DNA of 64,000 bases from Bremerella volcania (lineage in GTDB: Bacteria > Planctomycetota > Planctomycetia > Pirellulales > Pirellulaceae): positions 3,286,001 to 3,350,000 of the forward strand of contig NZ_CP036289.1 in the NCBI RefSeq assembly GCF_007748115.1, written 5' to 3'. Below, piece after piece: positions 1 to 64,000 of the stretch; position 1 is the first letter of the stretch, and each line of letters opens with the position of its first letter. Under the pieces are notes generated by a model, which saw nothing but the letters and a program-made list of their open reading frames with translations, was not told the origin of the DNA and did no database searches. A program made the position numbers and the translations under genes.

Positions 1-483
1 TTCTTCGCGTAGCTTCGCCAGGACGAACTTATCGATCTCGTTTCGCGACCAATCATCGTCGGCCAGCTCTGGCACAGGCGGCTTTTCAATGCGCTGGAAC
101 GCCCAGTGCTGCTCGTACTCGGCTCCTTGTTTGATCCATTGGCGGATCAGCTCGATCTCTTCCTTCGAGACCGTACGATTCGATTCCGGCGGAGGCATGC
201 GTACTTCGGGGTCGTGATCAATCAGCCGCAGATAGACCTCACTGCTTTCTGCGTCCCCGGGTACGATGGCGTAGTCGTGGGCAGAGTCCTGCTGGTCCAG
301 GCGCAAATCGGCTTCCCGGCTGGTTGCGTCAGGACCATGGCAATGGAAACAACGGTCCGACAAGATCGGGCGAATCTGGGTCGCAAAGTCGATTTTCTCG
401 TCCGCGGCAGCCGCTATCGAAGCGCAGAAGCCGACGAAAAGAAGGGCAAGGAGCAACCGCTGGGGCAAAGTGACGCAGGTCAT
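1..483 (-). CDS. Planctomycete cytochrome c / DUF1549 protein, N-terminal part (cut by window edge)
   Basis: The frame is open from the ATG at 483 to the first base of the window, giving 161 codons with the 3' end missing. Residues 1-25 form a signal peptide (hydrophobic LLLALLFVGFCASIAAAA). A single c-type haem motif, CFHCH, follows near residue 50 in the usual setting ILSDRCFHCHGPD. Next comes the MPPPESNRTVSKEEIELIRQW stretch typical of the planctomycete cytochrome (PSCyt1) domain. The last visible residues, beginning WAFQRIEKPPVP, match the start of a DUF1549 domain. A DUF1553 domain is expected beyond the edge. Proteins of this family are exported and are thought to have redox or matrix roles, but their biochemistry is not established. 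The domain call is firm; the function is not known. Confidence 0.85.
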   Translation of the reverse strand, partial: MTCVTLPQRLLLALLFVGFCASIAAAADEKIDFATQIRPILSDRCFHCHGPDATSREADLRLDQQDSAHDYAIVPGDAESSEVYLRLIDHDPEVRMPPPESNRTVSKEEIELIRQWIKQGAEYEQHWAFQRIEKPPVPELADDDWSRNEIDKFVLAKLREE

Positions 484-621
484 AACCGATGCTGCTGAGC
501 TGAGAGGAACATGCCAAAAGGGAATTGGCAATTCGGGCAGGAATATGAATCCTACCACTTGCACTTCGCTAGTTCAAGCTGATTGAGCTCTCAGATCGGG
601 CGAAGAACCCGCCCCCGCGCT

Positions 622-813
622 TTATTGGAACTGCTTTGCGGCAAGAATCACGACACCAAACAGGCCGGCTCCGCCGACGATCAGCATGCCCAGGGTACCG
701 AAGAATATGCCAATTGCATTATCAGGACGCTGCTTGTCAGCGACCCACCAAGCCCCTGGAAATCCGCCTGCAAAGGCGACCATTGATAGTAGAAGTAGGA
801 GCAAATCTTGCAT
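622..813 (-). CDS. Small two-helix membrane protein, hypothetical
   Basis: A 63-residue protein that is almost entirely two hydrophobic segments, about residues 2-20 and 34-58, joined by a short polar loop (WWVADKQRPDNA). An AGGA ribosome-binding site lies about 10 bases before the ATG, which supports a real gene. The family is not recognised. Small glycine-rich two-helix proteins like this are common in planctomycetes. It stands alone between the cytochrome gene and the divergent NHL gene. Confidence 0.55.
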   Translation of the reverse strand: MQDLLLLLLSMVAFAGGFPGAWWVADKQRPDNAIGIFFGTLGMLIVGGAGLFGVVILAAKQFQ

Positions 814-1029
814 GACGAGGGTTTCCTGAAGTCCCGATTAAGGAGTTTAGGATAATTGGGAAGCTAGTAGGTTTCAATCACTCGCAGCCCACCAAGCCGC
901 AAGAAAGTGTTTGCCATAGGTGCAAATTGGGCGTAGAACAAGCATTATCGTCACTTCCCGCCCTATCTGGGCCGCGTCATGGCTTCACCAGCCGAACGGT
1001 TCTCTGCTCCATCTTTTCAAGTTTACCCC

Positions 1030-2109
1030 ATGCCTACACGCCGCAAAGCAATTTTGGCCGGTTCAGCCCTCACTTTGGCTGCTACGGGTCTATTCCCCTC
1101 CCCTGCCGTCCATGCGAGCGACAAATCCGGCTCGCGGATGGTCATCGGGCCGGAGGGATTCCAGTTTGAAATTACGCACGATTGGCCATCGCTGCCCGAT
1201 AAGTACCACTGGCAAACCACCCACAATGTGGCCGTCGATAGCGAAGAGAACCTGTACGTGATCCATGAAGGCAATCCCGCCCTGAAGGATCACCCGTCGA
1301 TCTTCGTGTTCGACAAAGAGGGAAAGTTCGTCCGAGCCTTCGGAGAGCAGTTCCAAGGGGGTGGCCATGGGATCGAAGTTCGTCAGGAAGGTGGCCAGGA
1401 GTTCCTCTACGTCTGTGCCTACCAGCAGGTCAAATCGTTCGCCAAGTTGACCAAACAGGGCGAAACCGTTTGGCAGAAGCATGCCCCCATGGAAGCTGGC
1501 GTCTATGCCGAAGGGGAAGCGACCGATCCGCAAAAGATTTGGGGCCGCGATCGCTTCATGCCGACCAACTTCGCCTTCCTGGATGATGGCGGCTTTTACC
1601 TGGCCGACGGGTACGGTTCTTTCTACGTGCATCAATACGACAAGGATGGCAACTGGCAAGGGAAGTTCGGAGGCCCCGGCAAGGGAGAAGGAAAGTTCGC
1701 CACGCCGCACGGGATCTGGATCGATCGCCGTGACGCCGCCAATCCGAAGACCGTCGTGTGCGATCGGGCTCATCATACGCTGCAAGTGTTCGACAAAGAT
1801 CAAAACTACTTGAGCACGGTCAGCGGCTTTGGCCTGCCTGCCAATTTGGATACGTGGAACGATTGGATGATCGTGCCGGAACTGCACGCGCGGCTCTCGA
1901 TTGTCGACAAAGACTACAAAGTCCTCGCACAACTCGGGGATGACGTAAAACGCGTCACCTCGACCAAGGGACTGCGAACGCAGCCTATGAACTGGACCGA
2001 AGGCAAGTTCGTGCATCCTCACGATGCCTGCTTCGGGCCAGGTGGCGACATCTTCGTCGCCGAATGGGTCTCGACCGGACGCGTGTCGAAGCTCAAGCGT
2101 TTAAGTTAA
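1030..2109 (+). CDS. Secreted NHL-repeat beta-propeller protein
   Basis: A 359-residue protein. The start chosen is the internal ATG (MPTRRKAIL), because it begins a twin-arginine-like signal (TRRKAILAGSALTLAATG) ending near AVHAS; the longer frame adds 17 residues without signal character. The mature part has repeated NHL/six-bladed propeller motifs such as FVFDKEGKFVRAFGEQF, HQYDKDGNWQGKFGGPG and LQVFDKDQNYLSTV. A C-terminal phrase (HPHDACFGPGGDIFVAEW) is also typical. NHL propellers bind ligands or act as lyases, and no catalytic residues can be assigned here. The stop codon overlaps that of the next, convergent gene by four bases within GTTAAC. Confidence 0.85.
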   Translation: MPTRRKAILAGSALTLAATGLFPSPAVHASDKSGSRMVIGPEGFQFEITHDWPSLPDKYHWQTTHNVAVDSEENLYVIHEGNPALKDHPSIFVFDKEGKFVRAFGEQFQGGGHGIEVRQEGGQEFLYVCAYQQVKSFAKLTKQGETVWQKHAPMEAGVYAEGEATDPQKIWGRDRFMPTNFAFLDDGGFYLADGYGSFYVHQYDKDGNWQGKFGGPGKGEGKFATPHGIWIDRRDAANPKTVVCDRAHHTLQVFDKDQNYLSTVSGFGLPANLDTWNDWMIVPELHARLSIVDKDYKVLAQLGDDVKRVTSTKGLRTQPMNWTEGKFVHPHDACFGPGGDIFVAEWVSTGRVSKLKRLS

Positions 2110-4325
2110 CGTTTCACGTTTTTGTCCGCGAGCAAGACTAGCTGCTTTTGCCGGAAGCGGGCCGACATCATGTCGAGGTTCCGGCGAACCTCGGCCTCGG
2201 TGTCAGGCGTCTTCTGTCGAAGCGTTTCCAACAGGGCAACTGCCTGGTCGGTCTGGCCTGCGTTGCCCCTGGCCATCGCTTCGACCTGCTGAATTTCAGG
2301 CGCATGTTGTGGGAAGGCCTTGAGCAGCCGGTCGCAACGCTTCAGCGCGACCTCTGGATTGCGGACCTGGTCATCGGGAGCCGCGGCCTGAATGCGGGCG
2401 AGTTGGAACTGCATGGGCAGATCGTCGGGGTTCTGCTGAACGTACTGCTGAAGTCGCTCGGCCGCTTCGCGGTAGTGGCCGGCGTCGACCAGCAACATTG
2501 TGTAATCTCGGGCAACGTCGCTGCTACCCGGTTCAAGCTCCACGGCCTTCTTCCAGCGGGCCAAGGCCATTTCCAGATTTCCAGACTTGCGATAGGCGTG
2601 CCCTGCCATGACGTACGACTGGGCAACGTCGGGGCGAAGTTCAATCGCCAGATCGAACTGCCGCGCGGCCTCTGCCGGGCGCTGCATCAGGTCCAGCAGT
2701 GCCCCGTAGCTGGTCCGCGTTTCGGCCAGCTTGCGGTTGCGAAGCAGCGTGTGATACTCGCTGATATTCTCAGGCGGCGAACTTGCGGCATTCAGGGCAA
2801 CTTGAAAACGCTCGTACGCTTGGTCGAATTGCCCGGCATTAACGTGCAGTTCCGCCAGGTCGCCATGCAGCGGAAACGACTCATAACCGTGCTGCTCGCA
2901 GTACGCGATCGACCGCAGCAACGTCTGTTCCGCCTCGGGAAGCCGATCGGCCTGTCGCAGTTCCTGGGCCAGGTTATGATTGGCTCGCAGGTTCATCGGC
3001 CGGGCTTCGACCGTCGTTGTCCATAAAGCGATCTGCGAATGATAGTCGAGGTTTCGGTAGGCAGTGCGGATACCCAGCAAGACGGCAAGCGTCAAACCGA
3101 CCAGAAGAATCGTTTGATACTTGGATTCGTCCGATTGATTCGCTCGCCACTTTTCAACGGCCGCATTCAGTCCCATAGCGGCAAGCACACAAAGGCACGC
3201 CAGCGGCAAATACATGCGATGCTCGAAGGCGACGTCGATGATGGGCACGATACTGGACGTTGGCGCCAGAATGAAGAAGAACGCAATCGCCACAAAGCCG
3301 ATCGCAGGCCGTTTGTACAAGAGCCAAAACGAAAGGACGAGCAGGCCCAGCACGAAGATCGCTGGCAAAAGATACTCCCTTTCCTGGTTCGCCACCGGCC
3401 AGTCGTAGTCGAAGGTCAGTTGAACGGGCCAGAATGACAGATACAGATAATGCACGATCACGCCGGCCTGCGTCCACAAGTAGAGCCAGGCCGAAGCCGT
3501 TTCGTGGGCGCCCAGCACATAGCTGTTTGCGCTGGTGCCGGCTTTGAAGATGGAAAGGTTCTTGATGAACAAGATCGTCGCAGGGACCAGGAACATCGCG
3601 AACACCCACACCCGCTTGGCCAGAAGTTCTCGCCACGAGGTCGACAGGAAACAGCGATCATACACCAAGGCCACCAGCGGAGCAGTCACCATGATCTCTT
3701 TCGCCCCCATGCCCAGCCAGCAGCATAGGATGCTGCCGATGTACCACGGCCAAGCCGTTTGAGCCAACCGTCCGCGGAGCAGGCAGTAGAGCGTCAGCAA
3801 GTAGAACATCGCCATCAACGACTCGTGCCGCTGCACGATATAAGTGACGGCCATCGTCCCCAGCGGATGGACTCCCCAAAGCAGTGCCGCAACGAAGCCG
3901 GTCAGGTTGGCGTTTAAGTGGGGTGGATGATTCCGGTTCCACCAGGCAATCGATCCCCGGACGAGTTCGAATAGCGTGAGCACGCTGACGACATGGATCA
4001 ACAAGTTCACCAGGTGGAAGTAGAACGCCGACTTTCCGAACAAGGCGGCATTGATCGCGAAGGAGAAATGGGTTGTCGATCGGGAACGAAGACGCGCCAT
4101 CCCCCGCAATGCGCTCGCCAGGTTGTCGAGGTTTTCCCGCTCGACGATCCGCGGAAAGTCGTCGAATACGAACGTCCCGCCGAGTGACGTTAGATACGCC
4201 GCAACGACCGCAACAACCAAGACGACTCGCAACCACTTCGTTTGCTCGGCGAGTTGGCTGGCCCAGGTTTCCGTCGGCGCAGGATCGCGGGTTTGCTTGG
4301 GGGATTCTTTGGACCGTTGGGACAC
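2106..4325 (-). CDS. TMTC-like GT-C membrane glycosyltransferase with C-terminal TPR repeats
   Basis: A 739-residue protein. Residues 30-420 hold about ten membrane helices. The first periplasmic loop carries an acidic DD motif (FVFDDFPRIV), as in GT-C enzymes that use polyprenyl-phosphate sugars. Motifs such as HLVNLLIH and AALLWGVHPL are typical of the TMTC/DUF1736 O-mannosyltransferase-like group. Residues 450-730 are TPR repeats (NHNLAQELRQADRLPEAEQ, YVMAGHAYRKSGNLEMALA). Family knowledge suggests transfer of a sugar from a lipid carrier to exported protein, with the TPRs binding the acceptor. It follows the GT2 and DUF2304 genes in the same direction, with 8 bases between it and the DUF2304 gene. 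That order fits a carrier-charging enzyme followed by a transferase. Substrate and acceptor are unknown. Confidence 0.8.
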   Translation of the reverse strand: MSQRSKESPKQTRDPAPTETWASQLAEQTKWLRVVLVVAVVAAYLTSLGGTFVFDDFPRIVERENLDNLASALRGMARLRSRSTTHFSFAINAALFGKSAFYFHLVNLLIHVVSVLTLFELVRGSIAWWNRNHPPHLNANLTGFVAALLWGVHPLGTMAVTYIVQRHESLMAMFYLLTLYCLLRGRLAQTAWPWYIGSILCCWLGMGAKEIMVTAPLVALVYDRCFLSTSWRELLAKRVWVFAMFLVPATILFIKNLSIFKAGTSANSYVLGAHETASAWLYLWTQAGVIVHYLYLSFWPVQLTFDYDWPVANQEREYLLPAIFVLGLLVLSFWLLYKRPAIGFVAIAFFFILAPTSSIVPIIDVAFEHRMYLPLACLCVLAAMGLNAAVEKWRANQSDESKYQTILLVGLTLAVLLGIRTAYRNLDYHSQIALWTTTVEARPMNLRANHNLAQELRQADRLPEAEQTLLRSIAYCEQHGYESFPLHGDLAELHVNAGQFDQAYERFQVALNAASSPPENISEYHTLLRNRKLAETRTSYGALLDLMQRPAEAARQFDLAIELRPDVAQSYVMAGHAYRKSGNLEMALARWKKAVELEPGSSDVARDYTMLLVDAGHYREAAERLQQYVQQNPDDLPMQFQLARIQAAAPDDQVRNPEVALKRCDRLLKAFPQHAPEIQQVEAMARGNAGQTDQAVALLETLRQKTPDTEAEVRRNLDMMSARFRQKQLVLLADKNVKR

Positions 4326-4333
4326 TTCAATTC

Positions 4334-4693
4334 TCAGTGGTCACTGTCGGCCAATGAGGTCTCGGGATGCTTTGCTTCATGGATGGCCAGGTAACGGGCC
4401 AGGTCGGTGATCTGACGCTGCAGCCGCGTGTACCGCGAATAGAAGTAAAACGTGGTGGCAATGAAGGTCAACGTCACGACGTAGATGAGGATATCCGCCC
4501 CACGGCCGATGCCAATGGTTTGCGCGACACGGGTGACGATGGTTGGGTTCAGAATACTGATCGCGGCGACGAGCCAAATGGTAATGCGAAACGATTTCGC
4601 CCAGCTCAGACGCTTGTGGCCAATCGCGCGAACGACTTCCACCAGAAGCGAGCAGCCGATGAAGATTATGGCGACCCATTGAAATAAGTTCAT
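4334..4693 (-). CDS. DUF2304 family membrane protein
   Basis: A 119-residue protein with three hydrophobic segments (about 3-20, 35-50 and 66-88) followed by a basic amphipathic tail (RYTRLQRQITDLARYLAIHEA). Size, topology and the tail match DUF2304 proteins, which typically sit next to GT2 polyprenyl-phosphate glycosyltransferases. Its start overlaps the stop of the upstream GT2 gene by four bases (ATGA), so translation is probably coupled. A role as membrane partner of that enzyme is inferred from context only. Confidence 0.75.
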   Translation of the reverse strand: MNLFQWVAIIFIGCSLLVEVVRAIGHKRLSWAKSFRITIWLVAAISILNPTIVTRVAQTIGIGRGADILIYVVTLTFIATTFYFYSRYTRLQRQITDLARYLAIHEAKHPETSLADSDH

Positions 4694-5388
4694 CGCACCA
4701 TCCTTCCGAGCAGGAATTGAGCAGCCACTTTCACGGCGGCTGAGTTTTGCTGGCCTTTTTCCAGGACAGCATCACTGTAATGAACCGTGACCGGCACTTC
4801 TTCAAACTTCAAACCGAGATACTGAATCTGATCCAAGATCTCGGAAGCGTGGGCCATTCGGTTCTGGCGGATCCGTAGTTTCGTGGCGGCTGCGCGAGAC
4901 AGAGCCCGCAATCCGTTGTGGGTGTCGGTCACGTTGATGCGGGAACAGACTCGCGTGAACAGCACACCCAGTTTGAGGATGAACCACCGACTGGTCGGCA
5001 TGTTCACGGCCTGGTTGCCGAGGAATCGCGAACCGAGCGCGACTTCCGCTCGCTGCGAGAGAATCGGTTCTACCAGACGCTGAATATCGTGGACGTCGTG
5101 CTGGCCGTCGGCGTCAAACGTAACGACCACATCCGCCCCGCGTCGCACGGCAAAGTCGATCCCCGTTTGCAGCGCCGCCCCTTGACCCAGGTTGATCGGA
5201 TGACGCAGCGCCCAGACCGGCAGATCCTTCAGAGTGTCGTACGTGGCATCTCTCGAGCCATCGTCGACGACTACGACATTGGGAAAATGATGGACCAAAC
5301 CCTGAACCGTTCGTCCAATGCGGGCTGCCTCGTTATAGGCAGGGACGACAATCCAGATGTTGGGGCTTGAGGTTGCCTCTTCCGGCAT
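4690..5388 (-). CDS. GT2 glycosyltransferase, DPM1/polyprenyl-phosphate type
   Basis: A 232-residue GT-A fold enzyme without membrane helices. It opens with WIVVPAYNEAARIGRTV, then VVVDDGSRDAT for the nucleotide sugar and the metal-binding DxD region VTFDADGQHDVHD, with HNGLRALSR further on. These are hallmarks of GT2 enzymes resembling dolichol- or polyprenyl-phosphate mannose synthase. It would load a sugar from NDP-sugar onto a lipid phosphate. As first gene of the three-gene operon, it probably supplies the TMTC-like transferase encoded two genes downstream. The sugar is not predictable. Confidence 0.85.
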   Translation of the reverse strand: MPEEATSSPNIWIVVPAYNEAARIGRTVQGLVHHFPNVVVVDDGSRDATYDTLKDLPVWALRHPINLGQGAALQTGIDFAVRRGADVVVTFDADGQHDVHDIQRLVEPILSQRAEVALGSRFLGNQAVNMPTSRWFILKLGVLFTRVCSRINVTDTHNGLRALSRAAATKLRIRQNRMAHASEILDQIQYLGLKFEEVPVTVHYSDAVLEKGQQNSAAVKVAAQFLLGRMVR

Positions 5389-5575
5389 ATCAGCAAGTCT
5401 TTCGAATCGTGAAAAATACTTACGCTCTCAACGTCTGGGACTTATCTGCTTGGATCAGCCCAGATGGTGGGAGCAATTCAGCATATTCTCACTCGATGTC
5501 GTCGCTGAGCGATGAAGGCAGTGTGAAGACTTCGTGAATACGCTTTTCGCATTTGTTAGCAGGGCGAGCTGCCAA

Positions 5576-7042
5576 TTACTTCGGTTCGGCCTGCTGAATG
5601 CAGTATAGATGCCCCTCGCCACGCAGGAATAGCTGATTGCCACTCAACGCGATCGAAGCGTCGATTCCTTCTGCTAACTGATTAACTGCCAAGACTTTAA
5701 GCTCAGGGCCATCCTCCAGGACGACCGTGGTGCCATCGCGGTCCGAAACGTAAACCTTGCCGTCTGCAGCGACCAGCGAGGAGTATAGCGTCGAGGCCTC
5801 TGGCAGGCGTTCCGGTCCGTAAAGCGTCTCGCCGTTGCTGGCATCGAGACAGTACAGGACGCCATCGCGCGACTTCGTCACGTACAGACGACCGTTCAAA
5901 AGGGTAGCCGAGGCGATATACGGACCGACGTCCGAACGGCTCCAGGCAATAAAGTTCTCGTTATTGGTCACATCTCCCTTGGCATCCAGGCTGATCGCGT
6001 AGACGGCGTAACCTCGGTAGCCAGTCATGCAGATCGCCTTCCCTTCATAGGTGATCGGGGTCGCGATTGGATTGGTGGCCTGACCACCGCATTCCCAGAT
6101 GAGCTTGCCGGAAGCGACGTCGTAGCTGCGAACGCGGGTCGATCCATTCAGGATCACCTGAGCCGCGCCGTTGTGCTCGGCAACCACTGGCGTCGCCCAA
6201 CTGGTCGCTTCGTCTCGGTCGACTTTCCACAGGTCTTCTCCGGTCGTGGCATTGAGGGCCAACACGAAGGAATCTCCCTCGTGGTCCCACGGAATGATGA
6301 TCGTGTTTTGGTACAACGCCGGAGTGCTTCCTTCGCCGAACGCGTTGCGCGTCTGCTGTTTGCCCAGGTCGCGTTTCCAAATCAGCTTCCCGTCCATCGT
6401 AAAGCAGTAGATGCCCCGCGAGCCGAAGAAGGCCACCAGGATCTCGCCATTGGTCACGGCTGACGAAGAAGCAAACGTGTTGGTGTTGTGGCCTGATTCA
6501 TGGGGCGTGGCTTGAATCGCGACGGCCGACCAGATCTTCTCGCCCGTCGTCTTATCCAGGCAGACGACCGTGAAATCCATCGGCGTTGTCGGAGCTTCAC
6601 CCCGGCCGAATCCACCCCGACCACGTGGACCGCCACGGCCTGGGAATCCACCTGGACCACCTGGAAAACCACCAGGACCGCGTCGGGGGCGATCGGCCGA
6701 TTCTTCTCGCGGACGTGGGGATTCCGTTTCTGGGGCATCTGCGTCTTTCTCATCGTCCTTCGCATCTTCCGTTGGCACTGGCACGGCGGTGAGCACGAAG
6801 AGCTTGTCCCCCCAGATAATCGGCGAGGAGCTTCCTTTGCCGGAAATGGGGACCTTCCAGCGAATGTTCTCTTCTTCACTCCATTTCACCGGCGGCTTCG
6901 CACTGGGCGACGTCCCGTTGTAGCTGGGGCCTCGCCAGTTGGCCCAATCTCCGTCGGAAGCTTCCGCAGCCGCGCCCACATTTCCAACCGCAACTACAAG
7001 GACAAAGGCGAACAACATCGGTGCGAAGAATGAAGATTTCAT
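5576..7042 (-). CDS. Secreted PQQ-type beta-propeller protein with a Gly/Pro/Arg-rich insert
   Basis: A 488-residue protein with a signal peptide (MKSSFFAPMLFAFVLVVAVGNVGAAAEA). The mature protein begins with WANWRGPSYNGTSPSAKPP, the usual opening of planctomycete PQQ-like/BamB-like propellers. Repeats include VVCLDKTTGEKIWS, VLALNATTGEDLWKVDRD, YDVASGKLIWECGG and LYCLDASNGETLYG. Between blades 1 and 2, about residues 100-150, lies a charged and then Gly/Pro/Arg-rich low-complexity insert (PGGFPGGPGGFPGRGGPRG). No PQQ-dehydrogenase active site can be assigned, so it is probably a non-enzymatic propeller. A 187-base stretch without a gene separates it from the glycosylation operon downstream. 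Confidence 0.82.
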   Translation of the reverse strand: MKSSFFAPMLFAFVLVVAVGNVGAAAEASDGDWANWRGPSYNGTSPSAKPPVKWSEEENIRWKVPISGKGSSSPIIWGDKLFVLTAVPVPTEDAKDDEKDADAPETESPRPREESADRPRRGPGGFPGGPGGFPGRGGPRGRGGFGRGEAPTTPMDFTVVCLDKTTGEKIWSAVAIQATPHESGHNTNTFASSSAVTNGEILVAFFGSRGIYCFTMDGKLIWKRDLGKQQTRNAFGEGSTPALYQNTIIIPWDHEGDSFVLALNATTGEDLWKVDRDEATSWATPVVAEHNGAAQVILNGSTRVRSYDVASGKLIWECGGQATNPIATPITYEGKAICMTGYRGYAVYAISLDAKGDVTNNENFIAWSRSDVGPYIASATLLNGRLYVTKSRDGVLYCLDASNGETLYGPERLPEASTLYSSLVAADGKVYVSDRDGTTVVLEDGPELKVLAVNQLAEGIDASIALSGNQLFLRGEGHLYCIQQAEPK

Positions 7043-7179
7043 GACAGATCTCTTCCTGGGGGTTCGTTAGCGACGAGAATGGCCGGTTAACCAATGAAAC
7101 CGTCCGAGCTGGGCGAAGTTTCGACACTTCCCCATCAAATGTCAAGTTTCTGAATAGGCTACGGCGAACTGATCTGCCC

Positions 7180-7208
7180 TTGTTTTTCCTTTCGGCTCGA
7201 CCTATGAT
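7180..7208 (+). promoter_or_regulatory. Sigma-70-like promoter for the metal ABC operon
   Basis: TTGTTT at 7180-7185 and TATGAT at 7203-7208 are separated by exactly 17 bases. The -10 box matches the consensus at five of six positions; the -35 box keeps the TTG. Transcription would start near 7215, inside the inverted repeat at 7210-7225 and about 35 bases before the first gene. Confidence 0.5.
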
Positions 7209-7209
7209 A

Positions 7210-7225
7210 TTTTGAGTAATCAAAA
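7210..7225. promoter_or_regulatory. Operator-like inverted repeat upstream of the metal transport operon
   Basis: TTTTGA-GTAA-TCAAAA is a perfect 6-bp inverted repeat with a 4-base spacer. It covers the predicted transcription start and ends 23 bases before the ATG of the substrate-binding gene. Size, AT-rich arms and position suit a DtxR/MntR-family dimer, and the operon itself encodes such a domain fused to the permease. It does not match the best known MntR or DtxR boxes exactly. Operator function is inferred. Confidence 0.45.
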
Positions 7226-7248
7226 ACACTGCTTTGGCTGCACAAATT

Positions 7249-8148
7249 ATGATCGTTTCTCGAATTGCTACGGCTCTGTTGCTTGCGCTACTACTTCCGG
7301 TGGCGATGTTTGCAGAGGAGAATCGCCCCGTAATCGTTTGTTCGACCACCCAGGTCGCCGACTTCGCTCGGCAGGTAGTGGGAGATCGGATGGAGGTCAA
7401 ATGCATCCTGGCAGCCGGTCAGGACCCTCATCTCTACGAAAAAAAGCCTGGCGACGCCCAACTCGTTTCGACCGCCGATTTGTGTTTGGAAAATGGATGG
7501 CACCTGGAAGGCAACGACTGGATGCAGAAGCTTGCCACTCAGACCGGGCGCCCAATTGTTACCTGCGTGAAGGGATGCCGACCGCTGGAAGTCCCTGGCG
7601 TTAGCGAGGCGATGCACGATCCGCACGCGTGGTTCTCGTGCACCAATGCGGCCATCTATGTCCGCAATATCCGCGACGCCGTCATCCAGCTCGACCCGGA
7701 ACATGCCGACGAGTACCGCAGCCGGTCGGCGCTCTATTTGGACCAGCTGCGGACCCTTCACAGTTGGATCGTACGCGAGATCAACAACATTCCGGTTGAT
7801 CAGCGGGTGCTGGTAACCAGCCACGATGCGTTCAACTATTTTTGCCAGGCCTACGGTATGAAGTCAGCCACGCCGGTCGGTTGGTCGACCGGAAAGGAAG
7901 TCGGTGCCGGGATCACCCCCCAGCGGCGTCAGGAAACGATCGACTCGATTCGCGAGCACCAGGTGAAAGCCATTTTTGTCGAAACGTCCGTGAATCCTAC
8001 AATGGTTCGAGAGATTGCCCGCGAAGCCGGAGCGAAGATCGGCGGGGAACTTTATTCCGATTCGATGGGAGCCCCCGACACCGCCGGCGAAACCTACATC
8101 GGAATGATGCGTGAGAACGTCCTCACGATCGTTCAGTCGTTGAAGTAG
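7249..8148 (+). CDS. Metal ABC transporter, periplasmic binding protein (ZnuA/MntA/TroA family)
   Basis: A 299-residue cluster A-I binding protein for Zn2+, Mn2+ or Fe2+. The ATG at 7249 gives a signal peptide (MIVSRIATALLLALLLPVAMFAEE); an upstream in-frame TTG is possible. Metal ligands expected for the family are visible: His in QDPHLYE, His in HDPHAWF, His in TSHDAFNYF, and an acidic residue in the C-terminal ELYSDSMG region. TTQVADFARQVVGD is the usual N-terminal motif. There is no His-rich loop, which leans toward Mn or Fe rather than Zn, but the metal cannot be fixed. It is first in a four-gene operon with a small protein, the ATPase and a permease-regulator fusion. Confidence 0.88.
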   Translation: MIVSRIATALLLALLLPVAMFAEENRPVIVCSTTQVADFARQVVGDRMEVKCILAAGQDPHLYEKKPGDAQLVSTADLCLENGWHLEGNDWMQKLATQTGRPIVTCVKGCRPLEVPGVSEAMHDPHAWFSCTNAAIYVRNIRDAVIQLDPEHADEYRSRSALYLDQLRTLHSWIVREINNIPVDQRVLVTSHDAFNYFCQAYGMKSATPVGWSTGKEVGAGITPQRRQETIDSIREHQVKAIFVETSVNPTMVREIAREAGAKIGGELYSDSMGAPDTAGETYIGMMRENVLTIVQSLK

Positions 8149-8167
8149 CACAGCAAGACTCCACCCT

Positions 8168-8674
8168 ATGCGCATTGTCGTTGCCATCCTGAGTGCTGCT
8201 ATTGTCTTGGGCCTGACTTGGCTCTATCAACAGACACTCGCCGAGAATCAGCTGCCTGTGAATTCAAGTCAGGCCAGCGAAGTTCGCAGCAGCTATCGCC
8301 TGCGAATCTTGGCGACCTTCGACGCCGGTATTGATCCATTTGCCGAAGACGTTTCGAAGGCCTCTTCGCTCAATGTGTCTCTACTGGGGGAAAGCGTGCT
8401 GGCGATTGACGAGCCGATTCCTGCTGGTCAGGCCGTTGATACCAGTTTGGACCTTGAGCTTCGCGAAGGGACGAACGAATTCCTCATCGAGATGACTCCG
8501 GCGAGCTCTTCCGATATTACTCCCAAGGCGATTCATGTCGAACTGTACACGGGAAGCGGCCTGCAACCATTGCAGACGCGTACCATCTGGGCGGAAGGGA
8601 CCGAGACCAAGCTGGTCGGCCGCGTTCCGTTTCAAGTCGAAGGGCTTGCTTCCTCACACCAGGAGGATGAATGA
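8168..8674 (+). CDS. Membrane-anchored hypothetical protein inside the metal ABC operon
   Basis: A 168-residue protein with one N-terminal hydrophobic segment (MRIVVAILSAAIVLGLTWLY) followed by an extracytoplasmic part rich in beta-strand patterns (YRLRILATFDAG, LDLELREGTNEFLIEM, KAIHVELYTG). No family is recognised. It begins 19 bases after the binding-protein gene, and its stop overlaps the ATPase start by four bases (ATGA), so it is almost certainly co-expressed with the transporter. It may help metal delivery or act as an accessory lipid-anchored factor; this is inference from position only. Confidence 0.7.
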   Translation: MRIVVAILSAAIVLGLTWLYQQTLAENQLPVNSSQASEVRSSYRLRILATFDAGIDPFAEDVSKASSLNVSLLGESVLAIDEPIPAGQAVDTSLDLELREGTNEFLIEMTPASSSDITPKAIHVELYTGSGLQPLQTRTIWAEGTETKLVGRVPFQVEGLASSHQEDE

Positions 8675-9471
8675 TCACGGCTGAACCGTCCAATCAACCG
8701 ATCGACAAAAGCGTACCGGCGATCGAAGTCGAGCATCTCACGGTCAGCTACGGAGCCGTTCCGGCACTGCTGGACGTCTCCTTTGCGATACCGCAAGGGC
8801 AGCTCGTGGGCATCATCGGCCCCAACGGCTCTGGCAAGTCGACCTTGATCAAGGCGATCCTCGGCTTCCTGCGTCCCGATGTGGGCAACGTACGCATCTT
8901 TGGCACGCCGGTCGAACGGACTCGCAAGTTGGTCGCCTACGTTCCTCAGCGCGGCAGCGTCGATTGGGACTTCCCGGTGACCGTGGAAGAGGTCGCTATG
9001 ATGGGTCGCTACGGCAACATCCCCTGGTGGCAATGGGGCCCCTCGAAGGCCGATTGGGAAATCGTCGAAGAGGCCCTCTCGATCGTTCGCATGGCCGATC
9101 TTCGTAAACGCCAGATCGGAGCCCTCTCGGGCGGTCAGCAACAGCGCGTCTTTATGGCTCGCGCACTCGCTCAAGGTGCCCAGGTCGTCTTGCTGGACGA
9201 GCCTTTCGCAGGCGTCGACGCGGCAACCGAACGAGCTATTTTGAGCGTGCTGGAAAACGCGAAGAAGTCGGGGCGAACGCTGGTCGTCGTGCATCACGAC
9301 CTGGCCACGGCGGCTGAGTTCTTCGACGCGTTGATCCTGTTGAAGCAACGTCTGTTTGCCTTCGGCACGCCGTTGCAGATCCTGCAGCCGGAACTACTGA
9401 GCGAGGTGTATGACGGAAACGTACGTGCGTTCGAGCACTTACGACGCGTCATCGAGGAGAAAGCGAAATAA
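8671..9471 (+). CDS. Metal ABC transporter, ATP-binding protein (ZnuC/MntB/TroB family)
   Basis: A 266-residue ABC ATPase. Walker A is GPNGSGKST near residue 50, the Q-loop is YVPQRGSVDWDFPVTV, the signature is LSGGQQQR, Walker B is QVVLLDEPF and the switch His is in VVVHHDL. The phrase SVDWDFPVTVEEVAMMGRYG is characteristic of Mn/Zn/Fe importer ATPases. Its stop codon shares the base at 9471 with the start of the permease (TAATG), indicating coupled translation. Confidence 0.92.
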   Translation: MITAEPSNQPIDKSVPAIEVEHLTVSYGAVPALLDVSFAIPQGQLVGIIGPNGSGKSTLIKAILGFLRPDVGNVRIFGTPVERTRKLVAYVPQRGSVDWDFPVTVEEVAMMGRYGNIPWWQWGPSKADWEIVEEALSIVRMADLRKRQIGALSGGQQQRVFMARALAQGAQVVLLDEPFAGVDAATERAILSVLENAKKSGRTLVVVHHDLATAAEFFDALILLKQRLFAFGTPLQILQPELLSEVYDGNVRAFEHLRRVIEEKAK

Positions 9472-11009
9472 TGGACGCTTTCTACACCCTGTTCATCGAG
9501 CCGTTTCACGGCAACAGTTACTTGCTTCGCGCGGTGGTGGCTGGGTGCCTGGTGGCCATTTCCGCCGGTGTGGTGGGCTGCTTGATCATCTTGCGGCGGA
9601 TGGCCTTCCTGGGCGATGCCATCTCGCACTCGATGCTGGCAGGCGTGACTGGCGGTTACCTTCTGATGAAGGTCGTATACGGTCTCGAGGCCCATTTCGC
9701 CGGGATGATTCTCGGAGCCCTGATCGCCGGCTTCACGACGGTCGTCATGGTGAGCTTTGTCTCGCGGGTGTCGCGAATCAAAGAGGATACGGCGATCGGC
9801 ATCATGTACACCGGCATCTTCGCTCTCGGCGGCGCGCTGGCGAGCATGTTTTCAAATTACATTCATTTGGACCTCTTTCATTTCGTGATGGGGGACGTCC
9901 TGGCGGTCGATGCCGAGCGATTGTGGATGATGGCCGGCGTCACGGCGATTGTTTTGCTGGTCACCATACTTTGGTATCGCCAACTTCTGCTCACTTCGTT
10001 CGACCCGATCATGGCCGCTTCGATCGGCCTGCCGGTGCTGTTGATTCATATGCTTATGACGACATGCACCTCGCTGGTGGTTGTCAGTGCGGTCCAGATC
10101 GTGGGCGTGATCCTCGTGGTGGGGCTCTTGATTACCCCGGCAGCCACGGCCTATCTGTTGACCAATCGACTGAGTCACATGATGGCCCTCTCGGCACTGT
10201 TCGGCATTTCGAGCGTTCTTTGCGGCGTCTATCTGTCGGTATGGTTGAACGTCGCGACGAGTCCACCGATCGTTCTGTTCAGCACGTTTCAGTTCATGGT
10301 GGTGTTGGTCTTCTCGCCACGATTCGGGTTGCTTTCGACCTGGATTCGCAAGCGAGCGGCGATCCCGCAGACGTTGGCCGAAGACATTCTCGGCTGCATG
10401 CGGCGTAGCGAAGGTCTCTCCACGACCCTCTCGACGATCATCGCCAACGTACCCACCGACGGGCAAAGCCTACGGCGAACGTTAGACGGACTGGTTACCC
10501 GCGGGCTGATCGCACCGAAGGAAAACGATGCCTATCAGCTGACCGAGGCAGGCGAACTGGAAGCTCGACGCTTGATGCGCGCCCATCGTATCTGGGAAGC
10601 CTACCTGGCGCGATTGGGCATGCCAGAGGAGGAAATCCACGATCGCGCTCATCTGCTGGAGCATGTGAACGACGAGGCCGCCGTCGATTACCTGGACGAT
10701 CGACTGGGACACCCGATCACCGATCCGCATGGTCAGGAAATTCCCGAAGACTTCCTGCACCTGGTACCCGGCAAGGAGGTGCCAGCGAGTTTGCTTCGCG
10801 AAGGTCACGTGGCGGAAGTCACGCAGGTCGCGCCGGAAGGTAGCTTCGACCTGGCAATTGGCGACCAACTGACGACTGGTCCGCGAACCGACAACGAACA
10901 GACCTGGACGTTCCAGGTAAATGACGGCCAACGGCAACTCTACCTCGATCACCACCAGGCCGACTCAATCACCGTGCGTCTTTTGGATACGTCTCAGTCG
11001 CAGAACTGA
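9471..11009 (+). CDS. Metal ABC permease fused to a DtxR/MntR-type regulator (YtgCR-like)
   Basis: A 512-residue fusion. Residues 1-290 form a ZnuB/MntC/TroC-type permease with eight or nine helices and family motifs (RRMAFLGDAISHSMLAG, QIVGVILVVGLLITPAATA). Residues 300-375 are a winged helix (LRRTLDGLVTRGLI, YQLTEAGELEARRLM). Residues 375-430 match the DtxR dimerisation and metal domain (RAHRIWEAYLARLG, LLEHVNDEAAVDYLDDRLGHP, DPHGQEIP). The ligand triad at E/C-x-x-E-H reads H-L-L-E-H, so His replaces Glu or Cys. Residues 430-505 look like an SH3/FeoA-like tail. In Chlamydia the same fusion (YtgCR) is cleaved to release the repressor. The transporter call is firm; regulatory release is inferred. 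Confidence 0.9.
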   Translation: MDAFYTLFIEPFHGNSYLLRAVVAGCLVAISAGVVGCLIILRRMAFLGDAISHSMLAGVTGGYLLMKVVYGLEAHFAGMILGALIAGFTTVVMVSFVSRVSRIKEDTAIGIMYTGIFALGGALASMFSNYIHLDLFHFVMGDVLAVDAERLWMMAGVTAIVLLVTILWYRQLLLTSFDPIMAASIGLPVLLIHMLMTTCTSLVVVSAVQIVGVILVVGLLITPAATAYLLTNRLSHMMALSALFGISSVLCGVYLSVWLNVATSPPIVLFSTFQFMVVLVFSPRFGLLSTWIRKRAAIPQTLAEDILGCMRRSEGLSTTLSTIIANVPTDGQSLRRTLDGLVTRGLIAPKENDAYQLTEAGELEARRLMRAHRIWEAYLARLGMPEEEIHDRAHLLEHVNDEAAVDYLDDRLGHPITDPHGQEIPEDFLHLVPGKEVPASLLREGHVAEVTQVAPEGSFDLAIGDQLTTGPRTDNEQTWTFQVNDGQRQLYLDHHQADSITVRLLDTSQSQN

Positions 11010-11033
11010 TGGAATCGAGTTCCCCCTCGCAGC

Positions 11034-11726
11034 TTACTTTTCTCCGAATCCAAACAGGAACTTATTGAGGGTACCGGTCTTGGAGTTCGTCTTCGTGCGT
11101 TGATTCTGGAAGAACTTCGTCGCTCGTTCGACTGAAATCAAAAAGTCTCGCAGTTCCGGCTGGTGATATGAAACGGCAAATTGAAGTGGCCTTAGTCCGA
11201 TGTGGTTTTCGACGCGATAATCGGCACCCCCAGCGACAAGCACCTTGGCGACTTCGAGGAATCCTTTCCGAGCGGCCCAGTGAAGCGGCGTCGTGCCGTC
11301 GGGATCTTGGCAGTTCGGCTCGGCACCTCGCTCGAGCAGCCACCGCACAATCTTCGGGTTGTTCTCGCGAGCTGCGTAAAACAGAGGCGTTTGTACCGTC
11401 TTCGATGCGCGAATCTCGAGTGACGCACCTTGCTGTATCAATTCGCGGCCGGCGTAAAGCTTTCCATAGAACGATGCGATGTGCAGCGGGGTGTGCCCGG
11501 ATTCTTCTTCCTGAACATCCAGATTGGCACCACTTTCCGCCAGAGCGATGATCACTTCGCCATCGTTTCTGCGGGCAGCGACGAAGATGCCCAGCTTGAC
11601 GCGTTCTTCTAGTGACTGGTCGGGGATGAAGAAGTGCTCACGGCACTTCAGACATAACACCTCATGACCGCGTGCTTTATCGGGAACGACCCCATTGGTC
11701 TGACACAGAGGGCAGCGATATTGCAT
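11034..11726 (-). CDS. Zinc-ribbon plus ankyrin-repeat protein
   Basis: A 230-residue cytoplasmic protein. The N-terminus has a four-cysteine zinc ribbon (CPLCQTNG, then LCLKCREHFFIP). From about residue 55 there are four to five ankyrin repeats, clearest in SGHTPLHIASFYGKLYAG, TPLFYAARENNPKIVRWLLE, TPLHWAARKGFLEVAKVLV and RPLQFAVSYHQPELRDFL. The tail is basic. Ankyrin repeats mediate protein contacts and the partner is unknown. It ends 24 bases from the convergent metal permease. Confidence 0.82.
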   Translation of the reverse strand: MQYRCPLCQTNGVVPDKARGHEVLCLKCREHFFIPDQSLEERVKLGIFVAARRNDGEVIIALAESGANLDVQEEESGHTPLHIASFYGKLYAGRELIQQGASLEIRASKTVQTPLFYAARENNPKIVRWLLERGAEPNCQDPDGTTPLHWAARKGFLEVAKVLVAGGADYRVENHIGLRPLQFAVSYHQPELRDFLISVERATKFFQNQRTKTNSKTGTLNKFLFGFGEK

Positions 11727-11983
11727 GTCATTCGGATCCCGCAGGATCTAAGCATAGAAGCGCGAAAATATCTCTTGATTAGCTGCCCGTATCAATACCG
11801 CCTAAGTCTTGCCTTGCTGCGATTAATGATTGCCAATGCGATGCCAAAACGAAATCGTCGCTGGGGCGGATTGCGAAAACTCCTTCAGAATTTTACGCGG
11901 GCTTCACTCTCGGCTCGCAACGAGAAAGAATGCGCAAGATGCAGTGGCTAGAGACGGCATCGTTGCGCATCCAAGTTGGCTGA

Positions 11984-13294
11984 TTACTTCACCGTTGGAT
12001 TCCACCAGGCATCCAGTTTTTTGCGCAGCTTGGCAGCGACGTCCGGATGATCGGCGATCACGTTGTTCTCTTCTTCCGGGTCCTTCACGACGTTGTATAG
12101 TGCCACTTGCTGGGGGCCGTATTCCCCTTCTTCCATGCCAGTGGGGACGATCAACTTGTAATCGCCATCAATGATCCAGCGATAATAAAGCCCCAATTCA
12201 GGCTTGCGGAAGTCGGGGATATCATGCGAATAGATCTCGCCGAAGATCGCCTCGCGCTGGCCCGCTTTGGCCTGATCCAAAAGGCTGATCCCAGGGAAGT
12301 CGACGTCGGTTTTCACACCGACGGCATCCAGAATAGTCGGCACCACGTCGATGCTGCTGGCCAAATCAGTCTTGTTGCGTTGGGCTTTCACGTGCCCGGG
12401 ATAGCGGATCATGATTGGAGTTCGTGTGCCGCCGTCGTAGACGGAACGCTTGCCACGCGGGCCGCCGACCGCACCACCCCCTTTGTCGGCCTGCTGAATC
12501 CAACCGTTGTCGCACAAGTAGATCACGACCGTGTTCTCGGCGATCTTCTTTTTGTCGAGGTGGTCGAGGACCTGACCGCACGTTTCGTCCCACCAATCGC
12601 ACATGGCGAAGTACTTGGCGATCTCGACCGGGCGGCCTTCCTGGGTGTATTTGTCGAGCAAGCGCTTTGGCGGATCGTGCGGCAGGTGAGGCATCATCGG
12701 GGCGTACCACAAGAAGAACGGCTTATCTTCGGCAACTGCTTTGTCGATGAAGTCGATCACCGGTTGCATCGTCTTGCGCCCGATCATCAGCCCCACGTCT
12801 CCGTGGCGTCCTCCTTTGGTCACGTCCCCATGGGTCATCCCTTCGGTGAAACCACCACTGGTAAAGTTGCCTTCCCACCACTTGCCCGACTGAAAGCTGA
12901 TGTACCCTTGCTTGCCAAGGATATCGGCCAGACGCGGGTTCTCTTCAAATCGATCGACCAAGACGGCACGCCCCTCTTTGGTCCGCTTGTTCTCTCGCGG
13001 ATCATTGCCGGTGATGCCGTTCTGATGGGGATAAAGCCCCGTGAACAAGCTGGCCAGCGATGGACGGCAGAGCGAAGAAGGAACGTAGCCGCGCTCGTAC
13101 ACCAGCGACTGGCTGGCGAGCCGATCGATGTTCGGCGTTTGGATCGTCTCGTGGCCGAGGAACGAGTAGTCATCCCAACGCTGGTCGTCGGAAAGCAGAA
13201 TGACGACGTTCGGCTGATCGGCGGCGCTCGCCACTGGAACGCCGAGGCCAATGACCATCGTCATCGCAAACAAAGCAGTAATCACTAAACGCAT
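11984..13294 (-). CDS. Secreted sulfatase (alkaline phosphatase fold), CRPS variant
   Basis: A 436-residue S1-type sulfatase with a signal peptide (MRLVITALFAMTMVIGLGVPVASAA). The metal-binding start is NVVILLSDDQRWDD. The formylglycine site reads SLCRPSLASLFTG, so the Cys-x-Pro-Ser core and the final TG are kept while the usual Arg after PSx is Leu. Later motifs include WYAPMMPHLPHDP, YLCDNGW (Asp-Asn metal pair) and GKRSVYDGGTRTP. It would remove sulfate esters from polysaccharides after Cys activation. It lies 47 bases after another sulfatase gene on the same strand, suggesting one operon. The substrate is unknown. Confidence 0.88.
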   Translation of the reverse strand: MRLVITALFAMTMVIGLGVPVASAADQPNVVILLSDDQRWDDYSFLGHETIQTPNIDRLASQSLVYERGYVPSSLCRPSLASLFTGLYPHQNGITGNDPRENKRTKEGRAVLVDRFEENPRLADILGKQGYISFQSGKWWEGNFTSGGFTEGMTHGDVTKGGRHGDVGLMIGRKTMQPVIDFIDKAVAEDKPFFLWYAPMMPHLPHDPPKRLLDKYTQEGRPVEIAKYFAMCDWWDETCGQVLDHLDKKKIAENTVVIYLCDNGWIQQADKGGGAVGGPRGKRSVYDGGTRTPIMIRYPGHVKAQRNKTDLASSIDVVPTILDAVGVKTDVDFPGISLLDQAKAGQREAIFGEIYSHDIPDFRKPELGLYYRWIIDGDYKLIVPTGMEEGEYGPQQVALYNVVKDPEEENNVIADHPDVAAKLRKKLDAWWNPTVK

Positions 13295-13341
13295 GAAAAG
13301 TATCCCAAAGTTGGAAGGTTGATAATCGGAAGGAAGATGAG

Positions 13342-14913
<1,572 letters not shown>

Positions 14914-15017
14914 GGTTGGGTAGGAAGATGAGAGGGTTGTTCTAGTATCGTACGCCCGACAGCGCAGGTCAACTTTGCCCACGTGTTGTCTGCGTACATG
15001 TCTCCGGTACCCGGATG

Positions 15018-15041
15018 CCTTGGAGCGAACTCGCTCCGAGG
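15018..15041 (-). terminator. Hairpin after the amino-acid permease gene
   Basis: A 10-bp stem with one G-T pair and a four-base AACT loop lies 60 bases beyond the permease stop. No T-run follows on the minus strand, so it may be a 3'-end stabilising hairpin rather than a full intrinsic terminator. Confidence 0.35.
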
Positions 15042-15103
15042 TCCTATACGAGCAATTTAGGCGTGAAGCGCTTCAGTGAGATAGTGCGCTTGGAAGATTT
15101 TCT

Positions 15104-16405
15104 TCACGTTGTCGACGCGCCCCTGGTCAACCGACGGGCAACCAGATGCCAGACAATTCCCATCACCAGCAGACCAACTCCGAACAGCCACACCTGGCGA
15201 TCGACCCAGAACGACAGCGTCAGGCAAGAGACCAGGCCCAATACCGGGATGATCCGCGGATAGAGTCGTTCCTCCGCTTTCAGCCGCAGCGCACACGCGT
15301 TGGTGATCGCGTAGTAGATCAAAACGGTAAACGCACTGAACGACCAGGCAAGCTTCACGCTCCCGACGCAGATAATCGCTCCGATCAAAACGGCGATGGC
15401 AATCGTCGCCGTCCAGGGGACACCGCTCGATTGGGAAACGAGGGCCAGCCCGTGCGGCATATCTCCGCGACGGCCCATGGCCAGCAGAACGCGCGACAGC
15501 CCTAGCAGCAGGTTCAACAGCACGCCCAGCATGGCGGTCACCGCGCCGAGCGTCATCAGCGCGGCCGCGCCAGGTACTTCAAACCCTTGGGCGACCATCT
15601 CAAGCGGAGCCGCGTCCTGATTGGCATACTGCGCAAACGTCTCGGCATCGACGTTTCGCAGCGCCGTCACGGCGACCAGGAAGTAAAGCAGCATCGAAAC
15701 GGCCAGCGTCACGATGACCGCAATCGGGATGGTCCGCCGCGGCGATTTGACTTCTTCACCCAGCGTGGCGATGCGTCCGTAACCGGTGTAGGCCACGAAC
15801 ATCAAACCGATGGCCTGGGCGAACGACGCGTAACCGTCGCCCGCAGGCCAAAGGTTACTCAGAGCGATCGGTCTAATAGAAGGGGAAACGTTTCCCATGA
15901 CGATGAAAGCCACCAGAACCAGGACAGTGGTCCCCACGATCAGCGCATTGACCTGAGCCGTTCGGCGGATTCCCCACAGGACGACGACGGTCAGTACGAC
16001 CAGCCCCAGCAAGGCCACCGGTACGATGAGGAAGCGAACGTCACGGCCTGACAACGGCAGCAAGTAGCCCGCAAATCCAAGCGCCGCCGTCGCCGCCGAG
16101 GCTGACTTCGCCCACAGGAACATCCAGCCCGCGGTGAATCCGAGCGTGGGGTTCAGCCAGCGATAGCCATACTCGTACGTCCCCCCACTGACCGGATGGT
16201 TGGCGGCCAGTTGAGCGCTGCTCAAGCCGTTGCAGATCGCGACCAGCGCCGCCGCGACAATCGCCAGGGCAACCGACTCGCCAGCAACGCCTGCCGCGAT
16301 ACCGATGCTGACGAAGACGCCGGTTCCCAGGATCGATCCGAGTCCCGTGATCACGGCACCGGGGATTCCTAGCTCGCGTTTCAGTTCACCCTGAGGCTGA
16401 TTCAT
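15104..16405 (-). CDS. APC-superfamily amino-acid permease
   Basis: A 433-residue membrane protein with about twelve helices. The N-terminal motif LGIPGAVITGLGSILGTGVFVSIG is the APC substrate-binding first helix with an unwound glycine segment. The second diagnostic region is NHPVSGGTYEYGYRWLNPTLGF. GEEVKSPRRTIPIAVIVT follows helix 6, as in APA/LAT-type antiporters. It probably moves an amino acid or polyamine with protons or by exchange; the substrate cannot be read from sequence. It starts 19 bases downstream of the PAS-AraC regulator on the same strand and is a likely target of it. Confidence 0.88.
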   Translation of the reverse strand: MNQPQGELKRELGIPGAVITGLGSILGTGVFVSIGIAAGVAGESVALAIVAAALVAICNGLSSAQLAANHPVSGGTYEYGYRWLNPTLGFTAGWMFLWAKSASAATAALGFAGYLLPLSGRDVRFLIVPVALLGLVVLTVVVLWGIRRTAQVNALIVGTTVLVLVAFIVMGNVSPSIRPIALSNLWPAGDGYASFAQAIGLMFVAYTGYGRIATLGEEVKSPRRTIPIAVIVTLAVSMLLYFLVAVTALRNVDAETFAQYANQDAAPLEMVAQGFEVPGAAALMTLGAVTAMLGVLLNLLLGLSRVLLAMGRRGDMPHGLALVSQSSGVPWTATIAIAVLIGAIICVGSVKLAWSFSAFTVLIYYAITNACALRLKAEERLYPRIIPVLGLVSCLTLSFWVDRQVWLFGVGLLVMGIVWHLVARRLTRGASTT

Positions 16406-16424
16406 CGTGTGGCAAGGGGGTATT

Positions 16425-17192
16425 TCAGGAAGGAAGCAGCGGGGCCAGCCCCAACGAATCGGAAAGCTGCCCCGGCGAATCTTGATACCTTAACCGATAG
16501 TCGGTCGGCGAGATGCCCAGGTGCTTGCGAAATTGCTTGGAGAAGTAGCTCTGATCGTAGAACCCACAGCGGGTTGCAATTTGGGCGACTGTCCCTCCAG
16601 AGGCCAAGATCTCGTGGCAGGCTGCGTGAAGTCGTACGCGCAAAATGTACTGCTGGGGCGTCATGTGATACAGGGCTTTGAAGCGACGATCGAACTGGCT
16701 GACCGACAGATGGACCATCGCCGCCAGGTCGTTCACACGCAGCGGCTGTTCGTAGTTTCGCAGCACGAAGTTCACCACTTTTTCAAACGCATCGAACGAA
16801 GTGGCCGCAGACTTGGCTTTCTCCAGATCGCGCATCACCCCGGCAATCCCGATAATTTCGCCGGTTGCTGATTTCAGCGGCATCTTGCTGGAAATAAACC
16901 ACTTCAGTTCCCCTGGTTGGCTCGGAACGAGCCAGATTTGATTGGGTAACGGCGTGCCTGACTCCATCACCTGGCGGTCTTCGGCCATGTACCGCTCGGC
17001 CAGGTAACGCGGATGAAGGTCGAGATCGGTTTTGCCGAGCATCTCGGACTCCGATTCGTAGCCACGCATTTTCCACAGCGACTGGTTCGCGGCGATGAAC
17101 CGGCTTTCTCGGTCCTTAACGTAAAGATAAACGTCCGGAAGATAGTCAAACAGCCCGGCAAGGGCGAGTTCAGCACCGAAACGCGCGTTCAT
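16425..17192 (-). CDS. PAS-AraC family transcriptional regulator
   Basis: A 255-residue protein. The ATG at 17192 is preceded by GGAG eight bases upstream, so it is preferred over the ATG at 17219 and the GTG at 17237. Residues 10-130 are a PAS domain (LPDVYLYVKDRESRFIAANQ, GKTDLDLHPRYLAERY, GIAGVMRDLEKAK). Residues 145-240 are two AraC helix-turn-helix motifs (NDLAAMVHLSVSQFDRRFK; TVAQIATRCGFYDQSYFSKQF). The PAS domain presumably senses a small ligand. It probably controls the permease gene just downstream. Confidence 0.87.
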   Translation of the reverse strand: MNARFGAELALAGLFDYLPDVYLYVKDRESRFIAANQSLWKMRGYESESEMLGKTDLDLHPRYLAERYMAEDRQVMESGTPLPNQIWLVPSQPGELKWFISSKMPLKSATGEIIGIAGVMRDLEKAKSAATSFDAFEKVVNFVLRNYEQPLRVNDLAAMVHLSVSQFDRRFKALYHMTPQQYILRVRLHAACHEILASGGTVAQIATRCGFYDQSYFSKQFRKHLGISPTDYRLRYQDSPGQLSDSLGLAPLLPS

Positions 17193-17392
17193 ATTATTCA
17201 CTCCGACTTTTCTGTCCATGCGCAGATAATACCACACATTGCGGAAAAATCCCTAGTATTTTACGTATCGGGCGAGATAGATTAGATTTAGCTGGTTCGT
17301 ATCGGGCGGTAATCGGTACGGACTTCCTTCCCCTGCACTCCTACAACCAAGCCAAACTTTTCCTCCTGGCTGAACCTATTCAAGAGAACGCT

Positions 17393-18769
17393 ATGTTCAC
17401 CTTTCAAGGGCGTGGCAAATCGGTCACCTGCAACGGACAAACGCGACGCGACTTCCTGCAAGTGGGAACGCTCGGGGCACTCGGGCTGAGCCTTCCTCAC
17501 CTAACGGCGGCCAAGTCCCAAGGGGCCATGAGGCCCGATCAAGACGATCGTAATTGCATCATGATTTTCAATCTGGGTGCTCCCAGTCAGCTCGATTTGT
17601 GGGATATGAAGCCAGACGCCCCAGCCGAGGTGCGTGGGCCATTTAAGCCGATCGCCACGACGAATCCTGATCTTCAGATCTCAGAGATCCTGCCGCAGCA
17701 CGCGAAGATCGCCGACAAGTTTTCGCTCGTCCGCTCGGTACATCACACCGGCGCTGCCGTGCATGATGCTGGCTGGCAAATGATGCAGACCGGGCGACTC
17801 TTCTCCGGTGGGGTCAACACGCCGCATATCGGTTCGGTGGTCAGCTTCGAGCGCGGCCGCAAGACCGACCTGCCTGCGTTTGCCGTGCTGCCGCAGCTCA
17901 TGGGACGCGGAGGCGGGAACATGCCCAATGGTCAGGCCGGTGGGTTCCTGGGCAAAGCGCACGATCCGTTCTCGCTCAATGCCGATCCATCGAAAGAGAA
18001 TTTCAAGGTTCCCGACTTGTTACCGCCGATCGAGATCGATTCGACTCGGTTGGAACGCCGGCGCCGAATTCGCGATCTGGTCGATCAGGCCGCGGCCACG
18101 TTCGAGGCCAGCGAAAGCGCGGACCTGTTGGGAAGCAACTTCGAGTCCGCATTTCGCTTGATGACCAGCCCCAAGGCACGAGAAGCTTTCGACCTGACCA
18201 AAGAGCCGCAGAAGGTTCGCGAGCGTTACGGCATGAACCGCTTCGGCCAATGCTGCCTGCTCTCGCGGCGGTTGATTGAGAACGGGGTTCGCTTCGTGAC
18301 CATCAATACGTTTCTGACCGTCTTCGACGAGATCACGTGGGACATTCACGGCTCGAAACCGTTCACGTCGATCGAAGGGATGAAGAACATCGTCGCCCCG
18401 CTGTACGATCAAGGGTACTCGGCATTGGTCGAAGACCTGGATCAACGGGGGCTGCTCGATTCGACCCTCGTCTGCAATTTGGCCGAGTTCGGTCGGACCC
18501 CGCGGGTCAATCCAGCCGGTGGCCGCGATCACTGGCCGCAATGCTTTACCTGCGGCTTTGCCGGGGGGGGTGTTCAAGGAGGACGCATCGTCGGCGCCAG
18601 CGATCCGATTGGTGCGGTGCCTGCCGATCGGCCCGTCCAGCCAGCGGACGTCGCGGCGACTATTTTTCATAGTCTCGGTTTCGATATACACAAAGCGCTG
18701 CCGGGCCCTGGCGGACGCCCCTTCCCCATCGTCGATTCGGGACATGCTCCGATTCACGAACTGTTCTAA
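17393..18769 (+). CDS. DUF1501 protein with twin-arginine signal
   Basis: A 458-residue protein of the DUF1501 family (alkaline-phosphatase-superfamily fold). A Tat signal is clear: TRRDFLQVGTLGALGLSLPHL. Typical phrases follow: NCIMIFNLGAPSQLDLWDMKP, SVHHTGAAVHDAGWQMMQTG, HIGSVVSFERG, AEFGRTPRVNPAGGRDHWP and GGVQGGRIVGASD. Folded export by Tat suggests a cofactor or metal. Its enzymatic activity is not known. It is first of three genes, with 24 and 6 bases between them, followed by the DUF1549/1553 and cytochrome-WD40 proteins. These families are almost always paired in planctomycetes, which suggests one complex. Confidence 0.9.
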   Translation: MFTFQGRGKSVTCNGQTRRDFLQVGTLGALGLSLPHLTAAKSQGAMRPDQDDRNCIMIFNLGAPSQLDLWDMKPDAPAEVRGPFKPIATTNPDLQISEILPQHAKIADKFSLVRSVHHTGAAVHDAGWQMMQTGRLFSGGVNTPHIGSVVSFERGRKTDLPAFAVLPQLMGRGGGNMPNGQAGGFLGKAHDPFSLNADPSKENFKVPDLLPPIEIDSTRLERRRRIRDLVDQAAATFEASESADLLGSNFESAFRLMTSPKAREAFDLTKEPQKVRERYGMNRFGQCCLLSRRLIENGVRFVTINTFLTVFDEITWDIHGSKPFTSIEGMKNIVAPLYDQGYSALVEDLDQRGLLDSTLVCNLAEFGRTPRVNPAGGRDHWPQCFTCGFAGGGVQGGRIVGASDPIGAVPADRPVQPADVAATIFHSLGFDIHKALPGPGGRPFPIVDSGHAPIHELF

Positions 18770-18793
18770 TTCATTTTCTTGCCTGAGCACTCC

Positions 18794-21313
18794 ATGAATA
18801 TGCGGCTTTCTTTTTTCCAAGCGGCGGTAGCTCTTACTGCCTCGCTGGCTGGGTTGAATTCGCCAGCGCTGGCGGAAGATTCGTCGTTGGCGATCCTTCC
18901 CCAAAAGATCGAATTGCGTTCCCCCAGCGACCGGCAATTGATCATAGTCCAGCGGCAATCAAGCCAACAGCACTTGGGCCAGGTAACCGAGTCACTTACG
19001 CTCGAGTCGAATGACTCGGCCGTAGCGACGATCGAAGATGGCATCGTGAAACCAGTCGGCAACGGTACGGCCACGATCACCGCGAAAGTGGGCGACCAGC
19101 ACGCGGCTGTGGAAGTGGTGGTATCGGGTCAAGAGAAGTCGACGCCGTACAGCTTCCGCGGCGATGTGCTTCCCATTCTGTCGAAACGAAACTGCAACGC
19201 AGGCGGGTGTCACGGAGCCCTGGCTGGCAAAGGGGGCTTTCGTCTTTCGCTCAACGGTTACGACCCCGAGTCGGACTACTTCAACATCGTGAAGCAGGAC
19301 AAAGGCCGCCGTATCGAGTTCGCCGCTCCTGAGTACAGCCTGCTGCTGAACAAACCATCGACCGCCGTTCCGCATAAAGGTGGCTTGAAGCTTCCGCGTG
19401 ATAGCGAAGACTTTCAGGTTCTGGCCGATTGGATTGCTCACGGGGCCGTTCCGCCTGAGTCAGGGGACGCGGTGACCGAGCGACTGGAAGTCTTTCCGGA
19501 AGCGTCGCTGCAGGAAATTGGCGCGACGCAGCAGTTCTCGGTTCGTGCACACTACAGCGATGGTACCTCGCGCGACGTGACGCGGTGGGTTCGCTGGTCG
19601 AGCACCAACGACACCGTCTCGCAGGTCAACGACGAGGGGCTGGCCACTATCATGGGGCCTGGCGAAGGGGCCATCGTCGCGTGGTACGACAGTAAGCTAG
19701 CCATCGCCCGGACTACCGTTCCTTACGCTTTGGATGCTGACAAGTCCGCCATTGCCGGTGCCGACGACCGCAAGCCTCGTAATTTCATCGACGAACATAT
19801 CGACGCGCAGCTAAAGCGGCTGAACCTGGTCGCTTCTCCTGACTGCACCGATGCCGAGTTCCTCCGCCGCGCGTATGTCGATACGGTCGGACGCATTCCA
19901 ACCTTGGAAGAAACCCGCAATTACCTGGCCGATACCAGCGAAGACAAGCGGGACAAGCTCATCGAGAAGCTGCTGGAGAGCCCCGAGTTCGTCGATTATT
20001 GGTCTTACAAATGGTCCGACATTCTGATGCTCAACGGGACCTTGCTGCGCCCGACGGCCCTGAAGACGTATTACCAGTGGATCCATGGCCACGTCGAGAA
20101 GAATACCCCGTGGGATCATATGGTGCGCGAGATCATCACCTCGACCGGTGAAAGTACCGAGAACGGCGCGACGAACTTTTTCGCTTTGAATCAAACGCCG
20201 GAAGAGATGACCGAGAACGCCTCCCAGGCCTTCATGAGTCTGTCGATCGGTTGTGCCAAGTGCCATAACCATCCACTGGAAAAATGGACCAACGACCAGT
20301 ACTACGCGATGGCCAATATTTTCTCGCGTGTGAAGGCCAAAGGCTGGGGGGGCGAAGGTCGCAACGGCGATGGGTCGCGGACTTTGTACGTGGCTACCTC
20401 GGGCGAACTGGTGCAGCCGCGAACTGGAAAGCCGCAGCCGCCGACGCCGTTGGATGGCGAGCCAATGGCCTTCGATAGCCCGGAAGACCGCCGGATCAAG
20501 TTCGCCCAGTGGCTCACTTCCCCAAACAATCCTTACTTCGCCAGGGCGATCACTAATCGCGTGTGGGCTAACTTCTACGGGGTAGGCCTGGTCGAAGAAG
20601 TCGACGATCTGCGGATCTCGAATCCGCCCAGTAACGGCGCGCTGTTCGACGCGGCCACGCAGCATGTCGTCGACAATGAATTCGACCTGAAGTCGCTCAT
20701 GCGAACGATTCTGCAGTCCAACGCCTACCAGCGCTCAAGCAAGCCCATCGCAGGCAACGAAGCAGAATCTCGCTTCTACAGCCGCTATTACCCGCGTCGC
20801 ATCATGGCAGAGGTGTTGCACGACGCCGTGGTTCAAGTCACCGGGGTGCCGTCGAAGTTCGATACGGTGGCCTTCCCCGGGAATGACAAGCAGAAGACAG
20901 ACTTCTATCCGGAAGGAACCAAGGCGATTCAGCTTTACGACTCGGCCGTCGAGAACTACTTTCTCAGCACGTTTGGCCGAAACCCGCGGAATATCGTCTG
21001 CGAATGCGAGCGATCTTCTGAGCCTACCATGGTTCAGGTGCTGCACATTTCCAACGGCAACACGATCAACAATAAGCTGCAGTCCCCACAGGGTCGCGTC
21101 GAGAAGCTGCTTCAGCTTCGTCGCAACGGCCTTTCGGATGAAGCTTTGGTGGACGAGATCTACCTGACCTGCTTCTCGCGTTACCCCACGCCGGACAAAC
21201 GCCGCGAGTTGGTCCAGTTCCTACCGCCAGTGAATTCGGCCGAGGAACGCGCCACAATCGAAGACCTGTTCTGGGGCTTACTGAGTACCCGCGAGTTCCT
21301 CTTCAATCATTAA
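18794..21313 (+). CDS. Cytochrome c-type DUF1549/DUF1553 protein with N-terminal Ig-like domain
   Basis: An 839-residue exported protein. The ATG at 18794 gives a signal peptide (MRLSFFQAAVALTASLAGL); an in-frame TTG lies 15 bases earlier. Residues 30-115 form a bacterial Ig-like (Big_2) domain (ESNDSAVATIEDGIVKPVGN). Next comes an atypical haem-like motif CNAGGCH (C-x4-CH), then a second Big_2-like segment (WSSTNDTVSQVNDEGLATI). DUF1549 spans about 250-460 with a standard haem motif CAKCH in GCAKCHNHPLEKW. DUF1553 follows (FARAITNRVWANFYGVGLVEE, RNIVCECERSSEPTMVQVLH). It lies in an operon with the DUF1501 gene; the role is unproven. Confidence 0.9.
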   Translation: MNMRLSFFQAAVALTASLAGLNSPALAEDSSLAILPQKIELRSPSDRQLIIVQRQSSQQHLGQVTESLTLESNDSAVATIEDGIVKPVGNGTATITAKVGDQHAAVEVVVSGQEKSTPYSFRGDVLPILSKRNCNAGGCHGALAGKGGFRLSLNGYDPESDYFNIVKQDKGRRIEFAAPEYSLLLNKPSTAVPHKGGLKLPRDSEDFQVLADWIAHGAVPPESGDAVTERLEVFPEASLQEIGATQQFSVRAHYSDGTSRDVTRWVRWSSTNDTVSQVNDEGLATIMGPGEGAIVAWYDSKLAIARTTVPYALDADKSAIAGADDRKPRNFIDEHIDAQLKRLNLVASPDCTDAEFLRRAYVDTVGRIPTLEETRNYLADTSEDKRDKLIEKLLESPEFVDYWSYKWSDILMLNGTLLRPTALKTYYQWIHGHVEKNTPWDHMVREIITSTGESTENGATNFFALNQTPEEMTENASQAFMSLSIGCAKCHNHPLEKWTNDQYYAMANIFSRVKAKGWGGEGRNGDGSRTLYVATSGELVQPRTGKPQPPTPLDGEPMAFDSPEDRRIKFAQWLTSPNNPYFARAITNRVWANFYGVGLVEEVDDLRISNPPSNGALFDAATQHVVDNEFDLKSLMRTILQSNAYQRSSKPIAGNEAESRFYSRYYPRRIMAEVLHDAVVQVTGVPSKFDTVAFPGNDKQKTDFYPEGTKAIQLYDSAVENYFLSTFGRNPRNIVCECERSSEPTMVQVLHISNGNTINNKLQSPQGRVEKLLQLRRNGLSDEALVDEIYLTCFSRYPTPDKRRELVQFLPPVNSAEERATIEDLFWGLLSTREFLFNH

Positions 21314-21319
21314 TTCGCC

Positions 21320-24127
21320 ATGAAATATACAAGCCTACTTTCTGCTTTCCTGGTGCTCCTTTCCTGCGGTTGGCAACTCGCTGCCGCGGAAGCGCCGAAC
21401 TACCAGAAGGATGTCGAGCCCTTGCTGCGCAAGTATTGCGTAGGCTGCCACAACGATGCCGAGCCGGAAGCGGACCTCTCGCTACAATCGTTCAAGTCCT
21501 TACAGGGAGAGTCGTCGGAAGGCCCGCTGCTGAAACCGGGCGATCCGAGCGCCAGCCAGTTGGTCGCTGTCATGCTCGGTTCGGTGGAGCCGAAGATGCC
21601 GCCGGAAGACGAGCCGCAGCCAAGCAAAGACGAAATCAATCGCATCGTCCAGTGGATCAAGGCCGGAGCCCCTCATGGTGATTCGCCGGAAAGCTCGCCC
21701 TGGAAGCTGCCAGTCGATCCGATTCCGTCGAGCGCCGCGGTTCGCCCCGTGTCCGCACTTGCCGTCTCGCCGGATGGCAAGCAGATCGCGATCGGACGCT
21801 ACGGCCAGGTTCAATTCTTTCAGCTCGATAACGGAGGTGCTTACGACCAAGGTAAGCCCGCCTTGGAAATCGCAGGGCTTCCCGGCAAGGTGACCTCGTT
21901 GCATTTTGCTCGCGACGGCAAACAAATCGCGGTCGCGTCCGGCCTCACGGGCTTGGCTGGCTACGCGGCGATCTTCACCACCGATACCGGTAAGGAAGTT
22001 CAGAACTTCAAAGGGCACGGCGACATCCTTTTCGATGCCGAGATTTCCCCGGACGGAAAAACGATCGCGACCTGCGGCTACGATCGCAAGATCGTCCTGT
22101 GGGACATCGAAAGTGGCAAACAACTGCACGAACTGACCGGGCACAACGGGGCCGTCTACGATGTCGGCTTCAGCCCCAACAGCAAGTTCCTGGTGTCCGG
22201 CAGTGCCGATGATACTTGCAAGGTGTGGCGGGTTAGTGATGCCATGCGGCTGGATACGTTGCCGCAGCCGCTGAAGGAAGTTTACTGCTGTGCGTTCTCG
22301 CCTGACGGCAAGACGATTGTCGCTGGCGGTGCCGATAACAACTTGCGCGTCTGGAAGTTCGTTTCCCAGAACGGTCCGAAAATCAATCCGATGATTCAGG
22401 CTCGTTTCGCCCACGAAGGCCCCGTCCAGCGGCTGGCGTTCGCGGATGACGGCCGCAAGCTGTTTACCATCGGCAACGATCTGGCCGTGAAGCTGTGGGA
22501 CACGACGAACTACTCGGAGTTGAAGCTGTGGAGTGATCGTCCCGAGGTCGCCATGACGGCCGCCTACGCCGCCCCTTCCAAGTCCCTCTTTCTGGGGCAG
22601 ATGAATGGGGAGGTTCAGCGGATTACCTGGACCGATGAGGAATTGAACTCACAGCAGATGCAACGGGTCGCATCGATTGAGCCGAAGCCGATTCCCGCGA
22701 CGGACATGGCTGCGATTCCGGAAGCGGAAGGAAACGACACGCCGGACACGGCCCAGAAGGTCGCTTTTCCGGCGAAGATTAAAGGAACGATTCACAACGA
22801 GGCGGAAGGCCCCGACGTCGACTTCTATCGCTTCTCGGCCCTGGCCGGTCAGACGTGGGTTTTGGAAACCAACGCGGCCCGCTCGAAGAGTCCGCTTGAT
22901 TCGCACATCTCAGTCTACCATGCCGATGGAACGCCCGTTGAACGTATCAAGCTTCAGGCTGTTCGCGATTCGTATTTCACCTTCCGCGGCAAGGATGATT
23001 CCACCTCGGACGACTTCCGCATCTTCAACTGGGAAGAGATGAAGCTCAATCAGTACCTCTATTCCAGCGGAGAGGTCGTCCGGTTATGGCTTCACCCTCG
23101 CGGCCCCGACAGTGGTTTCAAGGTCTACCCAGGTGAAGGGAAACGGTGGGGCTTTTTCGACACTACGCCGCTGGCTCACGCGTTGGGTGAACCTTGCTAC
23201 GTGGTTGAGCCCGTCCCGGTTGGCCAGAACATCGTTCCCAACGGCCTGCCGGTGTTCACGCTTTACTACGAGAACGACGACGAGTCTCGCCGTACGATGG
23301 GGGACGACTCGCGGCTCTTCTTCACGGCGCCTGCTGATGGCGACTACCTGGTGAAGGTGCGTGACGTTCGCGGCTTTGAAGGGGATAAATTCACGTACGA
23401 ACTCTCAGCCCGGGCGCGCCAGGCAGACTTCCGAGTGGATAACGCCTTCCGCGATATCGCCATCGGCGCCAAGAGCTATCGCGAAGTTCGCTTTCGCTGC
23501 GCGCGAATGGACAACTTCGACGGACCAATCGACGTGCGCGTCGAAGGCCTGCCTGAGGGGTTCACGATCACCTCGCCGATCACCATCGAAGAGGGACAAA
23601 TCGAAGCGATGGGTGTACTCTATGCGGGCGAGTCGGCCAAGACGCTGGATGAAGAGCAGCTAAAGCGGATCAAGATCGTTGCGTCCGCTAAGATCGACGA
23701 CAAGGAAGTCACACACGACGTGGCTGGCTTCAAGAAGATCGAAATTCGCGACAAAACGAAGTTGGCCGTGCGGATCGAACCTGCCGAGAAGGGAGCCGCT
23801 CCGATCAAGAAAGGCGAAGACGGGCTGCTGGAATTCGAAGTTCAAGCGGGCGAGACGATCATGCTGAAAGTAGTCGCCGACAGGCAAGGGGACAACGGGA
23901 ACATCAGCTTCGGCAAGGAGGGCTCTGGCCGGAATCTCCCCTTCGCGGTAAACGTGGCCAACCTGGGTCTGAACGGGCTGATGATCATGTCGGGTCATGA
24001 CGAACGCGAGTTCTTCATCACCGCGGATGAAGTCGCCCAGCCTACGTCGCGGCTGTTTCACCTGCAAACCGGCTCGGACGGAGGGCACGCCACGCAGCCG
24101 GTTTTGCTGCACGTGCGACCGAATTGA
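21320..24127 (+). CDS. Planctomycete cytochrome c, WD40 propeller and PPC domain protein
   Basis: A 935-residue exported protein. A signal peptide (about 1-23) is followed by a PSCyt1 domain with haem motif CVGCH near residue 41 and the closing region MPPEDEPQPSKDEINRIVQW. Residues 150-440 are WD40 repeats (FDAEISPDGKTIATCGYDRKIVLWD, KTIVAGGADNNLRVWKF shown in part). From about 470 a bacterial pre-peptidase C-terminal (PPC) domain starts at GNDTPDTAQKVAFPAKIKG. The rest is beta-rich and unassigned. It ends the three-gene DUF1501/DUF1549 operon, starting 6 bases after the preceding stop. It is probably a cell-surface or periplasmic scaffold with a redox centre. Confidence 0.88.
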   Translation: MKYTSLLSAFLVLLSCGWQLAAAEAPNYQKDVEPLLRKYCVGCHNDAEPEADLSLQSFKSLQGESSEGPLLKPGDPSASQLVAVMLGSVEPKMPPEDEPQPSKDEINRIVQWIKAGAPHGDSPESSPWKLPVDPIPSSAAVRPVSALAVSPDGKQIAIGRYGQVQFFQLDNGGAYDQGKPALEIAGLPGKVTSLHFARDGKQIAVASGLTGLAGYAAIFTTDTGKEVQNFKGHGDILFDAEISPDGKTIATCGYDRKIVLWDIESGKQLHELTGHNGAVYDVGFSPNSKFLVSGSADDTCKVWRVSDAMRLDTLPQPLKEVYCCAFSPDGKTIVAGGADNNLRVWKFVSQNGPKINPMIQARFAHEGPVQRLAFADDGRKLFTIGNDLAVKLWDTTNYSELKLWSDRPEVAMTAAYAAPSKSLFLGQMNGEVQRITWTDEELNSQQMQRVASIEPKPIPATDMAAIPEAEGNDTPDTAQKVAFPAKIKGTIHNEAEGPDVDFYRFSALAGQTWVLETNAARSKSPLDSHISVYHADGTPVERIKLQAVRDSYFTFRGKDDSTSDDFRIFNWEEMKLNQYLYSSGEVVRLWLHPRGPDSGFKVYPGEGKRWGFFDTTPLAHALGEPCYVVEPVPVGQNIVPNGLPVFTLYYENDDESRRTMGDDSRLFFTAPADGDYLVKVRDVRGFEGDKFTYELSARARQADFRVDNAFRDIAIGAKSYREVRFRCARMDNFDGPIDVRVEGLPEGFTITSPITIEEGQIEAMGVLYAGESAKTLDEEQLKRIKIVASAKIDDKEVTHDVAGFKKIEIRDKTKLAVRIEPAEKGAAPIKKGEDGLLEFEVQAGETIMLKVVADRQGDNGNISFGKEGSGRNLPFAVNVANLGLNGLMIMSGHDEREFFITADEVAQPTSRLFHLQTGSDGGHATQPVLLHVRPN

Positions 24128-24164
24128 CCGGGCGCCTTTAAGGACCCGTATCGATCTGCCTACA

Positions 24165-24197
24165 ATGTTCGGATTCCTTTCCTAAGAGTCCGAACAT
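24165..24197 (+). promoter_or_regulatory. Hairpin that takes in the modA start codon
   Basis: A perfect 9-bp inverted repeat (ATGTTCGGA at 24165-24173 and TCCGAACAT at 24189-24197) leaves a 15-base loop. The right arm contains the first two bases of the modA ATG at 24196. In mRNA the stem would hide the start codon and part of the ribosome-binding region. It does not resemble the ModE operator or the Moco riboswitch. Translational control is inferred. Confidence 0.45.
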
Positions 24198-25002
24198 GAT
24201 CGTCTTCGAGTCTAAGCACGTCTTACACTGGTCGATTTGGGTGCTGACCCTTGCCGCCCTGTTGCCTGGCTGTTTGTCCAAAAGCCGCTCGGAAGCACCT
24301 ACGGTGGTGATTCTCGGAGCGGCGAGCACCAAGGATCTGCTGGAAGAGATCGCTGCCGCGGCTCAAAAGACGCTCGATTCGCCGACCAAAATCGAGATCA
24401 GCACCGGCCCTTCGCACGCGCTGGCTCAGCAGATCCTTTCAGGTGCCCCGGCGGATATCTACGTTTCGGCCAATCGCAGGTGGGCGCAAGCGATTGTGGA
24501 CGCCGACTTGGCGAGTGAGTCAATCCATTGGCTGGCCAATTCGATTGTGGTGATCGTCCCGGCGGATTCCCCGTTGCAGATTGACCGTCTTGAGGATCTT
24601 ACTTCGGATCAAGTCAAACGCGTCGCGATCGCTGGCGAGAACGTACCGGCTGGCATTTACTCCAAGCAGGCACTTACCTATTACCAGCTTTGGCAACCGC
24701 TGAGCGACTCCGGTAAGATCATTCGCGGGCACGATGTCCGCAGTACCCTGGCATATGCCGAGCGCGGCGAAGTCGATGCGGCGATCGTCTATGCGACTGA
24801 TGCTCGCCTGACCGATTCCGTTCGCGTGATTGCCCGGTTCGCTCCCGCTTCGCACTCGCCTATCGTCTATCCCTTGGTACGAATGCGTTCGGGCTCGGAC
24901 GCATCGGAACAGATCTACCAGTTCTTCCAGGGGAGCGAAGCGCAAGAGATTGCCCAGCGCTACGGCTTTCAGGCCTTGGCCTTCGACCCGGAAAAGGAGT
25001 AG
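24196..25002 (+). CDS. modA: Molybdate ABC transporter binding lipoprotein
   Basis: A 268-residue ModA-family protein. The signal ends in the lipobox LLPGC, so it is a lipid-anchored binding protein. Family motifs are VVILGAASTKDLLEEIAAAA, EISTGPSHALAQQI with ligand-binding Ser, GAPADIYVSANRRWAQ, and GEVDAAIVYATDA near the end. It would bind molybdate or tungstate. The modB start follows two bases after its stop. A perfect hairpin covers the start codon. Confidence 0.9.
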   Translation: MIVFESKHVLHWSIWVLTLAALLPGCLSKSRSEAPTVVILGAASTKDLLEEIAAAAQKTLDSPTKIEISTGPSHALAQQILSGAPADIYVSANRRWAQAIVDADLASESIHWLANSIVVIVPADSPLQIDRLEDLTSDQVKRVAIAGENVPAGIYSKQALTYYQLWQPLSDSGKIIRGHDVRSTLAYAERGEVDAAIVYATDARLTDSVRVIARFAPASHSPIVYPLVRMRSGSDASEQIYQFFQGSEAQEIAQRYGFQALAFDPEKE

Positions 25003-25004
25003 CG

Positions 25005-25700
25005 GTGGACTCCGACCAAATTGCTGCCGTGCTGCTGAGTCTTCGCGTGTCGTTGATCGGCGTTCTATTGGGGCTGCCGCCTGGCTTGGCCTGCGGATGG
25101 TTGTTGGCCCGCAAGTCGTTCTGGGGCAAGACCTTGCTGGAAACAGCCATCAACTTGCCGCTCGTCCTACCGCCGGTGATCACCGGCTATCTGCTGCTGG
25201 TCGCCTTCGGACGAAACGGCGTCCTGGGCGCGGTGCTTCAGGATTGGCTAGGCATCTCGATCATCTTCGACTGGAAAGGAGCCGCCGTAGCTGCGGCAGT
25301 CGTCGCGTTCCCCTTGATGGTGCGTTCGATTCGCCTGGGGATTTCTTCGGTCGATCCAACGCTCGAGATGGCTGCCGAAACGCTGGGAGCAACACGCTGG
25401 GACGCGTTCTGGACAGTGACCGTTCCGCTGGCCCGTTCGGGGATTATTGCTGGGTGCATTCTCGCATTTGCCCGCGGTTTCGGCGAATTCGGGGCCACGA
25501 TCATGATTTCCGGCAACATCCCCGGCAAGACGCAAACCGTACCGCTGTACGTGTACGATCAGATGGAAACCCCAGGCGGCGTCCAGAACGCAACGGGAGT
25601 GATCGTCGTGTCGATCTTGATTGCGGCTGCGGCGCTGTGGGTCAGCGAGCGACTCGAACGCAAGTCGCGCGCAGTTCCGAATCAAGAATCGGACGGGTAA
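25005..25700 (+). CDS. modB: Molybdate ABC transporter permease
   Basis: A 231-residue ModB with five helices. It starts at GTG, with AAGGAG eight bases upstream. The EAA-type coupling loop reads LEMAAETLGATRWDAFWTVTVPLARSGI. AFARGFGEFGATIMISGNIPGKTQT and PLYVYDQME are standard for ModB. No ModC ATPase gene follows; the next gene is convergent. The ATPase must be elsewhere or shared with another transporter. Confidence 0.92.
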   Translation: MDSDQIAAVLLSLRVSLIGVLLGLPPGLACGWLLARKSFWGKTLLETAINLPLVLPPVITGYLLLVAFGRNGVLGAVLQDWLGISIIFDWKGAAVAAAVVAFPLMVRSIRLGISSVDPTLEMAAETLGATRWDAFWTVTVPLARSGIIAGCILAFARGFGEFGATIMISGNIPGKTQTVPLYVYDQMETPGGVQNATGVIVVSILIAAAALWVSERLERKSRAVPNQESDG

Positions 25701-25701
25701 C

Positions 25702-25743
25702 AAAAAACTCCGGTATCGCCAAACGCGATACCGGAGTTGAGAG
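25702..25743. terminator. Strong two-way intrinsic terminator between modB and the GH2 gene
   Basis: A perfect 14-bp stem (25706-25719 with 25725-25738) has a five-base loop. On the minus strand it is followed at once by a run of six T. On the plus strand a T5 tract follows after about ten bases, so it works best for the minus-strand GH2 gene. It sits between two convergent genes. Confidence 0.85.
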
Positions 25744-25764
25744 TTCCTTTTTGCCTGATTCACG

Positions 25765-28065
25765 CTACTTGGTTAGCGGCGCGTGAATCGCTTTGAGGTC
25801 CGCGGCTGGGATCTTGATCACCTTGCGGTCGTAGGTCATCAAACCGTTGATCTCGCTTTCGACGTCGGTCGTTTGGGTATAAACGCCACCGGCAATACCC
25901 TGGGACTTCAACTCAAGAAGCTTGCCGATCGATTCCTGGTAGCGGGCCTGGTACTCTTTGGCCGAACGGGGCAATCCACCGTAACCCCAGTTGGCCTGGG
26001 TCTTCTTCCAGAGGTGCCCTTCAACCGGCCACCCGTGCCCGCCGAATTCGCCGACCACTTTGACCATCTTGTTAAGACGCTCTTGCTGGAACGGAAATGA
26101 AGGATGGGGATAGCTGTGCTGATCGGCGACATGCCCTACTTCCCAGTAGTTACCGCCGCTGGCAATGTTGATCAGGCGGGTCGGATCGCGCTGCATGATC
26201 CACTCGCCGGTCGAGACGGTTCGATGCTGCCCCCAGGCTTCGTTGAACGGCACCCAGACGACGATGCTCGGATGATTTTCCAGCGTGCCAACCATTTCGT
26301 CGAATTCACGCAGGTATTGGGCGTGGTCTTCGTCGGTCCAATTCGCGTCGATGGGGTCAGGTCGCATACGAGTCCATGGTGGGCTCTTACCGCCGCTGAC
26401 CTGGTCTTGCCATACCAGCATGCCGAGTCGATCGCAGTGATAGTAGTACCGGCGCGGTTCGACCTTGATGTGCTTGCGGATCATGTTGAATCCGGCGGCC
26501 TGGAGATACTCGACGTCGAACAACATCGCTTCGTCCGAGGGAGGCGTCAGGAGCCCATCGGGCCACCACCCTTGATCGAGCGGCCCCCAATGGAAGATCG
26601 GCTTGCCGTTCAACGTGAACCGGAGGTCGCCATCTTCGTTGCGGACTGTTCCCACCGAACGAATGCCTGCGTACGTACCCACCGTGTCGATCGCTGCGCC
26701 ATTCTCATCGAGCACGGCCAGGCTGATCTCGTAGAGATGCGGGCTGCTCGGCGACCACAACTTGGCATCGGCAATCTCAACAGCGAGGTCTTCTTTAGCC
26801 GCCGTGACGTCCGCGACTGCGGTACCGTTGTCGTAGACAGTGGCTTTGAAGGAGACCTTAGCATCACTATTGCCTCCAAGGATGGGAGTGATTTGGATGC
26901 GACCTGTTTCGGGGTCGGTCAGGATCTTCACGTCCGAAATGTACGTGTGGGGAACCTGTTCGACCCACACGGTCTGCCAGATGCCCGAGACCTGCGTGTA
27001 CCAGATCCCTTCCGGGTGTAGCGTTTGTTTGCCTCGTAGCTGGGGTCCGCCTGTCTTGTCTTCGACACGGACCACAATATCGTTCACCCCCCTCTTCGCG
27101 GCCTTGGTCACGTCGATGCTGAATGGCGTGTTGCCGCCCACATGACTGCCCACTTCGGCGCCGTTGACGAAGACGCGACACGCGTAATCGACCGCTTCAA
27201 AATTCAGCAGCGTGACTTCATCTTTTTTTGGCTCCAGCTCGACGCTGCGCTGATACCAGAGGGCTTCGGTAGGACGGAGATTCCGCTGAACGCCGGAGAG
27301 CTTCGATTCGATGGCATAGGGAACCAGGATCTGCCCGGCCCATGTATCAGGGATGCTGTCCTGGTTCTCGGAAGTGATCGCGTAGTTCCAGCGACCATTC
27401 AAGTTTTTCCAACGGTCACGCGTCATTTGTGGACGGGGATACTCTTGCCAGGCATTCTCGGCGGTAACCTCGGCGCCCCACTGGGTGATCAGATCGGACT
27501 GGTAAGGATGTTCAGGAAGTCGCGCCGGTGGCAACTTTGGGACGTGGTCTTCGTCGATCAAATGGATGTCGATGTACTGTCCGCCAGTATCTTGTCTCGT
27601 ATGGGCTGCGAGCTGGTTCTGGCCGATCTTCAACGCACGCCGCCCCTCGTCGGTCAGCGGATAGACGCTGTAGTCGGTCGACCACCGTGTGAACTTGCCT
27701 ACCTGGACGCCGTTGATGAAGACCTCGGTATCTTCGTCATGGTGAATCAAGAGAGCTGGCTTCTTGGGCAAGTTCTCCAAATTGTAGGTACGGCGCAGCC
27801 AGATGTGATCGGTATCCCAAACGGTTCCGACGCGGGCATTGGGCGTGCCGCGCGTTCCGAAACCTCCGTAACCTTCCTGCCACTTATCGTCGTCGTAGTC
27901 GGCTTGTTTCCAGCCATCGTTTGGTGGAACCAAGGTGTACTTCCAAGGGCCGTCAATGCTGTGGGGATCTTCCTCGGCACCCATGGCCGCAAGTGGCGAA
28001 ATGATAAGCACCAAAGCAAACAGCCAACTCAGTCTTCTCAATTGAAGCACATTGGGAAGATTCAT
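25765..28065 (-). CDS. Secreted GH2 family glycosidase
   Basis: A 766-residue protein with a signal peptide (RLSWLFALVLIISPLAAMGA). An N-terminal jelly-roll of about 200 residues (IDGPWKYTLVPPNDGWKQAD) precedes the GH2 sugar-binding domain (PRPQMTRDRWKNLNGRW). An Ig-like domain and a TIM barrel follow. The proton donor is Glu in VWVPFNEAWGQH, and the nucleophile is probably Glu in VVGEFGGHGWP. KHIKVEPRRYYYHCDRLGMLVW is the usual barrel segment. Likely activities are beta-galactosidase, beta-glucuronidase or a related exo-enzyme; the sugar cannot be fixed. It fits with the sulfatases as polysaccharide-degrading machinery. Confidence 0.87.
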   Translation of the reverse strand: MNLPNVLQLRRLSWLFALVLIISPLAAMGAEEDPHSIDGPWKYTLVPPNDGWKQADYDDDKWQEGYGGFGTRGTPNARVGTVWDTDHIWLRRTYNLENLPKKPALLIHHDEDTEVFINGVQVGKFTRWSTDYSVYPLTDEGRRALKIGQNQLAAHTRQDTGGQYIDIHLIDEDHVPKLPPARLPEHPYQSDLITQWGAEVTAENAWQEYPRPQMTRDRWKNLNGRWNYAITSENQDSIPDTWAGQILVPYAIESKLSGVQRNLRPTEALWYQRSVELEPKKDEVTLLNFEAVDYACRVFVNGAEVGSHVGGNTPFSIDVTKAAKRGVNDIVVRVEDKTGGPQLRGKQTLHPEGIWYTQVSGIWQTVWVEQVPHTYISDVKILTDPETGRIQITPILGGNSDAKVSFKATVYDNGTAVADVTAAKEDLAVEIADAKLWSPSSPHLYEISLAVLDENGAAIDTVGTYAGIRSVGTVRNEDGDLRFTLNGKPIFHWGPLDQGWWPDGLLTPPSDEAMLFDVEYLQAAGFNMIRKHIKVEPRRYYYHCDRLGMLVWQDQVSGGKSPPWTRMRPDPIDANWTDEDHAQYLREFDEMVGTLENHPSIVVWVPFNEAWGQHRTVSTGEWIMQRDPTRLINIASGGNYWEVGHVADQHSYPHPSFPFQQERLNKMVKVVGEFGGHGWPVEGHLWKKTQANWGYGGLPRSAKEYQARYQESIGKLLELKSQGIAGGVYTQTTDVESEINGLMTYDRKVIKIPAADLKAIHAPLTK

Positions 28066-28407
28066 TTTTCGTGTCTCCGTTATCAGGACAGGGGGCGAAG
28101 AGCGTGATGTGGCAGGACTGTCTATTTTGTCACAATGGGAGTGCGAAACTAATGAGTTGCCACGTTTCGTTTTTGAGTTTCGTTACAAGCCATCGCCAGA
28201 TTGGCAAATCGGGATTCCTCGCGAAGTCATTGCCCTCCTTAACAACCAACTGGCCGTGGCGTGCAATTCAATTGCGGTTTTATCATTGCATATAGAGGCT
28301 TTTTTTTGGCAGGATGCGAACCTATTCGCGGCACGTTCGTCTTAACCTTTGAACATACGACTGACCTGTTGGAAATGCTCCAACGACAAAGGAAGGAATT
28401 GATTCTC
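28066..28407. other. Intergenic leader region before the tRNA operon
   Basis: This 342-base stretch separates the GH2 start from the leader reading frame. No protein gene is convincing here. A run of eight T (about 28300-28307) follows an AT-rich segment with TATAGA at 28291-28296, but no well-spaced sigma-70 or sigma-54 promoter could be recognised. The promoter of the tRNA operon must lie here or within the previous gene. Confidence 0.4.
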
Positions 28408-28509
28408 ATGTCGCGTCGCAATTTAAGTCTGTTTTTGGGTTCATTGGGGGAACCTCTGCGCCGCGAATCGCGATTTCTATCCCTATCGCGAGAATCGAGT
28501 TTGCGTTGA
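28408..28509 (+). CDS. Putative 33-residue leader peptide of the tRNA array
   Basis: A short frame preceded by GGAAGGA with about ten bases of spacing. The peptide has 8 Ser, 8 Leu, 3 Glu, 2 Phe and 7 Arg among 33 residues. The first four are the amino acids served by the seven tRNA genes that follow. By ordinary wobble those tRNAs read 18 of the 33 codons: TTT twice, GAA three times, TCA/TCG five times, AGT twice, TTA/TTG four times and CTG twice. CTA, TCC and the Arg codons are not covered. The stop codon lies inside the left arm of an antiterminator. An in-frame upstream ATG at 28375 is possible. Expression is not proven. Confidence 0.55.
   Translation: MSRRNLSLFLGSLGEPLRRESRFLSLSRESSLR
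28468..28491 (+). promoter_or_regulatory. Possible pause hairpin within the leader frame
   Basis: TCGCGAT at 28468-28474 pairs with ATCGCGA at 28485-28491 over a ten-base loop. It lies inside the second half of the leader peptide frame, the place where classical attenuators have a polymerase pause hairpin. It depends on a repeated TCGCGA sequence and could be incidental. Confidence 0.35.
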
Positions 28510-28554
28510 CTACACGTCTGAAGATCGAAATGACCTTCGGCCCGGAGTCAACGC
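28503..28554 (+). promoter_or_regulatory. Antiterminator structure upstream of the tRNA array
   Basis: GCGTTGACT at 28503-28511 is exactly complementary to AGTCAACGC at 28546-28554, and outer T-G and T-A pairs could extend the stem to 11. A nested 6-bp hairpin (28518-28523 with 28535-28540) would close the intervening loop. The right arm shares 28546-28549 with the left arm of the terminator and takes up its loop, so the two structures exclude each other. A ribosome finishing the leader peptide at 28509 would cover the left arm and favour termination; one stalled earlier would leave it free. Confidence 0.6.
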
Positions 28555-28571
28555 GACTTCGGGCTTTTTTT
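28540..28571 (+). terminator. Intrinsic terminator directly before the tRNA array (attenuator)
   Basis: A 10-bp GC-rich stem (28540-28549 with 28555-28564, one G-T pair), a five-base loop and seven T residues form a textbook intrinsic terminator. It stands only 20 bases before the first tRNA and 30 bases after the leader stop codon, leaving no room for a separate promoter between it and the tRNAs. Confidence 0.88.
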
Positions 28572-28591
28572 GTGACGCAAACAAAGCATCT

Positions 28592-28663
28592 GGACTGGTA
28601 GCTGAGACGGTATAGCGGCGGTTTGAAGAACCGCATACGAGGATTCGAGCGCCTCCCAGTCCG
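28592..28663 (+). tRNA. tRNA-Phe (anticodon GAA)
   Basis: A cloverleaf can be drawn by hand. The acceptor GGACTGG pairs fully with CCAGTCC. The D-arm is GCTG/TAGC with GG in the loop. The anticodon stem GCGGT/ACCGC is perfect around loop TTGAAGA, giving anticodon GAA. The T-loop is TTCGAGC on a stem with one mismatch. Length is 72 with a four-base variable loop. The discriminator is G rather than the usual A for Phe. CCA is not encoded. Confidence 0.85.
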
Positions 28664-28668
28664 CTTCT

Positions 28669-28693
28669 GCGCGATGCCCTGACAGCATCGCGC
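28669..28693 (+). other. Perfect hairpin between tRNA-Phe and tRNA-Glu
   Basis: GCGCGATGC at 28669-28677 pairs perfectly with GCATCGCGC at 28685-28693 around a seven-base loop CCTGACA. No T-run follows. It is in the only wide spacer (42 bases) of the array and may be an RNA-processing or pausing signal. Confidence 0.5.
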
Positions 28694-28705
28694 CGCCAAC
28701 ATTTC

Positions 28706-28778
28706 GGCCCGTTCGACTTCGGGTGAGGTCACCGGTCTTTCACGCCGGGCAGGTAGGGTTCGACTCCCACACGGGCTG
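28706..28778 (+). tRNA. tRNA-Glu (anticodon TTC)
   Basis: The acceptor GGCCCGT pairs with ACGGGCT (one G-T). The D-arm is GACT/GGTC. The anticodon stem CCGGT/GCCGG encloses CTTTCAC, anticodon TTC. The T-loop is TTCGACT. The T-stem TAGGG/CCCAC has only three good pairs, which is weak. The discriminator is G, as expected for Glu. Length 73; CCA is not encoded. Confidence 0.82.
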
Positions 28779-28785
28779 CTATTTC

Positions 28786-28869
28786 GGAAGTCATCCGGCT
28801 GGATGAGGAAACTGTCTTGAAAACAGCTGACGGCATGTCCGTTTGTGGGTTCGAGTCCCACGGCTTCCG
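28786..28869 (+). tRNA. tRNA-Ser (anticodon TGA)
   Basis: An 84-base class II tRNA. The acceptor GGAAGTC pairs with GGCTTCC (one G-T). The anticodon loop CTTGAAA gives TGA; its stem has four pairs and one mismatch at the base. A long variable arm with ACGG/CCGT stem is present. The T-arm GTGGG-TTCGAGT-CCCAC is perfect. Discriminator G fits Ser. It begins eight bases after tRNA-Glu. Confidence 0.85.
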
Positions 28870-28880
28870 CCTTGATGGAT

Positions 28881-28954
28881 GGCTCGGTAGGCAACTGGCA
28901 GACCACCTTCGCTCAGAACGAGGGATGCTGTGGGTTCGAATCCCACTCGAGCCA
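28881..28954 (+). tRNA. tRNA-Leu (anticodon CAG) with collapsed variable arm
   Basis: The acceptor GGCTCGG pairs with TCGAGCC (one G-T). The anticodon stem CTTCG/CGAGG (one G-T) holds loop CTCAGAA, anticodon CAG. The T-arm GTGGG-TTCGAAT-CCCAC is perfect and the discriminator is A, as in Leu. The D-region AACTGGCAGAC is the Leu motif, but the D-stem is short. Only six bases (GATGCT) lie between the anticodon and T stems, where a Leu tRNA should have a long arm. Length 74. Confidence 0.78.
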
Positions 28955-28963
28955 CTGCTGAAC

Positions 28964-29037
28964 GGCCCTGTGGCAATTGGTTGACCGCTCGAACTTAAAA
29001 TTCGGGGACGTTGCGGGTTCGAATCCCGCCTGGGCCA
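28964..29037 (+). tRNA. tRNA-Leu (anticodon TAA) with collapsed variable arm
   Basis: The acceptor GGCCCTG pairs with CTGGGCC with one T-T mismatch. The anticodon stem TCGAA/TTCGG encloses CTTAAAA, anticodon TAA. The T-arm GCGGG-TTCGAAT-CCCGC is perfect and the discriminator is A. The D-region AATTGGTTGACC is Leu-like. The variable region is seven bases (GGACGTT), which looks like a Leu variable arm with its stem-loop removed. Length 74. Confidence 0.78.
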
Positions 29038-29059
29038 CTGCACGCCAGCGCGTGTCAAT

Positions 29060-29135
29060 GATCAGGTACGCAAATTGGAAAAGCGGCCACGGTGAGAACG
29101 TGGTGAATTTGTGGGTTCGACTCCCACCTTGATCA
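29060..29135 (+). tRNA. tRNA-Leu (anticodon GAG) with collapsed variable arm
   Basis: The acceptor GATCAGG pairs with CTTGATC (one G-T). The D-stem is CGC/GCG around AAATTGGAAAA. The anticodon stem CCACG/CGTGG is perfect around GTGAGAA, anticodon GAG. The T-arm GTGGG-TTCGACT-CCCAC is perfect and the discriminator is A. The variable region is seven bases (TGAATTT). Length 76. It is the third Leu tRNA in a row to lack the long arm. Confidence 0.78.
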
Positions 29136-29155
29136 CTCAAAACAACATTCAACGA

Positions 29156-29242
29156 GGAAGGTAGCCGAATACGGCTCGTCGGGCCGGTTTGCTAAACCGT
29201 GCGACCGCTATGGTCATGTGGGTTCGAATCCCATGCCTTCCG
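29156..29242 (+). tRNA. tRNA-Ser (anticodon GCT)
   Basis: An 87-base class II tRNA. The acceptor GGAAGGT pairs with GCCTTCC (one G-T). The anticodon loop TTGCTAA gives GCT. A long variable arm with GACC/GGTC stem is kept. The T-arm GTGGG-TTCGAAT-CCCAT has one G-T pair. Discriminator G fits Ser. It is the last complete tRNA of the array. Confidence 0.85.
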
Positions 29243-29555
29243 CTTCAATCGGATTCGCAATTACGATTTCTCGGGAGGTCTGTTGCCTCATTGCTGTCGC
29301 CAAGTCAACGGTTAGGCGGAGCAGAATCTGTCTAGACGGAAGATACCAAATCACAGCTGCAAATTTTACATGGGGAAGCTATGATTTAACCGCTCTTGCC
29401 TCACAGCAGGAGGCCAAGATGGGGGGATTTGCGGTTTTGCGAAGCCTTTTTGACGTTTTGCATTTGACCCGAATCCAAGTTTGACCGATTCTCGTTTATA
29501 ACGCCGTTGGGAAATATTTCGCGAGTTCTAGGGACAGAGGAAGTCGTGATGTTTA
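29243..29555. other. Region after the tRNA array, with a possible tRNA remnant and weak terminator
   Basis: No convincing protein gene. At 29299-29317 a D-arm-like segment (GCC, loop with CGGTTA, GGC) is followed by no recognisable anticodon or T-arm, which suggests a decayed tRNA. At 29433-29451 a 5-bp hairpin with TGCG loop and five T could be a weak 3' terminator for the tRNA operon. Confidence 0.4.
29433..29451 (+). terminator. Weak candidate terminator of the tRNA operon
   Basis: GGTTT and AAGCC form a 5-bp stem (one G-T) around a four-base loop, followed by TTTTT. The stem is short, so efficiency is doubtful. Confidence 0.3.
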
Positions 29556-29915
29556 ATGAGTCAAACTTCGATCTTGTTATCGTTTAAGTCTGTATCTCAT
29601 GCACTGGGAGTCTGCAAATTCCCAGAGGCAGACACAGTGTCTCCACACAATTCTTTGAGGGGGATTCGCCAAGCGATTCATACCGATAAGAAATGGACTA
29701 ATGGTGGGGAAGAATCGGCTGTGTCACCGAATCAGTTTGATGCCGATTTCGCTGAGCTTGTCTTGGCCAAACTAGAATCTCTGCTCTCGTTACAACGTGA
29801 ATTAGTAGGTAACGAAGTGCTGGCAGCTGCTAGTGCGCTCAACTACCTTGGGAGTACTCTCGTGCAGCAATCCCTTATGGAAAAGGATGAACTGAATTGG
29901 TTTGCCGCAAGGTAA
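29556..29915 (+). CDS. Hypothetical protein, 119 residues
   Basis: No family is recognised. The C-terminal half (DFAELVLAKLESLLSLQREL, then AASALNYLGSTLVQQSLMEK) has the heptad-like hydrophobic pattern of alpha-helices, so a helical protein is plausible. The N-terminal half is irregular. A GAGGAAG lies 13 bases upstream and is better placed for a 12-codon frame starting at 29549 that overlaps this one. Base composition is more AT-rich than in neighbouring genes. It may be a real recently acquired gene or a spurious frame. Confidence 0.4.
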   Translation: MSQTSILLSFKSVSHALGVCKFPEADTVSPHNSLRGIRQAIHTDKKWTNGGEESAVSPNQFDADFAELVLAKLESLLSLQRELVGNEVLAAASALNYLGSTLVQQSLMEKDELNWFAAR

Positions 29916-29977
29916 CCGTGTTATCTAGTGGCTGTGAACTCGGATTCTTTCAAGTACTCGCGTTCTCAAGAATGCTC

Positions 29978-30176
29978 CACCGCGGAATAACACCGCGGTG
30001 AAGCGACTCGAAAATCCGCGTCTAGTTAAGCAACGACCGATTCTAAGAACCTCATTAATATGGGGCAATTAGAAACTAACCGCGCGTTATGCCCACTCGA
30101 GGTCGTTCGTTGCTGTCCCTCGATCGCCTCGGGACGGGCTAGGGCTGGCCACATTTCTGTGGCCAGCCCGTTTTTT
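29978..30176 (+). ncRNA. Candidate structured small RNA ending in an intrinsic terminator
   Basis: CACCGCGG/CCGCGGTG forms an 8-bp stem at 29978-30000. GCAACGACC (about 30030) is complementary to GGTCGTT...CGTTGC (about 30101-30113). Inside that are CCTCAT/ATGGGG and GGGCA/TGCCC pairs. The 12-bp terminator follows about 30 bases later. No 6S, SRP, RNase P or tmRNA signature was recognised. Boundaries and existence are uncertain. Confidence 0.3.
30142..30176 (+). terminator. Strong intrinsic terminator
   Basis: A perfect 12-bp stem (30142-30153 with 30158-30169), loop TTTC and six T form a classic intrinsic terminator on the plus strand. The nearest upstream plus-strand protein frame ends 226 bases before it, so it may end a non-coding transcript. 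Confidence 0.85.
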
Positions 30177-30525
30177 AGACACGGCTCTTCATGAGTCATC
30201 GGATTGTATTGATTGGATGATAGAAAAGCCATAACGATCCAAAGTTCTTCCGAACAATACTTCTCGTGTGACTTCATATATGTGATATATGTGGTCAATC
30301 TGTGTCCACTCAATCGAGCCCTCCTGACGTTCGGAACACGATTTTGATCTCCTTCGCTTGAACCGCGTGCGTGATGCCTCTTTCGCTTTTTTTGCCTTGG
30401 ATTCTTCTCGATTTCCCCTCCCCGACTGGAAAGTTAGTCGCCATTGACGCAAATTAGGGAGTGAACCTCTGGCCGTTTATTAGACGGCTACCCCCTGCTT
30501 TGCCCCAGTTTCGAGGATCTTCCTG

Positions 30526-32019
30526 ATGAACTTCGCGCGTTTCTTTTTCCTATTTACGTGTCTACTGATCGCTCCGCTTTCTATCGCTACGGCGGCGGAT
30601 CAAGCGAAGAAGCCGAATATCCTGTTCGTTTTGTGCGACGATCTTCGTCCGGACGCCGTTGGCTGCTTGGGCAGCGAGCACGTGAAGACCCCCCGAATCG
30701 ACCAAATCGCCAAGGAAGGAATTGTTTTCAACAATTCCTTCTGCACGACATCGCTGTGCTCGCCAAGCCGCGCTTCGATTCTGACCGGCCTTTACGCCCA
30801 CGCCCACGGGGTGACCGACAACTTCACTGAATTCCCGACCGAGATGGCCACGTTCCCCAAGCGTCTGCAGGATGCCGGGTACGAAACGGCCTACATCGGC
30901 AAATATCACATGGGTGAAGATAACGATCAGCCTCGCCCCGGTTTTGATTGGTTCGTCACGCACAAAGGCCAGGGCAAGTACTTCGACACGGCTTTCAACA
31001 TCAACGGCCAAGGCGAAAAAGTCATCGAGGGCTACTACACGCATGTCGTTACCGACATGGCGATTGACTGGCTGGAAAAGGACCACGCTGATAAGCCCTG
31101 GTGCCTGATGATCGGCCAGAAAGCGCCCCATAGCTTCTACTTCCCAGAGCCGAAGTATGAGCATGCGTTTGACGACGTTGAAGTGAAGTACCCTGCCACG
31201 GCGTTCGACCTCGACGACAATCCGAAGTGGATGAAGAAACGACTCTACACCTGGCACGGCATCTACGGTCCCCTGTTCGACTGGCGGAAGGACTTTCCCG
31301 ATGACAGCCCGGAAGGGGTCAAGGCGTTCGAGAACATGGTGCATGCCTACTGGGGTACCGTCCTGAGCATCGACGACAGTATGGGGCGTCTCTACGACTG
31401 GCTGGATAAATCGGGCCAACTGGATAACACGGTCATCGTCTTCATGGGGGACAACGGTCTGCTTGAGGGTGAGCACGGCATGGTCGATAAGCGGACGGCC
31501 CACGAAATGAGCATTCGCGTTCCGCTGATCGTTCGTTATCCGAAGCTTGGTCAGGGGAAAGCACTCGATCAGCAGGTTCTGACCGTTGATATGGCTCCTA
31601 CCCTCATCGAACTGGCCGGAGCGAAGCCAATCGAAGACATCCACGGTCAGTCGTGGGCAAAGTTAGCCGCCGGAGGCGACGACGATTGGCGGAAGTCTTG
31701 GCTATACTACTACAATTACGAAAAGCAGTTTCCGTATACGCCCAACGTGCGGGCACTGCGTACCGACCGCTGGAAGTTCATTCGCTACCCACATGGAGAC
31801 GGCTCGCCCGATCGTCATATGGCGGAACTGTATGACCTGAAAGCGGATCCGGAGGAAGGGACGAACCTTGCCGAAAAGCCGGAACATGCCAAGCTGGTCA
31901 AGCAGCTTCGCCAGGAATTGACGGAGCAGATGGAATCGGTTGGGCTAACTGCGGCTACCGATAAGATGCCCATCGACCAAGGCATCGGTTCGGAACTACC
32001 GGACGAGAAGATTCGCTAA
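30526..32019 (+). CDS. Secreted sulfatase (alkaline phosphatase fold), CSPSR type
   Basis: A 497-residue S1-type sulfatase with a signal peptide ([20 protein letters not shown]). The metal motif is [19 protein letters not shown]. The formylglycine site is canonical: [56 protein letters not shown] and the C-terminal [15 protein letters not shown] are typical. This is the third sulfatase in the window, over 15 kb from the other two and transcribed alone. Confidence 0.9.
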
Positions 32020-32130
32020 GCTGAATCGGGACACGCTTTGACGGCGCGAGGCAACGGGGTTTCGTGCCTTTTGTCGAAGCCATTGCCACTGGTGGCAAAT
32101 TGTTAAACCGACAAGGAAGGTACTAAGACT

Positions 32131-33312
32131 TTGGTTGAGCCAAATCCTCTTCTTCAACCAACGACGTCCGCCATGCTCAAGCGTACGAAGGTCGCGGCAA
32201 CGCTCGGTCCCAGCGCATCGCGTCCAGGCGAACTGATGCAGCTTGTTCGTGCCGGCGCTGATGCGTTTCTTCTGGACTTGTCTCAGGACGATGGGTCAGT
32301 TTGGCAGGAGCGGCACGAGGCGGTTCGCGAAGTCGAAGGAATAGCCCAGCAGCCCATTACGCTGTTGGTAGACGTTCCATCCGCCGAAGGATCGGCTGGC
32401 GGCGAGGTGAGTATTACCCCGAACCTGGTCAACTGGATTGCAGATCACGAGATCGATTACGTTTTGATCTCTGTCTCCCAGGGATCTCATACCGTTTCCG
32501 AGGTCCGCAAGGTGCTTGCCGAGGCTGGCAGCGCGGCCGCCGTCATGGCCCGCCTGGACCATGCGTCGAACTACCGAGACATCGACAGCATCATTCAAGC
32601 GGCGGACGGGGTCGTCGTTACCGGGACCGGTCTTTCGGAACTGGAAACGTGGTCAATCCCGGTGATGCAGAAAATGGTTGCCCGGCAATGTCAGATTGGG
32701 GCCAAACCATGTCTTGTAGGGCGCGGCATTCTGAGCAATATGCTGCAATCGAAAGAGCCCAGCAATGGGGAAGTCTTCGATATCGCGAACGTTGTGTTCG
32801 ACCACGCCGACGCTATTCTGTTGGGGGCCGAGACCGCCGTGGGAAGTTTTCCGACTCAAGCGGTCGAAGTGGTCTCGAAGACGGTCATCGCGACCGAGAG
32901 CCTGATGGAGATTACCGATCGTCCGATCAAGGTCGGGTTTGGTCAGCCACCGAATACGGCCGCCCTGGCCTACTCGATCCGGCACATCCTGAAAATGCAG
33001 GAAATTGCCGCGGTCGGCGTCTATTCTCATTCGAGCATGACGGCCCGGCTGATTGCGAAGAATTGGATCGATTGCCCCGTCTTAGGGCTTTCCGACCTGG
33101 CGACAACGGTGCGTCAGATGGGAGTCTACCACGGCGTTGTTTCCCGACAGATGAAAGCACCAAGCACCACGGCGGAGATGCTCACGACCACGACCTCGAT
33201 CGCCAAGACGCTGGGACTGGTAGTGCCTGGGGATCGGATGATTGTCGTCTCGGAGTTGCCACTCCGTTCGACCGACAACGCAAACGCGTTCGTGATCGAA
33301 ACGATCACGTAG
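32131..33312 (+). CDS. Pyruvate-kinase-like protein lacking catalytic residues
   Basis: A 393-residue relative of pyruvate kinase, about 80-100 residues shorter than the active enzyme. A TTG start is used with AAGGAAGG upstream; the ATG at 32173 is an alternative. RTKVAATLGPSASRPGELMQL matches the enzyme's start. The B-domain is essentially missing, replaced by ITLLVDVPSAEG. The catalytic Lys-x-Glu (KIE) is RLD, the metal motif RGD is GTG, and the TATQML region is VGRGIL. The C-terminal regulatory domain is present (AVGVYSHSSMTARLIAKN). Catalysis looks impossible; a regulatory or binding role is inferred. It converges on pstB. Confidence 0.8.
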   Translation: MVEPNPLLQPTTSAMLKRTKVAATLGPSASRPGELMQLVRAGADAFLLDLSQDDGSVWQERHEAVREVEGIAQQPITLLVDVPSAEGSAGGEVSITPNLVNWIADHEIDYVLISVSQGSHTVSEVRKVLAEAGSAAAVMARLDHASNYRDIDSIIQAADGVVVTGTGLSELETWSIPVMQKMVARQCQIGAKPCLVGRGILSNMLQSKEPSNGEVFDIANVVFDHADAILLGAETAVGSFPTQAVEVVSKTVIATESLMEITDRPIKVGFGQPPNTAALAYSIRHILKMQEIAAVGVYSHSSMTARLIAKNWIDCPVLGLSDLATTVRQMGVYHGVVSRQMKAPSTTAEMLTTTTSIAKTLGLVVPGDRMIVVSELPLRSTDNANAFVIETIT

Positions 33313-33358
33313 ACTGGCCGCATGCTCTCTTGATCCCCTGCGACAGAGTCGCAACCGA

Positions 33359-34153
33359 CTAGCTGAATTCACCGCGGATATATTGCCGCGTGTATTCCTG
33401 CTGGGGATCTTCAAAGAGTTGCTTCGTTTCTTCTTGTTCGACAAGGTAGCCAGTGCGGCCACCTTCGGTAGTGTCGACGTACAGAAACGCGGTTTGATCG
33501 GCGACACGCTGAGCTTGCTGCATATTGTGCGTCACAATGGCAATCGTGTACTTCTGCTTAAGCTCTTTCATCAACTCTTCGATCTTGCGGGTTGCAATCG
33601 GGTCGAGTGCTGAACAAGGTTCGTCCATCAGCAGGACTTCCGGTTCCACGGCAATCGCCCGGGCGATACACAAACGCTGCTGCTGACCGCCAGAGAGGGA
33701 CAAACCGCTTTGCTTGAGCTTGTCCTTCACTTCGTCCCACAATGCCGCACCACGGAGTGCTCGCTCGACGACTTCGTCGTAATTGCCGCGATAGCCGTTG
33801 ATGCGAAGACCGTAGGTAATGTTCTTGTAGATGCTCATCGCAAACGGATTGGGTTGCTGAAACACCATTCCGATGTGGCGGCGAACGGCGACCGGATCAA
33901 TCGTCTGGCCGTAGATGTCTTGGCCGCGGAAATGAACGTGCCCTTCGAAGCGGAAACCACGGATCAGGTCGTTCATGCGATTCAAGCAACGCAGCACGGT
34001 GCTCTTGCCGCAGCCGGAGGGACCGATGAAGGCGGTGATCTGTCCTTGCTTGATCGGGATACGGGTATCGCGGACTGCTTTGAAGTTACCGTAGTACAGT
34101 TCCTTCACGTCGCAGTCTATGACCGTGTTGTTGGCAGGCTGATTGTCAACCAT
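33359..34153 (-). CDS. pstB: Phosphate ABC transporter ATP-binding protein
   Basis: A 264-residue ABC ATPase from the ATG at 34153 ([11 protein letters not shown]); the longer frame to 34384 would run back through the pstA end and is rejected by family length. Walker A is GPSGCGKST, the signature is LSGGQQQR and Walker B is [34 protein letters not shown] and [16 protein letters not shown] are diagnostic for PstB. It is last in pstS-pstC-pstA-pstB. No phoU follows; the next gene is convergent. Confidence 0.95.
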
Positions 34154-34179
34154 TGGATTACCGATCCTATTTCGGCAGT

Positions 34180-35106
34180 TTATCGTTGCGGTCCGCTCGA
34201 TGACAGGCTCTTGCCAATCAAGTTCGTTACCAGCACCACCAGTACTAAAACTAATGATGCGGACCAGGCCATTTCGCGTTGATTGTCCACAAACGACGAA
34301 GAAAAGTTGTAAATGAGTACCGCCATCGACGCGGTCGGTTGATTCAGTTCTAAGGACGTGGGGGACCAGGTAGACATGGACCAATAATTGCTGAACAGGG
34401 CGGTAAACAGTAGAGGTGCAGTCTCACCCGCCGCTCGAGCAACCGCCAGCATAACCCCCGTGATGATCCCCGGCAATGCAGTTGGCAATGTGACATACCA
34501 CAATGTCTCGGTTTGCGTCGCGCCCATCCCGATAGAAGCTTCTTTCATCTTGGACGGAACCATCCGAATGGCTTCCTCGGCGGTAAGCATTACCACGGGA
34601 AGCATCAAAATGGACAACGCTACCCCCCCTGCATAGGCCGAGAATCCACCGGTAACGAGAACTACCGCCCCGTAGGCGAAGACGCCAGCCAAGATCGATG
34701 GAAATCCACTGAGAACCTTGGCGCAAAAGCGGACGATACTGGCCGTTTTGCTGCCAGTTCCAAGTTCGGCCAGAAAAATCGACGCCATGATCCCAAACGG
34801 TACGCTAATCAGCGCCGCGATGGCGACCATGATGAGGGTCCCGACCAGGGCGTTTCCAAATCCACCCCCATCCTCAAAAGCCGTCGGAGGCAATTGATAG
34901 AAGTTGGATAGCGTTAGCTTTGATGCTCCTCGATAGAAGAGCATAAAGACGACGGAAAAGAGTGGCACTAGCGCGGTGAACGTAAGCAGCGTCGTTACCA
35001 GGCTGAGAAACCCACTCAGCAAGGTACGTGGTTTACGGAGCGAGCGTTCTAACCGTCGAAGGTCGATTTCGTTGAACGACAACGGCTCTTTCTCAGGAGA
35101 TGCCAT
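34180..35106 (-). CDS. pstA: Phosphate ABC transporter permease
   Basis: A 308-residue permease with six helices after a 30-residue cytoplasmic N-terminus. The coupling loop is [28 protein letters not shown], and [14 protein letters not shown] and [20 protein letters not shown] are PstA hallmarks. Its start codon shares a base with the pstC stop (TAATG), so translation is coupled. It pairs with PstC to form the phosphate channel. Confidence 0.95.
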
Positions 35107-36137
35107 TAACGCATTCCTTTCAGGCCTTTGGTTGCCCGTTGCAAGATCAGTGAGCCAATGATGTTTACGACCAGGGTGATGCCCATCAGGACCACGCCTG
35201 CGTACATCAGGACGCCCACTTTCATCTCGTCGCTACCCGCTTCGGAGAAGTTATTGGCGAGTAAGGCAGCCAACGTGTTGGCTGGAGAAAAGATGGAGAC
35301 GTCGATCGTATTCATATTCCCGACAAGCATGGCCAGGGCCATCGTTTCGCCCAAGGCTCGTCCGAAAGCCAGAACGATACCACCAAAGATGCCACCGGAA
35401 GCGGTGGGCAGGACCACCGATAATATTGTCTCCCAACGCGTCGCGCCCAAGCCGTAAGAGGCCTCGCGCAGCTTCGGTGGAACCGCCACGAGCGCGTCAC
35501 GACTAATCGCGGAGATGGTAGGAAGAATCATAATCGCCAAGACGAACGAGGCGGTAAGCATGCCGGGGCCTTGGTAGCGGGTACCAAAAAGGGGGAACCA
35601 CCCCATGTTGTCGTGCAGCCAGTTGCAGGGTTCACGCAGCAGGGGCATCACCACGAAGATTCCCCACAAACCGTAAACCACACTGGGAATCGCAGCGAGC
35701 AGTTCGACCAGATTCTTGAGGGTACTTTCCGACCAACTGGGCAGCTGGCCCCAGAAACGGTGAAACTGAATGCCAAATAGCTTCAGGATCTGAAAGACGA
35801 AGTTGCCAAGGTAGCCTTCGCTGAGAAACACGGCGACGGCAATTCCGAAGAACGACCCAATAAATAAAGCTAGAAGCGAGCTGTAGAGCGTCCCCCAGAT
35901 TTCAGGGAGGATGCCATACTCCGATGTATTCGGGTCCCACGTCCGACCCGACAGAAAACCAGCCCCATACTCCTGAATGGCTGGACTTGCCTTCCAGGTA
36001 ATCTCGACGACGATGTAGGCCATGACGATGATCGTCAGCCAGGCAAACGCCGAGCAGGTAAATCGAAAAACTCGATCTATTCCCCGCTCGACGGACGTCG
36101 GAGGTCGAGAAATCGGCGACCTTGTTGGATGATCCAT
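35106..36137 (-). CDS. pstC: Phosphate ABC transporter permease
   Basis: A 343-residue permease from the ATG at 36137 (MDHPTRSPISRPP); the longer frame up to 36290 reads through the intercistronic hairpin and part of pstS and is rejected. Motifs are ELLAAIPSVVYGLWGIFV, KLREASYGLGATRWETILSVVLPTA and AFGRALGETMALAMLVGN. A loop of about 60 residues between helices 2 and 4 (KLFGIQFHRFWGQLPSW) is longer than in E. coli PstC but common in other phyla. Confidence 0.94.
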   Translation of the reverse strand: MDHPTRSPISRPPTSVERGIDRVFRFTCSAFAWLTIIVMAYIVVEITWKASPAIQEYGAGFLSGRTWDPNTSEYGILPEIWGTLYSSLLALFIGSFFGIAVAVFLSEGYLGNFVFQILKLFGIQFHRFWGQLPSWSESTLKNLVELLAAIPSVVYGLWGIFVVMPLLREPCNWLHDNMGWFPLFGTRYQGPGMLTASFVLAIMILPTISAISRDALVAVPPKLREASYGLGATRWETILSVVLPTASGGIFGGIVLAFGRALGETMALAMLVGNMNTIDVSIFSPANTLAALLANNFSEAGSDEMKVGVLMYAGVVLMGITLVVNIIGSLILQRATKGLKGMR

Positions 36138-36161
36138 GGATGCCGCAACATGTTGTTGTAG

Positions 36162-36196
36162 AAAACCAGGCTTGGTGAGTATCTCACCAAGCCTGG
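36162..36196 (-). terminator. Intercistronic hairpin between pstS and pstC
   Basis: A perfect 14-bp stem (36166-36179 with 36183-36196) with a three-base loop is followed on the minus strand by TTTTC. It sits 11 bases after the pstS stop and 25 before the pstC start. Partial termination or mRNA protection here would give more binding protein than permease. Confidence 0.75.
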
Positions 36197-36207
36197 AAGA
36201 AGTTGGC

Positions 36208-37287
36208 TTACTTCGCGGAAATGTTATCCAACGCGGCCGTAACCTTGCTGGTAACTGCTTCCGGCAAAGGAATGTATCCGAGTTCCTCACTCGATTCCTG
36301 TCCCGTGGTCAGACAGTACTTGATCATCTCCTTGAACGCTTCCATCTTCTTGGAATCGTCGTACGTCTTGTAAGCGATGATCCACGTGTACGTGACGATT
36401 GGCCACGAGTCTTCGCCTTCTGGATCCGGCACGAATGCGATCAACGATGGCGGGAATTCCACCGAGGCCAGAGCGGCTTGAGCCGAGTCAATCGAAGGCT
36501 TGATGTACTTGCCAGCTTTGTTTTCCAGCGAAGCCATCGACAGACCCGTCTTTTCGGCGTAACCAAATTCGACGTAGCCAATCGAACCTGGGGTCTGCTT
36601 CAGCGAAGTGGTCACCCCTTCGTTCCCCTTGCTCTTGGTACCAACGGGCCAGTTCGGAGCCTTGTTGACGCCAACTTCGCTGTTGAACTTTTCGCTGATC
36701 GCGGCCAGGTGCTGGGTGAAGTTGTAGGTCGTGCCGCTGGAGTCCGAGCGAACGATGACGTTGATGTCTTCGTCGGGAAGTTCCACGCCTTCGTTGGTGG
36801 CAGCAATCTTAGGATCGTTCCACTTCGTGATTTCCTTCAGGAAGATCCCAGCGTAGGCATCGCGGGAAAGCTTCAATTCTTCGACGCCTTCAAGATTGTA
36901 GGCAATCACGATGGCACCGGCGGTCATCGGAAGCAGCTGGACGCCGCGCTCGACCTTGGCCATCTCTTCATCGGTCATCGCGGCATCGCTGGCACCGAAA
37001 TCGACCGTACCGTCGATCACGGCGCTCACGCCGGAACCGCTACCGACCGATTGGTAATCGATTTGAACGTTGTCGTGTTCGTTGGAGTAGGTCTTGAACC
37101 ATGCTCCGTACAAGAGAGCGGGGAAGCTGGCCCCGGCGCCTTGCAGCTTAATGAGTTCACCGGAACTCTGACCGCCACCGCTTCCGCCGTTCGCGGATGG
37201 CTTGTTTCCACCGGTGCAGCCGACGGTGGCGACCATCATGGCAGCCAGAGCGACATACGAGCCCAAGTTTGATGGAGTGATTTGCAT
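36208..37287 (-). CDS. pstS: Phosphate ABC transporter binding lipoprotein
   Basis: A 359-residue PstS. The ATG at 37287 (MQITPSNLGSYVALAAMMV) gives a signal with a lipobox-like ending TVGC; longer frames reach 37503 but have no signal character. A Gly/Ser linker (GGNKPSANGGSGGGQSSG) follows the Cys. Phosphate-binding motifs are LQGAGASFPALLY, YQSVGSGSGVSAVIDGTVDFGASDAAM and VIVRSDSSGTTYNFTQHL. It is first gene of the pst operon, with a repeat-type Pho-box candidate about 100 bases upstream. Confidence 0.94.
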   Translation of the reverse strand: MQITPSNLGSYVALAAMMVATVGCTGGNKPSANGGSGGGQSSGELIKLQGAGASFPALLYGAWFKTYSNEHDNVQIDYQSVGSGSGVSAVIDGTVDFGASDAAMTDEEMAKVERGVQLLPMTAGAIVIAYNLEGVEELKLSRDAYAGIFLKEITKWNDPKIAATNEGVELPDEDINVIVRSDSSGTTYNFTQHLAAISEKFNSEVGVNKAPNWPVGTKSKGNEGVTTSLKQTPGSIGYVEFGYAEKTGLSMASLENKAGKYIKPSIDSAQAALASVEFPPSLIAFVPDPEGEDSWPIVTYTWIIAYKTYDDSKKMEAFKEMIKYCLTTGQESSEELGYIPLPEAVTSKVTAALDNISAK

Positions 37288-37384
37288 GCTTGGTCGTTTC
37301 CCCACAAAAGGATTACCCAGGATGTTATTCGAGATCGTGATAGGAGGTTTGTTGAGCCCTTTCATCGCACCCCCGTTTGTGGGG

Positions 37385-37408
37385 TCAACTGTTAACTCAA
37401 CATCAACA
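37385..37408 (-). promoter_or_regulatory. Pho-box-like direct repeats upstream of pstS
   Basis: On the minus strand the region reads TGTTGATGTTGAGTTAACAG then TTGA. It contains TGTTGA twice in tandem followed by GTTAACAGTTGA, with spacing near 11 bases. PhoB/PhoP sites are tandem direct repeats of this size, though no exact consensus is known for planctomycetes. It lies about 100 bases before the pstS ATG. Confidence 0.4.
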
Positions 37409-37728
37409 AGGACGATTACTCTTTTGAGCTTCGCAATGCCTACCAAGAGAAACGCATTCCAGCCCCAAATTCGCCCTTCAGACACAAAATCTAAGGGGTG
37501 CAATCGAGCATCACAACCCGCTCTAAGAGATGCACGCAGAATCTTAACATCCGCCTTAACATTTCCCCCTACTTTGTGATAGCGACGATTGAATTCTTTC
37601 TAAGTAGTGCGAATTTTGGCATCGATCTAAGCGCTGTCGTTCACCATATTTATCAATTTTTCACACGCCTCGTCTCTTGCCGTCAGTAAGTCCTGGCCAC
37701 CTTCCGAGCAAAATCTACCAATCGCGGC

Positions 37729-37745
37729 TGGCATCGAACTTGCAC
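37729..37745 (+). promoter_or_regulatory. Sigma-54 promoter for the SDR-VKOR-SPW operon
   Basis: TGGCAT-CGAAC-TTGCAC carries the invariant GG (37730-37731) and GC (37742-37743) exactly ten bases apart and fits the -24/-12 consensus at nearly all positions. Transcription would start near 37755, 37 bases before the first gene. An enhancer-binding activator would be required. Confidence 0.75.
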
Positions 37746-37791
37746 CTCCTATCCAAAAACGCACTCAGAAAAAAGAAAAGGAGGTTCATCC

Positions 37792-38883
37792 ATGAATACG
37801 CCACAGATTCAGCGGCCAATCGTACTTGTGACGGGAAGTGGGGGTCTTATCGGATCACGCATCGTTCCCGAATTACGGAAGTCTTACACCGTCGTCGGAA
37901 TGGACCTGCATCCCCCTGAGCAAGAGGAGGCCGACGTCGATCACTGGATTCAGGTCGATTTAACCGATGATGAGAGCGTCGCAGAGGCGTTTTCAGAACT
38001 TCAAACAAACCATGGAAGCGATTTGGCCAGCGTAATTCACTTGGCGGCCTACTACGACTTTAGTGGAAACGAAAGCCCACTCTACGACGAGCTAACGGTT
38101 CAAGGTACTCGGCGACTTGTCGATCAATTGCGGAGCATGCAGGTCGAGCAGCTGTTATTCACGAGCAGTTTGCTCGTGATGAATTCCGTCGACGTGGGAA
38201 ACCGCCTGACGGAGCAATCCCCCACCAATGCCGAGTGGGCTTATCCGCAGTCCAAGTTGGCTACCGAACAGTTGCTGCGCGAGCAGCACGGAGATATCCC
38301 GGTACTCATCCTTAGAATCGCTGGCGTCTACGACGAAGCATGTCATTCGTTGCCGATCTCGAACCAGATTCAACGCATCTACGAAAAGCAGATGGAGAGT
38401 TATTTTTTCCCTGGTGACGCGAACTGTGGCCAATCTTTTGTCCACTTGGAAGACCTCACGCGGTGCATTCTGGCGGCGGTGGATCGACGGAATCAACTTC
38501 CCAGCTTTAAGACACTTCTCGTTGGCGAAGAAGACGTCATGAGTTATGGACAATTGCAAGACGCAATCGGCCAGCACTTGCATGGGAAGGAATGGCCCAC
38601 CATTCGAATTCCCGCGGCGGCCGCGAAAGCCGGTGCCTGGGTTAAGCAGCAGATGGCATGTCGTGAGGAGGACGAACCCTTCATTAAGCCGTGGATGGTT
38701 GACCTGGCGGATCAGAATTATCCGATCGACGCGACGGAAGCCCGACACGTCCTGGGATGGACGCCTAACCACTCACTTCGGGGCACGTTGCCGGAGATGT
38801 TAAGCAAACTCAAGGAAAACCCTGCCCAGTTCTACGAGATCAACGGTTTGGGCTCACGAGAACCAAGTGAACAACGGGGGTGA
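37792..38883 (+). CDS. NAD-dependent epimerase/dehydratase (extended SDR)
   Basis: A 363-residue Rossmann protein. AAGGAGG lies upstream with good spacing. The nucleotide motif is VLVTGSGGLIGSRI (GxxGxxG), the active-site motif is YPQSK (AYPQSKLATEQLL) with an upstream Ser in FTSSLLVMN, and the C-terminus has GWTPNHSLRGTLPEM. This is the extended SDR pattern of sugar-nucleotide epimerases or dehydratases; the substrate is not evident. It heads a three-gene operon with the VKOR-like and SPW-like genes under a sigma-54 promoter. The stop overlaps the longest frame of the next gene. Confidence 0.87.
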   Translation: MNTPQIQRPIVLVTGSGGLIGSRIVPELRKSYTVVGMDLHPPEQEEADVDHWIQVDLTDDESVAEAFSELQTNHGSDLASVIHLAAYYDFSGNESPLYDELTVQGTRRLVDQLRSMQVEQLLFTSSLLVMNSVDVGNRLTEQSPTNAEWAYPQSKLATEQLLREQHGDIPVLILRIAGVYDEACHSLPISNQIQRIYEKQMESYFFPGDANCGQSFVHLEDLTRCILAAVDRRNQLPSFKTLLVGEEDVMSYGQLQDAIGQHLHGKEWPTIRIPAAAAKAGAWVKQQMACREEDEPFIKPWMVDLADQNYPIDATEARHVLGWTPNHSLRGTLPEMLSKLKENPAQFYEINGLGSREPSEQRG

Positions 38884-38887
38884 GTTC

Positions 38888-39544
38888 ATGAGTTCGTCTC
38901 TACCCCATTCAGCCCTGGAAAAGCTTGACGAACACGATCCGGTTCGTCCTTGGTCCTACAATCCTTCCGCCTGGTCGCAGCGAGTGCCCGTCTGTGTGCT
39001 CGCATTTGCGGCCACGATCATCGCCGCACACTTGGCCGCGTTCCAGTGGGGTTTAATCAACTATGTATGGGATCCCATATTTGGTGAGCAAAGTGCCAAC
39101 GTGATCGGCTCGGAGATAGCCAAAAAGATGGATCGCTGGGTAGGCGTTCCCGATGCGGCGCTGGGGGCGATTGCTTACCTGGGAGATGCTATCTTCGGCT
39201 TAGCCGGTTCGACGCGGCGCTGGTACGAACGCCCGTGGATCGTCATTTTGTTCGGCATTGACGTCATACCTCTTGGAATCGTGAGTGTGATTCTCGTCAT
39301 GGTGCAAACTTTCGTTCTCGGACAATGGTGTTTTCTGTGCTTGATCACTGCAACGGTTTCCCTAGCGTTGATCTACCTGGCGTACGACGAGGTCTATTCA
39401 TCGCTACTTTTCCTATGGAAGGTGTGGCTACGCAGTCGCCGAGTCAACACGCTTTGGACGGCAATTTGTGGTTATCCCACGGAAGTCAGCGGACACGTCA
39501 TTGAAGAAATGATTGGTTCTTGCGATGCCAGGAAAGAAGAATAG
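38888..39544 (+). CDS. VKOR-like membrane protein with only the CxxC pair
   Basis: A 218-residue protein, started at the ATG at 38888 with GGGGGTG upstream (a GTG at 38867 is in frame). About four helices span residues 35-180. GVPDAALGAIAYLG and GQWCFLCLITATVSLALIYL match bacterial vitamin K epoxide reductase, including the redox CxxC (CFLC). The second, loop cysteine pair normally found near residue 60-75 is missing; that place reads QSANVIGSEI. It might therefore not relay electrons from a partner in the normal way. It lies in the sigma-54 operon between the SDR and SPW genes. Confidence 0.8.
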   Translation: MSSSLPHSALEKLDEHDPVRPWSYNPSAWSQRVPVCVLAFAATIIAAHLAAFQWGLINYVWDPIFGEQSANVIGSEIAKKMDRWVGVPDAALGAIAYLGDAIFGLAGSTRRWYERPWIVILFGIDVIPLGIVSVILVMVQTFVLGQWCFLCLITATVSLALIYLAYDEVYSSLLFLWKVWLRSRRVNTLWTAICGYPTEVSGHVIEEMIGSCDARKEE

Positions 39545-39546
39545 AA

Positions 39547-39915
39547 ATGTGGCCTCGAGTCGTTGAATTCATGCTTGGCTGCTGGTTACTGTGCAGCCCG
39601 TTTATCTTTCGAGAAGAGAATCACTCAGGCATTGATTCCTACGTCGACTTCGGACTTGGAAGTCTGGTGATCAGCTTCTCCGCATTGGCATTTTGGAGAC
39701 CAGCGCGATATTCCCATCTGGCGACACTTTTCGTTTCGTTATTGATGATTCTTGTACCACGTTTTGCTCTTTCACCTGAAATCTCGCCTGCCGGTCAAAA
39801 CTTTATGGTGATAGGCCTGTTGCTCTTGATGTTTGCGATGATTCCCAACAAGGCCTTTTCCACACCATCTGCGTGGCAGAAAGAGATGCCAAGCCAAGCG
39901 TCGCAAAAGACATAG
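39547..39915 (+). CDS. SPW-repeat-like small membrane protein
   Basis: A 122-residue protein with four hydrophobic segments. The ATG at 39547 is preceded by AGGAAAG. The motif LGCWLLCSPFIF resembles the SPW repeat (W-x-SP-W/F), with a half-repeat pattern later (SLVISFSALAFW). SPW-repeat proteins are often found next to VKOR and SDR genes, as here. Function is unknown; the gene is last of the sigma-54 operon. Confidence 0.72.
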   Translation: MWPRVVEFMLGCWLLCSPFIFREENHSGIDSYVDFGLGSLVISFSALAFWRPARYSHLATLFVSLLMILVPRFALSPEISPAGQNFMVIGLLLLMFAMIPNKAFSTPSAWQKEMPSQASQKT

Positions 39916-39963
39916 CTGAAAGATCGGTTGCCAATCGCTCTGGCAGTTGGTCGCGCAAGAAGA

Positions 39964-39987
39964 AAGCCATCGCGGGAAGGATGGCTT
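39964..39987. terminator. Hairpin between convergent genes
   Basis: AAGCCATC (39964-39971) and GATGGCTT (39980-39987) form a perfect 8-bp stem with an eight-base loop. It lies between the plus-strand SPW gene and the minus-strand 69-residue gene. There is no T-run on the plus strand, and on the minus strand only TTTC. Confidence 0.45.
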
Positions 39988-40010
39988 AGCGTGTAGTAAC
40001 TTGCCTGCTG

Positions 40011-40220
40011 CTAGCTCGCGGCGACAGCTTGTAGAAATGTGGTCATGTCGATCGTATTGAGCAACAGGCCGATTTGCTTCATTTCAGCAACCTGCTTGCG
40101 ACGTGTCCGCTCTTGGGTGCTCCACGATCGGCGTACTTCGCGACAGGCCTCGGCAAGGGAACGTTTCGTGACGTGTTGTTCTTCGGTCGAAGGCGATTCA
40201 AGGCAAACTAGCGTGCTCAT
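40011..40220 (-). CDS. Small basic protein, hypothetical, sigma-54 controlled
   Basis: A 69-residue soluble protein started at the ATG at 40220, which has GGAG nine bases upstream; an ATG five codons earlier is weaker. The middle is basic and helical (REVRRSWSTQERTRRKQVAEM), and the end is hydrophobic (LLLNTIDMTTFLQAVAAS). No family is recognised. A near-consensus sigma-54 promoter sits 50 bases upstream, which strongly supports a real gene. It is divergent from the glycine-rich membrane protein gene. Confidence 0.7.
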   Translation of the reverse strand: MSTLVCLESPSTEEQHVTKRSLAEACREVRRSWSTQERTRRKQVAEMKQIGLLLNTIDMTTFLQAVAAS

Positions 40221-40268
40221 ATGTCGAAACTCCATTTTGAGGAAAGCGTTGTTGTTGCCCTGGCTTTA

Positions 40269-40285
40269 TGCAATTGCCGTACCAA
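40269..40285 (-). promoter_or_regulatory. Sigma-54 promoter for the 69-residue protein gene
   Basis: On the minus strand the site reads TTGGTACGGCAATTGCA, with GG and GC ten bases apart and one mismatch to the -24/-12 consensus. Transcription would start near 40258, giving a leader of about 38 bases. Confidence 0.7.
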
Positions 40286-40327
40286 ATGATCGCTGATCTC
40301 ACGGAAGTCCTCTCGTAAACCTGGAGT

Positions 40328-40344
40328 CAGGCATGGGCTTTGCG
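40328..40344 (+). promoter_or_regulatory. Sigma-54 promoter for the glycine-rich membrane protein gene
   Basis: CAGGCATGGGCTTTGCG keeps GGCA and TTGC with GG (40330-40331) and GC (40342-40343) ten bases apart. Transcription would start near 40355, about 60 bases before the ATG at 40417. It diverges from the site at 40269-40285. Confidence 0.65.
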
Positions 40345-40416
40345 GAGATCTAAAAACCAAGAAAATGCGTGATTCTCGCGAGTCATCCGCCTAGAATTCA
40401 GCTGGAGGGGTCAATC

Positions 40417-40929
40417 ATGTCCAGACATTGTGCCGTTGCGATATATGACGAGTTTTCAGCAGCCCAAAAGGCTGTTCAGCAGCTCGATGAAAGTAAATTT
40501 CCTTCCGATCAAGTCTCGTTGGTGGCAAACAGCGTTCATCAAGATCTTCAGTCGACCAACATCCTCCAATATGGGGATGAGTCCGAGAAGGACGCCGCTT
40601 TCGGTGCTGGCGTCGGGGGGCTTCTGGGCTTTTTCATGGCCGCTCCCCTGCTAACGATTCCTGGCTTCGGGCTGATGCTGATCGCCGGGCCGATAACTAC
40701 CGGAATTACGGGAGCGATTGTCGGCGGCATCCTCGGCTCGATGATCGGCTGGGGAGTGCATGAAGATCATGTCGCCGAATATGAGGATGAAGTCCGCCAG
40801 GGAGCGTTTCTCGTCGTTGCCAATGGCGATCCATTTGAGGTCGACTACGCAAAACAAGTTCTCGATCAAACCAACGCGCGCTGCGTCTCGATGCATGTAA
40901 GGGAAAGTGCCGACAGCATCGAGCCGTAA
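40417..40929 (+). CDS. General-stress-type protein with glycine-zipper membrane segment
   Basis: A 170-residue protein; the ATG at 40417 has GGAGGGG upstream. Residues 1-45 (CAVAIYDEFSAAQKAVQQLD, FPSDQVSLVAN) look like the N-terminal fold of the general-stress-protein 17M/YflT-like domain. Residues 60-115 are a long Gly/Ala-rich hydrophobic stretch (GAGVGGLLGFFMAAPLLTIP, ITGAIVGGILGSMIGWGV). The C-terminus repeats the beta-alpha pattern (GAFLVVANGDPFEVDYAKQV). Proteins of this type are stress-induced with unknown mechanism. The sigma-54 promoter fits induction. Confidence 0.75.
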   Translation: MSRHCAVAIYDEFSAAQKAVQQLDESKFPSDQVSLVANSVHQDLQSTNILQYGDESEKDAAFGAGVGGLLGFFMAAPLLTIPGFGLMLIAGPITTGITGAIVGGILGSMIGWGVHEDHVAEYEDEVRQGAFLVVANGDPFEVDYAKQVLDQTNARCVSMHVRESADSIEP

Positions 40930-40942
40930 AAGCACAGCGCAC

Positions 40943-40979
40943 AAAAAAAAGAGCCGGCGCACACTTGGCCAGCTCTTTT
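40943..40979. terminator. Two-way terminator between the stress gene and sucB
   Basis: Eight A and GAGC at 40943-40954 face GCTCTTTT at 40972-40979, giving an 8-bp outer stem with partial pairing inside. A- and T-tracts serve both strands. It ends the plus-strand gene at 40929 and the minus-strand sucB at 41001. Confidence 0.65.
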
Positions 40980-41000
40980 GGTTGGTTCATATTCGCGGGA

Positions 41001-42221
41001 TTAGGCTTCGATCAGCATCCGAGATGGTTCTTCGATCGCTTCCTTGATGCGTTTCAGGAAGGTCACCGCTTCGCGGCCATCGACGATTCGGTGATCGTAG
41101 GTCAACGCGAGGTACATCATCGGGCGAATCACGACCTGGCCGTTCACAGCCACCGGGCGTTCTTCGATCGCATGCATCCCCAGCACGCCGCTTTGCGGTG
41201 GATTGACGATCGGCGTCGAGAGCATCGAGCCGTACACACCGCCATTGCTGATGGTGAAAGTACCGCCAGATAGTTCTTCCGGCTTCAGTTGGTTGCTTTT
41301 GGCACGACCAGCGAACTCTTGGATTGCCTGTTCGATCTCGGCGAAGCTCATGCGTTCGGCGAACTTGAGCACCGGAACCACCAGCCCTTTGCCCGAGCCA
41401 ACCGCGATACCGATATGGAAATAATTTCGATAAGCGATGTTCGTCTCGTCGCGAATTTCGGCATTCAGTTCCGGGTGGGCTTTCAGGGCGTCGATCAGGG
41501 CCTTGGTGAAGAACGACATGAAGCCCAGTTTGACGCCGTAACGTTTCTGGAACGACTCGCCGTGACGCTTTCGCAGGTCCATGACGTACGACATGTCGAC
41601 CTGGTTGAACGTCGTGAGCAGGGCCGCCTTCTGTTGGGCTTCGACCAGCTTCGAGGCAATGCGGCGACGAATGAGGCTCATCGGAATGACCTCTTCCATC
41701 TCCTTTTCATTGCGATTGCCCGAGTCCGCACTCGGCCGGCTGGAGATCGACTGAACGTACTTCTCGACGTCCTCACGGCGGACCGTCTTGCCGGCTGGCG
41801 CGACGTCAGAAGCGGATAGACCGTGCTTTAGCAGTTCTCGGCGACCGGAGGGAGTCGCTTGGGTGTCTTCATTGCTCGAAGCGGACTTGGCATTACCGTC
41901 GCTCTTGGTGGCCGCGGCTGGCTCAGCTTTCGGCTGATCGGCCTTCTTCGATTTCTTGTCCGACTTCGCCGCTGGCTTGCCGGCACCTTCTTCGAACAGC
42001 GCGATCACTTCGCCGACCGAAACGATCTCGCCTTCTTGCTTCAGAATTTTCTGCAGCGTGCAATTGGCCGGGGCAGCGAGGTCCATGGAAGCCTTATCGG
42101 TTTCCAACTCGACCACGTCCTCGTCTTCCTGGACGCTTTCCCCTTCGCTTTTCAGCCACTTGAGGATCTGCACTTCCTGAATCGACTCGCCCGATTCAGG
42201 CACTTTCAATTCGATGGTCAT
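41001..42221 (-). CDS. sucB: 2-oxoglutarate dehydrogenase E2, dihydrolipoyl succinyltransferase
   Basis: A 406-residue E2 enzyme. The lipoyl domain has the modified Lys in [14 protein letters not shown] near residue 43. An Ala/Lys-rich linker ([20 protein letters not shown]) leads to the peripheral-subunit-binding domain ([17 protein letters not shown]). The catalytic domain ends with [16 protein letters not shown], containing the HxxxDG active site. [16 protein letters not shown] and [18 protein letters not shown] are typical of SucB. It transfers succinyl groups to CoA in the citric acid cycle. It starts 18 bases after sucA; E3 is not in the window. Confidence 0.95.
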
Positions 42222-42239
42222 CTTCCGCAGCTGTCCTTT

Positions 42240-45116
42240 CTAGGTCTCGTTGAAGGCTCGTTCGAGAAGTTGTTGCTGCTCGAATTCATGAGCCGCTTTG
42301 GATCCGGTTGCCGGGCTGGAAGATGTCTCCCGGGCGATTACGGAGAGTGGGAATCGCTCGAACATACGATGCCCGTATCGTAATTTCCAGTAAGGCCACA
42401 CGCCCATATTGTCGGGTTCTTCCTGGACCCAATACAAGGGGACGCCGTCTTCATATTGGTCGAGGACAGCCTGAACGGTGTGATTCTTCAGCGGGTAAGG
42501 CTGCTCAACGCGAATAATCGCTACATCGTGACGCTGATGTTCTTCGCGATAGTGAGCCAGGTCGTAGTAAACCTTGCCGCTGCACATGATTACCCGCGAG
42601 GTCTTTTCCGGGTTGTCGCGGTTGTCTTTGATGATCCGCTCGAACTTGTTGCTGGCCAATTCTTCGAGCGAAGAAACGGCCGACGGATGCCGCAAGAGAC
42701 TCTTGGGGGTAAACAAAATTAACGGTTTCTTCCACGAACGCTTCATCTGACGACGAAGCACGTGAAAGTACTGTGCTGGAGTCGTTGGAATGGCGACTTG
42801 AATGTTGTCTTCCGCGGCCAGCCACAGGAAGCGTTCGAGACGAGCACTCGAGTGCTCGGGACCCTGCCCTTCGTAGCCGTGCGGCAGCAGCAGCACCAGA
42901 CCACTTAGGCGGCGCCACTTGTCTTCGGCACTGGCCATGAACTGGTCGATGATCACCTGAGCCGCGTTGCTGAAGTCGCCGAACTGGGCTTCCCAGGCCA
43001 CCAGGGCATTAGGATAGTCCAGGCTATAGCCGTAGTCGAAGCCAAGCACGCCTGCTTCGCTGAGCGGGCTGTTGACAATCTCGACCGGTGCCTGCTTCGG
43101 AGACAGATTCGAGAAAATGCTGTGCTCGTGGCCGTCGTTGATGTCGTGCAGGACCGAATGCCGCTGGTTGAACGTACCACGTTGGCAGTCCTGACCGGAA
43201 AGCCGAATGCGGTGCCCTTCCATCGAAAGGGTGGCAAACGCTAACGCTTCGGCCGAGGACCAGTCCAACAGACGTTCGCCGTTGGCCATCTCTTTCCGCT
43301 GATCGGCAATACGGCTTAGCTTGCGGTTGCGGTGGAAGTCCTCCGGCACGGAAGCCAACATTCGCAGAATCTCGGCCGAGCGATCGACCGGAATTCGCGT
43401 CTCGGGGCACTCATCGGCCGGATCGTGTTCCGGGTCCTCGGCTGTTGGCTCCAGACCGCCGTCGAATTCTTCCCAAACGCCTTCGGGACGACGCAGAGAA
43501 CGTTCCTTCATTTCCTGGGCGATATCGTATTCACCCTTGAGGAACTCCTGGTAGTCGTCCGACATCTTGTTGGCTTCTTCGGTCGAAATCCGTTTCTGCT
43601 CAATCAGCCGCTCCAAGTAGCTGTCGCGAATCGGCGTCTGCTTGTCGATCGCTTTGTACATCATGGGCTGCGTGAAGCTGGGTTCGTCCGCTTCGTTGTG
43701 CCCCAAGCGGCGGTAGCAAACCAGGTCGATGATCACGTCACGCTGGAACTTCTCGCGGAAGTCCATCGCCATCGAAACGACGTCGGCCACGGCTTCGGGG
43801 TCGTCGCCGCTGACGTGGAAGATCGGAATCTGCAGCATGCGGGCGATGTCGGTGCAGTACCGCGTGCTGCGCGATTGATCGACCGAGGTCGTGAAGCCGA
43901 TCTGATTGTTGACGATGACATGAACCGTTCCGCCAACCTTGTAGCCTTCCAACTGGCTCAGGTTGAGCGTTTCCTGAACGATGCCTTCGCCAATGAAAGC
44001 CGCGTCACCATGGATCAGGACGGCCATACCCTTGCGGCGATTAACGTCGCCGGTACGGTCTTGCTTCGCACGCAGACGCCCGAGCACGACCGTGTTGATG
44101 AACTCGAGATGGCTCGGATTGAACGAAAGGGACAAGTGGACTTCGTTACCGGAAGTGGTCACCTTGTCGACGCTATTACCCAAGTGGTACTTCACGTCGC
44201 CACCACCGATGAACTGGTGGAAGTCGACGTCGTTGAACTGGGCGAACAGCTCACGGGGAGCCTGGCCGATGATGTTCGTGAGCACGTTCAGACGACCGCG
44301 GTGAGGCATCCCCAGCACCACTTCTCGAACGTTGTTGGACGCCGCTCGATCGACCAGCAGGTCCAGCATCGGAATGAGCATTTCCGAGCCGAACAGCGAG
44401 AACGTCTTGGCTCCAACGTACTTTTTGCGAACGAATTCCTCGAAAACTGTCGCTTCGGTCAGACGTTGTAGGATTTGCTTCTGAACGGCGTTGGGTAGTT
44501 CTTTGATGTGCGACTGACGTTCGATGCGATCGATCAACCACTGCTGAACGCTCAGTTCGTCGATGTGGGTGAACTGATACCCGATGTGTTTGCAGTAGAG
44601 ACCCTCCAGCCGCTGGACGAGTTCTCGCAGGGGAATCTGCTCGATCTGTTCGCCGCAGGTGTAGTAAACCCGCTCTTCAAGATCGGACTTCGTCAGGCCG
44701 AACGATTCCAGCGACAGCGGCGTGCGAACTTGCTTGTTCAGCCGAAGTGGATCGAGTTGGGCGTTGTAGTGTCCGCGCGAACGATAGCCGTTGACCAACT
44801 GGTCGGCACCGTACTGCACCTTTTGAAGCTTGACGTTGCCGCGGACGCCACTGACCGGTGCGGTGAAATCTCCGCCAGACTCACGGAAAATGCTGCGTGG
44901 CTGGAAGGAAGGGGCGCGCGATCCTAACTCGGTGGCAGAAATCCCGTTCTCGGCGGCTTGCTGGTCGAAGAAGTCGCGCCAGTTCTCAGGGACACCATTG
45001 GGGTCGTCGAGATACTTCAGCAGTAGCTGCTCGACATAGCTGGCGTTGTAGCATGCCAGGTCGACTTCGTCGGCCGACGCCGTATTGGCCTGCCTGGGGG
45101 AACTTTCTGAGATCAT
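42240..45116 (-). CDS. sucA: 2-oxoglutarate dehydrogenase E1
   Basis: A 958-residue ThDP-dependent E1, the usual length. The N-terminal assembly segment has YVEQLLLKYLDDPNGVPENW. The active-site region includes GMPHRGRLNVLTNI, and the ThDP motif runs from GDAAFIGEGIVQETLNLS to VIVNNQIGFTTS. LVCYRRLGHNEADEPSFTQP and QRGTFNQRHSVLHD are OGDH-specific. It decarboxylates 2-oxoglutarate and succinylates the lipoyl group of SucB, encoded next. Confidence 0.96.
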   Translation of the reverse strand: MISESSPRQANTASADEVDLACYNASYVEQLLLKYLDDPNGVPENWRDFFDQQAAENGISATELGSRAPSFQPRSIFRESGGDFTAPVSGVRGNVKLQKVQYGADQLVNGYRSRGHYNAQLDPLRLNKQVRTPLSLESFGLTKSDLEERVYYTCGEQIEQIPLRELVQRLEGLYCKHIGYQFTHIDELSVQQWLIDRIERQSHIKELPNAVQKQILQRLTEATVFEEFVRKKYVGAKTFSLFGSEMLIPMLDLLVDRAASNNVREVVLGMPHRGRLNVLTNIIGQAPRELFAQFNDVDFHQFIGGGDVKYHLGNSVDKVTTSGNEVHLSLSFNPSHLEFINTVVLGRLRAKQDRTGDVNRRKGMAVLIHGDAAFIGEGIVQETLNLSQLEGYKVGGTVHVIVNNQIGFTTSVDQSRSTRYCTDIARMLQIPIFHVSGDDPEAVADVVSMAMDFREKFQRDVIIDLVCYRRLGHNEADEPSFTQPMMYKAIDKQTPIRDSYLERLIEQKRISTEEANKMSDDYQEFLKGEYDIAQEMKERSLRRPEGVWEEFDGGLEPTAEDPEHDPADECPETRIPVDRSAEILRMLASVPEDFHRNRKLSRIADQRKEMANGERLLDWSSAEALAFATLSMEGHRIRLSGQDCQRGTFNQRHSVLHDINDGHEHSIFSNLSPKQAPVEIVNSPLSEAGVLGFDYGYSLDYPNALVAWEAQFGDFSNAAQVIIDQFMASAEDKWRRLSGLVLLLPHGYEGQGPEHSSARLERFLWLAAEDNIQVAIPTTPAQYFHVLRRQMKRSWKKPLILFTPKSLLRHPSAVSSLEELASNKFERIIKDNRDNPEKTSRVIMCSGKVYYDLAHYREEHQRHDVAIIRVEQPYPLKNHTVQAVLDQYEDGVPLYWVQEEPDNMGVWPYWKLRYGHRMFERFPLSVIARETSSSPATGSKAAHEFEQQQLLERAFNET

Positions 45117-45392
45117 TGTTTCGCGATGCCTCTTGAACTTCTAGTTTTACGCGATTCTTCCATGGAGCATAGGTAGCCTACGGGCTGCTTGACCTGACAA
45201 TGCCAAGATTTCCAATTTCTTCCGAACCAAGGAAATATTGATATCGAACCATGCCTGTTCCTGCCGGATTCGGGACACGCAAAAGCTCACTCGGAGGGAG
45301 CTGAGAGGTCCTGCCAGAAGTTGCCATGGAGGGGTTCATCTTGGGGTACCCCGCATCCTTGGCCGGGGAGCCTAAACCGCTTTGTGATGAAA

Positions 45393-45439
45393 GGTGGGAC
45401 CTAATAAGTATTCGAGAAAGCGAAATCCCATCTATTAGG
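45393..45439. promoter_or_regulatory. Possible H-type pseudoknot in the sucA leader
   Basis: GGTGGGA (45393-45399) pairs with TCCCATC (45426-45432, one G-T pair). The adjoining CCTAATA (45400-45406) pairs perfectly with TATTAGG (45433-45439). The order A-B-A'-B' with no gap between neighbouring arms is that of an H-type pseudoknot with two 7-bp stems and a 19-base loop. Either strand could form it; the minus strand would place it in the sucA leader. Confidence 0.35.
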
Positions 45440-45464
45440 ATTTCTGCCGCAATAAAAACGCATT

Positions 45465-45481
45465 AGCGTACAACGTGCCAA
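45465..45481 (-). promoter_or_regulatory. Sigma-54-like site upstream of sucA
   Basis: The minus strand reads TTGGCACGTTGTACGCT. The -24 half is perfect (TTGGCACG), GG and GC are ten bases apart, but the -12 half is ACGC instead of TTGC. It lies about 350 bases before the sucA ATG. Confidence 0.35.
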
Positions 45482-45915
45482 CCTAATCGTCTATTTCAAT
45501 TCTGCCGGTTGGATCAATTTTGCTCAAAATGAAATCTGGCGTGATTAATTTCTGTGCGCCCGGTGTCGACTGCTAGAAAGCTGTTCCACAATATGGCTGG
45601 AAACTCGCTGTCCTGTGTCACTCGACTCGGGGTAACGTTGTAAACTGTATCGCAATTCTAACAGGTTCGATCGAGAGTCAACGTTGGATAACGCTACCGA
45701 TTGTTGGGCCATATCCGCTAAAATCAGTCCACATACCGGCACGTTCAAACATGAGGTAACCTCTAGTCCCGGCGTACGGAAAGCGATAAGTTCTCAGTTT
45801 TGTATTTTTTCCTTGCTGAGAGCATGGAAATGAGATAAAAAGTAGAGCATATCGCGGGATAGTCGCTGCCACGGGCATTCCACCCATTTGAAGTAATATA
45901 ACAAGCGTAAAGACG

Positions 45916-46959
45916 ATGGCAAAGAAGACTGGGCGAACGGCCGTTCGAATGAAAGATGTTGCCGAAGTGGCTGGCGTTTCTCGCATGGCCGCATCGGCGG
46001 TACTGATGGGTACCGGCAACGGACGAATTCGCGTTTCGGAAGAAACCGCGGAGACGATTCGTAAAGCGGCGGCTGATCTCGGCTATCGCCCCAACATCGC
46101 CGCTCAACAACTCGCCGGCAAGAAGAGCAACGTCGTCGCCTTGGTTGTGCGTGAAACGCGGAACTTCCTGACGCAAAAGGTCACGGCCGAACTGCAACGC
46201 GAGGCCGAAGAGCATGGACTTCGTCTTCTCTCGGTCGGATCGTACCCTGACCTGGATGGGCTGAAACGGGTTGTTCAAGACCTCGATGCCGGATGGGTGG
46301 ATGGCGTCATGTATCTCGCCCACGAGAATGAAGAGCAATGGGAAGAGGTTGGCAAACTCTTTGAGTCTCGGCGAAATGTCTTAACCGTTCTGGAGAACCT
46401 CGGCATTGATGGGACTTGCCGGGTGGTTAGCGACGTTCGCACGGGTGCCAAGGAAACCATCGACCACCTGGTTTCGACCGGCCGAAAGAAGGTGGCGCTT
46501 CTGACCGAGCAGCGGGAATCGCTTTCGATTCTCGATCGAATCGTCGCCTACCGAGAGGCCCTGGCCGAGCACGGCAGGGAGCTTTCCGAAGACCAGATTG
46601 TCGTTGATACCAAAGGTTGGCTGGTCAACGATCCGACGACTTATCCGCGATTCGATGAAATCTGTCGCCATTTGGTCGAAGGGGTAGGTGCCGATGCCAT
46701 TCTGTGCGATACCGATTTCAACGCGGTCGCCGTGTGTCGATCCTTGCGTCGACTCAACATGGCCATCCCCGACAAAGTCGCGGTTATCGGATGGCACGAC
46801 CTGCAATTCTCGTCGCTGCTTGATCCGCCGCTGACGACGGTCGCTCACGATCTACCGGCCTTGCTCAAGGCCGCCGTGAGTCTCATCCAGTCGGAAGAAG
46901 AGGAGACGCAATCGGAAATTCTCATTCCGACCAAGCTCAGAATTCGACACACTTCCTGA
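45916..46959 (+). CDS. LacI family transcriptional regulator
   Basis: A 347-residue repressor-type protein. The N-terminal helix-turn-helix is MKDVAEVAGVSRMAASAVLM, with hinge helix NIAAQQLAGKKSNVVALVV. The ligand domain follows the periplasmic-binding fold (GWVDGVMYLAHENEEQ, GADAILCDTDFNAVAVCRSL, IPDKVAVIGWHDLQFSSLLDPPLTTVAHD). Most LacI regulators respond to sugars. No sugar gene is adjacent; the downstream gene is convergent, so its targets are elsewhere. Confidence 0.9.
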   Translation: MAKKTGRTAVRMKDVAEVAGVSRMAASAVLMGTGNGRIRVSEETAETIRKAAADLGYRPNIAAQQLAGKKSNVVALVVRETRNFLTQKVTAELQREAEEHGLRLLSVGSYPDLDGLKRVVQDLDAGWVDGVMYLAHENEEQWEEVGKLFESRRNVLTVLENLGIDGTCRVVSDVRTGAKETIDHLVSTGRKKVALLTEQRESLSILDRIVAYREALAEHGRELSEDQIVVDTKGWLVNDPTTYPRFDEICRHLVEGVGADAILCDTDFNAVAVCRSLRRLNMAIPDKVAVIGWHDLQFSSLLDPPLTTVAHDLPALLKAAVSLIQSEEEETQSEILIPTKLRIRHTS

Positions 46960-46989
46960 CGCCAAGTTGCCAAATCGTTGGACACTTGG

Positions 46990-47433
46990 TCATGTCGTCC
47001 CCGCACTGTCCGCCTCTCGACCGAGAAGAAAGTACGTACCTTGGTCGCCAAGCCCCGTCTCCAGCTTTTTCCATCCTTGACGGCGATAGAAGTCGAGCGC
47101 TCGCCGGTTGGTTGCCAGGCACTTCAATTTCCAGGGAAATGGCAACCACTGGGTAAGTGATTCCATCAACTTGGTCCCAATTCCCTGACCTTGGTACTGG
47201 TGATCGACAAACAGACAGTGGATAAACGACTCGGGCTCCCAGACGGTCACTGCCCCGATTAGTTGACCGTCTTCCAAGACCGCCACGTAGACGCGTTCCC
47301 CCTCGGTCGTCTTGGCGAAGTCCGCTTCCGGCACCGAACCTTCAGGAAGCCAGTCAGCACTGCGGATGAAACGCTCAAACAGTGCCTGAAGTTCGGTCGA
47401 ATCAGAGGGTTGAGCTGCGCGGATCGTGACCAT
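46990..47433 (-). CDS. GNAT family N-acetyltransferase
   Basis: A 147-residue single-domain acetyltransferase. Motif A, the acetyl-CoA site, is DHQYQGQGIGTKLMESL; the next strand-helix is LKCLATNRRALDFYRRQGWKK. It begins with IRAAQPSDSTELQALFERF. The acceptor substrate is unknown. It converges with the lacI-type gene (30-base gap) and starts 51 bases after the end of the RND pump gene. Confidence 0.85.
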   Translation of the reverse strand: MVTIRAAQPSDSTELQALFERFIRSADWLPEGSVPEADFAKTTEGERVYVAVLEDGQLIGAVTVWEPESFIHCLFVDHQYQGQGIGTKLMESLTQWLPFPWKLKCLATNRRALDFYRRQGWKKLETGLGDQGTYFLLGREADSAGTT

Positions 47434-47484
47434 ACCTTCCAGAGAGCGTCCAGCGGAACGAGGTTCACGGTTATCAGGCCCAGA

Positions 47485-50400
47485 TTAAGACGTCGCCTTC
47501 TTAGTCTGGAAGCAATTGGTGATGTCGTCCAGGATCATGTACAGACATGGCACCAATACCAGGATGATGCCCGTGGCGAAAAGGATCCCGAAACCGAGCG
47601 AGATGGCCATGGGGATGATGTACTGCGCTTGCAGGGAAGTCTCGAAAATCAGCGGAACAAGGCCGCCGAAGGTGGTGGCCGTCGTGAGCATGATGGGGCG
47701 AAATCGTCGGAGGCCAGCCTGGCTGATGGCATCGAACGCAGAACTTTCCCCCCGGTAGCGATTTGCGTAGTCGATCATGATCAGCGAGTCGTTAATCACC
47801 ACGCCTGACAAAGCAATGACCCCCATCAGACTTACCAGCGAGATGTCGTAACCCAGAATGATGTGCCCGATGATCGCTCCCACGATCCCGAAGGGAATGG
47901 CCACCAACACGATCAGGGGCTGCACATACCCGCGAAAGGCGATCGCCAGCAGGGCGTAAATCACCCCCAGCGCGAGGCAAAACGATCCCCACAGCGAGGC
48001 CGTCGCCCGTCGCATTTCCGCGTCGCTTCCCTCAAACGTCCAGGTAATGCCGGGATAGTCTTCCCGCAGTTTCGGAAGTTCCTCGTTCTTCAGCGCCGTG
48101 ATGACCTGGGTAATGGCCCGCTTCGGCTCGACATCCATCGATACATTGATTGCTCGCCGGCCATCACGGCGATTGATCGACGAGAACGCCTGGTTTCGCT
48201 CGACGTCGGCCACATCCAGCAGTGGGACTTCCGTGCCGCTGGGAGTCCGAATGACCAGATCTTCCAGGTGATGAACGTCCTCACGCTGATGTTCGGGAAG
48301 TTTCACGCGAACTTCGATCTCGTTCGTCCCCCGCAACAGTCGCAGCGCTAACGAGCCATAGAAGGCACCTCGCAATTGATCGCCGAGTTCTTCATCGGTA
48401 AGCCCCAACGCACGCCCCTCGGGACGAAGCTTGAAGTCGAACTGCGATTTGCCTTTGTTGTAGTTGTCGCTGACGTCACGCGTATTGGCGAACTTCTTCG
48501 CTCGCTCGACGAATGCCTCGGCTGCTTTGCCTAGGACTTCGACGTCGCTGTGACTCAGATCGACGCTCACGTCCTGGCGGTAACCGCCGGGGCCGCTTTC
48601 CGCTTCGAAGGTTACTTGCGACACGCCAGGCAAGTCGCCGATGGCATCGCGCCACAGTTCGATTACTTCGTTCGCGGTCATGTCACGCTCGTCCGGCGGT
48701 TTCATGACGATTTCGACGTCGATGAAGTTCTGTCCCCGCACGTTGGTTTTGATCCCTTCGGCAACCTCATGCAGGTTGTGCTCCTCGAACATCCGCGTAC
48801 TGGCCGCGGTGACGATTTCCGCGATCTCGGCGGCCTGATCTTGCGTGGTACCGACCGGCATTCGAATGCCGGCCTCGATCTCATCAGCCGAAACCTCTGG
48901 CATGAGGATCATGCCCATATGAGCACTGGTCGCGTAACCGCCAATCACCAGAAAGAGCCCCAAAGCCGCCGTGGCCGTAACGTAGCGGTAACGAAGACAC
49001 ATGGTAAGAATCGGACCGTAAATCATCTCGACGAATCGCTGGAACCCGCGGAGGAAAGCCTGTTGGCAGCCATGGAGCCAGGCCCCCAGACCTCCTTTCT
49101 TTTGACCAGCCGCACGAGCGTGTGCCAAGTGGGCAGGCAAAATGAACAGCGATTCCAACAGCGAAAGGGAAAGCACGATGATCACCACCACCGGCAACGG
49201 TCCCCAGAACTTGCCGGTTTCGCCTGGGATGAACATCAGCGGAACGAACGCCACGATGTTGGTCAGAATGCTGAAGATCACCGGCCCCGACACTTCGCGG
49301 GTACCTTCGATTGCGGCGGTTAAATAGTCGCTTTCTTCCTGTCGCTTTTCATAGACGTTTTCGCCGACCACGACAGCATCGTCCACCACGATGCCCAGCA
49401 CCACCAGGAAACCGAACAACGAGATCATGTTGATGCTGACGTCCGCCGCCGGAAGGAACAAGATTCCCCCGATGAAGGATACCACCATGCCCATCATCAC
49501 CCAGAACGCCAGGCGAACTTCCAGGAAGAGCGCAAGAATCACCAGCACGATCACCACGGCAATGACGGCATTTTCCATGACCAGGTAAAGTCGTCGCCGG
49601 AATTCCTCGGCGTTATTTCGATCGATCCGCCACTTCACGCCTGGTGGCATCACGCTTTCAAACTCTTTCATCGACTCTTGGACTGCATTGGCGATGTCGA
49701 TGGGAGATTGCGATCCGACGCGGAAGATGTCGATTTCCACCGAAGGCGTTTGACTGAACTGCGAATGAAAGCCGACTTCGTCAAATCCATCGCGGATGGT
49801 GGCAATCTCTTCCAGACGAACAATCGAGCCACCGCGATTGGAGACGATCTCGATCTTGGCGAATTCTTCCGCCCATTGTTTTCGGGCTTTCACGCGCAGC
49901 AGGATTTCACCCGCGCTGGTAGCGACGGACCCTGCCGCGACGTCGGAACTGGACACACGAATCGTGTCGGCCACATCCGACAGCGTCAGCCCGTATTCAC
50001 GCAGCCGCTCGCGAGGGATCTCGACATGCGTGACGTATTCGGGAACCCGTCGAAGTTCGACCTGGGTAATATCCGGATGGGACTGCAACTGGTCGCGGAG
50101 CTGTTCGGCCAGTTTTCGCAGCGTCCATATGTCGACTGGGCCATAGAGCCCGACTTGCATTACTTCCCGTTGTCGCGATTGAAGCCGCACCTCAGGCTGG
50201 TCGATTTGATCCGGGAACGTACGAATCCGGCTGACGGCCTGATCGATATCCTGAAAGGCTTTCATCCGGTTCTCGCCGGCGACCAATTCAATCAACACTT
50301 CGCCGCGGCCTTCCCGTGCCTGGCTGGTGATCTCTTGAATCCCTTCTACGCCACGTACGGCCTCTTCGATGGGGCGCAAGATGCCCTGCTCGACTTCCTC

Positions 50401-50601
50401 CGGTGCCGCCCCGGGGTAGCCGACATAGACCTCCACGACATCGAGTTGAAACTGAGGAAATACCTCCTTCTGCATCACCATCGCCGTCCAGACGCCACCG
50501 ACCAACAGAATGATCATCAGCAAATTCGCGGCGATCGAATTACGGGCCATCCAACCGATGGCCCCGTCTTGCGGGGCTGCTTTGACTTCAGGTTCGCTCA
50601 A
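47485..50601 (-). CDS. RND efflux pump, inner-membrane transporter (AcrB/HAE family)
   Basis: A 1038-residue RND transporter with twelve helices and two large periplasmic domains. It opens with the first helix and [20 protein letters not shown]. Helix 4 has the proton-relay pair in [15 protein letters not shown], corresponding to Asp407/Asp408 of Acr[15 protein letters not shown] in the second half is also typical. The porter domains suggest an organic substrate (HAE) rather than metal. Its start overlaps the stop of the adaptor gene by four bases; three genes form a complete tripartite pump. Confidence 0.93.
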
Positions 50602-51827
50602 TCGGTGGACTCCTCATCAAGAGGCGTCGTCGACGCATCCACCTTTTTCAAACCGATGCCCGCCGCTACGGTGGCGAGCGTGGTAATCACGACCTCGTCG
50701 CCCGAGTCGAGGCCTTCGTCGATGTAGGCGTAGGTGGCGTCACGAAAGACGACCGATGTTTCGCGGATCTCCAGCTTGCCATTCTTCATCACCCAGACGG
50801 TATCTCGGTTATGAACATACTCACGATTAAGACGCACGACGTTCTCGATCGGGCGTCCCTCGATGTGCGTTTCGATCAACGTGTCGAGAATCAGCGGAGG
50901 AACATCCGACTTCATAGCCAGTGGGTCCGCAACCACAATCAACACGCGTGCGAGCCGCGTTTGCTGATCCAGGCTGCCAATCATTCGCGAGACCGAAGCA
51001 TAGCGTTCGACTCCATTGGGCCACGTGTCGGGATCGCGAAGCGTGACCAGCGAGCTTCGACCGTCTTGTTCGGGAAATTGTATCCATTTCAGGCTGCGGA
51101 CCGGTACCGAAGCCATGATCCAGTATTCATCGACTCCCACGAGCCGAGCCAGATTGTCTCCTGGGCCAACCTGGGAGCCGACATTGACCCGGCGGTCGAG
51201 GATTTGCGCGTCGAAAGGAGCGGTAATGCTTGTGCGTTTCAGGTCGAGCCGGGCACGCTCGATCGCTGCTTTGGCCGCATTGACCTCGGCTTGAATCGAT
51301 TCGACCTGCGGCTCTCGCAAGACGAGGGCTCGATTCGCCTCGTCGATGGTCCCCTCCAACAGAGCCAGCTCCTTCTTGGCCAATGATTGTCGCCCTCGCT
51401 CGATCTCGAGCGAAGCCGCGGCCTGCTGTAGTTCGCTCTCTCGAACGGAGATGGTGTTCTCGAAATCGGCAGGATCAATCTGCAGGAGAAAGTCATCCTT
51501 TTTGACCATGCCCCCAGGGACGAACTTCGGAGACAAGGAGATTACCTGGCCATTGACGCGAGGACTGAGCGTGATCTCTTGGGCGGCCTGAACGGTTCCC
51601 AGAACGACGATCGTCGGCGAATACGTTCCCTTCTCGACCGACACCGTTTCGACGATGGCGGCCGACTTGCGCGTCGCTTCAATCTGCTGCGCTTTCGGTT
51701 CGGTTTGGTTGATCACGATGATCGCAGCCACCGAGACGCCGAGGATCGTCAGACACACCATGGCCGTGCCCAGGAATTGCAGGACTTTCACGATGGTCGA
51801 GGTTGCCTGCGGCGAGGCATCATTCAT
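50598..51827 (-). CDS. RND efflux periplasmic adaptor (HlyD/AcrA family)
   Basis: A 409-residue membrane fusion protein with one N-terminal helix ([22 protein letters not shown]). The barrel-sandwich hybrid ([21 protein letters not shown] ... [21 protein letters not shown]) surrounds a long coiled coil of about 100 residues ([20 protein letters not shown]). The beta-barrel and membrane-proximal domains follow. It bridges the RND pump and outer-membrane channel. The gene overlaps the end of the channel gene by eight bases. Confidence 0.92.
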
Positions 51828-53316
51828 CGATATCGTTCTCCTCGGGCAACTGCTCCACGATTACCGGCGGAGCGCCTTCAATGATTTCGATGGGAACGCC
51901 GTCTACGTATTCCAAGGGAATGTTTGCCAGAGGATAGGCTTGTCGAGGGTCAAAATCACCAGCCAGGGCCAGGTAGAGTGCAATGCGGTTAAGTATCAAT
52001 TCTAGTCTTGCGGACAAAACGTTTCGCTGCAAGCTTTGTTCCTGTTGGATGGAACTCAAAACGTCGAGGTACTCCGTCTCGCCGATCAAGTACTGTTCGC
52101 GAAGTTGGATCGAAGCCTGGTGCGCCAGTTTGGCCTGAGTCTCCAGCTTCTCGATCCGCTGCAGCTGATACTGCTCGCGGACCAGCGCGTTTTCGACTTC
52201 CTGATAGGCAATCAGCACCGTCTGGGAAAACTCTGTGAATCGGAGCCGTACGGTGGCGACGTTACGATCGACTTCGGCACGACGCTGACCGCCGTCGATC
52301 AGTGGGGCGATCAATTGCCCTGCCACCGAAAACACCCATTCACGAAAGAGGTTCTCGGGGCTTTCGGCAACGGTAGTGAACGATGCGGCTAGATTCAATC
52401 GCGGATACTGGGCACTGACGGCCGAAGCCAAATCACGATCGGCCGCCCACAGCGCGAGAAAGTCGCGGCGAATGTCAGGACGGCGATTCAAAAGCTCAGC
52501 AGGTAATCCGGTTTCCGGCAATGGTGGCAGCTGAGGCAATTGAGCCCCCGGCGAATAGCTCGCCTCTTGCGGCGGTTGGCCCTGCAGCACGGCTAGGAGA
52601 TGCTCCAACACTTCAATCCGTGACAGGACCACTACACGCTGCTCGCGCGTCGACTCGACCAATTGGCGTTGCCGCAAGACGTCGGCGCTACGAATCTGCC
52701 CGAGACCGAACCGTGCCTCTTGCAACTTCAGTCCCGTCAAATTTGTCTGAATCTGTTCGTCGAGCAGTTCGATTTGAGCATTCGCTTCAATCAAAGCGAA
52801 CCACGTTCGTGCGACGTCGGCGGATAGCGTCAATGCAACCACGTTGAAGTCGGCTTCGGTTGCCGAAGCACGCAGCCACTGGGCATCGACCCGCGAACCG
52901 ATTTCTCCCCATAGATCGACCTGGTAGGAAGCATCCAGCCCGAGCACCCACCGAGCCGAGTTCGGCGAGTCGGTTCGCACGGTGCTTTCAGCCAAGGCCA
53001 CCCCGTCGACGTCGGGAAGCAGATCGGAAGCTTCCCGGCGGGCAATGGCTTGAGCCTGAAGGATCCGTTGAAGTGCGCCTTCCAAGTCAAAATTGCCTCG
53101 CAGGGCGATATCGACCTGTTGATCGAGTTCCTGGTCGTCGAAGGTGGTCCACCAGAAATCTCGCAGCGGGGCTTGGCCGCTTTCCGAAAAGGGGGGAGGC
53201 GACTGGGTCGGCAACTTGACGGCCGATTCTTTCCCCGCGCAGCCGGACCCAGAAAGCTGCAGCACCAAAAGCAGCAACCACGTCAAGAACCAGCCTGTGG
53301 AAAGGTGGGAATTCAT
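51820..53316 (-). CDS. Outer-membrane efflux lipoprotein (TolC/NodT family)
   Basis: A 498-residue channel protein. The ATG at 53316 is chosen over a TTG at 53349; it gives a lipoprotein signal with lipobox [40 protein letters not shown] and [22 protein letters not shown] are family hallmarks of NodT-type channels. Two repeats of coiled-coil and beta-strand form the barrel-tunnel. The C-terminal tail is acidic and Pro-rich ([18 protein letters not shown]). It is first gene of the efflux operon. Confidence 0.92.
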
Positions 53317-53455
53317 CGGCCGAGATATTAGCCTGCCAATTTGATCCAAGGCAAGATCAAATTGAGACTTACGTGCGGGCTAGCAGAAGATCGTCTGCGG
53401 CTACATCAGGCCCAACAGATCGCCTTTCGGCCCCTCAAAGCGGGGGCTTCGTTGG

Positions 53456-55042
53456 TTAACCGGTTACCAAATGATTGGCAGTCTGTTCGGGGCTGTGCAT
53501 GATTCGCAGGTCGACATCGTTGAGCCGCATCCTGGCAGATTCCAGATAGACCCCGAACAGTCCAGCGGAAAACGTGGAGTCCGCAAGAGTTAGGATGATT
53601 CGACCATTCACCGAAAACTCGATGTAATGACCAAACGCGATCAAGCAAATCTCCGCCTCACCAGGGGTTTCGCTTCGCCAGTTACCACTTTGCAGTGCCT
53701 GGAACTGCATCATATGCTCGCCGCTGCCTGGAGCACCGGTGTGCCAGGCCCTCAGTTGAGCCATCCCTTTGAGCAAATCCAACGATAGGTAGTATCCATC
53801 TTGCGTCTCGGGATCGACTCGGAAAATGACCCCACACTTTCCAAGGCCATACAGGTCAATCTTGGCCGTGAACTTCGCTGACTCGATCGAACCATCGAAA
53901 ACGTAGGCCTGGAATCCCGCCTCACATCCCAGGTCCAGGTTGTTGCCGTCGATCGAGCAGAATTGCCGACCGATCCCTTGCTGTAGTTGGTGGATGCAGC
54001 GCGTGTCGACTCGTTCTCCGATGAACTTGTCGAGCCCTTCGAAGGTGGTCGTGCGCAACATGCCATTCTCAGTGAGTTGTAGCCGTTTCGGAGGAGGCAT
54101 TATATTGCGAGCCGTTCGATCGGCACCCCCGAGCGAGAAGAAGTTCCACAGCAGCCATCCCTTGTCATCGCGGCAAATACGACCGGCGTAGTTTCCCTGG
54201 GCGAGCAGGACGTTGTCGTAGTAACTGCGCCACGGGTTGCCGATCTTGTCGGTATGCCAATACCGAATCTTCGCGTCTTCACGAATGCTGCCGATCAAGT
54301 AGTACTCGTCGTCAAGCTTCAGCAGGTTGGGGACCTCGATATCATCGTACAGGCCAGGATGATGAAGCGACGGTCTGGCCTCGAATTTCTCGGGAGCAAT
54401 CTCCTCCATCACGCCCACACAGCCCCGGCGGACGATTGGCCCCTCTTTCATGCGGGCCGCCATGATCAACCAGCCACGATCCCCTTCGTGAAAGTAATAT
54501 GGATCGCGAAAGCTCACCCAGCAGCGTCCCTCGTCGAGACGTGACTCGTAGAATTCCGGAGATGCTTCCAGTGGAAGATGGCTCTCAGGATCGACCATCG
54601 CATGACGACAGCTGGTGGACTGCTGCCGCGCAATTTCGCGGGCCTGCATGACTTTGGGAGGATCGTTGGGGCCCCGCTCATCCCTCCAATTAACCGGCCG
54701 TTTGTGCCAATGGAAGAGATCGTCACTGACCGCCATCCCGATGCGTTGAATGTTGCCTTGTTCGCGCCGCGAGAGACCGGTGTAGAACATGCGCCACCGC
54801 CCTGGCTGGTGTGGATCCGGCGAGACGGCCATCGTCCACAGCATGAGATCATCCCAGGAGCCGGGATCGCCAATGAACAGGGCATTATTCACGCGCCGCC
54901 AGTCGATGCCGTTGGTGCTGACCGCGTGCGCGATGAAGTCGTGATTCGGCAGTACCAGGTGAAACAGGTGATAGAGTCCATCGTAATAGACGATATCGAC
55001 GTCGCCGATCGCCTTTCGACTGCCTTGGGTTTCCGTATACAT
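53456..55042 (-). CDS. Five-bladed propeller glycosidase (GH32/GH43-like) with C-terminal lectin-like domain
   Basis: A 528-residue protein with no signal peptide. The N-terminal two-thirds follow the GH32/43 propeller: [16 protein letters not shown] at the nucleophile position, [13 protein letters not shown] with the RDP motif, and [17 protein letters not shown] with a likely acid/base Glu. [14 protein letters not shown] is also typical. From about residue 370 a jelly-roll domain ([33 protein letters not shown]) resembles concanavalin-like or DUF1080 folds. The substrate may be a fructoside or another furanoside. It sits upstream-facing beside the exopolysaccharide genes and may trim that polymer or a precursor. 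Confidence 0.75.
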
Positions 55043-55163
55043 GGTGCCGATCTCGTTCGAAGAACCGTGTCATCAAGCCTGGCCGAGCATATCAAAGGGC
55101 CAGCTTCCTTCGCAGCTTAAGGGATACGGCAGCCTGCTGCGAGAGCAAAACGCGGGTTGATGC

Positions 55164-56459
55164 CTAAGACGCGGCGAGCGAATTCAATTGAAACTCACCG
55201 ATTAGCTTCTCGGCGTTGGTGACGAGGTCGAACTCTTGTTCGACGCGAGTTCGACCGTTTTCGGCGAGTCGTCGTCGGAGTTGAGGATCGTGATAGAGCG
55301 TCTTGATGTTCTCGACGATCGAGTCGACGTCTCTCGGATTGGGGAGAAGGCCGCATTCGCCGCCGAGAAGCTCCGGAATTCCTGACAGATTGCTGCCAAT
55401 GCACGGCACCCCACTGGCCATCCCCTCCATAAGCACCACTGGAATCCCTTCGCGCTGTCCGCTCTTGGTGAGAACGCTCGGCGTGACCAGTGCATCGGCG
55501 GTAGCCAGGTGTTCGACGATCTGGTCGCGCGTTCTCGGCCCCCAGAACACGACGTGCTCCTTGATTCCCAGCTGTTCGCACTGCGTCTGCAATATTTCTC
55601 TATCAGCGCCGTCGCCAATGAAGTGGCACTGAACATCAAACGACGTCTCTCGTAGTCTCGCGCAGGCCTGGATCAGGTAGGTCTGCCCTTTCACTTCGTG
55701 GAGCGTCCCGATGCAAAGCAGAATCATCGGGCCGCGTCCCTCATCGAAGCTGGTTGGTGAAGTTCGCGGAGTAAACTTGGCCGTATCGACGCCGCAATGA
55801 ATGACGTGCACCTTCGAGGCGAACTGCTGACCGCATTCCTCCAGGATCAGATTCCGGTTGTAGTCCGAGATGCCGATCACGGACGAGGCATCCATGACCT
55901 TTTCCAGAAGCATATGGCGATCGCAATGAAGATCGGTCCCATGGGCCGTGAAGCTATACGGAATCCCTGTTAGCTGGTGAATGACATAGGCCGTGGCAGC
56001 CGGGTGACTACAAAAGTGCGCGTGGATATGCGTGACGCCGCGACGCGTCATATCCTTGGCCATCCACACCGATTTGGGGAAATAAAGAATGGCCCCAGCC
56101 AGGTATCGAGTGCTTCCCAGGTTGGCCCGGACCAGCGTTAGCCCGGTGCCCAGATAGGTGATTGGCTTCGTCAGTAGGTAGTACAGGTTGACAAAGATGA
56201 TGGCCAGCGACAACCAGGGAGTAAAGTGGGCTTTGGCGACGATCGGCTCGGCCTCTTTGTGCATCGTCTTGCACTTTTCGCGGCGAAGAGGATAGACCTC
56301 GACCGGAACCCCCGCGCGCTGAGCGGCTAAAATTTCGTACAGCACGAACGTTTCTGTCAGCTTCGGAAAGCGTGACATGATGTAGGCTACCGGCGCATGC
56401 GTGACGACGGTGTCTTCGCGTTCGTTTTCGGTCTGTTCGGCTTCTGCTGCAATCGCCAT
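55164..56459 (-). CDS. GT4 family glycosyltransferase
   Basis: A 431-residue GT-B enzyme. The N-terminal domain has MSRFPKLTETFVLYEILAAQ and HIHAHFCSHPAATAYVIHQL. The C-terminal domain has ILLCIGTLHEVKGQTYLIQA and the E-x7-E donor motif EGIPVVLMEGMASGVPCI. A hydrophobic segment near residues 82-100 (WLSLAIIFVNLYYLL) suggests membrane attachment. This is typical for exopolysaccharide repeat-unit assembly. It lies 12 bases after the flippase gene in the same operon. Confidence 0.9.
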   Translation of the reverse strand: MAIAAEAEQTENEREDTVVTHAPVAYIMSRFPKLTETFVLYEILAAQRAGVPVEVYPLRREKCKTMHKEAEPIVAKAHFTPWLSLAIIFVNLYYLLTKPITYLGTGLTLVRANLGSTRYLAGAILYFPKSVWMAKDMTRRGVTHIHAHFCSHPAATAYVIHQLTGIPYSFTAHGTDLHCDRHMLLEKVMDASSVIGISDYNRNLILEECGQQFASKVHVIHCGVDTAKFTPRTSPTSFDEGRGPMILLCIGTLHEVKGQTYLIQACARLRETSFDVQCHFIGDGADREILQTQCEQLGIKEHVVFWGPRTRDQIVEHLATADALVTPSVLTKSGQREGIPVVLMEGMASGVPCIGSNLSGIPELLGGECGLLPNPRDVDSIVENIKTLYHDPQLRRRLAENGRTRVEQEFDLVTNAEKLIGEFQLNSLAAS

Positions 56460-56471
56460 ACGAAAGTTCTT

Positions 56472-58028
56472 TCAACCAGTTTGTTCTGTGCTTAGCAGAC
56501 GTCCCAAATAGGGAACTCGGGCAACCTCGGGGAAAACGTTCGCCACTTCCAGGTCATCGCGACACAACCAGGCAAACAGGACTGATGCCGCCCCAAGCAG
56601 CACCGGTATCCAAAGTGGATTCACCAGCGCACCGCTCGCTGCGACCCACAGGCCTCCGGTCAGAATCGCGGCCAGCGAGTAGGCTCGGATCAATCGCCAA
56701 GCCATCGGGTTCACCTCCACGGTCATGGTAACTGCCACCATGCAGACAATCCCTTGCACGACGAAACCGATCAGAATGGCCCACGCACCGCCGATGGCTC
56801 CCCAGGATGGAACCAGAAGCAGGTTCGTACCGACTGCTCCGGCCAGGCTAATGACGTCGACCAGGATCAGTGTTCGCAGTCCACTAACCACACGGATGAG
56901 TCGTAAGTTCATTCCGACGATCGTATTGATGAAGAACCCCAACGAAAGGATCGCCAACGTCGATGCGGAGTCGGCATACTGCTCGCCAAACAGCAGCACG
57001 CAAAGTTGCTCCGGCATCAGGAAGCATGCCAGGAAGAGCGGAAAGGAAAGGACCGTGGTCCAGACGGTCGTTTTTCGGAAAAGGTGATTCAACGAATCGA
57101 TCGCATTTTCGGAAAACAAACGCCCAGCGCTGGGCATGAAGAGCATCGAAAACGTCGCGATGACGATGTCGTTCAGGCGTGCGGCAGGAAATACCGCCTG
57201 GAACCCGGCGACCTCGGACGGCGTGTGAAACAGGCCGATGATCAACACGACCATCGCGCCACGCATCAGAAAGCCAACATCGCCGAAGATAAGCGTGAGG
57301 CTGTAGCTGAAGACTTCGCGAGCGGTCGATTTCATGTCCTTCCAGGTGACACGCACGAAGTCGTTGCGCTCGCGAATCAAACTGCGAACCAAAGTCGCGT
57401 AGATAAGCACGCCAATCAGCGAGGCAATCAGCTGACCCGCCGCGAAGGCAAAAACCCCTCCGCCTGCCAATACAACCACGATGACGGCCACCAGCCGCAA
57501 CAGAGGGCCCAGGATATGCTGCCGGACAAAGATGGCCCGTGGTTTGCCAAACACCGAGAAGAGCGAGGTGACGAAACAATCGAGAACGATGCAGGGCGTC
57601 ATCCAAATCATGACCAGCATCAGGTCCATCGATCGCGACGGACTCGAATAAGCGTGTTCTGCTCCCCAGGTAATGTAGATGACCACGATCGCCAACAAGG
57701 AACACAGAAACGTGGCCACCGCCATTAATAACGCCGCAGCCGAGAACTTCGTAAGATCGCCGCTGCTCTGATACCGAGGAAGCACACGCAGCGCCGTCTT
57801 ATCCATTCCAAACGCAGCGAAGACGGCGGTGACCGCCACCGCGGACAACGCCACGGAATAGACGCCGAACTCGTCTTTGGAGAAGTACCGAACGGCCGCA
57901 AGCTGAATCGCGAAGTTCATGCCCAGCGATAGGCACCGCCCAGCGAAGAGGAGCGAGGACCCTCGAATGCCCCGGGCGATCTCCCCACTATTTGGGGTGG
58001 GGGGTGTTGTCGTGCTCTTACTCATCAA
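56472..58028 (-). CDS. Polysaccharide flippase (Wzx-like, MATE/PST superfamily)
   Basis: A 518-residue membrane protein with about fourteen helices. It starts with GSSLLFAGRCLSLGMNFAIQLAAVRYFSKDEFGVYSVAL, the usual Wzx opening (shown only in part as FAIQLAAVRYFSKDEFG). VFGKPRAIFVRQHILGP and FMPSAGRLFSENAIDSLNHL are also seen. It would flip lipid-linked repeat units outward. It is first of the minus-strand pair and is divergent from the initiating sugar transferase gene, with a 174-base shared control region. Confidence 0.85.
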   Translation of the reverse strand: MMSKSTTTPPTPNSGEIARGIRGSSLLFAGRCLSLGMNFAIQLAAVRYFSKDEFGVYSVALSAVAVTAVFAAFGMDKTALRVLPRYQSSGDLTKFSAAALLMAVATFLCSLLAIVVIYITWGAEHAYSSPSRSMDLMLVMIWMTPCIVLDCFVTSLFSVFGKPRAIFVRQHILGPLLRLVAVIVVVLAGGGVFAFAAGQLIASLIGVLIYATLVRSLIRERNDFVRVTWKDMKSTAREVFSYSLTLIFGDVGFLMRGAMVVLIIGLFHTPSEVAGFQAVFPAARLNDIVIATFSMLFMPSAGRLFSENAIDSLNHLFRKTTVWTTVLSFPLFLACFLMPEQLCVLLFGEQYADSASTLAILSLGFFINTIVGMNLRLIRVVSGLRTLILVDVISLAGAVGTNLLLVPSWGAIGGAWAILIGFVVQGIVCMVAVTMTVEVNPMAWRLIRAYSLAAILTGGLWVAASGALVNPLWIPVLLGAASVLFAWLCRDDLEVANVFPEVARVPYLGRLLSTEQTG

Positions 58029-58202
58029 GATGGGCAGTGAGATATCCGCGTGTTCGAAATGGGACCTTAGCGCCCATTATGCTTGCCCCCAACCTGCCTG
58101 AAGGTCGGAAAAATTCTGATTTACATCTCCAGGACGCTCAAAAACGATGGTTGGTGAGCGCCTACCCACCAACCACTTCGCAAGTAGCATCGTTGTCAGA
58201 TT

Positions 58203-59660
58203 GTGTCGATCGTTGCCTCTCCCAAAGAACAGGATTTCGAACTTCGCATTTCGCGTCGAAGCAAGTCGGAATTCCTGCAGACTTTACTCACGGTCGTGCC
58301 CATGATGGTCACCGACGGGGTGAGCATCGTGGTCGCCATGGCGCTTGCGCAAGTACTGGTGGGTACAGTATTTCCGGAGGTGCACTACGCGATCACGCGA
58401 CAACTTCTCCCCCTACTGGCCATCGCCATCGTCACGTTCACCATCGGAGGTGCCTATCGCATCTGCGGGCTACATCCCAGCCAAGAGTTGCGTCGAATCG
58501 CATTGCTGGACAACACGTCGCTTTTGCTGCTACTGGTGGCAAACCTTCTGCTTAGCGAGTCGAGTACTTCGTACGAACTCTCGTTGATCTGCCTGACTTT
58601 GGTCCTGCTCAACGTGATCCATCCAGGCGTTCGCCTAGCCAGCCGAACCCTACTAAGCACCCAGCCATGGTGGGGATGGTCGGTTGTCGTGGTGGGGCAT
58701 CGCGATCACGCACAGCGGGTCATGCGACATATCGAGAAGAACGCGGAACTGGCCATGCGTCCTGTCCGCCTTCTGACTTCCGACGAATTTCAAGCCGTTA
58801 CCACCACGCCTGAGAAAGAACAATTGGCCCGCGAAACCGTGGCCAAAAGTCACGCCACCATCGTTGTGATGGCCGTCGAAGATAGTGACCCCGCTTCTTA
58901 CTGCAGCGATATCGACTTTTGGTCGACCCAGGCCAAGGACGTCATCATTGTTCCCTCTGACTTCCAGTGGCCGACGCTCTGGACCGAAGCCCGGGACATT
59001 GGCGGTATCATGGGTCTGCATGCCAGGGCGAAGCTGCTCTCTCATTGGCGACTTCTCGCGAAACGCCTTTTGGACATTGGGCTGATCATTCTGTTTGCGC
59101 CGCTGCTGTTCCCCATTTGTTTGCTGATCGCGGCTTTGGTCCGACTGAATTCCCGCGGCCCCGTCTTCTTCGGTCATAAACGCATTGGCCGCTTGGGAAG
59201 AACGTTCATGGCGTGGAAGTTCAGGAGTATGATTCCCAACGCGAACGAAGTACTCGAAAACTACCTGAAAGAACACCCCGAACTGCGTGCCGAGTGGGAA
59301 CGTGACCACAAGCTGAAAGACGATCCCCGAATCATCCCTGGCGTGGGGCATATCATCCGCAAATTCAGCCTCGACGAACTTCCCCAGATCTGGAACGTGC
59401 TTCGCGGCGACATGAGTCTTGTCGGCCCGCGCCCCATTGTCGATTCCGAAATTGAGAAGTACTGCGACGTGTTCCCGCTCTATCTCAAGGTCACTCCTGG
59501 GATTACTGGCCTGTGGCAGGTATCCGGAAGAAACAATACAACCTATCAAGAGCGCATAACGCTCGACGCATTCTACGTGCGGAATTGGTCACCGTGGCTG
59601 GACTTATATATCTTAGCAAGGACAATAAAGACAGTAGTACTACGCGAAGGTGCTTATTAG
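58203..59660 (+). CDS. Polyprenyl-phosphate sugar-1-phosphate transferase (WbaP/WcaJ-like)
   Basis: A 485-residue initiating transferase with a GTG start. Four or five N-terminal helices are followed by a soluble Rossmann-like domain ([20 protein letters not shown]). The catalytic C-terminus has [60 protein letters not shown] and [17 protein letters not shown]. It would transfer a sugar phosphate to undecaprenyl phosphate to start the repeat unit. It begins the plus-strand half of the exopolysaccharide locus. Confidence 0.92.
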
Positions 59661-59713
59661 CATCTTTCAAATAGCCACATGGTGTATGCGAACAATTGCA
59701 GGACTCTTGTAAG

Positions 59714-60820
59714 ATGGGCGCTGTCTCCCAACTGGTACCGCAACGAATGATCTCGCACGTGCGTCCCATCGTCCTGAAACCTGCCCAGCTGACGTTCGCT
59801 CAGTTATCGGCTTGGAAGGTCATCCTGGCGAACGATCCCACGCTCCAATCTCCGTTCTACCAACCTGAATACACGCAAGCGGTCGGACAGGTGCGCGCTG
59901 ACGTGCATGTCGCTGTGATTGAACAAGGTGACACACCGGTCGCATTCTTTCCTTTTCAACGAGGAGCTTCCGGATTGGGACTACCGGTGGGGGGAAAACT
60001 AAATGACTTTCAAGGAATCATCGGCCAGATCCCTGAATCTCTGTCAATTCCAGCGCTTTTGAAGGAGTGCGGCCTGTTCAGCTGGGCGTTCGATCATCTG
60101 CCGGATACGCAGTGCGACCTGTTGTCGACGTGTAACGGCGGCGCATCTTCGCCGTACATCGATTTTTCAAACGGTTGGAAAGCCTACCAAGAAGACCGCG
60201 CTCAGGCCCACTCGTCCATCATTCGCGAAACCAGGCGAAAGCAACGCAAGCTTGCCCGCGACGTGGGAGACATTCGCTTTGTCTTTCAATCAGATGAAGA
60301 TGAGGTCTTCGACCAATTACTTGATTGGAAGTCGGCCCAGCGCCGCAGTACAAAGACGTTCGACGTGTTGCAGATGGACTGGGCTCGAGCCGTGCTAGAG
60401 AATCTCCGCACAATTCGGACCGACCAATTCAGCGGCTGCCTGTCGGCGCTCTATGCGGGAGACCGCCTGATCGCGGCACATTTCGGACTCATTGCCAATC
60501 GCGTCATGCACCTGTGGTTCCCCGCTTACAGCGTCGAATTTGCCAGCTATTCGCCTGGTGTTTGTCTGATGTTGAATATGTTGGAAGAGGCAGACTCGAG
60601 AGGCATTCAACGTTTTGACCTGGGCAAAGGGGACGAACGTTTTAAGCAGCGACTCTCCAATGGTGCGACCATCGTTTGCCAAGGCGCCGTGACGTCGAAC
60701 GCTTGGGCTAACTACTGCAATAGCGTCTATGACATGGCTCGCAAGGGTGTTCGTCAGCTGCCATTTCGAGGCCTGCTAAGAGGCTCGAAGCGTTGGCTCG
60801 ACTCGTGGCTTTATCGATAG
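59714..60820 (+). CDS. FemAB/CelD-like GNAT acetyltransferase
   Basis: A 368-residue protein; an ATG at 59714 is preferred over the TTG at 59696, and MISHVRPIV at 59747 is also possible. The pattern PFYQPEYTQAVGQVRADVHV, AFFPFQRG, RETRRKQRKLAR and AHFGLIANRVMHLWFPAYS is that of the double-GNAT BioF2/CelD (BcsL) family, common in exopolysaccharide loci. A final phrase DLGKGDERFKQRLSNG is diagnostic. It probably acylates the polymer or its precursors. It starts 53 bases after the sugar transferase gene. Confidence 0.85.
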   Translation: MGAVSQLVPQRMISHVRPIVLKPAQLTFAQLSAWKVILANDPTLQSPFYQPEYTQAVGQVRADVHVAVIEQGDTPVAFFPFQRGASGLGLPVGGKLNDFQGIIGQIPESLSIPALLKECGLFSWAFDHLPDTQCDLLSTCNGGASSPYIDFSNGWKAYQEDRAQAHSSIIRETRRKQRKLARDVGDIRFVFQSDEDEVFDQLLDWKSAQRRSTKTFDVLQMDWARAVLENLRTIRTDQFSGCLSALYAGDRLIAAHFGLIANRVMHLWFPAYSVEFASYSPGVCLMLNMLEEADSRGIQRFDLGKGDERFKQRLSNGATIVCQGAVTSNAWANYCNSVYDMARKGVRQLPFRGLLRGSKRWLDSWLYR

Positions 60821-60824
60821 CCAG

Positions 60825-61982
60825 TTAAGCAACTCGGTTCGAGTTCCAGATGTCGACGCGTCGTCCGGTCAGGAACTGGTACCAGCCGCTCAGTGCGGAG
60901 AAGTTGGCCATGCAGAAGAAGTAAGGAACCGCCATAATCTTCGCCAGCTTATTGCGGAAGATTGGCGTATTTCTCAGCATGATTCCAATCAGGGCAAGGA
61001 AGTAAAATGCCAGTTGCAGGCCCAATAGCAGCTGATAAACGAAGCCTTGTTCGACGCACGCCAGGTTTAACAGCAGGATCACGGGCAGCAAAAAGATCAC
61101 GCTCCAGCGAAGCAGTTTGTGCGATGCCAGTTGGAACGAATAGAACCCATAGGCCAACGGATTCAAAAGAGTCCGCATCACCCAAAGCCCACGAATTCCA
61201 CGAGCAATGATACGGGACTTTCGACGAAATTCCGCTTTGTCGGAAGCCGCGACTTCCTCGTAGGCAATCGCGCCCGGCTCGAAAACCAGGCGGTATCCCT
61301 TAGCGACCACTCGCGTTGAAATCAGGAAGTCGTCGCACACACCGGATGGAACCGGTTCGAATAATTCACGACGAACCGCATGAATGGCACCCGTCGAAGA
61401 GGTCACGCTCCCTGATCGTGATTGCATTCTCTTCAGAAATCGGTCGAAATTCCAAAAAATTCGCTCGCCGAGACTACCTGCGTTTCCTTTGTCGGTGGTG
61501 TATACCTGGTCCCCAGCGACACCACCCACATTAGGGTCGGAAAAGCACGCGGCGATCGCTTTCAAGGAGCCTGCTTCGTACATGCTGTTGGCGTCGGAAA
61601 ATACAAGAATTTCCCCTTGGGCCTGGGCGACGGTTTCGTTCAGCGTGCTGATCTTTCCTTGCCGCGGACATGCGACAAGGCGCACGCCGTGCTGCTCGAA
61701 CCCTTGAACGATTTCGTTAGTGCGATCGTCGGAACCGTCTGAACCAACAAGGATTTCAAGCTTTTCACGCGGGTAGTCCAATGAGATTGCGTTTTGCAGT
61801 TTTTCCGCAATTACTTCCTGTTCGTTGTGCGCAATGATCACCAAAGTAAGGCTGGGAGTGGAAGGCGATTTTCGAATCGGACGTGCCAATACTCCCCGAA
61901 CCACAAGAAGAACAGGAAAGCCAACATAGGCATAGATTACCACTGACAGTGCCAGCCATAACGTAACGCACGGAAGGGTCAT
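60825..61982 (-). CDS. Membrane GT2 glycosyltransferase
   Basis: A 385-residue GT2 enzyme with one N-terminal helix, a cytoplasmic catalytic domain and three or four C-terminal helices. Motifs are TLVIIAHNEQEVIAEKL, ILVGSDGSDDRTNEIV, the metal-binding VFSDANSMYEAG and the acceptor loop EEVAASDKAEFRRKSRIIAR. It resembles processive or repeat-unit GT2 enzymes of exopolysaccharide pathways. It converges with the acetyltransferase gene with only four bases between stops. Confidence 0.88.
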   Translation of the reverse strand: MTLPCVTLWLALSVVIYAYVGFPVLLVVRGVLARPIRKSPSTPSLTLVIIAHNEQEVIAEKLQNAISLDYPREKLEILVGSDGSDDRTNEIVQGFEQHGVRLVACPRQGKISTLNETVAQAQGEILVFSDANSMYEAGSLKAIAACFSDPNVGGVAGDQVYTTDKGNAGSLGERIFWNFDRFLKRMQSRSGSVTSSTGAIHAVRRELFEPVPSGVCDDFLISTRVVAKGYRLVFEPGAIAYEEVAASDKAEFRRKSRIIARGIRGLWVMRTLLNPLAYGFYSFQLASHKLLRWSVIFLLPVILLLNLACVEQGFVYQLLLGLQLAFYFLALIGIMLRNTPIFRNKLAKIMAVPYFFCMANFSALSGWYQFLTGRRVDIWNSNRVA

Positions 61983-62161
61983 TTTGATTGCGATTCATTG
62001 GTATAAATGTTGGAGTTATCTTATTCAGACTATTCACAAAACAGTACATGGCAAGCAATATGGATTCAGAATAATCTAATATTTATGCGTTAATGTGAGT
62101 GGAACGACCCTCTTGCTTCGCGCACAGCACGCTCTAACCGTTCCCCTTGAATTCAGCTCTG

Positions 62162-63601
62162 ATGTTCCAATCCCAAACTGAAGACCATTCGGGCAGTTCA
62201 GACCAAATTCGCGTCTCCACTTTCTTGCGCAAGTGGTACTACTTCGCGATTACCATTCCGGTGTGCATTGGTCTCGGTGTCGTTCATTACTTCCTGGTGA
62301 CGCCAACCTACGTCGTCACAGCACGCATTCTCATCCAAGAGCGTGGCCGTCCGCTAACGCCGCAAGAGGGGAATGTTTTAGACCAGGCGTTCTTGCCCAC
62401 CCATGCCGAAATCCTCAGCAGTCCCTCGGTCATCAGTCGTGCCGTACCTTACATTCTCAGCGCTAAGGTCGATTCGCCAGAGAAGTCGCCGATCGACAAG
62501 GTACTCGAACGCCTCGAAGTCCGTCCTCTCGCCGGGACTAACGTGATCAGCATTACGTACACCGACGAAGATCCCGAGTGGGCGATCGATGGTCTCAGCA
62601 AGATCATCGACTCGTACCGCGAATATCTCTCCGAACGAGAGCAATCGGGACATCAGGAAACGATCGTTTTGCTCGACAAGCGGACCGAGAAGCTCCGGCA
62701 GGAGATTGCGGATCTCCAGGTCGAATACCAAGAGGTACGAAGCAAAAGCCCGCTGCTTGGCAACGACGCCGACGCGGCATCCGTGCAGCGAAACAAGCTC
62801 ATGCGTGTTGTTGAAGAGCTTGTTCGCACTCAGACCCAGCGGATCGCTCTCGAGAATCAACTGGAAACGCTATTGGCAATGTCGGGCGACGTGGCCGATC
62901 CGAAGATCCATTGGGTCGCCAAGCCTGCGATCCCACACGAGTTCGACAATCAGCGAAAGATCGTCGAACTCCTTTCGCGCTTGAACGCCGAAGGCCTCCT
63001 GGCCGGAGCGCATTTGCAGACGGACCTCGATACCTTGCTCGCTTCCGAAGTGGAGTATTCAGAACTGCGTAAAAGCTACGGGGAGAAACATCCCAGTGTG
63101 CTCGGAGTCGCCGATCGGATCCAAACCATTGAGAACCGCCTGAATGAAATCGCCGCTTCAGCACCGGCGGCAATTCGGCAGGAGACTTCGTCACTGCGTC
63201 GTCGCGAGACGCAACTGGCATCGCTGTACCAAGAAGAGTTCGCGGAAGCCAAGAAGATCGACGAATATCTCGTGAAGCAGCAGCAGAAACTGGACGAGAT
63301 CGAGCTTGTCAAATCGGCCCACGATACGATCGTCATGCAATTGAATGAGCTACGTGTCGCCGATCAAGCGGTCACTGAAGGCCGGTCGAGCGTATTGGTA
63401 AGCGTCCTCGATGGCCCGATCCTTACCGACGAACTGCTTTGGCCGCAGCCCAAGCCGTTGTTTGGCATTTGCGTACTTGCCGGATTGGCAAGTGGCTTTT
63501 GCCTGGTCTTCGCATCCGAGAAGTTGAAGCAGTACAACCCGACAGTCGAACCATCCAGCGCTCCGCGACAGTTGCCGTTGGAGTTCAGTAGAACGGCCTA
63601 A
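62162..63601 (+). CDS. Polysaccharide chain-length determinant (Wzz/GumC-like)
   Basis: A 479-residue protein from the ATG at 62162; a TTG at 62147 is in frame. Two helices flank a periplasmic domain: FAITIPVCIGLGVVHYFLV near residue 30 and LFGICVLAGLASGFCLVFAS near 435. The Wzz motif before the second helix is DGPILTDELLWPQPKP. The middle is strongly coiled coil (KRTEKLRQEIADLQVEYQEV; ETSSLRRRETQLASLYQEE). There is no C-terminal tyrosine kinase domain, so any BY-kinase would be separate. It controls polymer length or export. Confidence 0.88.
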   Translation: MFQSQTEDHSGSSDQIRVSTFLRKWYYFAITIPVCIGLGVVHYFLVTPTYVVTARILIQERGRPLTPQEGNVLDQAFLPTHAEILSSPSVISRAVPYILSAKVDSPEKSPIDKVLERLEVRPLAGTNVISITYTDEDPEWAIDGLSKIIDSYREYLSEREQSGHQETIVLLDKRTEKLRQEIADLQVEYQEVRSKSPLLGNDADAASVQRNKLMRVVEELVRTQTQRIALENQLETLLAMSGDVADPKIHWVAKPAIPHEFDNQRKIVELLSRLNAEGLLAGAHLQTDLDTLLASEVEYSELRKSYGEKHPSVLGVADRIQTIENRLNEIAASAPAAIRQETSSLRRRETQLASLYQEEFAEAKKIDEYLVKQQQKLDEIELVKSAHDTIVMQLNELRVADQAVTEGRSSVLVSVLDGPILTDELLWPQPKPLFGICVLAGLASGFCLVFASEKLKQYNPTVEPSSAPRQLPLEFSRTA

Positions 63602-63611
63602 TCGTCGCTCC

Positions 63612-64000
63612 ATGGAAGCAAGCTCCAGCAAGTCCGATATTCAGCAGATCGCCTATCTCTGGGGAAGTTGGTTCGCCATCATCACCCTCTGGATCCTGGC
63701 GGCGTTTCACGTGCTCTCGGGTGCCAGTCCGGTTTGGCTTGGGATCGTCATTCTTCCGGTCGTGCTCGTCGCAGGCTACTTGAAACCCCACCTCGCGACT
63801 TATGCCTGCGTGTTTTTAATCTATTCCAACCTGCCGGTCGTCGCGGCACAGTTCCACGGCTTGCCTTATGCAATCGTGGCGATGACGCCTGCGATGCTGC
63901 TGCTTCCCCTGGGCTACTTTCTATGGGTACGAGGCGAAGGCATCATCTTTCCGTGGGAAGGAATGTTCGTCGTGGGCATGGTCGTCGTCCAGTCGTTCGG
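63612..64000 (+). CDS. Polytopic membrane protein, start only (possible O-antigen ligase/polymerase family)
   Basis: An open frame from the ATG at 63612 to the window end (129 codons), starting 10 bases after the Wzz-like stop. It reads MEASSSKSDIQQIAYLWGSW and then has at least four hydrophobic segments (FAIITLWILAAFHVL, WLGIVILPVVLVAGYL, AIVAMTPAMLLLPLGYFLWV, MFVVGMVVVQSF). Position after a chain-length gene and the topology suggest a Wzy-type polymerase, but the diagnostic periplasmic loop is beyond the edge. Confidence 0.7.
   Translation, partial: MEASSSKSDIQQIAYLWGSWFAIITLWILAAFHVLSGASPVWLGIVILPVVLVAGYLKPHLATYACVFLIYSNLPVVAAQFHGLPYAIVAMTPAMLLLPLGYFLWVRGEGIIFPWEGMFVVGMVVVQSF

Follow-up and report, generated by a model that had tools for sequence, protein, structure and literature searches.

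Ribosome-mediated attenuators control amino-acid operons (trp, his, leu, ilv, thr), and the classical attenuator leaders are each devoted to one to three amino acids. T-box riboswitches bind uncharged tRNA directly, and tRNA arrays were reportedly found in 2021 to be induced by translational stress. Among the long supernumerary tRNA arrays is the trn operon of Anabaena 7120, which passages of PMC10272220 present as a set of 26 tRNAs, silent and induced by translational stress, repressed at its promoter by the DNA-binding protein TrcR (rtcB is among the TrcR targets); the main text of that paper holds no words beginning with 'leader', 'attenuat' or 'terminator'. Degenerate tRNA gene clusters with an isoleucine TAT tRNA are known from several planctomycete genomes and are described, in the accessible passages of PMC4807772, as partly degraded, often horizontally acquired and perhaps dispensable. 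A mycobacterial tRNA array unit has been called a putative antidefense system (a passage of PMC12803027), and an upstream riboswitch with an attenuation mechanism has been speculated for a Bacillus tRNA operon (a passage of PMC4448311).

The window analysed here, a stretch of 64,000 nucleotides (G000:C1:3286001-3350000) from the one-contig 6.5-Mb genome of Bremerella volcania, very probably contains a ribosome-mediated transcription attenuator before a supernumerary tRNA operon (Table 1), which would be a known mechanism in a new use, well supported by sequence comparison. As in the amino-acid attenuators, a leader ORF carries codons cognate to what the operon supplies, its stop region lies in an antiterminator arm that a ribosome at the stop could cover, and a mutually exclusive terminator stands before the first gene. 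The differences are that (i) the product is a tRNA and not a biosynthetic enzyme, (ii) the leaders span from few to about 19 amino acids instead of one to three and (iii) no pairing that would protect or sequester the stop arm was identified upstream in the leader ORFs, so that an untranslated leader is expected to read through. T-box riboswitches similarly link tRNA charging to terminator choice, but neither a T-box consensus nor any other Rfam riboswitch was found in the window at gathering thresholds, where the scan lists tRNAs only, and here a coding frame is conserved. The operon resembles the Anabaena trn operon in having tandem tRNAs beside a full dispersed set; however, control lies there with the TrcR repressor and appears to lie here with a leader attenuator. 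Our arrays are probably the degenerate planctomycete clusters of PMC4807772, but no regulation is mentioned in the accessible passages of that paper, whereas the present arrays have conserved heads and leaders that follow their tRNA content. As the first-pass annotation of this DNA had stated, no tRNA operon under such control seems to have been described: we found no account of leader-peptide attenuation of tRNA genes in the accessible parts of the open-access literature, which leaves room for one in an unlisted or subscription paper. Attenuation was elucidated with amino-acid biosynthetic operons; in the present case the product would be tRNA, so that one molecule would be both sensor and product, in a directly closed loop.

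Table 1. Features of the putative attenuator and its tRNA operon (positions in the window).
Feature	Position	Strand	Remarks
Promoter-like CGAACC-N15-CGTCT	28317..28342	+	G000:C1:3314317-3314342; presumably an ECF-sigma -35/-10 pair, which it resembles
RBS-like AGGAAGGA	28390..28397	+	Read directly; 10 nt upstream of start codon
Leader ORF, 33 codons	28408..28509	+	ATG 28408-28410; TGA 28507-28509, within antiterminator arm; 33-aa product MSRRNLSLFLGSLGEPLRRESRFLSLSRESSLR
Hairpin within leader ORF	28468..28491	+	28468-28474 with 28485-28491; MFE fold; possible pause hairpin
Antiterminator 5' arm GCGTTGACT	28503..28511	+	Overlaps leader stop codon; pairing conserved
Antiterminator 3' arm AGTCAACGC	28546..28554	+	Common to terminator left arm and loop
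Intrinsic terminator, 10-bp stem + T7	28540..28571	+	Stem 28540-28549/28555-28564, one G-U; T7 28565-28571; precedes first tRNA gene
tRNA-Phe (GAA)	28592..28664	+	ARAGORN, Rfam
tRNA-Glu (TTC)	28706..28779	+	ARAGORN; absent from window Rfam list, 29.9 bits in genome scan
tRNA-Ser (TGA)	28786..28871	+	ARAGORN only; without Rfam match in window or genome scan
tRNA-Leu (CAG)	28881..28955	+	ARAGORN, Rfam
tRNA-Leu (TAA)	28964..29038	+	ARAGORN, Rfam
tRNA-Leu (GAG)	29060..29136	+	ARAGORN, Rfam
tRNA-Ser (GCT)	29156..29243	+	ARAGORN, Rfam

The first-pass annotation had recognized the parts of this head correctly. The 33-codon frame and its ribosome-binding site are read directly from the sequence (similar purine runs precede the ATG in same-genus heads), the 9-bp antiterminator, whose left arm includes the stop, is perfect, the 5' arm being the exact reverse complement of the 3' arm, the 10-bp terminator with T7 is mutually exclusive with it and contains one G-U, and ARAGORN agrees on seven tRNA genes from 28592, spanning 28592-29243. 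A hand count likewise gives 21 Ser, Leu, Glu and Phe among the 33 leader residues, and under simple wobble the operon's tRNAs would read 18 of its 33 codons. The leader folds better than shuffles (z -3.1). The region scan for sigma-70 promoters found none. Taken alone, the window provides modest evidence, and the strength of the case comes from comparison. A chance ORF followed by an ordinary terminator, the leader composition being that of the genome, would fit the window scan, in which terminator-like sites are not in excess of shuffles (2 found vs 2.5 expected), the equal count of 18 of 33 window-leader codons read by the seven tRNAs (array A) and by a second array of the same genome (array B), and the existence of eight low-scoring model matches with neither accepted leader nor tRNAs. 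We nevertheless find this explanation scarcely credible, as it is contradicted by the conservation of the frame, the covariation, the wrong-frame null and the within-genome swaps presented below.

We found the locus in related genomes by DNA search, and the homologous heads of G001, G002 and G004-G008 each have a 33-codon leader that ends at the corresponding place. By head we mean the ECF-like promoter, a leader of about 33 codons, its stop within the antiterminator arm, the competing terminator and the tRNA array that follows. A covariance model built from 13 heads matched, at E <= 0.001 and with some false matches included, 124 of the 396 sampled genomes of the order and 26 of the 294 sampled from the phylum. 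Model matches to individual loci numbered 120 + 44, of which 100 + 40 = 140 heads were kept; the other 24 were weaker and each overlapped a kept match on the other strand. Among the 140 heads, a leader followed by at least three tRNAs was present in 85 distinct genomes, nine of which belong to a family (f21) of another order of the class, and 13 of the 16 loci fetched from that family combine a leader ORF with two or more tRNAs. The first-pass annotation had named in advance the state of the frame, the antiterminator and the terminator in homologues as the test of its reading, and all three are conserved across many genera and two orders. Seven low-scoring matches without tRNAs (L174, L175, L176, L180, L182, L191, L193) look like ordinary terminators caught by the model, which is why the two genome counts must include false matches; L183 also has neither leader nor tRNA. 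An exact pattern scan of an 84,980-species collection gave 25 stretches, 24 of which have an ATG leader ORF. Twenty are titled planctomycete MAGs and the other five are, by title, Thalassoglobus neptunius KOR42, one Kuenenia MAG, two 'bacterium' MAGs and one Candidatus Nealsonbacteria. These stretches add few independent cases because several are evidently genomes already in the head set (the T. neptunius leader, for example, is the L161 leader).

The leader is conserved as a coding frame, as judged from the heads at large. When the stop codon nearest to the model position was taken, regardless of any ORF, no stop interrupted the leader frame over 24 codons in 98 of the first 100 heads, against 41 and 57 for the other two frames, and in 33 of 33 heads of the second set, against 10 and 12 (seven of those 40 heads have no stop there); when stops were instead picked for having an ORF, the frame was open in 100 of 100. 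An ATG-started ORF of accepted length exists in 97 of the first 100 heads, the remaining three showing an in-frame GTG. The leader start was taken as the longest allowed ATG, and was set by hand in the window, L074, L098, L135, L156 and L187. Among 91 leaders tallied, 90 end with TGA and one with TAG, and the leader ORFs are more stably folded than permuted versions with the same codons (mean z -1.81, n=91).

The competing pairing is conserved as well. The terminator is paired in 97.5% of cells (100 heads), with changes on both sides in eight of its ten pairs. The alignment was guided by sequence and by the terminator, and the antiterminator did not enter into the fit. The ten-pair antiterminator is paired in 87.9% of cells vs 21-48% when slid, a comparison to be read with care since a structure taken from the same sequences tends to beat its slid versions. 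With shuffles that ignore relatedness, 0 of 500 reached either the number of antiterminator cells changed on both sides (21 vs 8.8 +/- 2.6) or the covariation score (0.191 vs 0.164 +/- 0.006), while the number of antiterminator pairs with changes on both sides was not above shuffles (3 vs 3.5). The duplex of each arm with its own terminator has a mean of -20.8 kcal/mol, vs -12.1 for shuffled arms and -18.1 for the terminators of other heads; it beats the mean foreign duplex in 79 of 99 heads, the arm sequence itself being conserved.

Masking the fold with a ribosome in 90 of the first 100 heads (a ribosome at the stop gives zero by construction) clarified what kind of switch this may be. In the finished leader at equilibrium the antiterminator was higher than the terminator in 10 of 90 heads without a ribosome and in 11-14 of 90 with a stalled one. 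We thus reject a purely thermodynamic switch: equilibrium folding favours the terminator, and the switch therefore has to be kinetic. Before the terminator right arm is made, the antiterminator is predicted at P>0.5 in 78, 70 and 67 of the 90 heads with the ribosome at codons 6, 12 and 18, respectively. Such a kinetic ordering, antiterminator before terminator right arm, is the logic of the classical attenuators. At the same stage but without a ribosome, P>0.5 is reached in 58 of 90 heads, and since the antiterminator would form early in that case too, an untranslated leader is predicted to read through.

This last prediction also suits a more general switch in which any block of leader translation (an antibiotic, failed initiation, a stalled ribosome) opens the operon and the codons are secondary, for failed initiation should then open it; the induction of the Anabaena tRNA operon by ribosome-targeting antibiotics, as described in passages of PMC10272220, points the same way. 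Such a switch can coexist with codon-specific attenuation. As the explanation of the locus, however, we consider it unlikely: it does not predict that the composition of a leader tracks its own tRNAs, which is what the comparison of leaders and arrays shows.

The decisive test of attenuation by the operon's own tRNAs is this match between leader and array. It was scored as the use of the own array's amino acids in the leader core beyond the pooled leader composition, the core excluding Met as well as the four C-terminal residues, whose codons overlap or adjoin the antiterminator arm. The leader-array table has 120 rows from the 140 heads. Of the 20 heads without a row, three have a GTG leader and in one the leader is split from its array; five have a leader after which ARAGORN detects no tRNA, eight lack both an accepted leader and tRNAs, two (L172, L188) have tRNAs without an accepted ATG ORF, and one (L189) has a leader-like ORF but no tRNA. 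In 50 sequence clusters, based on the 74 of 120 rows with at least 4.5 kb downstream and three tRNAs, the match was 0.080 vs -0.003 +/- 0.0098 for permuted arrays, a value reached in 0 of 20,000 permutations. When 80 loci (six same-genus loci with less room being added) were collapsed by genus into 54 representatives, it was 0.068 vs -0.005 +/- 0.008, again 0 of 20,000. For these representatives the wrong frames gave no signal (16,400 of 20,000 for +1, 6,164 for +2 and 16,421 for the reverse complement). Relatedness of the heads is partly controlled by the genus collapse and by permutation within family blocks, which yielded 0 of 20,000 overall, 0 for f1, 4 for the mixed block and 80 for f21; the f7 block of six representatives showed no match (4,728 of 20,000). 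Exchanging two arrays of one genome gave a lower match in 15 of 15 pairs; these come from six genera, seven of them from the window's own genus, and a pair was counted only if its arrays differ by at least three amino acids.

The individual amino acids and leaders behave accordingly in most cases. For 18 of 19 amino acids, the frequency in the leader is higher when the array includes the cognate tRNA; Lys is not enriched, and Arg is nearly flat (ratio 1.08), so the caution that the first-pass annotation had attached to the Arg enrichment of the window leader was fair, Arg being nearly uninformative across heads. On average, 16.6 different amino acids occur in the leaders of the 16 nearly complete arrays vs 14.8 expected, with higher values in 14 of the 16, and by hand count the L077 leader uses about 19; the 19 small arrays show no such excess (13.8 vs 14.0). 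As picked examples, the L181 array (Phe, Pro, Val, Gln, Asn, His) has the leader MLSLFKRPFHFVVVVSRVGQPRHHDPNQPCGSPDELRL, L168 (Phe, Glu, Ile, Lys, Val, Asn, Ser, Gly, Gln) has MYPLSNVRFVGRNQEEQHFGKQIANELSGQILRI and L179 (Phe, Gln, Asp, Leu, Tyr, Arg, Cys, Ala) has MTFMQRQPECDLTSGNCLMQSLYLDFRW. Several heads (L152, L097, L113, L146) have a negative match excess. As a general rule, leader composition thus appears to follow the tRNAs of its own operon at the level of amino acids. The proposal that the operon senses its own tRNAs holds to this extent across the family; at the level of isoacceptors the match is a trend only (714 vs 698 +/- 10, reached in 129 of 2,000 permutations).

The same data bear on the possibility of a small functional peptide as the leader product, with the terminator as a separate constitutive insulator or a decayed element. 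A C-terminal PLRL in 35 of 120 leaders could look like a peptide motif, but the codons concerned are within or next to the antiterminator arm, and RNA pairing can account for them. Much of the remaining peptide differs between genera while its composition changes with the array, and the terminator and the competing helix are conserved together, all of which makes a functional peptide beside an independent terminator very improbable.

The genome of B. volcania contains two tRNA arrays: array A with the seven tRNAs of the window (Phe, Glu, Ser, Leu; leader MSRRNLSLFLGSLGEPLRRESRFLSLSRESSLR) and array B with 22 tRNAs (C1:726249-730102; L064; leader MLIKNHNDRNQNEAGKRLPGQAGSGYAAHPLRL). Array B and its leader are complementary to array A and its leader. 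Discrimination between the two comes from the array B leader, because 24 of its codons are read by B and six by A. The genome holds at least 70 Rfam tRNA matches (150 of 181 candidates scored). Array A is supernumerary because all seven of its anticodons are also present as genes outside both arrays. Compared with the nearest canonical tRNAs encoded by this genome, those of arrays A and B show 52-70% identity, so that their function is not assured. The order Phe-Glu-Ser-Leu-Leu-Leu-Ser recurs within the genus with some losses and insertions, and in other genera and families arrays of up to 39 tRNAs, many starting with Phe-Glu, stand behind the same type of head. The first-pass annotation was right about the Ser, Leu, Glu and Phe content of array and leader, but sequence comparison makes the window operon a short member of a widespread tRNA-array family rather than a special Ser/Leu/Glu/Phe operon.

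We therefore retain ribosome-mediated attenuation and propose that it would operate as follows. Transcription would begin slightly downstream of the promoter-like element (28317-28342), and a ribosome would translate the leader. With translation completed up to the TGA, the ribosome would cover 28503-28511, the terminator would form and transcription would stop before the tRNAs. When Ser, Leu, Phe or Glu tRNAs are missing, uncharged or cleaved, the ribosome would stall upstream, leaving the 5' arm free at the time its partner is made; the antiterminator would then form first and polymerase would read through into the seven tRNA genes. New tRNAs, if functional, would make the leader readable again and close the loop. 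Each leader, leaning to the amino acids of its own array, would be a sensor for that set, and the leaders of near-complete arrays would approach a pangram.

A broader proposal, which we advance tentatively, is that these pangram attenuators form an emergency circuit, widespread in planctomycetes, in which a leader written for the whole operon responds when any one of as many as about 19 tRNA kinds is lost. It would turn on a strongly diverged second tRNA set, replacing tRNAs destroyed by anticodon nucleases or toxins, and the leader would be rewritten to the remaining tRNAs when an array splits or shrinks. Attenuation would offer a testable account of what silences the long supernumerary arrays, which are frequently labelled cryptic or degenerate, and of the conditions under which they are put to use. 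The leader sequence would be a readout of which tRNAs an array supplies, and natural multi-amino-acid leaders might be possible sensors of tRNA loss.

A looser form of the promoter motif lies upstream of 77 of 100 heads vs 1.35 in shuffles. We rejected a wider promoter regulon: in the genome as a whole the exact pattern shows no enrichment (21 matches vs 22 for a reversed control), and the contexts of 20 of the 21 matches, viewed by eye, included none that was convincing besides the two array promoters.

Several arrays contain an embedded protein (L064:4964-5764), for which neither Pfam, PHROGs, NCBIfam nor PDB gave a sequence match and whose AlphaFold model is too poor for use (mean pLDDT 38.2). 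A match in the viral collection carries 25 detected tRNAs together with two resolvase-type recombinases, so the tRNA arrays may be mobile.

The tRNAs of the two arrays (the seven genes behind the leader, and the 22 of the second array of the same genome, at locus L064) share only 52-70% identity with their nearest canonical tRNAs in that genome; their anticodons are retained. In several array tRNAs (Leu CAG, GAG and TAG; His; Asp), the base directly 3' of the anticodon is A, whereas the canonical counterpart carries G, a change that could alter the modification of the array tRNAs or their recognition by a nuclease.

Upstream, the leader ORF itself contains a hairpin. In general, permuting the codons of leader ORFs gives sequences that fold less well than the originals (for the originals, mean z is -1.81 over 91 leaders), and this structure is possibly a polymerase pause site.

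Two proteins are encoded within the second array. The 266-aa protein, which has no match in Pfam, PHROGs, NCBIfam or PDB sequences, was matched in 18 of the loci searched; for 13 copies that were aligned, identity to the L064 protein ranges from 59 to 98%. The 170-aa protein is present in seven loci; its methyltransferase matches are weak and fall under Pfam's cut-off.

Coordinates of the features discussed
Feature	Location	Strand	Remark
Array tRNAs, first array	window 28592-29243		
Array tRNAs, second array	L064:2250-6103		
Hairpin	window 28468-28491		within leader ORF
170-aa protein	L064:3977-4489	+	within second tRNA array
266-aa protein	L064:4964-5764	+	within second tRNA array
Leader/array split	G001:C1:6297303-6323717		L061, L062

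In G001, a related genome, approximately 26 kb separate the array from the leader and the start of tRNA-Phe, and about 50 bases of the tRNA-Phe region are matched at both sides of this gap. The pattern resembles what insertion of an element into tRNA-Phe would leave, with the operon severed from its leader. Inspection by eye of the few ORFs that adjoin the array recognised no integrase.

A contig from a viral collection (L263) also carries a head (the control region in front of a tRNA array) with a leader and 25 detected tRNAs; two resolvase-type recombinases lie near them. At five further loci (L117, L122, L123, L125 and L126) the leader ORF is present and ARAGORN detected no downstream tRNA; these are possibly arrays in decay. 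Small proteins, similar to each other by eye, are found 3' of the L123 and L126 heads.
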